Below the pieces are notes generated by a model. It saw nothing but the letters and a program-made list of their open reading frames with translations. It ran no database searches and had not been told where the DNA came from. A stretch of 64,000 bases of DNA from Styela clava (Eukaryota; Chordata; Ascidiacea; Stolidobranchia; Styelidae). The stretch is taken from the NCBI RefSeq assembly GCF_964204865.1, contig NC_135254.1, forward strand, positions 16,187,001-16,251,000, read 5' to 3'. How positions within the stretch are numbered: position 1 is the first letter of the stretch; every line of letters begins with the position of its first letter. Shown here piece by piece: positions 1 through 64,000 of the stretch. Position numbers and translations under genes: made by a program.

Positions 1-127
1 GCATACCCTCAAAATGTTTTTGGGAACGCCAGCTTGGGGTCGCCGTTCTTAGGCAAAAGTGTTTACCAGGGGATGTATGTGTTGATACTGTATTAGAAAA
101 CTGGTATTTAAGGCCAGACCATTTAAG

Positions 128-551
128 TCATGTGAGGGACTGCTTGCAGTAGGACGCATCTCTCAAAAAGGGAACACCTATAAAATTATTACCTTCATCA
201 ATAACCTTCTTTTCATCTTCTTTGTCAGTCTTGTTATCTGTATATGGTGCCATTGGTGGCTCAGCCACTAGTTTGACGTGTGTGAACCTTTGACAAACGT
301 AAGAAAATTCATGTGACAAAAATCAGTAAGTTCAATAGCATTTCGTAACCATTCGAACAAAATGCTAGACACTAAATGAGCCTTAAACCACGACTCATTT
401 TTAATTCTTGTTTATTATGAGAAAAGCATGTACATGAGTGTACGAAGTCAAATATTGAATAGAAATGTCTAACCATACAAGGCAATGAAGTTTAGCGGAA
501 CATTATCTAGGGAAGAAAAACCTAGCAATCTTTGAAATTTTTATTATTATT

Positions 552-583
<32 letters not shown>

Positions 584-3500
584 GATATACTACTCACTTT
601 CTTCTGTGAACGAGTGCAGTCGCCAACAATATGCTAAGTATGAAGAAGATGAGGGCCGATGTCATCAAGTAAGTACCGAGATTGACGTTAGGAACTGCAA
701 AATGAAATAAAACAATTATGATGAGTTGTAATTAAGGGAAAGATGAATTCTAAAGATGAAGTCTCAATGTCCTCCAATTGATCGCGGATTAAAGCTTTTT
801 CAATGGTTAGCTTTTTGTGTGTTAACTTGAGATAGTGGTAACCGGAGAAGATGCCAATGACCACCAATATATGAAGTTATCTTGTCGAATTCTTTTTATC
901 CCAAAACTAATATGAAAAACTGTATCATAAAAAACGTGATTTTGTATGTGATATATCTACAGTTCCAACACGTTTCAATAAAATTGCTTTCAGATTTTAT
1001 TTGTGAATATATACCGTAATAATACTTGTTTTACTAATACTTGTCACATATGATAAAATGAAGAGAGCGATGCTCGAATATGTGGACACGAAATCCAAAA
1101 CGAAAAGGTACGGGTATCAGATATGCAATCTGTCGCAGTACACCACCGGTACCGCAGTTTTCAAGACTTCGCATAACCACGAACGCGGAACCTCCACAAA
1201 GTGCGCAATTTTTATGACGTCATCGCACACAAAACAAGTAAGCTACGCTCTAATATATGGACACGTAGCGCCACCTATCGGTAAATTCAGATGGCGTCAT
1301 CGCACTCGAAAAAACGAATCCCATGCTGCTCACCGGAATATTTGAAATAAATAAAAGTAATAGCCTTCTAGGGAAAAATTCCATCTTCAACCACTGAAAA
1401 TTTCAAATCAAATGGTCCAGTAATCAATGAGAAAAGCGTTTTTTTCGTAGCGATAACAAGAAGAATTTGAATAACAAGAAGAGTGCCAGCATAAAATGCA
1501 AAACGATCGTTATGTCCGGTTACGTTTCCAAAAAAACGAATCCCATGGAGCCCCCAAAAATGTTTGAAATAAATAAAAGTAAGGCTTCTAGTGACAAATA
1601 CAATCTCCAAACAATGAAAATTTCAAAGCTACTGGTCCGGTAGTGAATGAGAAAAGCAATTTTTTCACAAGAAGAAGAAGAAAGCGATACATATTCACAC
1701 TTTGTGTCTGATAACGCAAACGTCATATTTAGTAAAGTATCTCACTACGCATGCTACATTAATATTACACGCTTTACATAAATCTTATACAGAACTTTTG
1801 AAACACCGAATATAACGCTAGCCGTCAGCTGCAATGTAGCCTACATTTCGCTGCAGTTGTCTGACGTCTAAAAAAACGGATTCGTTAATAGATACGAACC
1901 TCCTGAATCCTATCACTGGTTAAAGTTACTGCAAAATTGATTGATTATTAGTATTGGGCGCTAAAATAATAAGTAATATTATGATAAATAGGTCAGACTG
2001 TATCTTTGTATTGTTATCTCACCTGCTTCACCAATTATTCTTTGACAAATATACCATCTTTTCGCAACACAGGGAACATCAAACCATTTGTAGTCATTCT
2101 GCGATGCGAAAGATCCCATTGTTACACAGTCTTCAGCTATACTGTTAAAATCATTTGGCTCGCCATCAGACCATTGCATAGGAGTTCCGGATATAAAATG
2201 CAAAAAATCACCGTTTATCCACTGAAAATTGGAATTTCCTCCACTGTAATCATGTAGTCCAATGTAATACGATCGATATGGTGGACCTGAAAAGAACGTT
2301 TTCAAAATACGTTTGCTTCAGATAACCGTCGTTTCGGGCTACCAGCGTAGCAACCGCCGACGATTTCATTCCTAAATAATCAGTTGACCTCCGACTTATA
2401 CCGGGCGTGTTAACATAATCCATGTATAACTGGAATTACCATTGGTTACAATTGTTTAGGCGCGAATCCCCCAATTTTCGAGTAATCGCTAGTTTCAAAA
2501 TGATAATTTTCAGTCACATAATTGTGAGGCAAGGCACATTAAATATGGATTTCGCATAAGAGGAGTAAATCAACTGAACAGCAGAAACTTTGGCTGCATG
2601 TGCGATGTTTTAAATTACATTCATTTGAACAATACCAAATTCAACCTCAAATCTGTCATGTATTGAAATAAGTGTTTTTTTTTGTATCGCGCTTTTGCAT
2701 ATATATGTTTGTATTTTTCTATATTTATTAAATATACATATATCAAATTAGACAGATTCTAAGTACACGAAAATCTAGGCTGAAAGCTTTATTTTCTTGA
2801 AATCTCTCAAGAGTTTTCAAGGCAGTCCAATTTAATTTCTAATTGTGTCAAAATATTGCATCAAGAATGACATGCACAAAGCCTATTTCTACACTACTTA
2901 AATAATTATTTTCCTGCTATCTATGACGAATTGGTTGCGGTAATAACACCATAAGTTTTTGTTATGATAACTTTGCTCTCAATTTCAAAGTATAAACAAC
3001 AAAATATGTTGTTTTAGGGAAAAATGTTCAAAAAACGTTCGTCATTTTTTGTAAACAACGTAGTATATGCATATCCAGACCATACATGTAATTCAGTTTT
3101 ATAATGAATACTCACCGTTTTCTTTATAGCCAATCTGTTTGATCACGTCTTTGACGTCACGATGCAGTTCGTCTGTGGTGGGCATCACCAGGTGGGAATC
3201 CATTTCTTCGCATATTTTGAGAGCTTTTGCATGATTTACTACGAGGGAACCGTTGTAAATAAAATATTCATGTACACCGCGTGCGATCCAAGTAACGGGA
3301 TAATCTAATAAAAAAAAAATTATATATAGTTAGCAAAGAACATTTGGGACTAACTGCGGTTGAATGTGTGATCTTAAGCTCCGAATGAAATAAAGTATTA
3401 AAGAATACAATAAATCTTACTAAATACTAACCACGTTTCAAAGGTTGGTCGTATTTTAGATTTTTACGAAGCCATTGACAAAATAAACAAATAGTTATGT

Positions 3501-4346
3501 CATAATACCAGAAACGTGATGTCATAACATTATAAAAGCGTTAGGAGAAAAGTGTGGCCCAATTAATACGTTACGGACATAATTAATCCTGTATTATTAG
3601 TTTTATTTCTTCTAGAAAGGGTGTATTTCATCTTAAATTTATATAATTGTTGTGAGCGGTCATCAAATGCAATAATTGTCAATCATTTCTGTCAGCTTTT
3701 TTGACTGCTTATTGAATTGTGACATGCATTTTCTAACGCAATGTTTTATGATTCACTCATGCATACAATTCTTTTTAAATTATTTGGACGAACTATTCAT
3801 CGATTTGATGATAAAACGCTGCAATTATTTAAAAATATGAATAATAGTTTTAGTCAGTTTAATTGGTAATAAGATTTGTAATTCGTATAAATTACTTTGC
3901 TCGGATAGATGACAAAATTATGTTTTCTAATTTTCCGAATGTGGCCAAGAACTGGTTATTTACCCATATGATTTTGTTCTAGGTTTCTAGGCTTTTCATT
4001 AAAAATAGTCTAAACGTTAATGTCTTAACTTAAATGTCTAAATTTTAAACATATTTTTTTAGGGATCAGTTTTATTTAATATCGGAGTGGTAACTATGGT
4101 TCTAAAATAATTTTATTCAATTTTTCAATCTTAAAATAATGATGCATATACCATTAAAATTACTCTGGATAACGTACAGTAATTGGCAATCCTAGACCAA
4201 ATTTGGATATAGGCTACATATATATATATATATAATATATTCTGTAGAAAAAAAATACAGTGTGTATACAAAACTTTTTGAAACACAAACATACCTTTTG
4301 TTGCAGAAGATATTTCCAAAATCACAAGAAGCCAGATCAACGACAT
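128..4346 (-). CDS. Single-pass membrane C-type lectin (one CTLD)
   Basis: Five exons in minus order: 4346-4295, 3304-3116, 2286-2023, 694-598 and 287-128. All junctions are GT-AG, phases agree and the frame closes at 762 nt (253 residues). Residues 1-17 form a hydrophobic signal peptide beginning MSLIWLLVILEI. Residues ~22-166 are a C-type lectin domain with four cysteines, an EPN motif at 123-125 (in the family, the mannose-type Ca/sugar site) and a WFD in place of the usual WND. Residues ~175-196 are a hydrophobic membrane segment (TYLMTSALIFF...). A 57-residue charged tail follows (DNKTDKEDEKK). The protein is probably a cell-surface lectin with the sugar-binding domain outside. Layilin/chondrolectin-like topology is a resemblance only. 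The exon 4 donor AAA|gtgagt overlaps an in-frame TGA, so an unspliced transcript would stop right after HRRK. Exons 2-4 are firm; exon 5 is less certain. Confidence 0.8.
563..584. repeat. Run of 22 G preceded by a T run
   Basis: An uninterrupted G tract of 22, directly after a T-rich stretch from about 540, lies in the intron between the last two lectin exons, only 14 nt beyond the exon 4 donor. The exact length is doubtful because such tracts are error-prone in sequencing. Confidence 0.9.
1060..1730 (+). repeat. Interspersed repeat, two tandem partial units
   Basis: Two adjacent related units begin near 1313 and 1541. Both contain AACGAATCCCATG, then TTTGAAATAAATAAAAGTAA, then a conserved segment around TGAAAATTTCAAA and ATGAGAAAAGC. 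A third copy is at 46315-46455. The upstream part (ATATATGGACACGT near 1253) recurs at 33059. The 95-codon frame at 1058-1345 lies in this repeat and is not considered a gene. It sits in a lectin intron. Confidence 0.7.
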
Positions 4347-6467
4347 AATGTAGCTTTGAAAGCAGCAATTAGAGTTGCACAATTGACTTCCTTATCTAAA
4401 CAATTAAGGTTCGATGCGATGACTTATCCATTATTCACACTGCAATTATTCCGCAGACTCTCTCAAGGTAAACATCTCAGCCAGTGAACACAAAATATTA
4501 TTAGTGTCATCAAGCTAGTATTGCATTTAAAAAGTTCATTGTCATCAACTTATGTAAATTAGAAACACTGGTAAGTGCTGATAAAGACAAGCGACATCAA
4601 ATCATGGGACAGTTAATTATGCCGCGATATTTTAATGTTGAAGACAGATTTTAAAGTTATTCGGAATGTTAATAATTGTATCGAGAAATTAGTATCTAAT
4701 ATTAAAACAGGTTATCATAATTATGGTATTTTGAAACCTATTGCCCAATGTTCGTCGGGAAATACAAATGACGATGAATTACAATTTACTTTTATTATGC
4801 ATGAATGGGAAGGGCTATACAAGCGGGTACGCAAATATTCATATATTAACTATACTTTAACTATATAATCAATATTATTCCAGGAAAAGTAAGACATTTC
4901 ACCATACTTCGCTTTTATCGATATATATTATATATAAAACAAGCCAACGGGCGGTTTGATTGAATAGCAACAATAGATGATTCCTAATCAAGCAATAGAT
5001 AATGAATTCGTCGTTTATGCATATGTACAAGATATATTTGTACCGGAAAGACGTTCTTGTTCTAAGAATAGAAGGAATGTGCTATCTATGCCTGTGTATC
5101 GCGCCTGTCTATGCGTGCTTTCGCCATAGTCGATAACTTTTGTGTAACCACATAATTCTTTTTACTTTTAAGCATCAAATACCTAGTTCTTTCTATATTC
5201 CTTACCTTAGCAGCATGCTTAGTTTCTTCCTATATAGGCATTCCCTTAATTAACGCCGAAGAAATTGCTTATTATATTCACCCCAACAAGCAGGTGGTTC
5301 TCGGTTTCATATTATTTGGGCATGGCCACTAATGGGTGAACTTTTTAGCTGTGATTTATCACAGGATCAAGCTTTTTTGATCGTTTCGTGATGATTAATT
5401 ATTGAGTCACACTTGACAGATTCATCAATACGTAGATTGATAAAAGGCGGAATTTAACTGAAACCTCATAAATCAGCGCCGAAAAGTTTTGTGACGTTAT
5501 CCAGACTAATCAAAAAATTTTGTTCGCAATAGAGAAATATTCATGCACGTAAGCTCATAGTAATACTATGAAAGAGTGATAAATAATAACGAATAAATTT
5601 ACTTCGCGTCTGGAGCAAAGATCGCGATTGCGACTTTAGTGACAAAAATACTCTGAAGCATCATCGTTATCATTCGGCCCATAGTTAGGGTTGCCAACTT
5701 TGACAAATTTCTATAAGAGATACTGTGTCAAATATTTTAAATTCATTAATCCCCATCACTTCCATGAATTACGAATAAAAGCTTAAATATTTTATTATTG
5801 CTTACATAGAAACAGTTGTAGCGAATGTGCATTGTGTAACTATGGATTATAATGTATTTAACCCTTTTATATTAATAGCATGTAATATTTCACAAAATAG
5901 GCCGCATTATGTTTGGCAACAGCGATAATGCATTCCCTCCATGTATTGCCTTTCTCGTTTCGACCAATTTGATAACGTATCGTTTCCGGTTTGCCGAGAA
6001 TGCTCTATAATATTGTGTTTTTTGTTTCACTGGATATATGACTTGTGATCTGATCGTAATCTTACTGCATTAGGAATTAAGTGTGTACAATTTTATCTGT
6101 ATTTGGAATTTGGATCGTGCATCTTTTCAATAATATACAACAATTCGACAATCATCATCGTGTGCTTATTATCGTCTGAGGGAATCCAGATTGGGGTCAC
6201 ATTCCATAACACGTGAAATTAATAACGTGGGAATCGAACTTTGAATATTAGGGTGAACAGTCTTTATCCCTAAGACCGCACCTCGTCTCCCTATACAGTA
6301 AAACGTTTAAATTAAATAACATTGTGAAACATCCCCGTGGCAACATCTTAACCGAACTTGATCAACTTCTAGGGCTAGGTCGTTCTCCCGCCAATAGCAT
6401 ACGAAACGCTCATAACGAACGACTGAAAAAAAAGAAATAGTTCATTGTACAATGAACTATTTAAAGG
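4347..6467. other. Intergenic, no gene seen
   Basis: AT-rich sequence upstream of the lectin start. Frames at 4260-4487 and 4635-4868 show no recognisable domain or splice structure. A TATA microsatellite lies near 4217-4235. I see no RNA gene. Confidence 0.6.
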
Positions 6468-7519
6468 CAGGGGTGGCCAACACGTCGATCGCCACGTCTC
6501 GAGCAGTCGATCGCGTCTGTTGTTGAGTGTAATTTATTGAAATACCACCAAAAATTGCCTCGAACCAGTTGTGTGGTTTACAACAGGAAGAATACAGTAC
6601 TTTACATGAGCAAAATACAATACACATACAGTAAATGAGTCTGGACAAGCCAGAAAAAGCATATTATTACGTGACAAATGCAAGTTTTTCCGCTGCCAAG
6701 GTTTAAAAATGAAGTGTCGAATATCGCGTTTCTAGACTAACAAACCATCCTACAATAACTTCCGCAGTATGTGAAAGTTGTTGTTTCCCTCCAAGAGTGG
6801 TGTAATAAATTTTATTTGCAATGGTAGCAGTGGCATTAAAATACCCAATTTGTTCTGATTCTAAGCAAGCGAGGAAATTGTTAGATAGGCTACTGAAGTT
6901 TGAGCATTCATGTAACATTCATTCAATATTTATTTTTCGCTGTTTGGATACAATTACATAAACAAATATGATTAACAACAATTAAATATTCAAACTAGAT
7001 AGCGATCAGAGACCACCGACTTATCGATCTTGCGGGTTCGATTCCCTCGCTCTGATTCAATAGCGACACCGCATGTCCCATCACTGATTAATTATTAATT
7101 CGCTAATTATACGACACATAATTCATCCGAAACTAATAGGTCTGGTCCGAGATATGATGAATGCACATGCAAAATTTTGAGGAGATTCAACCCCGCTTTC
7201 GTGAGATATCGAGTAGTATACGAAATTGAAACAAACAAACAGACAATTACCTATCAACATAGTTACCGATCGAAATCGATAAGTCGCAACAATTTGAATG
7301 GAACACAAAAAAATACAAATTTTGTGTCGATTTTAATAATAATGTGCCCACAAAGCCTTCTTATTGGCATCGGTGGAATTTTTTGTATGGGTGTGTGCAA
7401 GGTATCTGCACATCCAGTGCCCATTCATTTTTGTGTAGGACCTTATTACCGATCAGTCGATCGCGATCTATTTTGAGCATTTCAGTCGATCGTAGTCGAA
7501 AGCAGGTTGGCCACCCCTG
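6468..7519. mobile_element. Non-autonomous hAT-like element (~1 kb)
   Basis: The ends are perfect inverted repeats: CAGGGGTGGCCAAC at 6468 and its complement GTTGGCCACCCCTG ending at 7519. Both ends are followed inside by TCGATCG-rich sequence. CAGGGG termini are typical of hAT transposons. The flanking 8-mers (TTTAAAGG and CTATACGG) do not match, so the target duplication has decayed or one end was rearranged. No transposase frame is seen. A SINE-like segment lies inside at ~6990-7290. Confidence 0.75.
6990..7290 (+). mobile_element. tRNA-like SINE nested in the hAT element
   Basis: A box B-like GGTTCGATTCC occurs at about 7037. It is followed by a body containing CGCTAATTATACGACA and GGTCCGAGATATGATGAATG, and by a 3' part CAGACAATTACCTATCAACA. 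A second copy with the same order of blocks lies in the opposite orientation at about 62225-61910. Two independent copies with a pol III box support a SINE family. Confidence 0.6.
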
Positions 7520-10500
7520 CTATACGGTAAATATTTAATATTTTATTTACAGTTAAATGTTTTGCAACTCTTATAGTAAAAGCAACTTTCCTTTGAAATA
7601 AATGACGGTTGGCAGCCCTACTCATAGTAAAACTTGAATGAGATTTCAGCATATCGTCGCAATAGACTTGAATAGATACAAGTATAGATATACATGTACC
7701 TGTGTATGGCGTTACTCAATTCGGACTTCTCAGACACGAACTAATTACCACGTGTTACTCCAATGATTATTCAACACCAAAACAGCTTTTATCAAAAATC
7801 GACATCTCGTTATACCGAACTACAGAATTGTTGAATGTAATTGACAGGGTCATTTGGCAGCGGATATATAGCCTACGCGGTTGTTTTATATCATTTCGAC
7901 ATTTCGGTTTCAAATTTGCTGAAAATCATAGTCAATAGTAATTAAGCTCATCATTTTAGTCAAATAATCTTAATATCTCACATTAAAATAAAAACAACAT
8001 ACATCGATTGGATGTGTGTTTAACCCTACCTAAAGCCGACATCCTCAACGCGTTATAGGAAAAAATAAATGAACTCAACGAGGGCATATTGATATACAGA
8101 ATATAATATTGTTATGCACAAACTAGGAACTCAATTTGAGTGCTTTCCGTAAATATTTTCATTCACTTTCTGTATTTGGAGATTTTCTGAGATTTGATTT
8201 TGGTTAGATGGCAAATGTAGCTCAATAATAAACGTATACTTGTTGTGTGCCACCGATAGGGATGGGAAAACTGTTGAAGCCCACGTTCTCAAGCGTCGTG
8301 GGGCTTAAAAATCCAACAGATGTCCTATGCCACGCAGAACTTGAAGACGGTACCTGAATATTCGCATATCTATTTCGGATGATCATCCGTTTGTCCAAAA
8401 TGGTGTACATCCGCATTCAAATATGACAAATAAGAACTTGTTAATTAACTAAAAGGACGGATACTGTGCTAGCGTCCAGCACCGCTCAAGATTGGGAAAG
8501 TCGTTTCAAAGACGGGTGTATGAAGCAGAAAAATTTTACAAGTTACAATTTTCGTGAAAATCTGGATATTTGTCGGAGAAAGCCAGTTAATATTCCTAAT
8601 ATTTCCTACACAAAACCATTTGACAAAAAAGAAGTTGATAAATGAAGGATGCTCCATATATTTGAAATTGTATTTATTATAAGAAAGTGGAATGTTCTGC
8701 AATATTTGCGCATAGTATGATGCATGCTTACAATTTCGCCGTCGAAAAAATATCAATAATTCAAAATTGATAGTACAAAATCAAGGTTGGACAAAATAGC
8801 TGGGATTAAACTTCTATATAGTTAGTCAATCTATTAGTCAATCTTACACAGAATAAATCCCAGTTCCAAATGTATTATATATCATATATCAATGTTAAGT
8901 AGCGAGGTTGGTGTCAAACGTCTATCCATTAAAATTAATTGATTCCATAAGTGAATGAATTTAATTTTTTGACCACTGGGAATAAAAGCTGGCTCGCAAT
9001 TACGTAAAAACGTCATACCTGTATAATTTGATAAGTTTTGGTCCGAATTCAAATATGATTCTGTTTACAAGGCACTGTGAAATCGACAAAGCCAGCCATC
9101 GACCAATAATAATTCTTAATAACAAAAAATAAATTCCTATAAATATGCTAATGCACATTTGAACTAAAAGCATTGTTGACTCCCTAAGCCAAACAATGCT
9201 TTTTTAATAAAGATTTAAATAGGCAAGAATAAAATAACTATGCATATAAATAATCTTTCAGAAAAATTTGTTCATCACCAATGTATAATTGGACAAAATT
9301 ATATCGTATCAATCAATTATCCACGAGAATAAAATATGTTATTAGGTTACAATTCAGCATGCTGCAACCATTATTCAATCCTTTGTATTTATGAATGTAG
9401 CAATGTTCAAAAATCGACCAGTAGCTGGAACTACCCTCACTGTACCAACACCAAATATGGGCTACTGATAGATACGCTCTGACTGGAAAATCACAGAGTG
9501 GGGTTGACATGTCCATTAGTCATTAGTCCAATCACTTTGGCATAATATGTATTAAAACTCGAAAATTACTGTATTTTGTTGTTTTCTTTGTGTGTCTGTC
9601 GATACCAATCAAAACATATGCAGCGATTATAAATGAAGATTGATAAAATGATTTTTTCAAATGACCCTATTTCTATAAATTCTCAAAAAAATTTTCATAT
9701 ACCGAATTGTATAGAAATACTGATTTCAGAAAACTTGCCATATTTTTTGAATCTCAAATCCACCATTTACAAATAGATGTTTAACAAAGTAACATGTTCT
9801 GTAATAGACACAGTCTGAAGAATAAAATTTGTTTCTGTCAAAGTTGACTAATAGAGAGAAACATAATATGCTTTTTATAATTTTATAACCCATGTATGAA
9901 AAAAAAAGAACAGAAGAAATTGCAAATAAATAGTCCACCCTATATTAGGAAATTTGCAGCCCATCTGGCTAACAGTATGATAGATAATATACAAAAAATA
10001 AGAAAATTATGCGAAAAGAAAATCATATAAATAATAGCAGAAAGATGCAAGAAAGAGTACTAAAACTTTAAAAATTAAAAACACCAAAAATATTGTTACA
10101 TAAATTAAATCATATCATAAAATGTCAGTCCAAAATTCAAATTAATAAAAAAATTATAATATTTATAGCAGAATATTTTTGAAGGGAAGTATTGAAAGTG
10201 AAAATACTATTGTCTTGTAACAGCATTTATTTTTCAAATCAAATCATTAGAAGTCACTTTTAATTTTTTAATAATTTAACTTAAATGATATACCAAATGT
10301 TAATTATTTTTCTTTGTCTGTAAGGCAGGGGTAGCACATACTTTGCTAAGTTTTTTATCAAAATTTGGGGTGGCAATGGATTGTTTTAATTCAATAATGA
10401 CAGTATGGTACTCATTAAAGAGGTAAAGCTCTGTACACCTAAAATAATATGAGCAGCAAAGTTCTGAAATTCCACTTTTAGATTTTTAACTATGTAAAAA

Positions 10501-11405
10501 AAAAAGCAAAAATTATTTTCAAATGAAATTAAACACTTTTGAATATGTGATCTGATTGATTACAATTATTATTTTATTACACCAATTATTTTATTAATTA
10601 TTACTTCCTATAGTTCCTAATGACAGTAATTAGAATAAAGCAAAATTTGAAGATTTTGATAACGAGGTGAGAATACTGCTCAGAATAAATCAGGAAAAAT
10701 AAAATCAGCTTCAATAATATTTCATTTCAAAATTGAATATTTTTATATATATACATACAATATAAAAAGCTTGAGGCAATCATGGATGCTTTTGAAGTCA
10801 AATAGTTAAAATCAATATCAGTAATACAGCAGAGTTTAATGAAGGCATTAAAAATATTATTAGTCCACTTTAAAGTTAATTACACAAATTAAAATTTACA
10901 ATGATTTTAATTAGGGTATCTCATGGTGTCTTGGGTATACTTGTGTAACATTTTCAGCCCATATTCATTAAACCAAAGACAAGTCTTCAATTCAAAACGG
11001 CTTACGCTCGATTTATTGTCGAGAACAATTTATCAGAAAGATTATTAAGAAACATCACAAACTCTCAAAAATCATACACTACACACAAGAAAAATCACTG
11101 AAATGAATTTGAGAAAACAAAAAAATTTTCCCCAATTTTTTTTAACAATTGTGGGAGATTTGTACTAAAATGATCTATTTATTTGGCAAAAATGCAGTGG
11201 CAGAATAAGTTTCCCAGATTTAATAAAATAGTATTACGTAAAGTATTATAATATGGGAGAAATATAAGCAATATATCAACAATTAAATACATTACCATAG
11301 AGTAATATTGATAAAGTTAAATAAAGTAAAGAACAAGAAAATAAATGTATTACAAGTAAATAAATGGATTAAGAACTAATGTTTCTTTAAAACTAACGAA
11401 CAAAC
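7520..11405. other. Intergenic and probable SAMHD1 3' flank; no gene seen
   Basis: Very AT-rich, especially 9.6-11.4 kb. Short frames (for example 8222-8416, 8469-8756 and 9726-9938 on the minus strand) have no family resemblance or codon structure I can defend. A single hAT-like end (CAGGGGTAGCAC) is near 10325 without a partner. Confidence 0.5.
11178..11183 (-). terminator. Candidate polyadenylation signal for SAMHD1-like gene
   Basis: AATAAA on the minus strand, 223 nt beyond the stop codon. It is one of several possible sites in an A/T-rich flank, so the assignment is tentative. Confidence 0.3.
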
Positions 11406-13046
11406 TTAAAATTTATAAGGTACTTTTCTTCTCTTATCTTGTGAAATATGACCATTATGGCCTGACAATGGCTTAGGTCGTTTCATGGGAGTTAAAGAGC
11501 CTGTGTCATTAACAACAGATTTAGGTTGTAGCTTCATCTTTGCACACCATAATTTGAAACAATTAAGACTCGCATCAACCTTGTCATCACTTATGCAATA
11601 AATTTGAATCTCAGATTCTTCGAATACATCGGGTAGCATAGGTGAAACATCTTCCTTACGAATATGATATGGTTTCCCAGGATCTGATTTTGAGAAAAAC
11701 TTGAATGAATCTATCGGATTTTTATCATGCATACCATAGCTGAACTTTGTGGTATTTGCAATCAAGTCACCTTTCATCAGTATTCCAGATGTATCGAATG
11801 CAGCAATTTGATCGCATACTTCGTCTAATTTCATAGGCGAGATAGGCCTTGCTGCCCCAATGATTTGATATAGTTGCCTTCTTAAAATTCTTTCCAAAAT
11901 TTTGCGAGCCGGTTCCAACTGTTTTTCATTTGAGTGTAAAATTTTATCAAAAATATTATCATTCAGTTTCGTAAAAGCAACTGGATCATTAACACATTCA
12001 GAGACCGAGCATTCTACTCCACCGGTACCAACATATTTTATATACGGCTCCGCGAGAACCATAGCGTCACAAATCATGTGGTCAATAGCATTGGCAACTC
12101 TATGTTGGTATGCCCTGCGGTGTAAAACACTTCGAGTGTGAAACATCTCATATAGATTGTAACTTTCTTTGTCTCTTGCACAAATTTGTAACCGTTCACC
12201 TTCTACTTTTAAAACTTTGATGAACTGCATAAATCGATTGTGATCAAAACTATTACGAATTCCAAGATGATAACAATCTCTAGCAAAATAATCCCATTTA
12301 TCGACATCTACCTTGTTTCTCTCATTTGATACGATTTCATAAAGAAAACTTTTATCTTCACCACGACCTTTATATGGCCAAATACCATTTGTTACAGATC
12401 TATCCACACCAGCAATCATCTCTTTCACAAATGTTACATCGGTTTGAGTTATGCCATACATATCAAATTGAGATTCTAAACAATTTGCTTTGATTAAATG
12501 ATCGATCATCATGCATGAACCTTTTTCATGCGTCCATGTCGAGTTCGGTTTAACACTAGGTAAAAAACGCCCATCAAACATGTGAGAAAATGGGCCATGA
12601 CCTAGATCATGACACAATCCCGCCATTTCAACACATAGAACATCCGTATTAGTAATATTCAAACTTCTCTGATTCTTTTGAAGTAATCTTGCTAACTTAC
12701 CAGCTAAGTGTGAAGTGCCAATACAGTGTTCAAAACGATTGTGTGAACCACCAGGATAGACAAAATAAGTAGCGCCAAGTTGTTTCACATTGCGAAGGCG
12801 TTGAAACTGGGGGGTGTCAATAATTTTCACTAAAAGTGGGTGCAGCATAATATGACCGTGAATAGGGTCATTAAAAACTTTGTATACAACTGAATCGCTG
12901 ACAGAATCATCATCATCATTATTTACAAAGTGAACACTGACTTGACTCTCTTGACTTAAAGTAATGTCATCATCATCATCCAAAATATTACTTAATAAAT
13001 CATTGCCACCATTTCCAACAGTTTCAAATAGTTGATTATCTTCCAT
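11406..13046 (-). CDS. SAMHD1: SAMHD1-like dNTP triphosphohydrolase, single exon, no SAM domain
   Basis: A continuous 546-codon frame. In known members the HD domain hydrolyses dNTPs to deoxynucleoside and triphosphate. Metal-binding residues of the HD fold are visible: H107 (NRFEHCIG), H146-D147 (LCHDLGHGPFSH) and D252 (VDKWDYFARDCYHLGI). The THEKG segment at 172-176 matches the conserved active-site region. The C-terminal part continues with family-typical sequence (RAYQHRVANAIDHMICDA). The first ~52 residues are acidic and low in complexity (DDDDD near 23-27, DDDD near 44-47) and take the place of the SAM domain found in the vertebrate protein. No intron interrupts the frame, unlike every other gene here, which suggests a retrocopy or intron loss. 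The frame is intact, so it is probably functional. Confidence 0.93.
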   Translation of the reverse strand: MEDNQLFETVGNGGNDLLSNILDDDDDITLSQESQVSVHFVNNDDDDSVSDSVVYKVFNDPIHGHIMLHPLLVKIIDTPQFQRLRNVKQLGATYFVYPGGSHNRFEHCIGTSHLAGKLARLLQKNQRSLNITNTDVLCVEMAGLCHDLGHGPFSHMFDGRFLPSVKPNSTWTHEKGSCMMIDHLIKANCLESQFDMYGITQTDVTFVKEMIAGVDRSVTNGIWPYKGRGEDKSFLYEIVSNERNKVDVDKWDYFARDCYHLGIRNSFDHNRFMQFIKVLKVEGERLQICARDKESYNLYEMFHTRSVLHRRAYQHRVANAIDHMICDAMVLAEPYIKYVGTGGVECSVSECVNDPVAFTKLNDNIFDKILHSNEKQLEPARKILERILRRQLYQIIGAARPISPMKLDEVCDQIAAFDTSGILMKGDLIANTTKFSYGMHDKNPIDSFKFFSKSDPGKPYHIRKEDVSPMLPDVFEESEIQIYCISDDKVDASLNCFKLWCAKMKLQPKSVVNDTGSLTPMKRPKPLSGHNGHISQDKRRKVPYKF

Positions 13047-13619
13047 ATTCCCGTAAGGTATTTTAAACTGTTCTAGTTATTAGCATTCAGATTTATAAAG
13101 TACAATACCTTAACCTGTAAAAGCTAAGAAGCAAAAGTTTCATGATTATAACATATACAGATATAAAGCTAGCATTTCATCAAACAGTTATTTTTAATAA
13201 AAAGTCTGCCTTCTGGCTTTCAACCCACCAAGTCTGCAAGTAAACGAATTGAATTTTGCAGTTTTGTATATTTACCTCACTTACAGACTAATGATAATCT
13301 GAATTATTACAGAAATTTCTCACAGATTTGCTGAATTTCCATTTATCAGTTTATCCTCAAACTGTTAAAAGAGTATTAAAAAACAAAGTGAAAAAATGTC
13401 TTAGAATTAGGGTTTAAGTTAAGTGAAGGAATTCGTTTTGAAGATCGCTATCTTCATAATATTTTATTGCTAGGCTGGTCGTATAGGCATGTTGTTGTAT
13501 ATTTTCAGATTAATATGGTAGCCTACCTGCCTACTGTACCGGTATACCGGCTGGCTGACCGGTACGGTAGGATTTACATATTTATCGCGGGGAGATGAAA
13601 AGTCGATAAGACGGCTTAT

Positions 13620-13910
13620 CCATATGGCGAACCAAGGCCTCTCGTCCGGTTACCATTCCAAGTCGGGTATGGGATTAGTTATATTGTTTGTTTTCGGAAG
13701 CATTGACTTGGTGGTGGAGGAAGCTGTAACCGACCAGCGGTTACGTGAACCACCCAACGACGGCGAGGAGTCCAGCAATCGTCTCGCACATAACCATCTC
13801 TGCATGGGATTCGAACCTACGAACCCACACAGAGTAATTAGAGGTGCGGTGGCGAGCGTATTTCTAACGCTCAGCCTGTCTGGCCTGTTGAGCCACACCG
13901 CCGCTCCAAA
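13620..13910 (-). mobile_element. tRNA-derived SINE
   Basis: On the minus strand the 5' head has box A TGGCTCAACAGG (13895-13884) and box B GGTTCGAATCC (13817-13807) at tRNA-like spacing. A body follows containing GGTTACAGCTTCCTCCACC and a tail GGAATGGTAACCGGACGAG. The tail recurs, diverged, at 17335-17455 (same orientation) and 53789-53885 (opposite strand). The overlapping 134- and 82-codon frames belong to this element. Confidence 0.75.
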
Positions 13911-14189
13911 TTACTGTATTACAGTATTACAATACACAGATACAGCAATACGGTACCGGTATATTACCATGCAGGTACTGATAAGTACAGTACCGTACAT
14001 ATCACCTCTGCCATCTTTGAATATTTAGAGGCTCATACCCGTACCAAACACTAACACCGCTGCACATGGACACAGAAGTCTTACAAAAAGCTGACGTCTG
14101 GCAGGAGACAACCTCAAACCTTACTTGAGGTTAAATTTGCTCTACCGATTCTATAATCAGTTTTGTTTTTATCAATTAGATTTATTAGA

Positions 14190-14321
14190 GGGTGCATGCC
14201 GCACATTCGCGTGTTTTAGTCCATTATGATCTTGTGCATACATCCCGTCTTCAGTATTGATAATTACTAACTCTTTTATATTGTTTTTACGAGACGAATA
14301 AACATACATAAATACATACAA
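14190..14321 (+). mobile_element. LINE-like 3' end with CATA tail
   Basis: Shares about 130 nt with 46461-46590, including GTGCATACATCCCGTCTTCA and TTTTACGAGACGAATAAA. Both copies end in tandem CATACATA units followed by unrelated sequence. 3' ends with short tandem tails are typical of non-LTR retrotransposons that insert as 5'-truncated copies. No reverse transcriptase frame is present. Confidence 0.6.
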
Positions 14322-15203
14322 TTATTTCATCGTCTATTATGCTATTATGGAGTCGAAAAAAATTTATACTTATGTACATGCGAAACGTTAACAGAAATAC
14401 CTAAACTACCGGTACCGTACAAAACTATAAATGCCCTACCTACGTCTATACGTGATCGCAGCAAACCCGTTCGAGTCATTTGAATAAGACAAGACATTCA
14501 GACTTTTGAAATCAGGCGACGTAGGGGTTATTTTGCTGATTTTGCTTGCTCTAACACGCCCCCTTATGTAGCAACATTTTCCACAGGTCACTTGGCTGCT
14601 CGACCATATAAAATACCGGTAACAAATTTTATATAAAGGCAGTACTGAGAGTTTCAATTAGTAGTACGCACACCAATGTAATATTTTCAACGGTCGGCTG
14701 TTTGAAACACATATTACGTCGTTCTGCTTCGCAGTTTTGAATCTTATGGGAGAACGATGTGCGAGATTGCTGAACTAGTTCGAGATCGCGGTCGGTATTA
14801 TTTTTAGACGTTGATAGCGCTGTATACGAGTCTACTTTCTTCATATTCGAGGAATTTAGCATATAGGTAAGTCGCATTAATTTTATACCTCCTGACGTCA
14901 TACTTATTGACTCATACCTGCAACCAGTACCAGCTTTGAATTTCAGTCTCGTACTTCGTGGAATTGAAGCCGTTGTAATTTGATTGCAATGTCTGCCTGA
15001 CCTCAAATTTCGCGATATGATTAGGCTGTCTAAATGTCTTTCCTCTCCCCCGGAATAAATACGTGAATCCTATCTTTATTATCAGGTATCCAAAATTAAT
15101 TAAAAAAAAACGTTGGCCACTTGAAAAATTGGTTGTGAGTCACTAAACCTATCTCTACCAACCACCAACAAAAAGACAATTATATTTTAAGATATGCAAA
15201 CTT
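14322..15203. other. Intergenic with NDUFAF6 3' flank
   Basis: A minus-strand AATAAA at 15080-15075 lies 124 nt past the NDUFAF6 stop and is a candidate polyadenylation signal. A 125-codon minus frame (15006-14629) has no recognisable domain, and I do not call it a gene. Confidence 0.45.
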
Positions 15204-18200
15204 TCAAACTTTTTTCAACACAAATTTACAAAAAACAGTAAACGGTAATTTATCATTGCGTCGCTGTAGATGTGGATGAAAAACATTAAAATCTCCCAGT
15301 CTCAAACGTTCCAGATACCAGTCCATAGAGGCCTGCAAAATAATGGAATCGATTCAATTTTATTGCAGTTGCTTTTAGGCAGGTCACTTAGTTGGAAGTC
15401 ATGGAAGAATCAAAACTAGTTATTTATCATCATGTCTCATCAGGCACATTGCTACATTAAACTCACCAGTAACAGTCCGATCTCATTCATGTACTAGGGA
15501 AAATATGTCTGACCTTGACTAAAACGGGCGCGTCTAGTGAAGTAAACGCTGTAACTGCCCAAATAACGTCAACAAAAATGTGATGTGAAATTTTATTGTA
15601 ATAAAAAAGTGTGTTTGTCCCAGAAATATATTTTTGAAACACGCGTTTAGTTTAAATCAAACCATGCCATTTAGGGTCTTGTGTTCACGCAAGTTGTACT
15701 TTTATTTTTTATTTAAAATGAAAATTTTGGCTAAATTTTCACATGAGATTTTTATTTGGCGTTATTTAAGCACTTATTAAACTTTTAAAGCAGGGGTCAA
15801 CAACCTCCGGCCCGCGACGCCTAATTATAGTAACAAAACAGCTGTTTTGACGACTATATTCTTTAGTAAAAGAATTTATTTTGAGACACGTGTTGACTTA
15901 AATTATATTATAACCTAACAAGTATATAATTCACAATTACGCGATTAATTAATTTAAATATAATTAGACAAATGGCAGCAAAACGCAGGAAAGTTGATGC
16001 TGAGTGCAAATGGTTTATTGGCGCAGAAAATATTCAAATGGTCAGTTTTCGCGCGCTGCTTAAAATTTAACTTCTGATCTGTGTGAAAAAGTGATTCATC
16101 GCTCATCCGTTCGATTTTTAACTTTCTAAAAATATGTGCGGCTTGCAATGACTTGCAACCTTTGATGTTGGCCCAGAGTGACAAAAGGTTGCCGACCGCT
16201 GTCTTAAAGCACTCATTTTTACACCACATTTGTGTTTGGCGTTATTTGAGAAGATACCGCGTTTCCTTCGTGAGATCCATAAAGGCAACCACAAAGAGTT
16301 TGTGGCTTGATATAATAATATATATTCTGGTTGACTTTTATGAATAACAAAATCGATTACATTGTACATGTTAAATTGGTAAGAATTGAACCAGTGGCAT
16401 ACACAATGCTTTTTAAATAGACTTTTCAGAAAGTCTATGCTTTTGAGTTTTTAAGTTTACTGTTGATTCTAGCACAGACTCTTGACTCCAGCTTAATTCC
16501 AACCTTATATACCAGGTTGATAATAGTGCACTATTCGATGTGAATGAAAATTGCTCCAAATTAGGTAATGTGTAATTAATTACTGGGATTCACAAGCATT
16601 TGTTATAAGTATAAGACTAACAAAATGCAGAACAATTGATTCCTCTACTTACTGTATTTAAAAAAGCAATTTTTGCTTTCCTTGGGATTTTTATAGCAAT
16701 ATCTCGTGCATGTTGAAGGTGGATATGAGCCTGCAAAAATATGCAAAGTGAAATAAAAAATCAAAACAATTTTATATTTACATGTGATTGGATTGCCCTA
16801 TGTTAAATACTACTTTTTACTGATATCGAACCATGATAAAATTTGATAAACTTAAAAAGTCATATTTTGCTTACCTGGCTTGCGAGATCATAAATTAAAT
16901 CTCGAACATTTTGTTCCTCACTCCCTCGAAAAATTTGTTCTTGTGAGACTAAATGCTATGAAACAACAGAAGAATGATATTATAAACAATGCTGTAAACG
17001 TCTCCAAGTAATTCATAGAGCGTCAACAATAATATATTTTCAGCATTGGTTAGTATAATTGCTTAAAATAAAATAAGTGGAAATTTTATATGTATCCCAG
17101 GGGACAGGAAAGGCAATAAAATTCAAAAATTTACACGCGCACAGTCAGCAGTCTAACTTCGCTAACGTTACAACAGAAAGACCCCAGTTTCGTCAGTATA
17201 CTGTATTTGTTCATCATGAGCAAAATATGACACTTATACACATAAAAATAACGGGTCTAGTGAAATGAACACCGTAACTGCTCAAATAACGCCCAACAGA
17301 AATGTGATGTGAAAGGCAATGAGGCAGAAGATATAATGAACCATGTCCTCTTGTCCAATTACCAGTCCATCTCAGGCATGGAATTAGTTAACCAGTTATT
17401 CATTTCAGATGCATGGACTCGATGGTAAACGAATCTATATAACCGACCAGCAGTATGGAGATACCGAACCACAGAAGCAAGATAACACGCTTTTCTCATC
17501 GCTCAGCACGGTGCGATAATTTGAAGAATATGAAAAAAGCCATGAAAAAATTTTCTAATGAATCTGAACGTATAATTCAGGGGTGTGAAAGACAACTCAA
17601 TTCGGGAATATCTCGTCCATTTCTGAGTTTGAATTAAATATATTTCCATTCCAAATTTTCAGTTATCAAATTTTCGACTATAAAATTTGACATTGGCCAG
17701 CCATATTTTTAATTTGGTTTCGATTTCCCACTCTCGATAGAGAGTTCAAAATTTTGACTCTGATTTAAGCAAGCTCAGAAGGAGTAAGAAGAATGCAGAA
17801 GATTATCACCAATGCTGAAGAACTAATTCGAAAAAAAAAATTCGAGAAACCACCATTCAACCATTTTAGTTTTGTAAACATTTGATCAGTAACAGAAACA
17901 TACTTTTGAAAAAAATTCTGTCGGTAATTGAACTTTTCTTCTGGCAGCATGATATGGTGTAGATCTGATGGTGGTTATAATACCTTGCGCTTTACCAATG
18001 TGACTCGCTACATGATCGCTGTTAACATCTTCGATACCTAAGAAAAATTGATAATATCTTGACCGATATTCTAAACCAGTGAGTGGTACTCAAATTTGGA
18101 TTATCTGTGAAATCTATAAAAATACCTGGTTTTGCTCTGAGGCATTTCCATCAGTCCGGCACGTAATAATAATGGAAAGGCAACAAACAAAAAAAATACT

Positions 18201-21200
18201 ATTTGGTAGTCATTGCAAATGGTACCTAGTAAAAGCCATTGCTAGTTTAAGAAACACTGTTATAACCATTTGTAATTCGAGATATTGCAACATCAAGAAT
18301 GCATGTTCCTAATTCCTATATTCAAAAGGTATAGATTGTCTATCAAAGAAAAATCTATTTATTTCATTAACAGAATGTCGGTTTAAATCAAGTTAGCATC
18401 TCCCCTACATCATGGCAATTGCCAACTCTCTACCTCACATAATTATGGTACGTGAACCTGGGAATGCACACAGCACAGGGTATGATGGCAAGCATAAGGC
18501 ACGCTTTAAACCCTTTTTCTATCAGAAATCGATCGTGCTCCTCAAATGCTGGTGCGCCCATGGATCAGGTAGTGCTTTATGCTTTATTGCCTACACTCAA
18601 AACCAATACTATTCTTTTAAAAACACAGTTACAAACAATAGTATGTTTCTTACGAATAAAATATTGAGATTTTTTGTTGAATGAGCCTTGTATCGTAACC
18701 CGATCCTGAAAAACCATTGCGTCTTACAGCCCGATGCATCTTATGTATGGATAAAACTCCAATCGAAACAATTTATTGACGATGCTCTTGGTCCATAAAA
18801 TTCGATATTCTAAGCACCTGGCATGATGCACGAACTGCCGAGCTGATTTCAAAGATTTCATGAAATCAGACAAAACGAATAGGAATAAATCAATCAATTT
18901 AGATATTCTGATATTTCCGAAACAGAAACATATTGTGACTTGGGTTAATTCCTTCCTATTGTACCATTTCTATATACTAAACTTATATTATAAGTTACCT
19001 AAGCATTGTAATGTTAGACAAAGTTGAGCAGTGGAAGTGTTGTCAGCATAATCTTCTAATTCTCGAATACTTTTAAATCCTTGACCCTCAATGTAGTCTT
19101 CCTTTCAATAGAAAAAGTCATCGCTTAGTTACCAATTACAGTTGAATAAATGAACGAACACATTAACAAATTCATTTCTCATATTCTGATAATTTCAAAG
19201 ACATTTCGATTCACAAAATATCTATGGTCATGGTCAGTGCCAAGGAAAATACTTTCAGAAAATACTTTCATCAAACAAAATAAGGTAATATGGTAAGTAT
19301 TGAAGTAAATATTGTAGTAATAGGCTAGGGTAGGGGTGTGCACCTACGGCAACAGGCATAATCCGGCCAACAGGATTGTGCAGCCCGCGAAACGAGTTTT
19401 TAATTTAGTTAAATCTGGTATGTGCAGGTAATTCCATTCCCATTGTGTTTCAAGGCCTATACCCAAGTCCAATTTATTATCTATGCCTATGACGATGCAC
19501 AGCCCTAACGGCTAGCTTGTGCGAAGCGAACAGAAATGACTAGAAAGCTTATGTTAAATAAAGGTGCGGTTTGTATCTGTCCCTCCTGTATTAAAGGTTG
19601 GGGCTAGGGGTTTCAAAATCAAAAAGTTCCTCTAAGTATGAAACAGAGTTGATTATGCAGATAACCACATGATGAGTAAAGCGTTAGAAGCATATGATGT
19701 CATCGCAGGTTAAAACCCCATGCACATCACTCCACCCAGGGTGAAATAAATTGGGCAAGGCAATGCCGAACCGGTAAGATTTCGGTACTTGTACTTTTCG
19801 GTACAAACTAAGAAACTATAGCATTTACTTTCGGGCTAGTTTGGGGCGACGAAAGGCATACAAATACATCATATAAAAAATTATGCAAGTCACAATTAAT
19901 CCCAATGCAGAATCACGATACCAAACTGATATATAAATTGCTCACTCTTGCTTCTATCATTCGTTTCATCCATATTTTTGAAAGATTATGAGCTGTGATT
20001 GCTCTGTGTAGTTCAAGTGCTACAGGAGACTCTGGTGGTTTCCCATCATAAACTGATTCTAAGCATTGTTTCCAGAAATGCAGTCTCATGTGTCCGATAG
20101 CTACTTCTGATACTGAACCACCGATCTAGAGGCAGAGAAAAGGTAAAAAAGTTTTTTAACCACTGAATGAATGAAAGTTATCATATTGTATCAGGGTATA
20201 GACGGGAGAATATCTACAATCGACTCAAACCAAGTTGGAACTCAGACTCCAGCTCTGAACTCTGATATATGTAAGCCTTCTTGGAAAACTTCTCAATCAA
20301 TAATCACATTATAATTTCTTAGCAAATAACAGCAAAGATTGGTTTATGTGCTTTGATGCCCGCCAAGGCAGATAGATACAAGTTACTACTGAGTGACCCC
20401 AAAAATAAAACCAAGGTCATTTGGAACATATTCTAGAGAGAAAATGGATTTTAGGTGAGGCATCCTAAATTACTGAAACTTTTGGGTACAATCACACAGG
20501 AACAGGAGTTCAAGTGTTAAAATAATTTCTTCAATTTTCATAGAAGTAATTAGGGAACTTCTGTGTTCTGTTTGTTTTTGGTTCACTTATGTATATATGG
20601 GGCAATGCCACATCAGTTCTTTGATTGTTTTCTGTTCGTAGTGTGTCTGTTTCATTTCCAATGCATCTACTCCAAAAAGAGGGGTGACCAACCATATATA
20701 TGCAATACAGCAGTGGTTTTCAACCTTGTTAGCCGAGAGGTACCCCAATGAGACATTTCAGATGCCCAAGGAACCCCAGTGTAATAGTAAACCTTCCATT
20801 TATTGACTGAATTGTATAAACTATACATATATATTTATATTATAGCAAACCTTAAAATGGTAAAACAAAATTATCTTTAAATTTTAGCAAGTTCAATAAT
20901 AGTGGCTAACCTAATAGGTATTTCGTTATATTTAAACAAATACACATATTAATATAGACTTTCGGAGTTGGATGAAAACTAGAGGAACTCTGAGGTGGTT
21001 GACAGCGCTACTGATTGAAAACGCAAAAAAGCTTAGTGTATAATGATAGTAATGAATTATTCCAATCAATTTTGCCTGAAATTTCCACTGCATTCAAATC
21101 ATTGTCAACCCGAAACAAAATTCATGATAACAATTACCAGTGAAGGTCGACGACCTGTGAAAGTTCTGAGTTGAAAGCTCGAATCGCAAACACGGATCTC

Positions 21201-21679
21201 CTGGACGATTTTGGAAGCAGAAGTGATGCTATATAACCTTCCCAATCCCTCTTCCTGAAATAGAGAAAATATGTAAAAAACAGACGAATACAAATTGTCA
21301 TCTTCACTCAATACGAACACCCACTGCGAAGACATTTCTGATTACCTAACGACAGAAAAACGATGAAGTTTATTTCCAAAAATTGTGACATAAGCTACAT
21401 GGGTTTTACAACGGTCCTTCAACTTGTAATAGAAACTGCTTTTTGATCATAAGCACAAAGTAGCACAGAGTCTCAAAAAAATTCAAAGGTTATTCATCTC
21501 AGATAATTGAATATATCATGTCCAACATACCTCCCAAGTTCCATACAATATACTTCATGACTTTGACTTGATGATGTCTTTTGGTTTTGTGAATTCAATA
21601 GTCTTTTGGTTAAATTATTTGAATAATTTGTTCCACATTTCTGCAGGTTTAACCAGTACGATCGAATCACAGTATTCAT
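15204..21679 (-). CDS. NDUFAF6: NDUFAF6, mitochondrial complex I assembly factor (phytoene synthase-like fold)
   Basis: Eight exons in minus order: 21679-21531, 21254-21155, 20125-19946, 19101-18999, 18037-17904, 16955-16875, 16730-16653 and 15332-15204. They total 954 nt (317 residues), close to the vertebrate length. NDUFAF6 is needed for complex I assembly, for the ND1 module. Matches along the whole protein include [73 protein letters not shown] and, near the end, [12 protein letters not shown]. The first ~35 residues are rich in K, R, S, T and N with no acid, consistent with a mitochondrial presequence. Phases fit at all junctions. The exon 2 donor is the weak CAG|gtcgtc; a stronger gtaatt 17 nt downstream would bring an immediate stop. 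Introns hold several repeats. Confidence 0.92.
15530..16275. repeat. Inverted-repeat element interrupted by a hAT MITE
   Basis: The left arm (GTGAAGTAAACGCTGTAAC, then AAATAACGTCAACAAAAATG) is the diverged inverse of the right arm around 16220-16275, where the complement reads AAATAACGCCAAACACAAATG. A solo copy of the arm lies at 17250-17315. The element sits in the last NDUFAF6 intron and has been split by the insertion at 15791-16201. Confidence 0.6.
15791..16201 (+). mobile_element. hAT-derived MITE with transposase start remnant
   Basis: Starts CAGGGGTCAACAACC and ends GGTTGCCGACCGCTG. The flanking 8-mers TTTTAAAG and TCTTAAAG match at 7 of 8 positions. An ATG at 15972 opens a short frame [15 protein letters not shown], which resembles the N-terminus of hAT transposases of the Charlie/GTF2IRD2 type. 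The rest of the transposase is deleted. Same family, inverted, at 45096-45538. Confidence 0.75.
17335..17455 (-). mobile_element. SINE tail fragment
   Basis: Diverged match to the 3' part of the SINE at 13620-13910 (CTCTTGTCCAATTACCAGTC, GGAATTAGTTA, AACCGACCAGC). The tRNA head is not present. Lies in an NDUFAF6 intron. Confidence 0.5.
20390..20590 (+). repeat. Interspersed repeat with TTTTGGGTACAATCA core
   Basis: Contains GGTCATTTGGAACATATTCT, then GCATCCTAAATTACTGAAAC, then TTTTGGGTACAATCACAC, then GTTCAAGTGTTAAAATAATT. The same blocks in order occur at 52695-52880 and 57260-57470. Partial copies are at 51040-51125 and, inverted, at 29560-29680 and 27245-27370. Confidence 0.65.
20711..21013. 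mobile_element. hAT-like MITE
   Basis: Begins CAGTGGTTTTCAACCTTG and ends GTGGTTGACAGCGCTACTG, an imperfect inverted pair of the CAGTGGTTCTCAA type common in hAT elements. The flanks show no clear 8-bp duplication. It lies in NDUFAF6 intron 2. Confidence 0.55.
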
Positions 21680-24089
21680 TTTTTCCTTTTACAATCTATA
21701 CTCAATAACTACGCTGTGATAATAAAAACAAAAACTGCATTATAAAAGAGTCATGCAAAAGATAAAAGCATCACCAAGCAATACTGGATTCATACTTGAA
21801 TCATACTTATTATGATTAATGATGAAATTGACTCTAAAGTCAAAAGTTAGGACTATCCTCGTACAATTCAACCTCACAAAAGTGAATCAAAAATGTGTTA
21901 AACTAGCAGAATCCACATGCCTGTTTTTTAAAGGAATAATTCCGACCAGCTATGGACCTATGCAATTGTCAATGAATTTACTGAGCAAAGTCACTTCTAT
22001 ATTTCAAGTTAACTAGTCAGAATGCTAAATAAACAATACATGGAGGACGGCCATCCTACATATGATTTAGTTCAATATTTTATTTTGTTACTAACGAAAA
22101 TTGTTGAAATTCAATCTATAAAAGACAGCAATACCAGTATTTTTTTTTTATATAGGATAATCACGCCAGTTGCTTCGAACATAATTACCCTTAAATTGAA
22201 ATCAGATTTTCAGTAACCCATAAATTGAGATAAGCTCAGTAAAAATATAATGTTATGGGAATGGCACAATCTACAATATCAATACAAATATAACATAATA
22301 GAAAAAGTATCCTGATAGCAAGAAGAATACAGAGAGTCCTCGACTTACGACGATGTTCCGTTCTCGAGACGCGGTGTCACCCGAATTTCAGTGTAAGTCG
22401 GAACATTATTCTGTACAGTACATAAATTACTCTATATGGTACTGTAATAAAATGTACGAATAATCCAAAAAAGTACTTTATTAAAAAACAGAAAACAATT
22501 CCATATCACATGAATAATACGAAATACTGTACAGTACAGTATTATCTTTTATATTTTTTATGGAGTGCGTTCGTAACCTCGAAACAGAGTTATAGAGTGC
22601 GCGTTCGTAACCCCGAAACAGCGTAAGTCGCGACCGTCGTAACCCGAGGACTCCCTGTACACCAATAATATAATAACTTCTTAAAAAAAAAAATATACAG
22701 AAAAATTTGAAAAACATAAATATCTATATAGGTTAGGTAGAGTTGGAGTAGACATCCAACAACTGCAATGCTAATTGCATCTTCCTGAGTGAAATGAGAC
22801 TGCCAAAAATTCTGACACACAATAGATATACATAATTATGCAGAAGAATATGCAAATCAATCGGACTTCTAATTAAGATAATTGTAATCATTTTGCTTTC
22901 AGTTTTGAGGGTTACAAATCAAAGTGGCAAATGTTGAAATATGGATTTTAAAAGAATTTTTAGCCGAATGCTTACGAAAAAATTAGGCAGTATGTAGGCT
23001 GGTATCCAATGATGGTTCGAAACAATACTCACTGTAGTATTTCAATAAAAAAGTACAGAAGTATAAAAATCGAAAACATTTTTTTCAAAAACGTATTTTT
23101 GAAGTTTCGCTCTTTTGAGGTAATCAAAGCCCTCAAAAAACATTGCAGCAAAAAAGACTCAATTAGAATACTAGAATGACTATGAAACATAATTAATGAA
23201 GAACGCCTTGTAGATAGACATGCTCATGTGATGTTGATCATAAAACAAGAGAGCATTGCTCATTTATATGGCCATGGATGTCAAATGGCCAAACATTATA
23301 TACTAGTTGCTTATACTGCCTTTGCAGAAATCTGATATGGTTCTTCCTCAACAACAACAATAAGTTTGCAAAATGATTCATATGTAACCTTCGTGTCCAA
23401 TAACCTAGTCTATAGAATACAATAATACATTTGAAAATATATCAACTGAATATATGTGCTGTACATGCAATATATATATAATAACAAATACATATTTATA
23501 ACAATAGTAATTACAATAATTACAATATAATTTGTTTGCAAATGACTGGCAGATTGAGTAAAAACAAGAATCCAGTAAAACTGAGTAAGAATTGTGTTCA
23601 TTGCTCACATTTGATTTCTGCAATGTTTTAATAAAATTAAGAACAACTGCATACATAAAAATAACATAGAATAGCCTACAAGGCTACAACATAAAATATT
23701 AGAACTTAAATTTCCAAATCAATAATCATAGAATGCAACACAACATAACGAGTCAAAATATCTAACACAATTTGCCACTGATATTTAGTAACAAGAAATC
23801 TTATATGCGGATGGAATGAAAATAATGCCATTGGATACGGAGGTCAAGAATCAATTTTGGTCAATTACAATGTAAATCACAAGATCGAACCAGTTTTATA
23901 AAATCCAAATTCCCTGACAACTTGAGAAACCATTTTTATAGAAGAATTTTGAATGCAAAATTTACTGTATAATAGCTTGTAGGTTTCTTGTATAATTTTT
24001 TCTCTTATAAATATAACAAATGGCGACATGTGAAAAATATCTTGAATCAAATCTTTCATGAGGAAAAAATACCAAAATTCAAGAAAAAG
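21680..24089. other. Intergenic between NDUFAF6 and the WW/CUE gene
   Basis: About 2.4 kb of AT-rich sequence containing the mariner-type MITE at 22330-22657. No coding exon or RNA gene is seen. The two flanking genes are in the same orientation. Confidence 0.5.
22330..22657. mobile_element. Tc1/mariner (pogo/Tigger-like) MITE with TA duplication
   Basis: Terminal inverted repeats CAGAGAGTCCTCGACTTACG and CAGGGAGTCCTCGGGTTACG (the latter on the complement) bound 328 nt, flanked on both sides by TA at 22328-22329 and 22658-22659. The inverted similarity extends inward (ACGACGRTC). No transposase frame is present. TA target duplication and CAG termini fit the Tc1/mariner superfamily. Confidence 0.75.
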
Positions 24090-27000
24090 TTAAACAGCAG
24101 TGCCCTGGGGCACACGAAGTGCAGGACCAACATTAATATGAGCTCTTCCAACTGCGTTAGAAGCTTGAGGTCCACATCTGAGGGAAGGCTAATGAAGAAA
24201 AGAAATAATGAATTGATTAAGATTAGATTGTTATAATAAGTATGTTGTTTACAATTACTGACATAAAAAAAATGGATGGGTACATGAATGGTTAGAGCAG
24301 CAACAGCCAACCGGGGCAAGTGGCAATAATGTTAGGCGCAGAACCGATTTTACTTTTCACTATACCAGAAAACTCCCAGTTCTTGCTATTTCCATTACTT
24401 GATAATGTAATTTCACAATCACAGGGTAATTACACATTGTTGAGCATGAATTGATTGAACACCAATCAAAGTAACACTTTAAATACCACTGGAATGATAA
24501 ACAGGGGGTCATGATTGTTAAAAGTCCGACACAAGCCATAAAAGGCTGGGAATCACTGGACTAAAGAGTAAAAATATGGAAAACAATAAAATTTAAGACG
24601 AAATACAAGATCCATAGTGAAATTCCAAAATTCTTCTGAAAGTCAAAAATCAAGATTTAAAATTTTCAACCGACAAAAATGGAATACGTTTTCATGACGA
24701 AAATTTGGTTAATGTTATCCTGAAGTCTGAAATCAATTTTTTTAACCAGCATTCAGGATCAGATTCTTGAACGACTCTGAGAATAATAGAGCCATGACAA
24801 TTTTTCAAGTACCACAACCTTGGTCTTGAGTTGTATTTATTTTCACCCAACAAGGATGTCAAAAATATGAAGAATTTAGGAATTAGGTACCAAACCCCTA
24901 AAAGGCAAAATCAAATTACCTGGGGTCCATTTCTGTTGGAGGCATTCGGACCTGCAGGACGTATACGAGTAGTCTGTAACAATGAATAATTCGGTCCATT
25001 CGCCAATGATGGATCAGGTCCAGATGGAGTTATTCGATTAGGTGATACATAGCTGGCAGGCAGAGTTTTTCTTTATAAATAACAAATATGTAGTTAGAAA
25101 ATAAGGTTTTATTGCTCAAAAGTTTGTGGAAACTTATAATAAAAAAATGTAGTCTTAAGGTATTTGAACTTTACTTAATACCCCACACAAAACCCTTTAG
25201 AACACCATGAAGATTGCGACAACGAATTCCGCGGATCAACGCTAAATTACCTGATTATGGGAACTCGTTTAGCAGGTAGATAATCTCTCAAATGCTCATA
25301 TTTCGGTGTCTCAATCTTTGGTGTTAATTTGGTTGTAGATGTTGTTGACGCGTTTGTTGTTGTGCTAAAGGTTGTTGTTGTTTTTACAGGTGACGATTTC
25401 TTTTTCCTTTCGTCCTCCTCTTCAGCTCCAAAAATCACAGGACTGGACGTTGTGAAATTTAACAATATTAACAAAATTTGACTGCGATCTACTATATTAT
25501 TTCTACTCAAATCCATGTTCAAGAAGCAAGTATACAAATACAGGTATGGTACATTTTTCAATACTCTCGTAGTATGTGTTAGGGTTAGGCCATAATTTTA
25601 TTCCGGATTTCCTCATTTTAGTTCTATTACGAGTTCAGGGACCGTCTGTGTTAGCCAAGTGAATATACTCTCTGCCCACAGGTTTCAGTTCTTTTACACA
25701 ACTTGATGTAAAATAGGCAAACAAAATTAGTTATCTCCATATTGGTACACATACTTCGTACTTCTGGAGGGCCCATTTTTCACTCCTTGTTTTAACAATA
25801 ATACTACTTACGCAAAACTAGTCGAAGTTGAGTAGCTAGTCTCAGTAGTTGAAGAAGGGTATTTTGTGGAAGTAGATGCACTAGATGTGGCATAGGACTT
25901 CTTTGATTTCACAGACTCAATGGATGATTTCAGGACAACTGAAAAAGAATATTAAGAAAATTTCTTATTTATTTTCCGTTCACCGTAAAATGTATTTTAC
26001 GCAAACAAAACTGGAGGTCACATAAACTTTTGGAAAATTTCTATTAGCATAATTCGGATTAAAAATTACTGTGTTTCCTCTTGCATTGGCATTTTGATAC
26101 AAAAATCATTATTTATGTCTTTGGCAATTGGCATGAATGAAAAATTTCTCGTACAATGAATCTATTTATATTTCAAGATAGAAAAATAGTCCAATACTTC
26201 AATAAACCAGCGATTCCCAACCAGAAAAAATTTCATGTTTTTTTTGGCAGGGGGGGGGAAGATATTTCACTTCGCATTTGTGTGTAGTATTGCTAACATT
26301 CTTCACTTGAAGAGTATTATTGTAATACACATTACTTATGACACACATTATAAACAAAAGCGAGAGCGCAAGCACACATCGCTAGCTAAAGATCTACTAA
26401 GGGTTGAACATCAAGCGAAAAAAAAAGGACTTTATATGGACCGACAATAAAACTATTGGAAAAATCTAAATTATTCTAGTTGCCTTTAGAGAGAATGGTT
26501 TATATCATCAAACAAAATTTATACTATTAATATGAGCAGTAAATATCTCATCTATATTGTTCAAACAATAATAATCTTATACCTGCAGCAAGCTTAACAT
26601 CATAGTCAGTTCCTTGTAGTGATAACTCAATGAGAGATTTGTCAAGTGTCGGAAACTGTTTTCTTAGCTCTTCGTTCCCTAAAAAGAAAAATATAATTTT
26701 GCAGATGACATATTTTAATTATACATTCACAAAGTTGAACATAACTCGAATTAGAATATATTCGATAAGCTACACTATAATTCCTCATAGTCTCAGTAGA
26801 TCTTGGATTTTTACCAGTCTACAGCAACTCCGCACAGAGATTTATGTACGTCCTCATTAATTTCGGATTGAGTGTACGTGCTAATATCCCCCACCCCCCT
26901 TGTACTTATTACTAAATGAACATATTGTCATCAATATACTTACTTTGTCTCTTTGTGTGCTCACTCAGTTTTGCCGGTTTTGATGGTGAAGTGGATGAAG

Positions 27001-30000
27001 TTGCTTTCTTAGCTGTGGATGGACGGGACACTGAAAAGCAGGAAATATTAGTATACAAACAAAAGAAAAAATAATTACAATACTTTTTTCCCCCTCAAAG
27101 ACAAGCTGACCTATCTATCCACCAGAAACTGGGCCAGGGTTGGCATGGCAATTGGCAATAATAATAATACAGAATGACCAGAAAATAAAATCCATAAAAC
27201 GTTAATTACCTATAAAAATGAGAAAACTTCATTTAATATTTAAGAATTTGAACTATAGTTTGTGTATGATTGTACCCAAACGATTATGTCCCAATCTGGG
27301 ACACTTCCTACAAAATTTATGTTCCAATATATATATGTTCCAAATAATCTGGGTTGTGTTTCTGGGGTGTCAGCCACAGCTACTATTTCAATGTTACAGA
27401 TGCATTAATATAAAATGCGAATACTGCAAATAGTAGATTACTTTAACCACCCTGACAGCCCCTTCACACACATATTGTGAAATAATAACCAGTGGCGCAG
27501 CCAGGGAAAATTGTGGCTGCGTCCCTGTTTATAACCATGCAATGACGAAAACTAATGTAATTTCATTGAAAGAACACCAAAAAGTACTCAATAAGTACCG
27601 GTACTGCAAACTTTTGCATTCTACCTTTTTATTTAATTCATATCTACCATTGCAATGCAATTACCAATTTAAATATTTTTATTACTGACCTGGCTGTGAT
27701 GCTGGTTTTAAAGTTGCTTTTTTTACTGGACTTTGAGGTGTCTTCTTATACCCCATTGCTTCAAGACTTGCACGAGCACCTTGGAAGCTATTATTGGTGC
27801 TAACAAGAATCTCCCTGTAAGTCAGTATAGTATAATAAAGTATGATTGAAATTTCAACGAAATACAATATCATAAAGTTACGGGTGTTTCATGCAGTGTT
27901 GGTCGAAGTCCCTGAACACTGAGTCGTGAGTAAAGTCGATCACAATCTCCCGAGTCTGGAAACGAGTCCATCAGTTAATTCTCACAAGCAGTTAGTTGAT
28001 GACCAGTCCAAGTCATTCTATTTAGAACACTCGAGTCAATTCGAGTCTTCGCTAAATGGTGACTCTAGTAAAGTCGAGTCACTGACTCAAGCTTTCCCAA
28101 CACTGGTTCCATATACTATTGCAAAATGATAACAATAAGCAACAGAACAGTTTGCCGATATCGCATCGACTAACTAATTTATTACAGTTAATCCGGATGG
28201 GTTTTAAACTGAGATGTGGACAAATGAATTCACTGGCATGATTCTGAATATTACCTCAAAAAATAAATATCGGGTGTCACACCTAATTAATCGGCCACGC
28301 AACAATATCAAGATGATAGATCAGGCTTTTTTGAAATGATACTTGATCTACTTACATTGCTACCAGGGCATGGGGAGCGGATTAGAAATCACAACTGCTC
28401 TGGCGCCACAGTATATTTACCATGTGGCACGGATTCCCAGTCCTGGTTGCTATTTGTTTGGAGTTTTGCTATGAGCAAAAAATATAGAATATAATCAAAT
28501 GCTTACTTTATTACATCCTCAGACGCAGTTGGATATTGACCTTTTAGTGATGCTACAAAATGTTGTTTTGGAACAACAGTCTTTGAAAAAATAAAGAGAG
28601 CATTGGAAAGAATATGATATAAATTAAATTCACAATATTTTACATCTATCGTCTGACATTCATTTAAGAAAAAAACAGTTCAGATCAAATAAAAAATATA
28701 AAATTGGGATATTTATTTATTAAAATTAAAAATTTTGAGAGATTACTAATAAGATATTCTAAGATATTACTAATCAAACTAGCCATAGGTGAGTTATGCA
28801 ATTTCACAAATTAAATTCAAGCGCAATACTCGAATAACAATATAATGATAATTTGTGCATTGTGCAACCTGTATATTTATTGCTGATCTATATTCTTGCT
28901 GTGATCAAATTCTCCCAGAACCAAAAGAATAGTACAATTTAAAGCAGACTTTCGACAATACACACTTATGAAAAAATAGTAAAATTCAAAAGAAAATTGA
29001 ATTTCTGCAACACTACACACATATGTCATACTCATAATTAGGAATATTCATAATCTATAAAGTTTGTTATTCAGAATTCAGAAGTATTTTTTTTCTCAGA
29101 TATCACTGCAAAAATGGCAAAAAGCATAGGAGCAACAATAGTTTGACATAACATAACAAGATATTAATAACCGAATTCCTTTGTACATTCATTATGCATG
29201 ATATCAGAAAATTATTAAATCAAATTGTTGCAATTGCCGTACATACAAAATAGGACTTTTCTTACCGATTTCTTCCGATATCCTTTCTCATGCAACGTTC
29301 TTCTCACCGACTCAACATTGTTCATGTATACTCGAAGCAAACTCCTGGAGAATAACGAATTATAAGTTTTTATAAACGATCAAATACTGAAATTTGAAAA
29401 TTCAATCCCATATCTGATCAGGTTTTTACACATACATCGAACCTAATATCCAAAATTACCGTATGATACAGAATACAGAGTGAACCCGAAAAAACAAAAC
29501 CCATAAATTTCTCAATTGCTGCTATGGAAATTCATATTTAACCCATGAACTTATGTTTGTGTTATTGTGTATGATTGTACCTGTAATTTTCAGTAATCCA
29601 GGATGGTTTGCACAAAAGTTACTCTCTCTCTAGAATACATTCCAAATGACCTGGGTTCTATTTTTTTTTATCACCATGTTCTTTTAAATATGCTATATAA
29701 TATAATACTTTACTTTAAAAGAAACTAAAATTTGAGCGCCATTGTTTTCTTGTTGAAATTTCCTATAGTGGAGAAAAGTCTTCATATATTTTTAAAACTG
29801 ATATAGAGATTTTCTCACAAAATTGTCGATAGAAATACAAGGAAAATCGATAGTGTAGGTTTCCTAATTGTACAAGTCTGATACAATTTAAGTATAAAAA
29901 GATTGAAAGATAATCATACTGAATATATTCTTCCGTAACACCTTCATATTCTGACATTATAGTCTTTACATTCTGGGCGTTGTTGTCAATAAAACTTGTT

Positions 30001-32415
30001 GTAGTCAATTTTGGAACAGCGGTTGGTGCAGGACGATTGTATTGAGCCTGAAAAACGAAAACAAACTAGAATATATAAAATTAAAAGTAGGATAAGAAAT
30101 TCTAAAAAATAGCTAAATACCAGTTTCTCTCACAGTATCAAGAAATAAAATAGCATGAAATTTAAATTAAAGTTAGGTGAAATAAGTGTTTTCTAGTCCT
30201 AGTGACTGCAATAGATTCATATTACTAGCGTATTCACTCTTAGAAAAAACAGGAAGATGTCTGTCACTCTGACAGCTTGTTAAAGAGGTTCGAAACTGAA
30301 AAAAGTTGGGTATCAAATATCTACCTACACACACAATCATGTATTTTTATTTATTTCTCTAGTAACTTAGTAACACATTTATAATATAGTCATGTTTTTC
30401 TTATCAATCATATATAAGTATTACCTCCATTTGGATTATGAAGTCAAACAAAATAGCCTATAGGGATTTCATTGACCCCAAAATTTGTCATTATCAGAAT
30501 ATTTATTACTTTTTATCAGTAGTTTTCAAACGCTATCATGCAGCAAGTTTGTGATACAAGATAAGCATTGCAAATTATCTATATTCTAAATGACCACCAG
30601 TTCATGGCAGCAATTCTCAAGGAAAACAAATTCATGTTTCATTCATTCATGCTTAATTTGTAGTTTTTAGAATAAAAGTATTCTAAGGAGAGTTCCATTG
30701 ATAATTTCTCTGGACCAAAGTTCGAAAAAAGTTTGATGTGGTCCAATCCCCAAAACCTTTTGCCTACATAATGGTTAACAGCTAGTTTGTAACTTAATCA
30801 TTGATTTGATGATTGTGCAAAATGCATGACATATAGGCATGTGATTTTTGTACAACCAAAAAAATTAAAATTTTACGATTCAGCTCCGGTATTTAAATTA
30901 TTTCTCCAGTGCTACTAATTTGGGTGTAAATCAAATAGAAGGCAAAAATTAAACAGACCTCCTTCGTATACCGTTTGAGAACTACTCCTTCACTTTTTGG
31001 CATTGTCTAAGTAAATCAATAACCCAATTTTCAGCAAATCGCCAATAAAACCACAACCTCTCCGGCTTTTATCAGCAATTCATCAATTACGAAACATGGG
31101 TGAACAAAATTTTGCTAATGATCAACCAAATTATTCAACAGACTGCCAGTCTAAACCTTCTCACATTACTAAAGATGGCCGAATAACTTTCTCTCCAAGA
31201 TGTACGAATAGAGATGATTTTTCACATTACTAAGTATGGCCAAATAACATTATGTACAAATGTACAAGATGTACAAATACAGATTCTGAGTTCTAGCAAT
31301 GTTTGTACATAAGAAAGGGTTTATTTACATTGCTGTTACTTATTATCCAACAACCATATTTGATACAAAAATCTGCTGTAGTTGTGTTTAATTAGTGATT
31401 CATTTGATTTACGCAATGTAACTATCACTGACTAGTGACTAGTCTATTAAGGGCAATACCAACGAAGCATAAAAAGGGAGATACTCCTACAGTACCAGAT
31501 CATGGATCCATAACAGCTAAGAATAGAGACACTGTACAGCAAAAATGTATGTTAGACATAAGTTATAAAAAATTCAGGTATATATCAAAAAGAGTATCTG
31601 AATATGATTGCGATAGGCTTATTTTATAAACGTATAGCCAGGGATGACCATTTCCTAATAATTCACTTTTCGATAAATCAGATTATTTTTTCAAAGGAAT
31701 CCAATTGGTGATGTTTTTTAGTTGCACTTCTTTGATAGTTTGTTTGGAGGCCCAGACTGTCTCATAAAGAAGGGGTTCGCAATCACTGTTATAATTGATG
31801 TCTTTTAATGTGGGGACCATTCCTGGAATCGGAGAACTGTGTCCGACTGGATAGTTAAACATCAGATGCTAGTTGTGCAGAATTCTATTTTTCAAATGAA
31901 AGTATTCTAAATTCTGACTGAAATAAAATATTTACAATCCCAAATATAGCTAATTTCAAATGTACTCGAATTTTGGTATTTCTGTATTTAGTGCAGGGAC
32001 ATCGCTGTATTGTCACTATACAGACTTTTCATGCTACAAATATTTCGCTCCACAATTTTTTGTGGGCCAAGACTGCAAGAGGTGAAATGAAAGTAGTCTA
32101 TGCAAAGGCTGAATGTCTACCTGCAGCCGACAAACCACAAAAGTTGTTAACATAAACATATTGCGGTTTGGTTAATTTGAGTTATCATTCGACCAATTCA
32201 CCAAATAAAACAATATACCGATACAGATATAGGATTCATACCACATTTGCTACTGGAGCCTCCCATTGTGTCGTCTTGGTTGCATGGTTAATGTAAAACC
32301 ATCTGCTACTTCCAGGATCCCATTTTGCTTCCCATCCAGGAGGAAGTCGAGGTTGCTGTTGCTGTAATTGGTTCCAGCCTGCTTGTTGGTTGTACTGTTT
32401 ATTATAAGGATACAT
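24090..32415 (-). CDS. WW domain protein with three CUE/UBA-like segments
   Basis: Eleven exons in minus order: 32415-32242, 30047-29920, 29344-29266, 28580-28507, 27814-27690, 27030-26944, 26678-26583, 25938-25812, 25442-25251, 25070-24920 and 24188-24090. They total 1332 nt (443 residues) and all phases agree. Residues ~23-54 form a WW domain (LPPGWEAKWD, WFYINHATKTTQWEAP), which in other proteins binds proline-rich ligands. Three CUE/UBA-like helical bundles follow: around residues 79-123 (NVKTIMSEYEGVTEEYIQ to VRRTLHEKGY), around 132-168 (FVASLKGQYPTASEDVIK to ARASLEAMGY) and one in exon 7 (ELRKQFPTLDKSLIELSL). Next is a Ser/Thr-rich spacer. The C-terminus repeats GPxPSL/GPQ units (SGPDPSLANGPN, NGPQPSLRCGPQASN). 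The domains suggest a ubiquitin-binding adaptor. I do not recognise the family. Confidence 0.82.
25560..25790. mobile_element. Copy of the GGTACTCCCG MITE family
   Basis: Contains CGTAGTATGTGTTAGGGTT, GGCCATAATTTTATTCC, TTCTATTACGAGTTCAGGGA and TTAGCCAAGTGAATATA, in the same order as the copies at 36415, 37560, 56502 and 60590. It resembles the copy at 36415 in its extra CAACTTGATGT segment. It lies in an intron of the WW/CUE gene. Confidence 0.65.
27894..28105. mobile_element. hAT-like MITE with GAGTC-rich interior
   Basis: Begins CAGTGTTGG and ends CCAACACTG. The interior is rich in GAGTC/GACTC. The flanking 8-mers GTTTCATG and GTTCCATA match at 6 of 8. A related copy is at about 56220-56440. 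The 67-codon frame at 27926-28129 lies within it and is not a gene. Confidence 0.6.
30517..30987. mobile_element. hAT-like MITE
   Basis: Begins CAGTAGTTTTCAAACG and ends CGTTTGAGAACTACTC, inverted repeats with one internal mismatch. It lies in the first intron of the WW/CUE gene. No internal frame is seen. Confidence 0.55.
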
Positions 32416-32644
32416 TTTCCAATTGAACTAAGTTAGCTGTTATGGAAGTCTGCAAGTTCAGAAGTTCACTATTCAGCTATTCGTGCAACTTTATGCGTGG
32501 CTGTGTGCAGTGTTTAATATAATGTTAAATTAAAGTAAATGAAGAACATTTAACCAGTAACGATGGTAAGTCTGGAAGTGTGTATTGGAAGTCAAGTGTA
32601 AAATTTCAAATACTAAAATGTGAAAAATAAATGCAGACTAGTGA

Positions 32645-32830
32645 TGACTGGATGAGTACCGGTACCGGTATCCGTATCAAAAGCTTACGGTACGGTACGG
32701 TGCGCAAAATGAGATAAAAGAATCTCATATTTTTCACTTACAGACTTACCGGTATATCATTCATATGGCAGTACAGCGATTGCAGACTAGTATCGGTACC
32801 GGTACGGTACCGGTACCGTACCGTATCAGT
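32645..32830. repeat. GTACCGGT-rich palindromic repeat patch
   Basis: Dense runs of alternating GTACCG/CGGTAC units (for example near 32657-32670 and 32796-32822), each self-complementary. Scattered shorter instances occur at 13537-13570, 13950-13995 and 14408-14418. Lies upstream of the WW/CUE gene start. Confidence 0.8.
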
Positions 32831-33009
32831 ATTGCAAACGAAGACACAAAAACGCAAGAAGCATACCGGCACATAATTTAGTTTAACTTTGTTAGGTACA
32901 CCAAGTGGAAGTTTAATGGTTTTGTGAAAAAAGTATTCATTTTTGGGGTCTAACCGTAAATATATACTACTACGGTCTAACGAAGTACGGTACACGCCAG
33001 AAACGCTCG

Positions 33010-33240
33010 AATACCGCCAAGCAAAAATTCGATGTAAAAAAACAAGTGAGCAACGCTCAAATATATGGACACGTGGACCAGAGCGAAGCAGTACCTAGTC
33101 CCTACCTTTGAAGAATATCACCATGATCATGTTCATTGAACAACAACATAATATCAAAACGATCCAGAGGTCCACTCACGTGTCCAATAAATGTTTTAGA
33201 TGCTTAAATAACGTCAAATAAAAATGTGAATAAAATACAG
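33010..33240. repeat. Interspersed repeat copy (ATATATGGACACGT family)
   Basis: GTGAGCAACGCTCAAATATA and GGACACGT match the 1230-1265 region. ACAACAACATAATATCAAAACG and CACGTGTCCAATAAATG match 46600-46660. It also carries the AAATAACGTCAAATAAAAATG segment seen at 15570. Confidence 0.6.
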
Positions 33241-33490
33241 CCCAATTCACTTTTGAGTGAAGTCATTATGTCACAGTGGTATACCGGTACGTCCTCATCA
33301 GACCGGGTCCTCCACGTCAAAGTCTACACTACAAGTTTGCAAGTGACGTCATCAACGCTGTGCCCTATGCTTACTGGCACAAGTACTGTCGCGGTAAACT
33401 GTTTTTCCTATTCGGATGTGAATGTCAAAATTTGCTAGTTGTCAACAACGGGTTAAATATCTCTACCTAAAATCAATGGTTGCATTAATC

Positions 33491-33755
33491 CAGGGGTTCT
33501 CAACCTGGGGTTTGCAAACCCCCAAGGGTTCACCAGAAAATTGTCAGGGGTACTTGAATGGCAGTCGATTTTTGTGTGTTGCTGTTTTTAATATCCTTTA
33601 TTACTACCAGAGGAAAATGCGTGCCCATTGAAACTAGATGTCAATCGGGAAGTAGATTTTACCAGATCTTGCGTTGTTGTGATTGTGACGCAACAATGTG
33701 AAATTCACGGCTCTGCAGGCAAACTGTGGAATCTAAAAAAGGTTGAGAAACCCTG
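33491..33755. mobile_element. hAT MITE with perfect 8-bp target duplication
   Basis: Begins CAGGGGTTCTCAACCTGG and ends AGGTTGAGAAACCCTG. Both flanks are CATTAATC (33483-33490 and 33756-33763). Length 265 nt, no coding capacity. A clean example of the hAT 8-bp duplication. Confidence 0.85.
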
Positions 33756-34599
33756 CATTAATCTGTGAACTTTCATCTATGATTCAAATTTACGATACTC
33801 ATTCACCTTTAAAATTCATTGCGAATGAAGCTTAATCTCAAGATATACAGCATTCTACAGTGTTAACGTTAGAGAGAGATTTATTATTTATCAGCCAGAA
33901 TATATAAAACAGTAGCCTAATACCCGTAGCCTAATAGAAATATTACAACCATAACATGCGGGAGCGATACGACCACGCGGTCAACGAAGTCTGTTTCCTC
34001 AAGTTCCAATTATAAGTTCATACAATGATTGATTGGTTCACACTAGAATATAGTTATTATAAACTGTCTATATTTTCTGAAGATATTTGAACAAAATATG
34101 CATGTTTTCAAACAAATGTACAGGTTGAATATGGACTATAATTTTTATAGAAGTGAAAACTTTCCCGAAAATCTCTACTGTCTGACCATTGATACCTGAC
34201 TGTGCGTGTGTCTAGAATTAGATGCATTATAGCGAAGACCGAAATAAATTGTCTATCTTTCGTTTCGAACAAATGCTTCTGGTCATATAGCAAAGAGTCG
34301 TTATAAGGATCTATTTCTATCAGATTTTAATGTTGTTGGATTTAACTTCGAGCTATGATAACAGTATGGTCACTGTCTATCCTATCACAACAGGCACTAT
34401 TTGAATGTGTCTCCCGGGGAGAACGACGTTGAAAATAGGGTAATTTCATCCGAATTCGGGCTCTTTACAGTAGTTATTTGACTTTCGTGGATATATATTT
34501 GAGCATCGATCAGTGCTCTCGTTTTATATATTCTTAATATAAATGAACGTAGTTTTAAATTTTATTACAGTATTAGTCCAATATTTTGCTATATATATT

Positions 34600-37500
34600 A
34601 TGAGTGCTATAAAAACGAATCAGCAACGCCGTCTCACGTCGTCACTCATGGAATTCTTAAAAGAAGGTGTGCTAACTGATTTTGAGGTCAAGGTATCCGG
34701 AAAATCTTTCAGTGTACATCGCAATGTTTTGGCGGCAAGTTCTGACTACTTTAAAGGCATGTTCTTAAGTAAAATGAAAGAAGTTTCCGCCGGTTACGTC
34801 GACATTAAGAACGTCGACGCCGATGCAATGGAACAATGCATTAAATTTATGTACGAGGGCTGCGCCGACATAACCTTGAAGACGGTGCAAAATATTTTGA
34901 TCGCAGCGGACTTGTTACAATTGGATGGATTGAAAACACTCTGCTTTCAATATTTGCCAACTCATCTTTCACCAAATACATGCATCTTCGTTATCAAGTT
35001 AGCAAATATGTTTAGCCATAGCGATATCAAAAAAAAAAGCTGAGGGCGAGATTATGAAAGACTTCGAAAGCGTTACTCGCTCTGACGATTTTCCATCAAT
35101 CACATTGCCAGATCTCTTGCGTTATATTAAAATATCTACAGGAAATCAACGGATAAATCACCGTCTATCTTGGAATGCAATGTTGAGATGGGCAACAAAC
35201 AAAAAATTGAATTCAGACGACGTTTGCGAACTTATCCAAGGCATCGGGTTAACAAACTTTCCGTTTGATTTTTTACTAGACATTGTATTCCCAGACCAAT
35301 TCTTGAAGGATAATGACGCTGCCAAAAACGTCGTGATCACTTCTCGGTTTTCCGTTGCTAGCAAGGTACAGAACAACATTAAAGTCGATAACTGTTTTGC
35401 ACTAAAGAATTTATGCGAAGATTACAAAATAAACAATTATGATGAAATTAAAATCATAATTGATAAATTTTTCGAAGAAAATTTTGAGCAAATATTTGAC
35501 AAAACAGAATTTTGTCACATTTCCAGAGAAGACATATTTAGACTAGTCAAATCTGAAAAATTGAAATGTTCTTCGGAAGAAGTGAAATGGAACGCCGTGA
35601 TAAAATGGATCAAACACGATAGTAAAGTAAGGAAAAGGGAGTTTGAAGAACTTTTCGCTGTCATCAACCTTTCAAAATTTTCCCGGATGTTTCTTGAAAA
35701 AGTAGGACGTGAAAACTTGGTATTACAATCAGAAAAATGTATTCTTCTAGTTTTTCATGAGTACGATTTAAGGTTGCAAAGCATTTGTGGAAATGAAGAG
35801 AGTAAGTATCAAAATAGCTATAGGAATAGCTTGTGGAATTCAATTGTAAGTCTAACGCAGGGATAGGCGTTTTCTAAACTTTACTCTTCGTATTTCGTGT
35901 AAAATAATATACTTAGTGCGCGTTCAGCATATGCTCCGATATCTTTGGTGCCTTCGGTTAATTACTTAATATTTGCGGATTCCACACGAGTGGATTATGG
36001 ACTGAACTTGGGGTGCCGTGAAGGCTTATCCGGCGGTCTAAAAATAATACACTCTTATCTAAAAGTAATCATTCAGATTTTTATTTTCAGCAACACGAAG
36101 TGCAGCAAAATATCAGCCAATTGGCAATATTGTTATTGAAAAATTAGTATTTGAATCACTACAAGGCTGCAAGAAAAGCGAATGTATTGAGATTGAATAT
36201 TCTTTCCCCAGCGGTACATTAAACGTAAGAAACATTTAGGTAAAAGTGTTGCTAGAGACTTTTTTTGGTTTTATATGCCTATATCATCAATGCCTTTACC
36301 ACCTATGTTGCAAATGAATTATGCGTCATTTCCTCGACCCATGACCCCTAAAAATTTTTTTGGTATACTTTGCCACTACAAATTTCGTATGGGTATTTTG
36401 AGAGCATTTACTCGAGTTAGTTAGATTTCCTTATTTTAGTTCCATTACGAGTTCGGGGACTGCCTGTGTTAGCCAAGTGAATATACCCCCTGCACATAAC
36501 TTTCAATCCCTTTACACAACTTGATGTTAGGAGGCGAACAAAATTAGTTACATACATACTGGAACACACACTTCTGGCCCTAATTTGTGTCTACTGTAAC
36601 TAAACTAAAACTCTTCGTACTGACCATCCAGCTAATTGGTTTCTAACTGAAGTTCCCACGCAGAAGTAAATTCTGGTAAATACCAAGCAAAACCAGGACA
36701 ACGATCAACTTTATCAGCGTAAAAATCGTGTCTGAGCCATCCAGGTGCTCAAGCTAAACGATCTGAGCGGCAGCCGAATTTTCAACTCTTACATCCTCGT
36801 TACTTTACTGCTTGCTGGTCATTACCACCAAAATAAACAAAGAAGTCGATTATTGGGGAAATATTCATTGGCGGCAATCCCACATTTTCATTGCGACTTT
36901 TGTGCCTAATGTGGTTCAGGTAAAGAAATTTATTTGCGAGGATGGTCGATACGCTGCGCCTATCGCACGGCTGTTGCTAGACTCATTATACAGAATCGAC
37001 CGCATTTGCGTTGGGCAGTGATATATATAGTAAATTTAAATGAAATTGAATCGCATATTATATTTAGGGGATTTCTTATCTAAGCAAAGAATTCACTGCT
37101 TATTTGCCCAACGATCCCACTGGAGAACATCTTGCCGCTCTTTTAAGACAAGCCTTTATAAATGGCCTGACTTTTAAAATTGATGAAGTCGCAAGCGGAC
37201 AGGGAAGAATTGTCTGGAATGATATACCACATAAAACAAGACAAGATGGAGGACCAGAAAAGTCAGTACTTACTTTGTTATGTCCATTTATCGCCGTATT
37301 ATTAATTAAAAGTATCGTTAACCCGTCTTGTTGTCAATTAAGCCAAGGGACGTAAGACAAACGCAAAATTCGATAACGTAATGTACCTCAAAATATTGAG
37401 TGATCGTTGGCTGATAAATACTTTAATCAGACATCCTCTTGTCAAACTTCTTTGTATGTTTATAAATTGAATTTGTGCTGTATATATATGAAGTCAAATG

Positions 37501-37977
37501 CAAGCTCTTAATAAATTCTTTTCAATTTTTAAGATTGATAGTAGGTCTACTGATAATTGGGTACTCCCGAAGTATGTGAACCAAGATGGCGGACACCGGA
37601 ATGTAGTATGTGCCAGGTTAGGGTTAGGGTATAATTTCAGGTACAAATACTACGGGAGTCACTTGGCTAGTCCCCGAACTTGTAATAGAGTTAAAATAAG
37701 GAAAATTGGAATAAAATTATGGCCTAACCTGGTACACATACTACGTTCCGGTGTCCGACATCTTGGTTCACATACTTCGGGAGTACCGGTAATTGTTATT
37801 ATCAGACTAAAAAAACTTTCCGGTGCTTTCAATATTGTCTCATTGACTGTTTTTTTCTAGTTCAAAGTATTTTCAATATTGCAATATATATTATTATATT
37901 TTGACAGCAATGGATACCCAGATCCAAATTATCTCCCTCTTCTTCGTCAAACTTTGGAAGCGAAAGGAATAAAATGA
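34600..37977 (+). CDS. BTB-BACK-BACK protein fused to a Deltex C-terminal (DTC) domain; one frameshift
   Basis: Four exons: 34600-35801, 36091-36224, 37068-37261 and 37908-37977. With one A removed from the 10-A run at 35029-35038 the frame is 532 residues; as written it stops after SDIKKKS. The BTB domain is ~10-120 (DFEVKVSGKSFSVHRNVLAA, YFKGMF). A first BACK-like region (~125-235, LANMFSHSDIKKKAEGEI) and a second (~250-385, WNAVIKWI, FEELFAVINLSKF) follow, as in kelch-like cullin-3 adaptors, but there are no kelch repeats. Residues ~401-532 match the DTC domain of Deltex E3 ligases: IEIEYSFPSGT, TAYLPNDPTGEHL, IVWNDIPHKT and GYPDPNYLPLLRQTLEAKGI. No RING finger precedes it. Splice phases 1, 0 and 2 are all matched. 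ATG 34543 in frame would add 19 hydrophobic residues; 34600 gives the usual adaptor start. Confidence 0.8.
36415..36640. mobile_element. Copy of the GGTACTCCCG MITE family (long form)
   Basis: Shares TTAGTTCCATTACGAGTTCG, TTAGCCAAGTGAATATA, CAACTTGATGT and GGCGAACAAAATTAGTTA with 25605-25750. Its ends are decayed. Lies in intron 2 of the BTB-DTC gene. Confidence 0.6.
37560..37787. mobile_element. GGTACTCCCG MITE, near-complete copy
   Basis: Inverted repeats of about 40 nt start GGTACTCCCGAAGTATGTGA and end with the complement. The centre includes GGTTAGGGTTAGGG. The flanking 8-mers GATAATTG and GGTAATTG match at 7 of 8. It lies in the last intron of the BTB-DTC gene and explains the 120-codon frame there. 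Confidence 0.8.
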
Positions 37978-39233
37978 GCATCCTGTAAAATGTGTACCAT
38001 GCTTTTTGAATTGTTGCCATTAGTCAGCTAAAATAGCATGCAGTGCCTTTATTGAATTAAGTTAATATTTGATTCAAAAATTAGAAAATTTTCGAGATGG
38101 TTTTAACTTCGTGCTAAAATAATTAGCAAATTCCATTTGGACTGTTTGATTTTTATGCGAATTAATGCTATAAAAATGCCATGCAGACAATATTGGTATA
38201 TATACTGTGTTGCGTCAAAAATCGTTAATGCCACTTTTGTGAAATTTTTTCTTAAATTTCTTCCTAATAATTAAATCGATTCATTTTTCTCAAAGACTAT
38301 TTGAAATATTTAATATTGACATCATTCGAGTTTTGAATTCTTCATTATTATTCGATACATATATGAGCTGTTTTCATATCGTATCTCCGAACAAAACACC
38401 CGGACTAAACAAACATCTTTTGGGTTTGTCTTAGCTTACTTATTTAGTTATCACTTGAATGAGATGTGGGCCTGGTTTGACCAGTAAATACCAGGCTGAT
38501 CTTGAGATTGGCATATTTGATTCGTTTTTAAATTTATTATTTTGACTTGATACATTTATGCTTTTTGCAAATTTAGAATAATTGTATTTCAGAACCAAGT
38601 GCAATCGAATGTGTAACATGCAATGACTTACTTATTTTTACAACCTTTGCCCAAATTCTTGCAGCTACGCGCAGTTATAAATATTTATATATTCATCCAA
38701 TCCATGTGAATTCGCATTTTTAGTCTCCGTTTACTTATTACTTACCTAATATACATTTGCATCACCGATGCTTCTTGCATTTTAAAAGAAACGATATTTT
38801 GTTGCATACACAGTATGCTTAATTAACAGGAAGAAACAATATGTACTAATTGAATGTAAATACGAAAATTACAATGCGTGTTAAATAATTGCTAAATTGT
38901 GGATTTTTGTTTTGGTGATGATAAAGACAAACAAATTTGCGCGGATTAAGTGTTTATCAGTTACAGCTTTAATTAAGAATTTTTTTTAAGAAAGACTATT
39001 GTTTGCTTGTGATTGTTTCTTTGCAAAGATTATTATAAAAATAAAATTTTTAATTTAAACTGTATAAGTTCTAAATGATTTTGCACAACTACGGTGAATT
39101 AGAATCTATAAATAAAATTATTCGTATTTAAGGTAACGTTATACACATATACTGTCATTTGAATAATTTAAATACACAGTCAATGGATTTTATGGGCAAG
39201 TATTGTATGTACTTGCTTGACTCTACGTCTGAC

Positions 39234-39409
39234 ATGGGCAAATTACGGCCCGCGGGCCAAATCCGAGGCCTATTGTTTTCCACTATGACTTTTGTAACAC
39301 TGAAATATTGTTCATAAAATGTAACTTTTTACGTCACACTTAGGTGGCCCGCCAGTGTAGGTGGGCAAATTGTTTGGTCCCCGGTCCGAAAACGTTGCCC
39401 ACCCCTTCA
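39234..39409. mobile_element. hAT-like MITE fragment
   Basis: Begins ATGGGCAAATTACGGCCCGC and ends AACGTTGCCCACCCCTTCA. The GGCCCGCGGGCC interior resembles the 45096-45538 family. The duplication is not visible. Confidence 0.5.
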
Positions 39410-40875
39410 GGCTACATGATATGTTTGCAAAAAATTGGAAATCAAATCGAAAATTAGTATACACGTTCTGATTCCGTGATGACGAAAACTCTATTATTGG
39501 CTTTTCGGAGGAGTACATTTGAAAACACTCACGACATCACACTTCAAAACAATCAGAAAACAACACACTATATCCAGACAGGTTGATTCAACGCTGGGCA
39601 TACATATTCATGGACAATTTTGACGCGTCGTTTTTGTATGAATCACATGCTTTTTGCCACCAAACTGTCGCGCCATCTTGAATTTGAAAGTTCTTCGATT
39701 TAATAGGAAAAAACCGATAGTTGATTCAAGTAAAGGGAGACGTACATAGATTCGATACCACATAAATTTTCTAGAGTCTTTTAGACAAATGTCTAGAGTC
39801 TTCTAGACAAATGTATTTAGACAAATGAACAATTTCGCAAAAGTATTTTCGCTCAGACTCTGTACCTTTGACGGGGTATTGGGCAGTCCCCACGATGACG
39901 TATATGTGAAAAATCAATGCATGTGCAGGCGAAAGATTTAATGACAAAAAATCAAACATTGCGCGATAGCAGAAATGATAACTAGTTTATAAATCACATC
40001 AGTATAATACTAGGTTGAGACATTCAAAATTTGAACGGTAATGACATAGTCTTTTCTTGACTTGGATAATCGTAACATTTTCATTGAGTATTACGCAGAA
40101 CAAGGTCATAATCTTTCAACTCAAAATGAAGCGCCTCTGCATAGACAAGCCCCGATCGCGTATATATATATTTCCTACTGATACAGTTTCATATCTGTGA
40201 CCGCTACTGAAAAACTATTTATAATCATAATTGCACTTTAATAAATAAGAAAGAGCATTAGCTGCACTCTAAACAGTGTGTAATTACGTAAATATGAGCA
40301 GTATATTCATTCAACTTCTAAACATGCGAATATTATTATAATGCACATAAAGTCTTAAGGTATCATTTATTATACATTTGAAAATGAAAAACCCCATATA
40401 ATAAATCACAAATTAAACTCTTTATCTTGGAGAAGTGTGTTGCTTATTTTGCAAGCGTGCTCACTAAGTATTTTCATATACATATAGACTTATATTCAAG
40501 CTTGTCCATTTGTATTAAATGCATGGGACACGAAAACCGTATGGTTTTCAGGGAAATAATGGTAAAACATATCGATATGGACTTTGTGTCCATATATTTG
40601 AGCATAGCTGTCTTGTTAGTTATAAAGAGCAAAATATATTCAGCAACAGCATGGACACATGTATAATAGTTATGAATATAAAGTTGACAAATCCTGTAAA
40701 TTTTGTTGTTTTGCAGGTCTCTTCGTACATGTAGTCCTATATTTAGTAGACGCTAAAACTAAATTTAACATTTTTTATTGAATTGTATTCCAATGGGAAT
40801 CCCATAGGATGGGAATGGGACAGAAAAATATGTTCCATGGACAAGCCTGCTTATATTACATTTGCGATTAGGGAA

Positions 40876-40893
40876 TTTATTTATTTATTTATT
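40876..40893 (-). terminator. Overlapping AATAAA polyadenylation signals
   Basis: Four overlapping AATAAA hexamers on the minus strand, 93-112 nt beyond the acyltransferase stop codon, in a position typical for its 3' end. Confidence 0.55.
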
Positions 40894-40985
40894 TTTTAAT
40901 CAGTAGCAAGACAACTGAAAATCATTTTAACAAATCAGCAATTTTGTAGATACTTGGTGATAATCGAATTGAGCAGTCATTATAT

Positions 40986-43900
40986 TTATGATATAATCAA
41001 TTTAACATCTTCGTTCAGATATTTTGTTTTGTGTTTGTTGAAAAGTTCTTCCAATTTTTCTATGTATTTCTCCCGCAAGGCCACAAGCTCTTCACTCGAT
41101 GGATTTGGATCCTTTTCCACTTCGATTGGGGCTCCAACTGTAGAATAAAAAATACAATCAACCAAATTGATATCGCGATAGTAGTAGCAGTAGTTTTGTC
41201 AATACTAACTGCAAAACATATTTTTCCTCGAGACGAGTTTTCTATATTTGAGTGTATATGCATTGAGCTGAGTATTTACTCTTAAAGTACAGGATTACAA
41301 TTGAACATACCTGCCTAATGTCATTGACTGTGAAGTCATTTATTTATAGGATTCGTCCATTACAACCTTCTTACTAATCAAGTACACTAAAGTTTCTGTT
41401 ATACAACCTAATCTGGTACATAATTTTAGTATAAAATTATACAGTGTCTCCCATATTAAGACGCATATATGCTTACCAACAAAGTTCAAAGGTCGTCTTC
41501 GTGGGAGTAAGCCGTAGTTGTATTGAAATATTCCTCTGGCATGAAACGCTGGGAAAGCCACGTCTAAATACTTCATGGAAAATTCCTGAAATTTTCTGAG
41601 TTTGGATCCTGGTGGATTTTCTGCTTGATCCCACAATTCGTGGTCTCCAAAGGAAAAGCAAGGAACGAGGGGAACACTGAAAAGTCAACTCTCGTCAATA
41701 ACAAAATACGGGCAATCTAAATAACCACGCTTTAACTGCAACTGAAGTTACCGGGTTGAAACGTTGACATTTGAAGAACATTACTAAAGGACAAGATGAA
41801 CTTAATAGCAACACATTTGATAAAATCCTAAGTACATTAAGATGCCTATAAATTATAACATATAAAAAAGAATAAAGAAAAACATTCGCAAGGCTTCCGC
41901 TTATGAACCGCAAGTATATAAGACTTGAATACTATATCTCCAACGCATGTTGCTAACATAAACACCCAGCATTCTGACAGTAAGGCATTGCGACAAGTAT
42001 GCTATAAGGTTGATGACATGAAAGCTAACATGCACAAGTCAAGTTTATTTTATCCAATCAGCAAAAGACAATCGCATACAACATTCAGAAAAGAGATAAT
42101 CTTACAATTTTACCGAGGAAGGGGGGAAGTCGCGAGGAACCAAAGCTAGTTATCGAGCAGCGACACCCAAAATCATTCAAAATCTTTTACCTAAATCCTT
42201 CTTGATTAATGAAAAGAAAGGTTGCCCATAGATAATAGTATTCACCCGTGTACTTTAGCCATTTTCACGAATCCCATTCTTTGTCGAACAATAATTTTTA
42301 CATCGCCTGGTCTGGCGTCAAGAGATTCTGGTGCACCGCCTAAATGTTTATGATTAGTTTAGTGATCAAGAAATTTCAGCATGCATATGCTTACTCAATT
42401 CTCAATAACTCTAGACACAGTAAATGATTTTGCTGTAACATTTATGCGTATATGGTAAATTTTCAATTACTTTGTTGTTGATAGTTTAAATATACACTAC
42501 CCAAGGGGCGATTGTAGTCGATGCGAAATTCAAGGAAGTTCAGATCCTGGGGTGTTTAGCAAGGACACAGGGCTGTCATCTACACAAAACATATTGAGCT
42601 AACGTCTGCACGGTTTAGTGTCGTATGTCACTTAGTCTCAGTTTTCACTTTCACAAAAGAGTGAGAATAAACTGTCTGTATTGGCCATATAACAAACTAA
42701 ACGAGACCATGGCTATATTGAACAACTCCGGACCGTGATTCACCTTTTGTTTGCATAACCCCAGATTGCATTGATGCTAAGTAAATATCACAGTTATATT
42801 CAATATCAGTGGGATCGGGTTACAAAACGGTAACTGCCTTGTTCTTGACATAATTTTTCAAAACTGATTGAACAATCTTTGTCGCCGTAAAAGCCTTTGA
42901 TCCAGAAAGCAAAAAGAGTCAAGGTTACAACAACTCAGATGGTTATTAATCTGCGATTACTGACACAGGACGAAAATGGAACTTTGAAATATTTCGATCA
43001 GAATTGTGATATTTGAATTTCTTTAAATAAAAACTTGATGTTAAACAACAAAATGGGTCACCTGGCAGAATTCCCACTAAATTCCCTCCTTTGGGTTTAG
43101 TGATAAGGTGCTTTATTGAAGCCTTTGTAGAGGAGACCAGAGCTGCATAAAGTTATTAATTGCCAATTAAAAATTCCTTAATATAACTCGTACGAGTAAA
43201 TTGTATCGGGTGAGCGACCATATTATAATGATTGCAAAACAATATAATTCCAATGTGAAACGCACTGATAAATAATGAATCAATACCTACTTTCATAATA
43301 ACTGTGTGCTTTCAATTACGATGGATGGATTTAATCAAGGATGATAAAATTAATAGAACATGCAGGTTTGAGCCAGTACCATGAAATAAATTGTCGTTCA
43401 AACTTTACCTGCGAAAACTCCGATGAACTCTTGATGAAACTCTTTATTCGACAATATATATATATACATTCAATATGAAATAATTTAAGGTTATAAATAT
43501 TTGAAAAGGCGTAAGTTGAATTGAAAACGTTAATAAGAATAAGTAAAAATGTACTCACATCCTGACAAGATATAATCACGAAATAGTGGAATCCTGAACC
43601 AGAAAGGCAACATTGTTAGGTAACTGTCGAAGCCCGGAAATAATTTGTGAGTGTCGGTTACGGCACTAGTCAAATTGAGAAATGTTCCAGGACAAAGTAC
43701 CCCGTGCGGGTAACAGATCAGCAGATAATTCCGACGAGGATCGAGATCAGCAGTTTTGTGAATCTGCAAATAAGCATGATCAAATCACATAACTTAAAAT
43801 CGAGTAACTATTTATACCTCGTATATCCAAATACCTGGCGTAGATCCAAGTTAGGTAGATTTATAAAGAAATTTGAACTTTCTAAGATTTTATAACACGG

Positions 43901-44761
43901 GCATATCCCAATATTCCTGCCTTCGACAGGGCTGTTTTTGCTGATATTTTTTGAATTGTTGAAATAGATTAATATATTAATATTTTATTTTCTGTAAATT
44001 CGTTGATTTGGGTGGACAGGAATCTTTCGTTTGATTATGAAAATGGAGTCGTTCGGTTCCAGTAATGTCGATTTAGTTCTAAATGTACACTGACTCTGAA
44101 CAGTTTAATACCGTTTTCCATCTATATGAGTAATAGATTGATGTCTACCCACCTTTATAGGAAAGTAATCACGCATTCCATACCAAATCCCCCAATTCTT
44201 TATAGCGTAGATTGGCCTACCACCGCGTTCCGGCGTTTTCCAGTCAAACCACATGTAAACAAGGTATATCACCGAGAGCGGCCATATTCTAGTGAAGAAT
44301 GTGTACACGAAAAATGCCAGACAAATTTGAGCTGAAAAGTGAAGTTGTGTAAATAATCGTAGCCCATATAAAAGCTATTTTATCACAGAGCCTTGTAGGT
44401 ATTGTAGGCCTAATTGGTAGAGTTCATAACGGTAAATAGCGCCTGAGTATTATCACGGGATACTGAATATAATTTAATCCGAAAATGCAACGTTTCTGAA
44501 GCAGTAATAATGAATTTAGTCGTTTCTTTATCGATGTCGTTACTTCTGATTGTCCCACAACTTCCCGATATCATGTGAACATTCACATTTTTAGACAAAA
44601 TACTTTTCCGTAACCAGTAAAATTTGGAATAGAACAATGCCATATGGCATATATCAATATTATAACAACTTACCGAGAAATACGAAGGATACTACGTAAT
44701 GAAGAGCTCCAAGTGTCTGAAATCTTCTTGCCCACGGTGTTGTCAGAGGAGCGAATTGCAT
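40986..44761 (-). CDS. DGAT2/MOGAT-family acylglycerol acyltransferase
   Basis: Seven exons in minus order: 44761-44674, 44331-44153, 43763-43559, 43142-43062, 42339-42246, 41676-41477 and 41137-40986. They total 999 nt (332 residues), the usual length for monoacylglycerol acyltransferases, and all phases close. The family transfers acyl-CoA to mono- or diacylglycerol at the endoplasmic reticulum. Visible features: paired hydrophobic membrane segments within ~20-58; the active-site YPHG at 107-110 (HPHG in many members); GGAPESLDARPG; RMGFVKMAKVHGVPLVPCFS, the conserved neutral-lipid signature; FHARGIFQYNYGLLPRRRPL; and a Lys/Glu-rich C-terminus (EKYIEKLEELFNKHKTKYL). Sequence by eye does not separate DGAT2 from MOGAT or AWAT members, so no symbol is given. 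It faces the BTB-DTC gene tail to tail. Confidence 0.92.
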
Positions 44762-45095
44762 ATTGGAAACCAAGTTTTCCTGCTATACAAACGCTGCAGC
44801 TTATCGACTCTTGAATGCACACGACCAAAGGTTAGTCGCGAACTGCTCGCTTCAAAATCAGGAGAGTAGTTAGTTATTAACGCAAGCTAAGCGATTTACG
44901 CGTCGCAAGTCTCACTTGACATCAATCTGCATTGTTTACTATCTCGTAACGAGACGCGGAATACGCTTACGTTATTTTGTGAAAAACAATAGTCTGCTTA
45001 TCGCGCTATTATCCTTCGTTAATCATGATCGATACGGTTTGGCAGCGTGCACTGACTCAAGCAATTGTTATAAAGCACAATGCAAAAGTGTAAAT

Positions 45096-45538
45096 CAGGG
45101 GTCGGCAACCTTTTGTCGCTCGCGGGCCAAAATTAAAGGTTGCAAGTCATTGGCGAGCCGCACATATTTTTAGAAAGTCAAAAATCGAATGAATGACCGA
45201 TGAATCACATTTTATCACACAGATCATTTTGATATTTGCGACCATTTGAATATTTTTTTGCGCCATTAAATCATTTGCACTTAGCATCAACTTTTCTGCG
45301 TTTTGTTGCCATTTGTCTAAAGTATATTTAAATTATAGGCTCATTAAACGAGTAATTGTGAATTTTATACTTGTTAGATTATAATATAATTTAGTCTACG
45401 CGTAAATTCTTTTGCGTAAAGAATATAATCGACAAAACAGATATAATTTGTTACTATAATTCAGTGAAGCGTCGCGGGCCGGATTATATTGCTCCGCGGG
45501 CCGGATGCGGCCCGCGGGCCGTAGGTTGCCGACCCCTG
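45096..45538 (-). mobile_element. hAT MITE with perfect 8-bp duplication and transposase remnant
   Basis: Begins CAGGGGTCGGCAACCTTTTG and ends GGTTGCCGACCCCTG. Both flanks are GTGTAAAT. On the minus strand it keeps an ATG-led stretch like the MAAKRR... remnant at 15972 (complement of GCATCAACTTTTCTGCGTTT). It has a strongly GC-rich end (GGCCCGCGGGCC). Confidence 0.88.
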
Positions 45539-46314
45539 GTGTAAATGTATGCTGACTCCGAAACTATGTGGGACAATAGTGTACATTCGGACCTGCTTTC
45601 AGAAGCTTTAAGTTATCCCAGCTTCGATTCGACTTTCCCACCTTGTTCATATCTATAGTGTGTACAATTAAAGTATACTGTATATACTACCGGTACATCC
45701 ACTAATCTCTAAACCTCAATTAAACCATTTTACATGTACACAAAGGTCTACTAGAAATTTAACGCTTCATTCTCGGGGCTCCGAATACAATATAAATTAG
45801 GAAAATAATTATTCATGTTAAAAAAGGGATTGTTTTGAGTTAGTAATTAGCGTCCATAAAAGCACTACTACATTTAAAAAATCTTGGTCGCTTGAAGAAA
45901 GTTTGGAAACCACTGGACTATTAAGATCGAGCTCAAGTCGTCAAATGCTTCGTTTTTTTACAACACATGACAACACATTTTATATTTCGAGATTATGGCG
46001 ATTGATTGATGACGCTAAGATTCATGTGCTGAACGACCTATGACCTTGGTTGGCCCAAAATGTTTCATCTATGATCTGTAAATATGATATACTTTTTGTT
46101 TAAAATTTGCGTGCTGGAAATAGTCGTACATTTTTCAACCTTTAATAGGTCAGTTTTCAAGAAGCTCAAATTGAGAGACCGATTTATATGAAATCCGATT
46201 TGTATCACTAGTGAAAGACTATTGTCATTGACTTTTCGATCTGCTCCAATTGGACAACAAATTTATGTCATATAATACGGCACAAGGTGTCGCTATTTTT
46301 TATTCTGACACATA

Positions 46315-46455
46315 AAAAACGAATCTCTTGAAGTCCACAGAAATTTTTGAAATAAGTGAAAGTAATAGCCTTCTGGCGAAAAATCAATCTTTAACCACTG
46401 AAAATTTCAAAGCAATTGGTATAGTATTCGAAGAGAAACGCGATTTCATCATGAC
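46315..46455 (+). repeat. Interspersed repeat copy (as at 1313-1440)
   Basis: AAAAAACGAATCTC, TTTGAAATAAGTGAAAGTAA and TGAAAATTTCAAAGCAA match the two units near 1313 and 1541. It directly abuts the LINE end that follows, so the two may be parts of one longer element. Confidence 0.65.
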
Positions 46456-46460
46456 GAATG

Positions 46461-46590
46461 GGGTGTATGCCGCACATCTGTGTTTTAGGCCAATATGGTC
46501 TTGTGCATACATCCCGTCTTCAGTATTTATAAGTACTTACTCTTTTATATTGCTTTTACGAGACGAATAAACATACATACATACATACAA
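46461..46590 (+). mobile_element. LINE-like 3' end with CATA tail
   Basis: Second copy of the element at 14190-14321 with a cleaner (CATA)n tail at 46571-46588. Shared blocks include TATGCCGCACAT, TCTTGTGCATACATCCCGTC and ACTCTTTTATATTG. Confidence 0.65.
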
Positions 46591-48270
46591 TGAGAAGAAA
46601 AACAAGAACAACAACATAATATTGAAACGATCGTTATGTACACTGACGTGTCCGATAAATTGTAAGTTGCAATGTGGAACTAAACATTTTTCGCAGCATT
46701 TTAGCCAGAGGCAAGATTCATGGTACAGGCATGACATCACACTTCCATTCCTAACTAAAATTAATTGTATTTGAATATCCAAAAGCGGCCTAAGTGTGCA
46801 GATGGTCAGTTATATACATAACATATTTCTACAAGTTACCAATAGTTTTATCCTCAATATAAATTTCATATGAGACGACTATCGTCCTTAACCCGTCAGT
46901 CCACTGCGGGCCACTTGGAACTTGAAATCTTTGCATGACTGGGAGCAACGACTAACATACCGACTGGAAGTAATCAATCGTGAAATAAATGGTATTATTT
47001 TCAATTTTATTCAACGTTGTCCAGTTTTCGGCTGACAAACGACTGTCCTGAAAATGAGAATATTTAGTACATATTTAATCGCACTAAAGGTAAAGTGGAA
47101 GATGCAATGTGGAACTGAGCATTGCTTTATCATGGTAAGATGGACGATACGCAGAATTGGGCCGGAGGCAATTAATAAATGGTAACTACGTGTATAAGTA
47201 AGCAGTGTGACGTCACATTGCTTTACATCATAGATACAGATCCGGTCGGGGAAACCCCTGGTTATATTCAAGCCAAGTAAAACTGCTCACTAATCAATTT
47301 GGTGATAATTGAACAACGGATTAATATTATAAAATTGAAGCGATAACTGGGTCACTCAGTGGGAGGGCTCTCCTTCTTGATACATTCTTTGTTTTAGCGC
47401 TTCGCTACCTTTTGCACTGCGGACGTGATTCAACCGGCGAACGCAATGTAGCGTGCTGATTTTTTATCAGACGTTGCAGGAAATCGGTCTCGCCAAACAA
47501 TGTTGCGGTCTCTTGTGAGGCTTCGCACGGACTTAGCGATTGAGTCTTGCTATAGACTCGTTAAAATTGACCCATATAAATGGGACGCAACATTTGTGTA
47601 TTTAGTCAACATTGTTACGCTATGATGGTACTGAGGTATATAATCTTAGTATAGCGCATTTTAATAAGGGATAGTTGGGAAAGTACTGAAGTATGAAATT
47701 GATCGCTCTATTCTATTGCAGTATTGCAACCCAAAATACAGAACTTCGATACCGGTACTTGTTAAGCCGTGTTCAACCGCAGACTGAATTTTTACAGTCC
47801 AACAGTTTTGCCCATGAAGCAAAATATGCGATTTCAGTGCGTCATTACTGCATTAGCATTACACAATTTATACAGTACAACAATACAAAAATACTTGTTA
47901 TATTGTAGACAATTCTAGAGAATGGCTATTGCTGTATCTGGGTATTGAAACGTTTGAGATAGACTTTAAATACAAGCGAGTTAGCAATTATAATAATATC
48001 CAAATACAGGAATACCCTAATAATAGGCTATGTTAGTTTTATTTTGACTTAATTGATCATCTGTGGAAGCAGTTAAACATTTAACAAAAACATAATGAAA
48101 TAGTTAAAATAAAAAATAGTGCAATTAAAATCGTAATAATACCCAAATACCAAATAATATTGCCAAATTTCACCAGTCTTTAATTTTTCTTTATTTCACT
48201 TCATACTTGTAGCCTAGTTTTGTAGCAGTTTGTTAACAGAAACAAATTGTACATTATATAGCAAGGCAAA

Positions 48271-51200
48271 ATGCATGGAATTATAGCCATCATGCTTTTT
48301 GTGAGCGTGCTCCAGTCTTTTGCACAAGATCATAACCCAGGTAACATTTTGAGATGTTGTTTAATCATTTTTTTCAACTGTTACCAGTAATGTACCAAGC
48401 ATATTTATCAAAAGCTAGTGCGTTTATTTTCTGCCTTAGCCAAAATTTATCTTCTTACACCAAATCTTCTTACACCATGCAGCCAAACTTAGTTACAAAT
48501 ATTTGTATATAGGCTATATATCTATGTATTAGGTGTTTTATATTTGTAAATTCTACATCCAATACATCATTGAATGTTAATTTTATTTCAGGAGAAGTGA
48601 AATTATTGATCGTCACTGTGGCAACTGAACAAAATGATGGTTATAAAAGATTTATGCATACTGCTAAATACTTCAAACATGATGTTTTGGTGAATACGGA
48701 ATTTTTTTTTATTTCATGTTAATTTATGAACAGGGTTTTTATAAAACGTATTTATATTATCGAAAAATCTTGATACAAATGGCCAAGTACAAACCGCCAT
48801 AGTTTGATTTGGTGCACCCTCGGTGAGGGGATGTGCATGGGATTCTTAAACATTACTTCTTTCTATATATTCAGGTTCTGGGAATGAATGAAAAGTGGCT
48901 TGGCGGCGATTTGGTAAATTCAGTTGGGGGTGGACAAAAAGTTCTTTTTCTTCAAGAGGGATTAAGAAAATATAAAGATTCTGAAGATCTTGTAATCATG
49001 TTTACTGACAGGTAAACAACATTATGATCAGCTTGAAAAATCTAACTACGGTAGCTCCACAATATTGACTTAATTTCATCCTCAGTTATAAGGAAGTGAT
49101 TCACATTTTTGCTATGGATAAATTTCAATATACTGTAAGCAATAATGTATTTACTTTTTATAAGCAGGCAATAACGCCAACATGGTGCAAAACCAGGAAG
49201 GGGCGGTAAATATTTTTGAGGATGTTTTTGTAGAAAAAGTTGTTGTAAACCTATTTCTATAAAAACGGAGAAATCAATTTTTCATTAGCGAATGGGGTAA
49301 TTTAAGACTTACTTGTTTATTTGAGTTTGTAATAGCTTTTTTTTTGTATTGTTGGTAGGCATTGATGATGTGTGTAGTGGACTAGTGGTGTGAGGGAAAT
49401 GGTAGATAAACGTTTGAGAACCATTGATCTACTCAAGTGTTTGTACTCTTAGTCAGGCATTGGAAATTTGATAATTTTTGCAATTTAACCATCACTTTAA
49501 ATATCTTCAAATTACCGTCAGAATAATTGGGCCAATGCACTACATACTTAGAAAATTTAATTTTTAAAGTAATTGATTGTCTGTGAAACGGGAAAACCTC
49601 AAGTATTTAATGGTTTTATGGTTTATAATATTTCATATTATTTATTGCATGATACAGCTATGATGTAATCCTACTTGGAGACACAGAAAATATTTTGAAC
49701 AAATTTTTCGAATTGAATGCAAGGATGGTTTTTTCAGCTGAGAATACTTTGTGGCCTGATAAAAGTTTACAGGTAAAACTTTATATTTGCTCCATTGTGT
49801 TTAATATTTTGAATAGTCTCTAGTAAGGCCAAATTGTTATTAAAAAATTAGTAAAAATATGTCAATGTTAAAGGTTTATTCTACATTATAAAATATAACA
49901 TTATATATATCAAATTTCCCCCATTCTATTTTCAAAGAGTGATCAATGTAACAATATTTGGGGTTATGATCAACTAACTACCGAATTTTGTCAGTGCCTG
50001 TTCATATATTGCAATACCATAGCAAGAACCGAGAAGACTATTCTATATCATTGCATGCTTACTACATGTCTAGCAAACACAAATTTATTTCTTGTACAAG
50101 GAAACATAATCTTGGTCAAATGAAACAATACACATTTGTGTCAGTGTGCAGCAAGGCGATTACTTTCCAGTGATTACTTCTTTATTTGCATTTTAAAGTT
50201 ATTTCTGTCAACCTCATGAATTTCTTAACAAGTTCAATTTTGCTTTTCAGAGTAAATATCCAGTAGTTCAAAGAGGAAAACGCTTTTTATGTTCTGGGGG
50301 AATCATCGGATATGCCAAAGAATTTTGGAAAACGATTAATCAATGGAAAGTTTCTAATACAGATGATGATCAATTATATTATACTCATGTTTATTTAAAT
50401 GCTACTTTAAGGGTTAGTCTTATATTTGATGAAAGTTTTTAAAATTGTACTTTTTGATTCAATTTTTCAATTTTACTCTAGTTCTATTGGACAAAATATT
50501 TGTGGATTGCCCTCTTGTTCAATATTAATTGACCAGTCAATTTAATGTTCCTCTTAATCGTCAAATAGATAGACATAGTATGTGTCTAAAATTCATTTTT
50601 AATATTGTACATGAAAAAATCACAGTTTGTATAGGGTATTTTTACATATTGGTATTAATATCTTTGGATTATTTTTAATATAAACTTCTAAAATATTATT
50701 CAATGTTTAAATTTTTTTCCAGACTGAACTGAATGCAACATTGGATCATACCAGTCATATATTTCACAACTTAAATTTTGCTAAGGGTAAGAATTGTAAC
50801 GATAAATATCAACATTTTGTTTACAATTAAGAACAGTGTGTGTTTTTACTGGTGTAGGCTACAATTTCAAGTTTGCTTCGTGACAAATGGAAACCATGTA
50901 ATCCTAAAACTCGTTGAAGTAACCAACTGACTATATAGCTGAGATTTTCATGTGAATTATACTAGACAAATCATAATATCAGCATATTTGACAAAATTTT
51001 TTTTGAAGTTTGGAACAAATTCTTGAGAGAATTTACCATATGTGCAAACTTTTGGGTACAATCATACACAAACAGAATGTTAAATAAATTTTCTTAATAT
51101 TCGTAGAAGTAGCAGACTTTTTTGAGCCACCCCGTATGTAATAGTGACTACTTGTTCAGAACTTTTTTCCGAGGCAATTTTAAAAAGTATGTAAAATTTT

Positions 51201-54200
51201 ATTTATCAGATGAAATTGATCTTGAGGTTCAAGACAAAATGATGGTCATTAAAAACACTAAATATGATACGATCCCACCAGTTATCCATGGCAATGGACC
51301 ATCAAAGGTAAGTACTTGTACCACATAGTATGACAATAAAAGTACAGAAAATATTTGGGTCCATTCTAAATACAACAGAATCATATTTTTTATTTTGTTT
51401 ATCATATGTTTCTATGTGTGATTGTGATATTTGTCGGTCATAATTTGTCTCTTTCAGTGAGGTGTTACCGGTCCAGCTTGACTAATACCAGACTTTGTAT
51501 CAGCAGCCATTCAAACTTTTCAAATTAAGAGGCTTTGGTCCACGAACTTTTCGTACCATCACATGGAAAACAGGAAAATTTGTGGTTTTAGGGTTATATT
51601 TTCAGTCACCTTGGGGTTTGTTTGAAAATAATAATATTTAATAATAATATATATGTAAATTCATATAGTATTTTAGCATATTCGCCACCAGGGTGACATA
51701 TATCGTTAACCTGCTGGCACCAGTACACTGCAGTTCTTAGTCACACAGAAACTATGCCTAAAATGTCCTATAAATTCATGTGTATTTGCATATGAGTTTG
51801 GCCAGCCCCTTTGTGGCCCGAAAAGTCTGTATACCACACCATTTACACATACTAAGTTACTACCCCTGAAATGCCTGGAGTACTTGAGCTTATTTCAACA
51901 CAATTTCCCACACTCTGATTAAAGTGATCCGAGTTACATGAATGAACTTTAAAGGATCACTTTCAAGATCTTTAAACTACTATTGTAATCTATATATAAT
52001 GCTTTATTAAAGCCAGTATATTGAAAATTAGATTTCTGATTTGTACTTGATTTGTATAAATATTTTTTAATATTTTCCATTTTAGTTTCATCTTAATTAT
52101 CTTGCGAATTATGCACCTGATGGTTGGCACCCTGATCATGGCTGTCAGAATTGTGAAGATGATCAAATTATTTTTGAATTTGAAGACGAGGTTTGTGCCA
52201 ATTTCACTTTCATTTATTTTAATACGCTCTGTTATTTTGACAGTCTATTACAAACTTAGTTTAATAACAAATAGCTAAATATGATTGCGAGAGTTTCTCT
52301 AGAAAACACAAGGAACTAAAGAGAGTAGAGAGTACAAAGAGTATGGTACAAGTGAAAGCGTGGGTCTCTGATTGATGAATAATGTAATCAAAATGCGAAA
52401 ATCGCTGCGCAATGTCAAAAAGGCATAAACCGAATCCCATTATCTCACTGATACTTCTAGATCCAAGAAACTTTCCGTCATATTCTTATTAATTGCCCAT
52501 CCCTACATGATACATTTTTTGAGAATTTGCTCAAAGCTGTTTCTAAACATTATTTGGTAAATAATAGAGGGATTGTCAGAGCTATTCATGTTTAGACGAA
52601 CAATGCATATCCTGTCATTTTCATTGACTTATCTCTGGTATTAGACTTTTAGAATGTGTGTTGACTGTGATATTTTAGTACTCTTGCTTTTACAACTACA
52701 TGGTGACATAAAACAGCAGAAACCATGTCATTTGGAGCATATACTAGAAAAAACATAACTTTGTGCAAAGGATCCTAGATTACTGAAATTTACAAATTTA
52801 CAAAAACGGAAATTCAAGTGTTAAATAAAATTTCTACCATTTCCTGGAAGTAATTAGGAAATTGATAAGTTCTGTTTTTTTTTATTTTTTTTTATTTTTT
52901 ATTTTTTTTTATTTTTTCTATTTTCGATGAATTAAAATATCTTGACATCTTTTTTTTTCTATACGTATATATTTATATTTTTCAGGATTCAACTCCACAT
53001 GTTATGATGGGTATATTTGTCATTGAGGGAACACCATTTCTATCAAAATTTTTCGAACGAATTGCCAACATAAGTTATGCAAAATCAAGAATAAGTCTAT
53101 TCATTCATATCACGGTAAGATATACAAGTGGTTCATAAAAAAGTCTCGTTATTTAGGGGGTTAAATAAACTTGATGTGCTTCATGCAACCAATGGTGCAC
53201 ATATAAAGGTATTTAAAGGAAGTGAGAGAAACTCAAATAAACACTTGTTGAAACGAAAGAAACTTGGGTAATTCATGTTTAGTTTAGTTGAAACAGTAAC
53301 TGGACATTATGATGGCATAATATAATTGTTTGGTTACATCCAAAGCAGATTCGAAAATTTGACTCTATAAGGATTTTTTCGAAACACTGGGTATAAAAAA
53401 ATGCGCTTTGAATACTGCAACTGCTGCTAGTTCTCATTTTTAATTACGGTACTATGGCATAACAGGGATTTTGCTGTTTATTAACTGATAAGTGGTATGG
53501 AGCTTCCCTGTGTTTCATTTTCTGAATATGCTATGAAATGATTTTTTTTCAATCATAATGTATATTTTGCTGCCTAATTGCAGTAACATTAAGGAGTAGA
53601 TATTTTACCGACCATTAGTAGATGTACTCTGATTTGCGGCATTGCATTTTCCTGTTGCGGATGATTTCTGAATCCTTACAGAGATATGTTTGTGTCCCTA
53701 AACTCTATTAAAACTCAAATGAGCATATCGCTCTACTCTGCAATTGTTATAGCTACTTTACATAAGTTGTTCATGTACTGTTTGATTGGTTAGGTTTCCT
53801 CCACCATTAAGTCTATGCATATAAAACAAACTAATATTAACTATTCCCATACCTGTCATGGACTGGTAACCATATATTAGGTCATGTTTGCCATACAGTT
53901 AGGCTATCTGTTGGATGTGAAGTGACCTATGAATGAATTTTTCATTAACTAATTGCTTTGAAATTTTCTGTGGTTAGATTTCTTGTTGTTGTCACTAGAA
54001 AGCTATTACTTTTATTTATTTCAAAAATATCTTTAGACTCTATTGGATTTGTTTTTCACATCAAAATTTGTGTGATGATGTCATCAAAATTAAAAATTGT
54101 GTGCTCGTTTTCCATAATCACATCTCCGTGCTCTGATGGTCAGACTATCGATAGTGAAAAGATTTGATACTTTTATGTTTTGACCTTTGTGTCCATGTAC

Positions 54201-57200
54201 TATTGTATCGCTCTCTTATTGTCTTTTCTCCGAATGGATATGGACATCTTATTCTATCTTATCATCAATTTTTTTTCTTAAAAAATACTATATACTTTAA
54301 TACTTTAACGTTTTTCATTAGTAACTCTTTTTATTTGTATATTTTTGTAATACACTTTTCGTTTTACTACATGTTGATGCAGTAACAATCATGCCACACT
54401 GAGCTTCCATTTATCAAAATCAATCTTATCGCAACTCCCCCAACTCTTTCTCATTTATCTATTTTATTCACGCCCTCTGTAAAATTAATTGTATTATTTG
54501 TTTTCAGGACAAAGTAGAGGAAAGAACAGTTTCGCAATTTCTAATGAAATACAGAAGCTCCTATAACAATGTACACACAATTTCATATCATGATAACATT
54601 GATGATTGGACTGTGAGGAACTCAGCTGTGTAAGTTACAAACTAATTTTTTTCTAATTGAATTATAAGGCTTCTATATTCTATAAAAGATAGCAATTTTA
54701 TTCTGCGAAAAACTGGTTCAATTAAGCAATATCGGTAGAACAGTCAATTTCTCGCTGTGTGAAGTGTTCAAATGTGCACTTCAATAGACCGGACCTATAT
54801 GTCAGTGTACATGCCTCAATTGTTAGAAAGCTTACTTACACTTTTCCCTCGTAACTCAACCCAGTACAAACATCCATAGATATGTAATCGTGCTGCAATT
54901 TTTTCCTCTTTTTATGATTGTTATGTTTTTCACTCTGAATAAGGCCCTGTGCAAGTTTACAAATATCCACTAATATTTAATAATATTTAAGGAGGTACTT
55001 TTTTTGAGTGGACTCTAATCTTTTTTGTTTGACATTGCCTACCCAATTTACTCAACTCTGGAATGGGATTTGAATCGGGCATGTGTTAAGGATGGCCCTG
55101 GATGAATGCTAGACTAGAAAGGAAATTTATGGGAACTTGGAATCTGATCTTTTTATTTCCATAAACATTAAATTTCATTTTGTTTGAGAAGCTTTAGTAC
55201 CTCTCCCCGAAAAAAAAAACACAAATCTGCTAGAAATATAAATGATTAAAGACATGTAGTTTTTCCCACTCTGCAACGTACCATCATCTTGATAAAACAT
55301 ATTTTTTTATACAGTGATCACTGTCTCCTGATAAAGTGCGACTACTACTTCAGTATTGATTCAAATGTTCAACTGACAAATGCTAACACTCTCAAGTATT
55401 TGATGAGAAAGAACAAGCAGGTAGTAACTTTAAAATGTTGGTTCTTTTTACTGTGTTTTCAGAAATATTTCTGTTATTTGTGTGTAATAGTTGGACTTGG
55501 CCACTTGGCTTCAAAAAGTGTTGAAAAAATAAGATCATTGAAATGTAAAAACAAATTCCCAAACTTATATTTGATATATCGTATTGAGATTTTTTTCATC
55601 AAAACAAATTTATTGTGCTTCCACAAAAGCAGCTAATCAACTTTGTTCATTAAGACAGAATTATTTGGCACCAAAAAAGACAGCTGTCAAATAGGGTGAC
55701 GATTTGAGAGTACCATAAACTTGTGCCAAAATGTACCCTCAATTTCATGCAAAAATGATTATCAGCTGAAAATTAAATATTTATATTGAATAAATCTTTC
55801 TCTATTCTATTATTTATGCGTCTCATTTTTCCAGATCATTGCACCTTTAGTAAAAAGACCTGGGAAATTATGGTCCAATTTCTGGGGAGCTTTAAATCTC
55901 GATGGTTTTTATGCTCGATCTGATGATTATATGGATATTGTCAACAATGAAAGAATGTAAGTAACAAATTGCAAATTATTTTCTGGTTTCATCATGTGTA
56001 ATGCGTGTATCAAGTCGATGCATCTCAAACACATAACCGGCTAACTCTTTCAATACCCAACATGGTCTGGTAATCGCACAAGAGTTGGTATTTTGTCATA
56101 TGATTAAGACTTCTTATCAACTTTCCTCTATCGTGGGATGGATATGAAAGTCATATCCTGTAATCACGAAACTGGATGTTACACTGCCCCATCTCTTTCC
56201 CTTGGAAGTTGTTGTTGGTAGTGCACAGGTTGTCCGGGTTTTTGCAGAGATTAGTCAAAGTCTCTAAATCTTCAGTCGCGAGGTGCGGGTCATCCGAGAC
56301 TGAGTCCAAAGTCAATCACTGAGGTAACTCTAAATCTCACTGGCGATTAGTTGAAAATGAGTCCGAGTAATTTCATTTAGATGACTCGAGTGACTTTGTG
56401 AGTCTTTGGTAACTGGTGACTCGAGTGCCTCCAACACTGAGATTGCGAATGCCTCTAAGTTGGAAATTTACATGCTATTTTGGAGTCGAGTAACATTTTT
56501 GGGTACTCCCGTAGTATGTGAACTAAGATGGTAGACATCGAAACATAGTATGTGTACCAGGTTAGGGTTAGGCCATAATTTCAGGTCAAATACTACGGGA
56601 GTCACTTGGCTAGTATCCGAACTCGTAATAGAACTTAAATAAGAAAAATTGGAATAAAATTATGGCCTGACCCTAACATGGTACACATACTACGTTCTGG
56701 TGTCCCGCCATCTTGGTACGCATACTTCAGAAGTACCCATTTTTGTACCTGAACTTGGCGACTGCCACCAAAAGTAGAAATTCTTATTCAAGCTTGTTCT
56801 AAAAAAGTTAATATAAATATTGCTGACTACCTGACTTCAAATTTTAAACACTGGTTTTCAGTTATAGTTCTATTTTTTACCAAATTGTTTTCATTTTCAG
56901 TGGTGTATGGAATGTCCCTTTTATCAACTCTGTGTATTTGGTGAAAGGCACCACTTTGAAAAATTTAGCAGAAAAAGTCCCGCAACCTTATACATATGGA
57001 AATTTTGATTCTGATATGGCATTTTGTGCAAATGCAAGAGATAAGGTAAGAGAGATTTTTACATTTCATTTATAATAACTGACATAGAATGATTTAAAAC
57101 AGTCGTTTGTGGTTAGCTGATTTTTTTTCCTTTTATATCTGCTCAATATGCTTTTCGTAAGCAGCCAATGGCAAGTAAGAAAAGCTTGCAGGAAAATACC

Positions 57201-60200
57201 AAAGACATAAATAATTGCGATTATCTTATTGCATCAATAAATGCAAGATTGCAGCTACAGAGTGGCCCCCCTCCCCCCAAAAAAAGTCAGGTCATTCGGA
57301 ACTTATCCTAGAAAGAACATAACTTTTGTGCAAAGCATCCTAGGATACTGAGACTTACCGAGTACAATCATATACAAATCCAAGTTTTACAAAAATTTTC
57401 TTCATTTTTCGTAATTAAGGTAATTAAGAAATTTGGAAGTTTTGTGTTTTTTGGGCTCACCCCCGAGTACACACAACCCTAGTAGTTTGTAGAGAAAAAA
57501 CATGCAACAAATTGTTTGTTTTTTAACAGATTTTGTTCCTGTACTTGTCCAACGAAGCTAATTTTGGAAGACTTCTATACATTGATGAAGAGAAAACTAA
57601 AACGAGAAGAATCAATGCAGATTTATGGGAAATTGAAATCAATAAGCCGGTATGTGTTATTACCAATCATGTATCACAAGTACAACGCATGTCCATAAAT
57701 AGAGAAATTTGAATGCAAAAAACTTACGTCTAAAGAAGAAAAAACAGTTGAAAATAACATACGCTTTATCAATTTATTAATTTTAATGGGATGGCCAAAA
57801 TCAAATGATCCAGTATTCCAAATACATTCTAAATATATATTCAAATATAGAATAGCAATTAGCAATTATATTCTATTTTAGGTCGTTTTCAATTGAGCAT
57901 GTCTTTGTCAATGTATTTTTTTTCATACTACTCTTATTCACAGATTTTGCTCTGAACAAGGCCCTGAATAAGCAGCCAGTAATATACAAGAAGTTACTAT
58001 TTTTAGAAGCTCTGAAACCCTCACGGTTTCACATTCCTTCACTTCATAAAATGATATTTTTCAAATAAAACTATTATAAAGTATTCCTAAAACCAAGCAT
58101 TTTAATTGTCAAAACTAATCTATTTTGCTAATTCCTTTTGTTTCCGGCATCCCAGGTTTTAACTTTACACTCATGCGTAGCTCTCTACATCTATATGATT
58201 ATGCTTTAAAGCTTTATTAGACACTTCGTAGACAAATTCGGGCCCGGGCAAGTAATTATTCCCCTTGCTGGCCCATCCACATTTATGCTCAAATTTTCAA
58301 GCTAAAATACATTTTGCTTTTGAAAATGAAACATTCAATTCAATTGCGTTATATCTCATAGATAGAACGAATGCAGTTTCCGTTATATAATGAATTTGCA
58401 TATGAAATTGATTCTTTATTACTTAATTAAGATTGTTAATTGTTATTACAAAACGTTCTCTTTATTCGAAACGTTTGTGCATTTATATTATAGGTTTAAT
58501 TGATTTTGGCTGTTCTGCACAAAATAGAAATTAATTTGGGGGGAATGCCAATCATAAGCATTCAATATTTGCAATAAAAAATTGATTTTTTGATTTTATT
58601 AATTGCTTCGTTAGACATAGCTGATCACAGATGTTCAAAACTTTGGCTTCCTTCCTACTATTAGTATAAAAATTGAAAACTGATTTTCTTTTTTTAAGGA
58701 TCCCCCTATACAAGACTATGGATTTAGAGTTGATTTGAAAAATATTATATTTGATCCTGCTTGCCAGTTATTTTTGATTTCTACCTTGCGAATAACAATG
58801 CAATTTAATTATTACAGATACAATTCGTCTCTGAAAACTGCCAAAAATTAGAAGTGATTAAATCCGCTGTTGTCGCTTGATTTAATATGGTCTATTGAAG
58901 TAGCATATTTAACTTCCTCACTAGGATTAGTAAAATTACATTGAATGTTAAAAAGACATCCATATAAGATTATTATTTATCTTGAAATTATCCGTATCTA
59001 AATTTTTAAATACTACAGGACTGGGAAGAAAAATATCTTCATCCAGATTTTTGGAAGGCTCTTGAACCAGATACTAAAGTTCAAGAACAATGTACAGATG
59101 TTTATACTTTTCCACTGATGACAGATGCATTTGCTGATCAGCTTGTTGGTTTGGCGGAAAACGCTAACATGTGGTCTAACGGAAAAAATGAGGCAAGTTT
59201 TTGTTCTTTTCTAATAGTTTTGTTGTTAAATTAAATAGTTTTAGATTTCAAGCGGCATCTAATTAATGCAGTGGTTCTCAAACTCAAACAATCTGCACCC
59301 CCATCCAAAGACTCACTTGTGGCTTTTTGATTTACTTTAAAAATACCTAATTTCCATTTTAACAAATTCTCATCAATTATTTTACGCACAATGTTCAATA
59401 TTAAAAAAGCCGACAAACGGAAAGAAATTAAATGCATCGTATCAAAGAACTAAACAATTCATAGACAATTTTTTAAAATTAATGTTGTCATCGCAAATGG
59501 TACTTAAAGAACGCCGTCGCTCGTGGCCTCCCAGAGAAGTGCTCCGTTGGCCCCTATTTGAGAATTGAGAAGCACTGTCCTATGTCATCTAGTGTGCAAA
59601 ACCAATAGGGAACTGATGTGATTCTTGATATTTAGCCATTATTTGAGATTGTCCTCAACAGTGCTCGAATCCTCTTTGGTACTAGCTTCTTGTAACTAAT
59701 CTTGCATGCCTCAGTTGCGCCACCTAGCTTGTATCCTGAACTTTGAACTCTGCTTTTGTTCTTTTTATTTCGACTTAGTTTATTTTATTTTTTCAGGATC
59801 CTAGAATCGCTGGTGGATATGAAAATGTACCTACTGTTGATGTTCACACAAATCAGTTAGGTTTCGAAAAGGAATGGTTGCATTTAATGAAACATTATAT
59901 CACAAAAATCGTTGATAAAGTGTTTCCCGGATACTATTCAAAGGTAAATATCTTGATCAATCTCTTTTTTCTCAACCTTGACAACAGTATATGGTTTATT
60001 ACAGTAATCTCAAATTCATGTTTTTGTTTTTACTTTTGACAGGCATTATCGACAATGATGTTCATAGTTCGATACAGGCCAGATGAACAATCGTTTTTAA
60101 GACCACACCACGACTCTTCAACTTGGACAATGAACGTCGCATTGAATTCGCAAGGAATAGATTATGAGGTTTGTATCTCATGTATGGCTACCAACTACCT

Positions 60201-60951
60201 TTTTAAAGAACTCAACCAAAGATATAGCAACATTAGAAGTGTTGTAGGGCACCACTGATGTACTGAGAACTATTTGGCCCAGTGGTAAAAGCATTATACT
60301 TAACTATGAAGGCAATGCAGGTTAAAATCTCTGGCTTACGAACTGGGAAGATTAGGATGGTCCTTTCAAACTATAGTAACTCTCTACCTAGCAGTGTTAC
60401 TTGTTAACTTTCTGTTTTGTTTGCAACAAAGATGAATTTACTCGAATGCTATAACGCAAAGGGGCGAAACTTAAAAAGAGAGAAATTGAGTAAACTCAGA
60501 TTTTTGATTTTTAAACTCCTTAACTTTTTATTGGAATACTATGTGAAAATCGCTTCAAACTATGATTATATACTGGCTTAATGAGCCCATAGGCAGGGGT
60601 TATATTCACTTGGCTAACACAAACAGTCCCGGAATCGTAATAGAACTAAAATGAGGAAAATCAGAATAAAATTATGGCCTAACCCTAACCTGGTACACAT
60701 ACTACGGGAGTACCAAATTTTCAATTGAAACTTTTTCGAAAATTCAACAAACACCTTTTTTCGTACTGTAGTCCTAAATATATCTATTATTTTAGGGTGG
60801 TGGATCTAACTTCATAAGGCAAAATTGTTCTGCAAAAAATTTACCAAAAGGTTGGGCCATTATACATCCAGGAAGATTGACCCATTATCATGAAGGTTTG
60901 CCTACTACAAAGGGCACAAGATATATATTTGTCTCATTCATGGATCCCTAA
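48271..60951 (+). CDS. PLOD: Procollagen-lysine 2-oxoglutarate 5-dioxygenase (collagen lysyl hydroxylase)
   Basis: Eighteen exons: 48271-48340, 48592-48689, 48875-49011, 49658-49772, 50251-50412, 50723-50786, 51210-51307, 52086-52190, 52986-53114, 54508-54629, 55315-55420, 55835-55956, 56901-57045, 57530-57649, 59019-59192, 59797-59943, 60043-60168 and 60796-60951. They total 2196 nt (731 residues; vertebrate PLODs are 727-738). The enzyme hydroxylates collagen lysines in the ER. A signal peptide (1-19) precedes a glycosyltransferase-like domain with the acidic TDDDQLYYT motif (DDD at 178-180), a second GT-like domain, and the Fe(II)/2-oxoglutarate domain with ligands H660, D662 and H712 and the oxoglutarate-binding R722. 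It ends FVSFMDP, as the family does, with no KDEL. Phases fit throughout. Exon 15 ends GAG|gcaagt, a GC-AG intron. Whether the LH3-type glycosyltransferase activity is present cannot be told. Confidence 0.95.
51040..51125 (+). repeat. Partial TTTTGGGTACAATCA repeat
   Basis: TGCAAACTTTTGGGTACAAT and TTCTTAATATTCGTAGAAGT match the 20480-20555 part of the repeat. In PLOD intron 6, upstream of exon 7. Confidence 0.55.
52695..52880 (+). repeat. TTTTGGGTACAATCA-family repeat copy
   Basis: Blocks CATTTGGAGCATATACTAGA, GGATCCTAGATTACTGAAAT and ATTCAAGTGTTAAATAAAAT occur in the same order as at 20390-20590. It is followed by an 80-nt T-rich simple repeat. In a PLOD intron. Confidence 0.6.
53789..53885 (+). 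mobile_element. SINE tail fragment
   Basis: GGTTTCCTCCACCATTAAGTC, AACTATTCCCATACC and ATGGACTGGTAACCATAT correspond to the 3' part of the SINE at 13620-13910. In a PLOD intron. Confidence 0.5.
56220..56440. mobile_element. GAGTC-rich hAT-like MITE, second copy
   Basis: Interior GAGTC/GACTCGAGT-rich sequence and the end CTCCAACACTGAG match the element at 27894-28105. The left end is decayed. In a PLOD intron. Confidence 0.5.
56502..56737. mobile_element. GGTACTCCCG MITE with perfect 8-bp duplication
   Basis: Inverted ends GGTACTCCCGTAGTATGTGA and (complement) GGTACTTCTGAAGTATGCG. The flanks CATTTTTG and CATTTTTG are identical. The centre has GGTTAGGGTTAGGCC. This copy defines the ends and the duplication length of the family. 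Confidence 0.85.
57255..57475 (+). repeat. TTTTGGGTACAATCA-family repeat copy
   Basis: Blocks GGTCATTCGGAACTTATCCT, GCATCCTAGGATACTGAGAC and GAGTACAATCATATAC match 20390-20590 and 52695-52880. Preceded by a C-rich patch. In the PLOD intron just before exon 14. Confidence 0.6.
59269..59577. mobile_element. hAT-like MITE
   Basis: Begins CAGTGGTTCTCAAACTC and ends TTGAGAATTGAGAAGCACTG. The inverted ends are imperfect and no duplication is visible. In PLOD intron 15. Confidence 0.55.
60272..60340 (+). mobile_element. Degenerate tRNA-like SINE head
   Basis: TGGCCCAGTGGTAAAAGC fits a pol III box A. GGTTAAAATCTC, about 45 nt later, is a poor box B. In PLOD intron 17. Only one clear copy is seen, so this is tentative. 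Confidence 0.35.
60590..60720. mobile_element. Half copy of the GGTACTCCCG MITE family
   Basis: Runs from TATATTCACTTGGCTAACAC through AATAGAACTAAAATGAGGAA to TACACATACTACGGGAGTACC, i.e. the right half of the element. In PLOD intron 17. Confidence 0.65.
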
Positions 60952-60969
60952 ATATCTCTGAAGCCGAGG

Positions 60970-60975
60970 AATAAA
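60970..60975 (+). terminator. Polyadenylation signal of PLOD
   Basis: AATAAA 19 nt after the TAA stop codon, giving a very short 3' untranslated region if used. Confidence 0.6.
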
Positions 60976-63496
60976 GAATCAATCACTCATGTGTCTTCAT
61001 TTTTACACATTGTTTTAAAAACTTTTCTGCTGTAAACATATAGCGAATTCACTGGCATTTTTAATAATCGCTTTTACATCTGCGCGATGCAAAAACACAG
61101 TTGATGATATATTTCTGGTGCATTTTGTAACCAACCATACTTTTAACGATTATGTATATCAGGGCATCAATTACCCTAAATTGCTGGTTAGGTTGCACGA
61201 TTTTTATTACAGTATTTTTACTTATCATCATTGAGTATTCTAACAGTATTTTTTTTAATTTACAACCTATTTTTAGTCTGATATTCGCAAGTGCCAAGCC
61301 TTTTTCATTCATGAATCATGCCTGTTATATTATCTGCCGCTTTTATTTGAAATTTTAGTCCACAATGGAATAACTTTTATCTGTTTGTATGTCATATAGG
61401 CTTCTTTTTTGTCTTGGAACACAACTATGATTTCCTATTTCTTGACGATTATTTCTCTCGTAACTTTTCCATTTTCAAGTGTCAATGATTACGGCAGACT
61501 TATTCTTATACTATTTTCAGCCACACCTTTGCTTAACTTGTACAATAATGCTGAATACTAAACTGACCCGCTATATATCAACAGAGGGAATTATTTTTGG
61601 TAAATAACGAGTTAGAGATCTAAAGTTCAAGCCTCTTTCAGCCTGATTGATTTAACTCAATCAACTTAATATGTGAGAAACCCCAAGAGAGTTCTGCGTG
61701 TAGAGAGCCTTGCCCAGAGAAAAATTTTAAATGATCAATGAAATGTTTTTCTAATATAATGAAATATTTAGTGAATGTTAAGTATCATTTTTTTTTGGCT
61801 TTCCGCCAATTAACTTTCACCGCCTAAAACGTTAGCATTGCCTAATGATCTAAAATATTTTGATATATATTTTTGTCACTTATGTCAGATATTCAAACAT
61901 TGCTGAGTAGAGTTGGCATCATCCATTACTTATCGATCTTGATCGGTAAGTATGTTGATAGGTATTTGTCTGTTTGTCTGTTAGATGTTGTTCATTCATC
62001 ATATCTCGGACCAGAGGACTATTGATTTTGGATGAATTCTGTCGTATAATTAGCGAGTTATCAATTGATTGATGATGGGACACATGGTGTCACTGTGGAG
62101 TGAGAGCGAAGAAATCGAAACTGCAGTTTCTGTATTGGGGGATCCCCTAACTTTCGATCGATAAGTCTTCGGTCTCCGACCGATATACTCGTTTCTGTTT
62201 TAATACTGTTAGTATATCAATCAATTATATGTTTGTAAAAGGGTTCTCTCTCTAAACATTTGGAAATGCAGTAATAATGAATAAATTCCAAATTCAACGA
62301 AGCCTCTATCTAAATACGGTGACCGTTCTACTATTCTGCCTCATGGTTAATTCTGAGTAATTCAAATGGATCTATTTTCTGGTGAAGTCACAGTTTTACG
62401 AAAATGTAAGAATGGCAGATTTTACGGAAAACTTAAATTTTGATCTGATTTCATAGAATACGCCTTTTTATTAAATAGTAATTTTGAAAATAGACTTCTA
62501 TTTTGGATTGTGCTATCAAAGTTGATTGTCAAACAACGGAGCAATGACGTAATAACGAGGGTAGAGAACAGAGTCTGCTGAAAATATCGGCGGACTAGCA
62601 ACATGGAATAAGTGTTTCTATATTTAATTAAACTGCAACTGCAAATATTTTAGTGAAATATCTGGTCCCACAGGAAAAGCTTTATAGCAATTAATTCTAA
62701 CTTTAAATACTAATTTAATTGAAATCCAATGGTCCATTAGTTGCACCGAGAAGCGATTTTTCTTGACAACAAAAATTTAACAAAATGGTCCACTTTCTTT
62801 GAGACAGAATAAATCATTAATCCATCTAAAACAGTTCCCACCAAAGCACGGTTTTTTGTATTCGTTATTTTGTTCAGCACTCATCATCCGTCTGTTACAT
62901 TAGTTCATATTTTATTTTTGTAACGAATACTGTAACATAACAATTTAATAATTTACCAGTTCAAAGACAGATGCATTATGTTTATTCTTTGATCTGTTTC
63001 GCTTCCGCTCTCATTTGTCTGGCTATACAAACTGTCTGCAAAACATAGAATAAACTGTTGAACTTATTGGCCTTTGGAAAAAAAAGCAATTTGAATGCTA
63101 CAGCGTGCTGTGAACGATTAGTGAACTGATCAATACCGAGGATATTCCTATCGTTTGGCCGTCCTGTAATTCTTATGGTCACTCATGCTAAAATGAAAAA
63201 TTTTAAGTTTACGTTTCAAGAAAAATGACTATTGTTGGATTAGTTATAAATCTTCTAAAAAGAATGAATTCTCATGTGAAGCAACAATTTGGATGGTATT
63301 CTGGTTGTATTGAATATCCTCTTCGAGTTGAATACACGTTGTTTTGTTTTTATATTTTTAATTTTGTGAATATTTTATACGCTTTGGTGCCATTCAGTGT
63401 ATTTTAGTATTTTATAGGTTTTTTAATATAAAATATGACGGGAACTCAGACCTAAAAGTTTTACTGATAGGCCGTAGCCTGCATTATAATGCACGA
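60976..63496. other. Intergenic, no gene seen
   Basis: AT-rich flank holding the inverted SINE copy at 61910-62225 and a faint copy of the 1313-type repeat near 62690-62770 (AATCCAATGGTCCATTAG). The short frames here show no domain. Confidence 0.5.
61910..62225 (-). mobile_element. SINE copy (family of 6990-7290)
   Basis: On the minus strand: GGTCGGAGACCGAAGACTTA, then CGCTAATTATACGACAGAAT, GGTCCGAGATATGATGAATG and CAAATACCTATCAACATACT, in the same order as at 6990-7290. Box B has drifted. Confidence 0.6.
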
Positions 63497-63943
63497 GTGT
63501 CATATTTCTTGCTAATAAACACCTTCCATATGAAACTCAGCTCTATTATTATTTTAACATTAATGGGAATAAAGGAAATATTTGGATTATTGCTAACCGA
63601 TGTGGTGGGGCAGAATAAATTGTTTTATTTCAGTCACGTAACGGTACTGCGCATATTTGTCGTTAGCCATCGCACTTGGTTTAAAAACCTATATCCAAAG
63701 TCGCCCTCTTCACAACATTATCTTCACCAGGCAAGAAAAATTTTGAGTGCGATATATGAAATATTCTGTAACCAAACATTACTTCGAAAACGACATATAA
63801 ACCAGAATACCAAGTTTTTTTTTAATCCTGCACATGTTCGCCATCTTAGATCTGGATTTATAAAGTTTGTTGAAGTTGACCTTATTAGTACTGTTGACCG
63901 GACAATGCCTATAGCGATTCTTATTGAACTCACGTTTGGATAA
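63497..63943 (+). CDS. Doubtful 148-codon frame
   Basis: An open frame from ATG to TAA with no domain I recognise. The N-terminal ~50 residues are hydrophobic (SSIIILTLMGIKEIFGLLL). An AATAAA at 63985-63990 follows the stop by about 40 nt. A frame this long could arise by chance in 64 kb of AT-rich DNA, and a 69-codon frame lies antisense to it. It may be a real small gene, a terminal exon of a gene continuing outside, or nothing. Confidence 0.2.
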   Translation: MSYFLLINTFHMKLSSIIILTLMGIKEIFGLLLTDVVGQNKLFYFSHVTVLRIFVVSHRTWFKNLYPKSPSSQHYLHQARKILSAIYEIFCNQTLLRKRHINQNTKFFFNPAHVRHLRSGFIKFVEVDLISTVDRTMPIAILIELTFG

Positions 63944-64000
63944 TAATTCTAGTCTGAAAACTTTTGCGTGAAGTATTTATACAAAATAAATAAAAGCAGG

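Follow-up and report, generated by a model that had tools for sequence, protein, structure and literature searches.

A BTB-BACK-DTC gene of Styela clava, a probable diverged member of a family of CUL3 substrate receptors

The gene at 34600-37977 (+) of the window, by which we mean the whole stretch of 64,000 nucleotides that was analysed (C5:16,187,001-16,251,000 of the styelid sea squirt Styela clava), joins a BTB-BACK-BACK front to a complete Deltex C-terminal (DTC) domain across four exons whose splice sites and phases agree. That this architecture is real is near-certain. From comparison with its relatives we suggest, at a probability of about 0.6, that the gene is a diverged member of a set of CUL3 substrate receptors of S. 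clava, in which the DTC would act as a diversifying recognition domain, perhaps in defence. An earlier sequence-only reading of this DNA had recognised the unusual gene; a frame shift in its first exon, the large family to which it belongs, the kinase partners of the DTC and the diversifying patches of that domain are additions of the present analysis.

Structure of the window gene and its CUL3-facing front

Every intron of the gene has GT and AG at its ends: the exons end at 35801, 36224 and 37261, the following ones start at 36091, 37068 and 37908, and the joins, in phases 1, 0 and 2, lead to a stop codon at 37975-37977. These are exactly the borders that the sequence-only reading had drawn. 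Translation probably starts at the ATG at 34600; another in-frame ATG lies upstream at 34543. Exon 1 (34600..35801, +) encodes a BTB/POZ domain (34648..34965, +; residues 17-122), a first BACK-like region, and a second BACK domain (35432..35701, +), exon 2 (36091..36224, +) the end of the linker and the start of the DTC, exon 3 (37068..37261, +) the core of the DTC, and exon 4 (37908..37977, +) its end and the stop. Pfam, run on two pieces split at the frame shift, gives BTB at 5.8e-25, BACK at 4e-19 and DTC (PF18102) at 4.1e-25, the last match spanning positions 4-133 of the 133 in the profile. In the protein read through the shift, Pfam recognises BTB and DTC, along with two stretches of BACK when the cut is set at a lenient 10, and neither a RING nor kelch repeats, which rules out a hidden RING and bears out the proposed architecture.

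The first exon had been described as a single open frame with a BTB domain and two BACK regions; the domains stand, the single frame does not. The BTB frame (34543-35043) stops just past a run of ten A (35029-35038, +) within the first BACK-like region, by eye in its 3-box part, and the BACK frame (35003-35866) continues in a different phase. Runs of A or T of at least 10 occur eight times in the window, this one included. The open frames are not due to chance, because 400 codons of this composition would be expected to hold about 29 stops, with a probability of about 5e-14 of holding none.

For KLHL3, the excerpted text of PMC3616122 gives the phi-x-E motif that binds CUL3 as M83-S84-E85. The window protein has Met-Lys-Glu at this place (34774..34782, +, located by alignment and motif count), and in the 53 scored BTB-labelled proteins of the family (three of the 56 were unscored) the motif reads LKE in 26, MKE in 25, MRE in one and LKK in one, that is, LKE, MKE or MRE in 52 of 53. 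BTB, BACK and phi-x-E, the features that mark a BTB adaptor of CUL3, are thus all found, with the frame shift of the window copy falling between the BTB and the second BACK. They are common to the BTB-BACK-Kelch (KLHL) adaptors (KLHL3, KLHL11 and the kelch-bearing Styela relative P0062, which also has the two BACK stretches of the window protein), whereas the window family lacks the kelch propeller and has a DTC instead. A Foldseek search with the model of the family protein P0002 as one query found both KLHL11-Cul3 (9.7e-8) and the DTC of DTX3L (2.3e-6), the BTB part of the model being of low confidence. It is plausible that a protein of the window type would recruit CUL3.

The window has other features of note. 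An apparently intronless open frame of 556 residues at 11406-13076 (-) has an HD domain (6.9e-9) and resembles SAMHD1; upstream of the BTB-DTC gene and on the opposite strand, a short glutamine-rich frame at 32236-32427 (-) carries a WW domain (2.6e-15); and inverted repeat arms at about 37560-37795, within intron 3, have by eye the look of a small non-autonomous transposon.

The Styela clava family and its fronts

Of the 90 proteins that the protein searches retrieved, 81 belong to the Styela family; the nine left out are eight from other organisms or unnamed and the kelch protein P0062. A purpose-built HMM detects a DTC in 76 of the 81, near-complete in 61, and these 61 comprise 38 with BTB-BACK fronts, 14 with kinase fronts, seven with no recognised front and two with a weak ZU5-like front (the labels rest on motif patterns, of which that for kinases was loosened for this set; P0055 was labelled by hand). 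The joint BTB and DTC architecture, for which the sequence-only reading had proposed a search, is therefore carried by annotated proteins of S. clava. P0022 and P0027 are each one protein matching genomic front and DTC exons at 99-100%, P0020, P0023 and P0042 (BTB) and P0068 (kinase) do so at 93-100%, and P0042 matches the locus L023 on C9 at 96-100%. The protein searches, which reach relatives sharing short words, found no BTB-DTC protein outside S. clava. The claim that no such protein had been described was borne out for the part of the literature that was covered, in that neither BTB-DTC nor kinase-DTC was found among the titles and abstract openings examined (subscription journals and bioRxiv lie outside this coverage), but not for the databases, where S. 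clava proteins stand as 'uncharacterized' or 'kelch-like'.

With the 68-residue DTC exon as query, the genome gives 88 matches, two of which adjoin and were merged, and hence at least 87 loci, these counts being lower bounds: 48 on C5, 31 on C6, four on C19 and one each on C1, C8, C9 and C10. A front on the same strand precedes the DTC by no more than 13 kb at 72 of the 87 (53 BTB-BACK, 19 IRE1-like kinase), or at 71 without the window's own BTB exon, which is frame-shifted, was not listed and was added by hand. The 72 DTCs have 72 distinct fronts, none of which serves two DTCs; at the other 15 loci neither a BTB nor a kinase front was found within 13 kb. Changing the distance limit gives 38 of 87 at 5 kb, 63 at 8 kb, 69 at 10 kb and 74 at 20 kb. 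As controls, opposite-strand fronts pair with none of the 87 loci and same-strand fronts downstream with 16. Viewed from the fronts, 52 of the 58 BTB exons of array type are followed by a DTC exon within 13 kb; so are 19 of the 25 kinase exons, but none of the 16 BTB exons of kelch type. The BTB exons come from 74 matches (58 array-type ones mapped, the other 16 added later without change) and the kinase exons likewise from 74, of which 25 were used and 49 omitted as fragments or as lying away from DTC loci by eye. A first map, in which 52 DTC matches became 47 on removal of the Deltex-type L001-L004 and C1:11086549, had 30 BTB and 12 kinase fronts within 13 kb. Exon phases, annotated single proteins and the pairing of fronts with DTCs together rule out that the architecture arose by chance or mis-splicing. 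Some annotated links between front and DTC may still stem from faulty gene models, given the tandem arrangement. In both arrays (C5 and C6) genes with kinase fronts alternate irregularly with BTB genes. The window gene is an outlying and diverged family member outside the arrays.

Several loci depart from the common pattern. On C19 at 1.45-1.66 Mb (L019-L022), BTB-DTC copies that closely resemble one another have stops or frame shifts in their BTB exons, and on C8 at 11.70 Mb (L030:843-3092, -) a BTB-BACK front is followed by a long run of FG-type repeats, reminiscent of nucleoporins, before the DTC exons. Exon 3 of L027 has an in-frame stop. The BTB-BACK exon of the same locus seemed to run into a DTC-like start, and the match ranked first of 501 (500 of them shuffles); we rejected it since, although in register, it scores only 2.5 bits (E 4.5) and is not evidence.

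The kinase front was compared with known structures for P0065, whose nearest PDB entry is IRE1 (5.9e-22). The likeness to IRE1-type kinases lies in the kinase itself, whereas the RNase part is unmatched in P0065 and a C-terminal DTC is found instead. A further dense array of related kinase exons lies on C10 at about 4.07-4.38 Mb; these share 33-35% identity with the kinase query, and no DTC exon match lies there. A ZU5-like third front is kept as a lead and perhaps exists: Pfam ZU5 falls below its cut-off (0.053 and 0.023; 0.0057 for the excised part), the PDB search gave no meaningful match, and the fold model, at a mean pLDDT of 36.5, is uninformative. Four of the 15 unpaired DTCs have a ZU5-like exon upstream on their own strand at a distance of up to 13 kb, and a fifth has one at 14.4 kb. 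The C6 array contains six ZU5-like exons (21.79, 21.86, 21.89, 21.94, 22.36 and 22.38 Mb), which share 96-99% identity with the query; one of them has a BTB exon on one side and a DTC exon on the other.

Fronts and DTCs are decoupled, the fronts being scattered over the DTC tree no differently from chance. On the tree of the 61 DTCs, in which 9 of 55 branches are well supported, the four front labels need 21 changes, against a mean of 21.0 after shuffling (130 of 200 shuffles are as low); the well-supported branches by themselves force at least five changes for the BTB label and at least six for the kinase label. Over 110 residues the DTC of P0003 (BTB) is the same as that of P0074 (kinase). 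This decoupling could owe something to exon exchange, to alternative splicing between neighbouring genes and to gene-model errors.

Residues and variable patches of the DTC

The DTC of the window gene is complete and retains the fold of the Deltex ligases (DTX3L, DTX2), with 3pg6 as its best solved relative. In contrast to these ligases, the gene lacks a RING and has a shorter loop before the DTC core, and the DTC of the family has variable patches and sits behind BTB-BACK or a kinase. No RING was found in the 10 Styela proteins checked either. The catalytic DTC residues of DTX2 are His582 and Glu608 in the excerpted text of PMC7615817, and the part of PMC11460948 available names His594 as a further DTC residue. 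The window has Pro, Asn and Thr at the places of His582, His594 and Glu608. In the 61 near-complete Styela DTCs, aligned to DTX3L, the place of His582 holds Pro in 58 and Ser in three (His in none), that of His594 Asn in 59, His in one and Asp in one, and that of Glu608 Ala in 57, Val, Ile and Ser in one each and a gap in one (Glu in none). The Deltex-type Styela genes L001 and L003 retain His and Glu, whereas the Styela RING-DTC gene L002 has Pro, Tyr and Thr at those places and the Dimorphilus RING-DTC protein P0017 has Pro at the place of His582. We regard the loss of the Deltex catalytic residues from the window and family DTCs as firm on this alignment; ADP-ribose binding via other residues is conceivable. 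The Styela RING-DTC gene (L029/L002, its RING read by eye) is separate from the family, and may stand close to the origin of the family DTC. It lies on C1 at 11.08 Mb, with extra DTC-like fragments upstream, also noted by eye.

These residues bear on two readings in which the DTC would keep its Deltex chemistry. The sequence-only reading held that the DTC binds ADP-ribose and that the protein would deliver ADP-ribosylated targets to CUL3. The DTC fold is retained (Pfam, Foldseek) and the pockets of human Deltex DTCs bind ADP-ribose in the accessible text of PMC11460948, but all three places are changed in the window and in almost every one of the 61 copies; we find this reading improbable and set it aside as unsupported, not as disproved. 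The losses of His and Glu alone are not decisive, because the RING-DTC proteins P0017 and L002 share the Pro and L002 has no Glu either. CUL3 complexes carry a RING protein, and one could imagine a split Deltex in which RBX1 of the complex supplies the RING and the DTC presents ADP-ribose for ubiquitin transfer. We give this hardly any credence: although RING and DTC form the minimal catalytic unit (PMC7615817, excerpted text), both catalytic residues are gone in the window (Pro, Thr), and neither His582 nor Glu608 is found in any of the 61 Styela copies (one gapped at Glu608).

Selection was evaluated in 14 copies from C5, with BTB, kinase or no identified front, out of 20 stretches (those from C19, C9 and C6 were omitted as divergent or broken); exons 2-4 are open and splice sites conserved in all 14. 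For comparison we used the 12 proteins found first (P0001-P0012), which are of C6 type, the contig being known for five. Column variability agrees between the two sets (Spearman 0.51, p 7e-11, 141 columns). It also agrees between BTB-borne and kinase-borne DTCs (0.84, 134 columns), a correlation that is not independent because both come from the same arrays. At the 34 columns that vary in P0001-P0012, the C5 copies have a pN of 0.296 and a pS of 0.153, giving a pN/pS of 1.93 (1.16-3.97; intervals by bootstrap over columns), as against 0.66 (0.43-1.06) at the 112 other scored DTC columns and 1.09 (0.81-1.50) over the whole DTC. Divergence in the introns that flank exons 2 and 3 is 0.292, 0.166, 0.118 and 0.211, so that the pN of the variable sites exceeds three of the four flanks and equals the fourth. 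BTB-BACK-BACK gives 0.31 (0.24-0.39) in five copies, in which the variable DTC columns give 1.77 with an interval that includes 1 (0.96-3.93). On these ratios, the cullin-facing front is under purifying selection, and diversification of the DTC in the arrayed copies appears well supported, if not beyond dispute. The arrays show both tandem paralogues and, by the estimate from 14 copies, positively selected sites, the marks of a diversifying family; the window copy lies outside them.

In the P0002 model, whose DTC has a pLDDT mostly of 78-92 by block (one block at 52), the variable sites lie on the first strand and in the turn after it, in the loop and initial turns of one helix, and on the final helix. 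The corresponding patches of the window gene, all on the + strand and transferred by hand from alignment columns, are 1a on the first DTC strand (36129..36152, columns 25-32), 1b in the turn and the start of a strand (36171..36188, columns 39-45), 2 in the loop and helix after YLP (37110..37148, columns 76-88) and 3 at positions of the last helix (37924..37959, columns 133-144). At the locus L012, two copies of DTC exon 2 with differing variable patches (2568-2711 and 5498-5647) precede a single exon 3; the first copy is matched to a point short of the exon end.

A recognition system and its possible role

We suggest that the BTB-BACK front would dock on CUL3-RBX1, that the DTC patches would bind changing ligands, protein or other, and that targets so bound would become ubiquitylated; in the kinase-DTC versions, the same recognition would lead to phosphorylation. 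Intracellular defence against parasites or viruses would be the likeliest selective cause, by analogy with the MATH-BTB and F-box adaptors of nematodes. Those adaptors form large birth-death families comparable to that of Styela, with a conserved cullin-binding part and a positively selected substrate-recognition part, and are taken to serve in defence (the excerpted text of PMC4334554, citing Thomas 2006). They differ in that the recognition domain of Styela is a DTC, common to the kinase fronts as well. We place the window gene at the margin of the receptor family because the conserved cullin side, the diversifying DTC and the many tandem copies match the nematode pattern. A role of the family in immunity is, by the same analogy, perhaps to be expected.

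Two further readings were weighed. The window locus itself could be a pseudogene, in which case only its relatives matter: exon 1 is frame-shifted, and no annotated protein for the locus was found among the 90 retrieved, the best full-length match being at about 42%. Runs of ten A are, on the other hand, common assembly errors, and the remaining codons and splice sites are all intact in a protein that is about 40-42% identical over its length to the best family proteins. An old pseudogene is less likely because there is a single shift and the other frames are intact at this distance; either a mistake of assembly at the homopolymer or a null allele of very recent origin would be likelier, and we think it somewhat unlikely that the locus is dead. 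The diversification might also stem from reproduction or genetic conflict (self/non-self recognition of gametes, selfish elements), with the same mechanism and no pathogen involved. Fast-diversifying tandem arrays arise in that way as well, and ascidians have polymorphic self-recognition genes; nothing specific points to it here, and BTB-BACK and kinase fronts are, we assume, of intracellular types. We judge this cause quite unlikely, and prefer the diverged CUL3 receptor with a possible role in defence.

A wider proposal, which we advance tentatively and at somewhat less than even odds, is that S. clava possesses a modular intracellular recognition system of about 87 variable DTC cassettes with interchangeable fronts (CUL3 adaptor, IRE1-like kinase, perhaps ZU5-like), a chordate counterpart of NLR and MATH-BTB proteins built on the Deltex domain minus its ADP-ribose chemistry. 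If so, a tunicate, of the sister group of vertebrates, would have derived a large and diversified set of receptors from a domain known chiefly for the ubiquitylation of ADP-ribose and nucleic acids, and the DTC fold would be able to serve as a recognition scaffold. The family would then provide a naturally occurring library of receptors, of both CUL3 and kinase type, with one common sensor, and a candidate for how an invertebrate chordate may recognise foreign proteins inside its cells.
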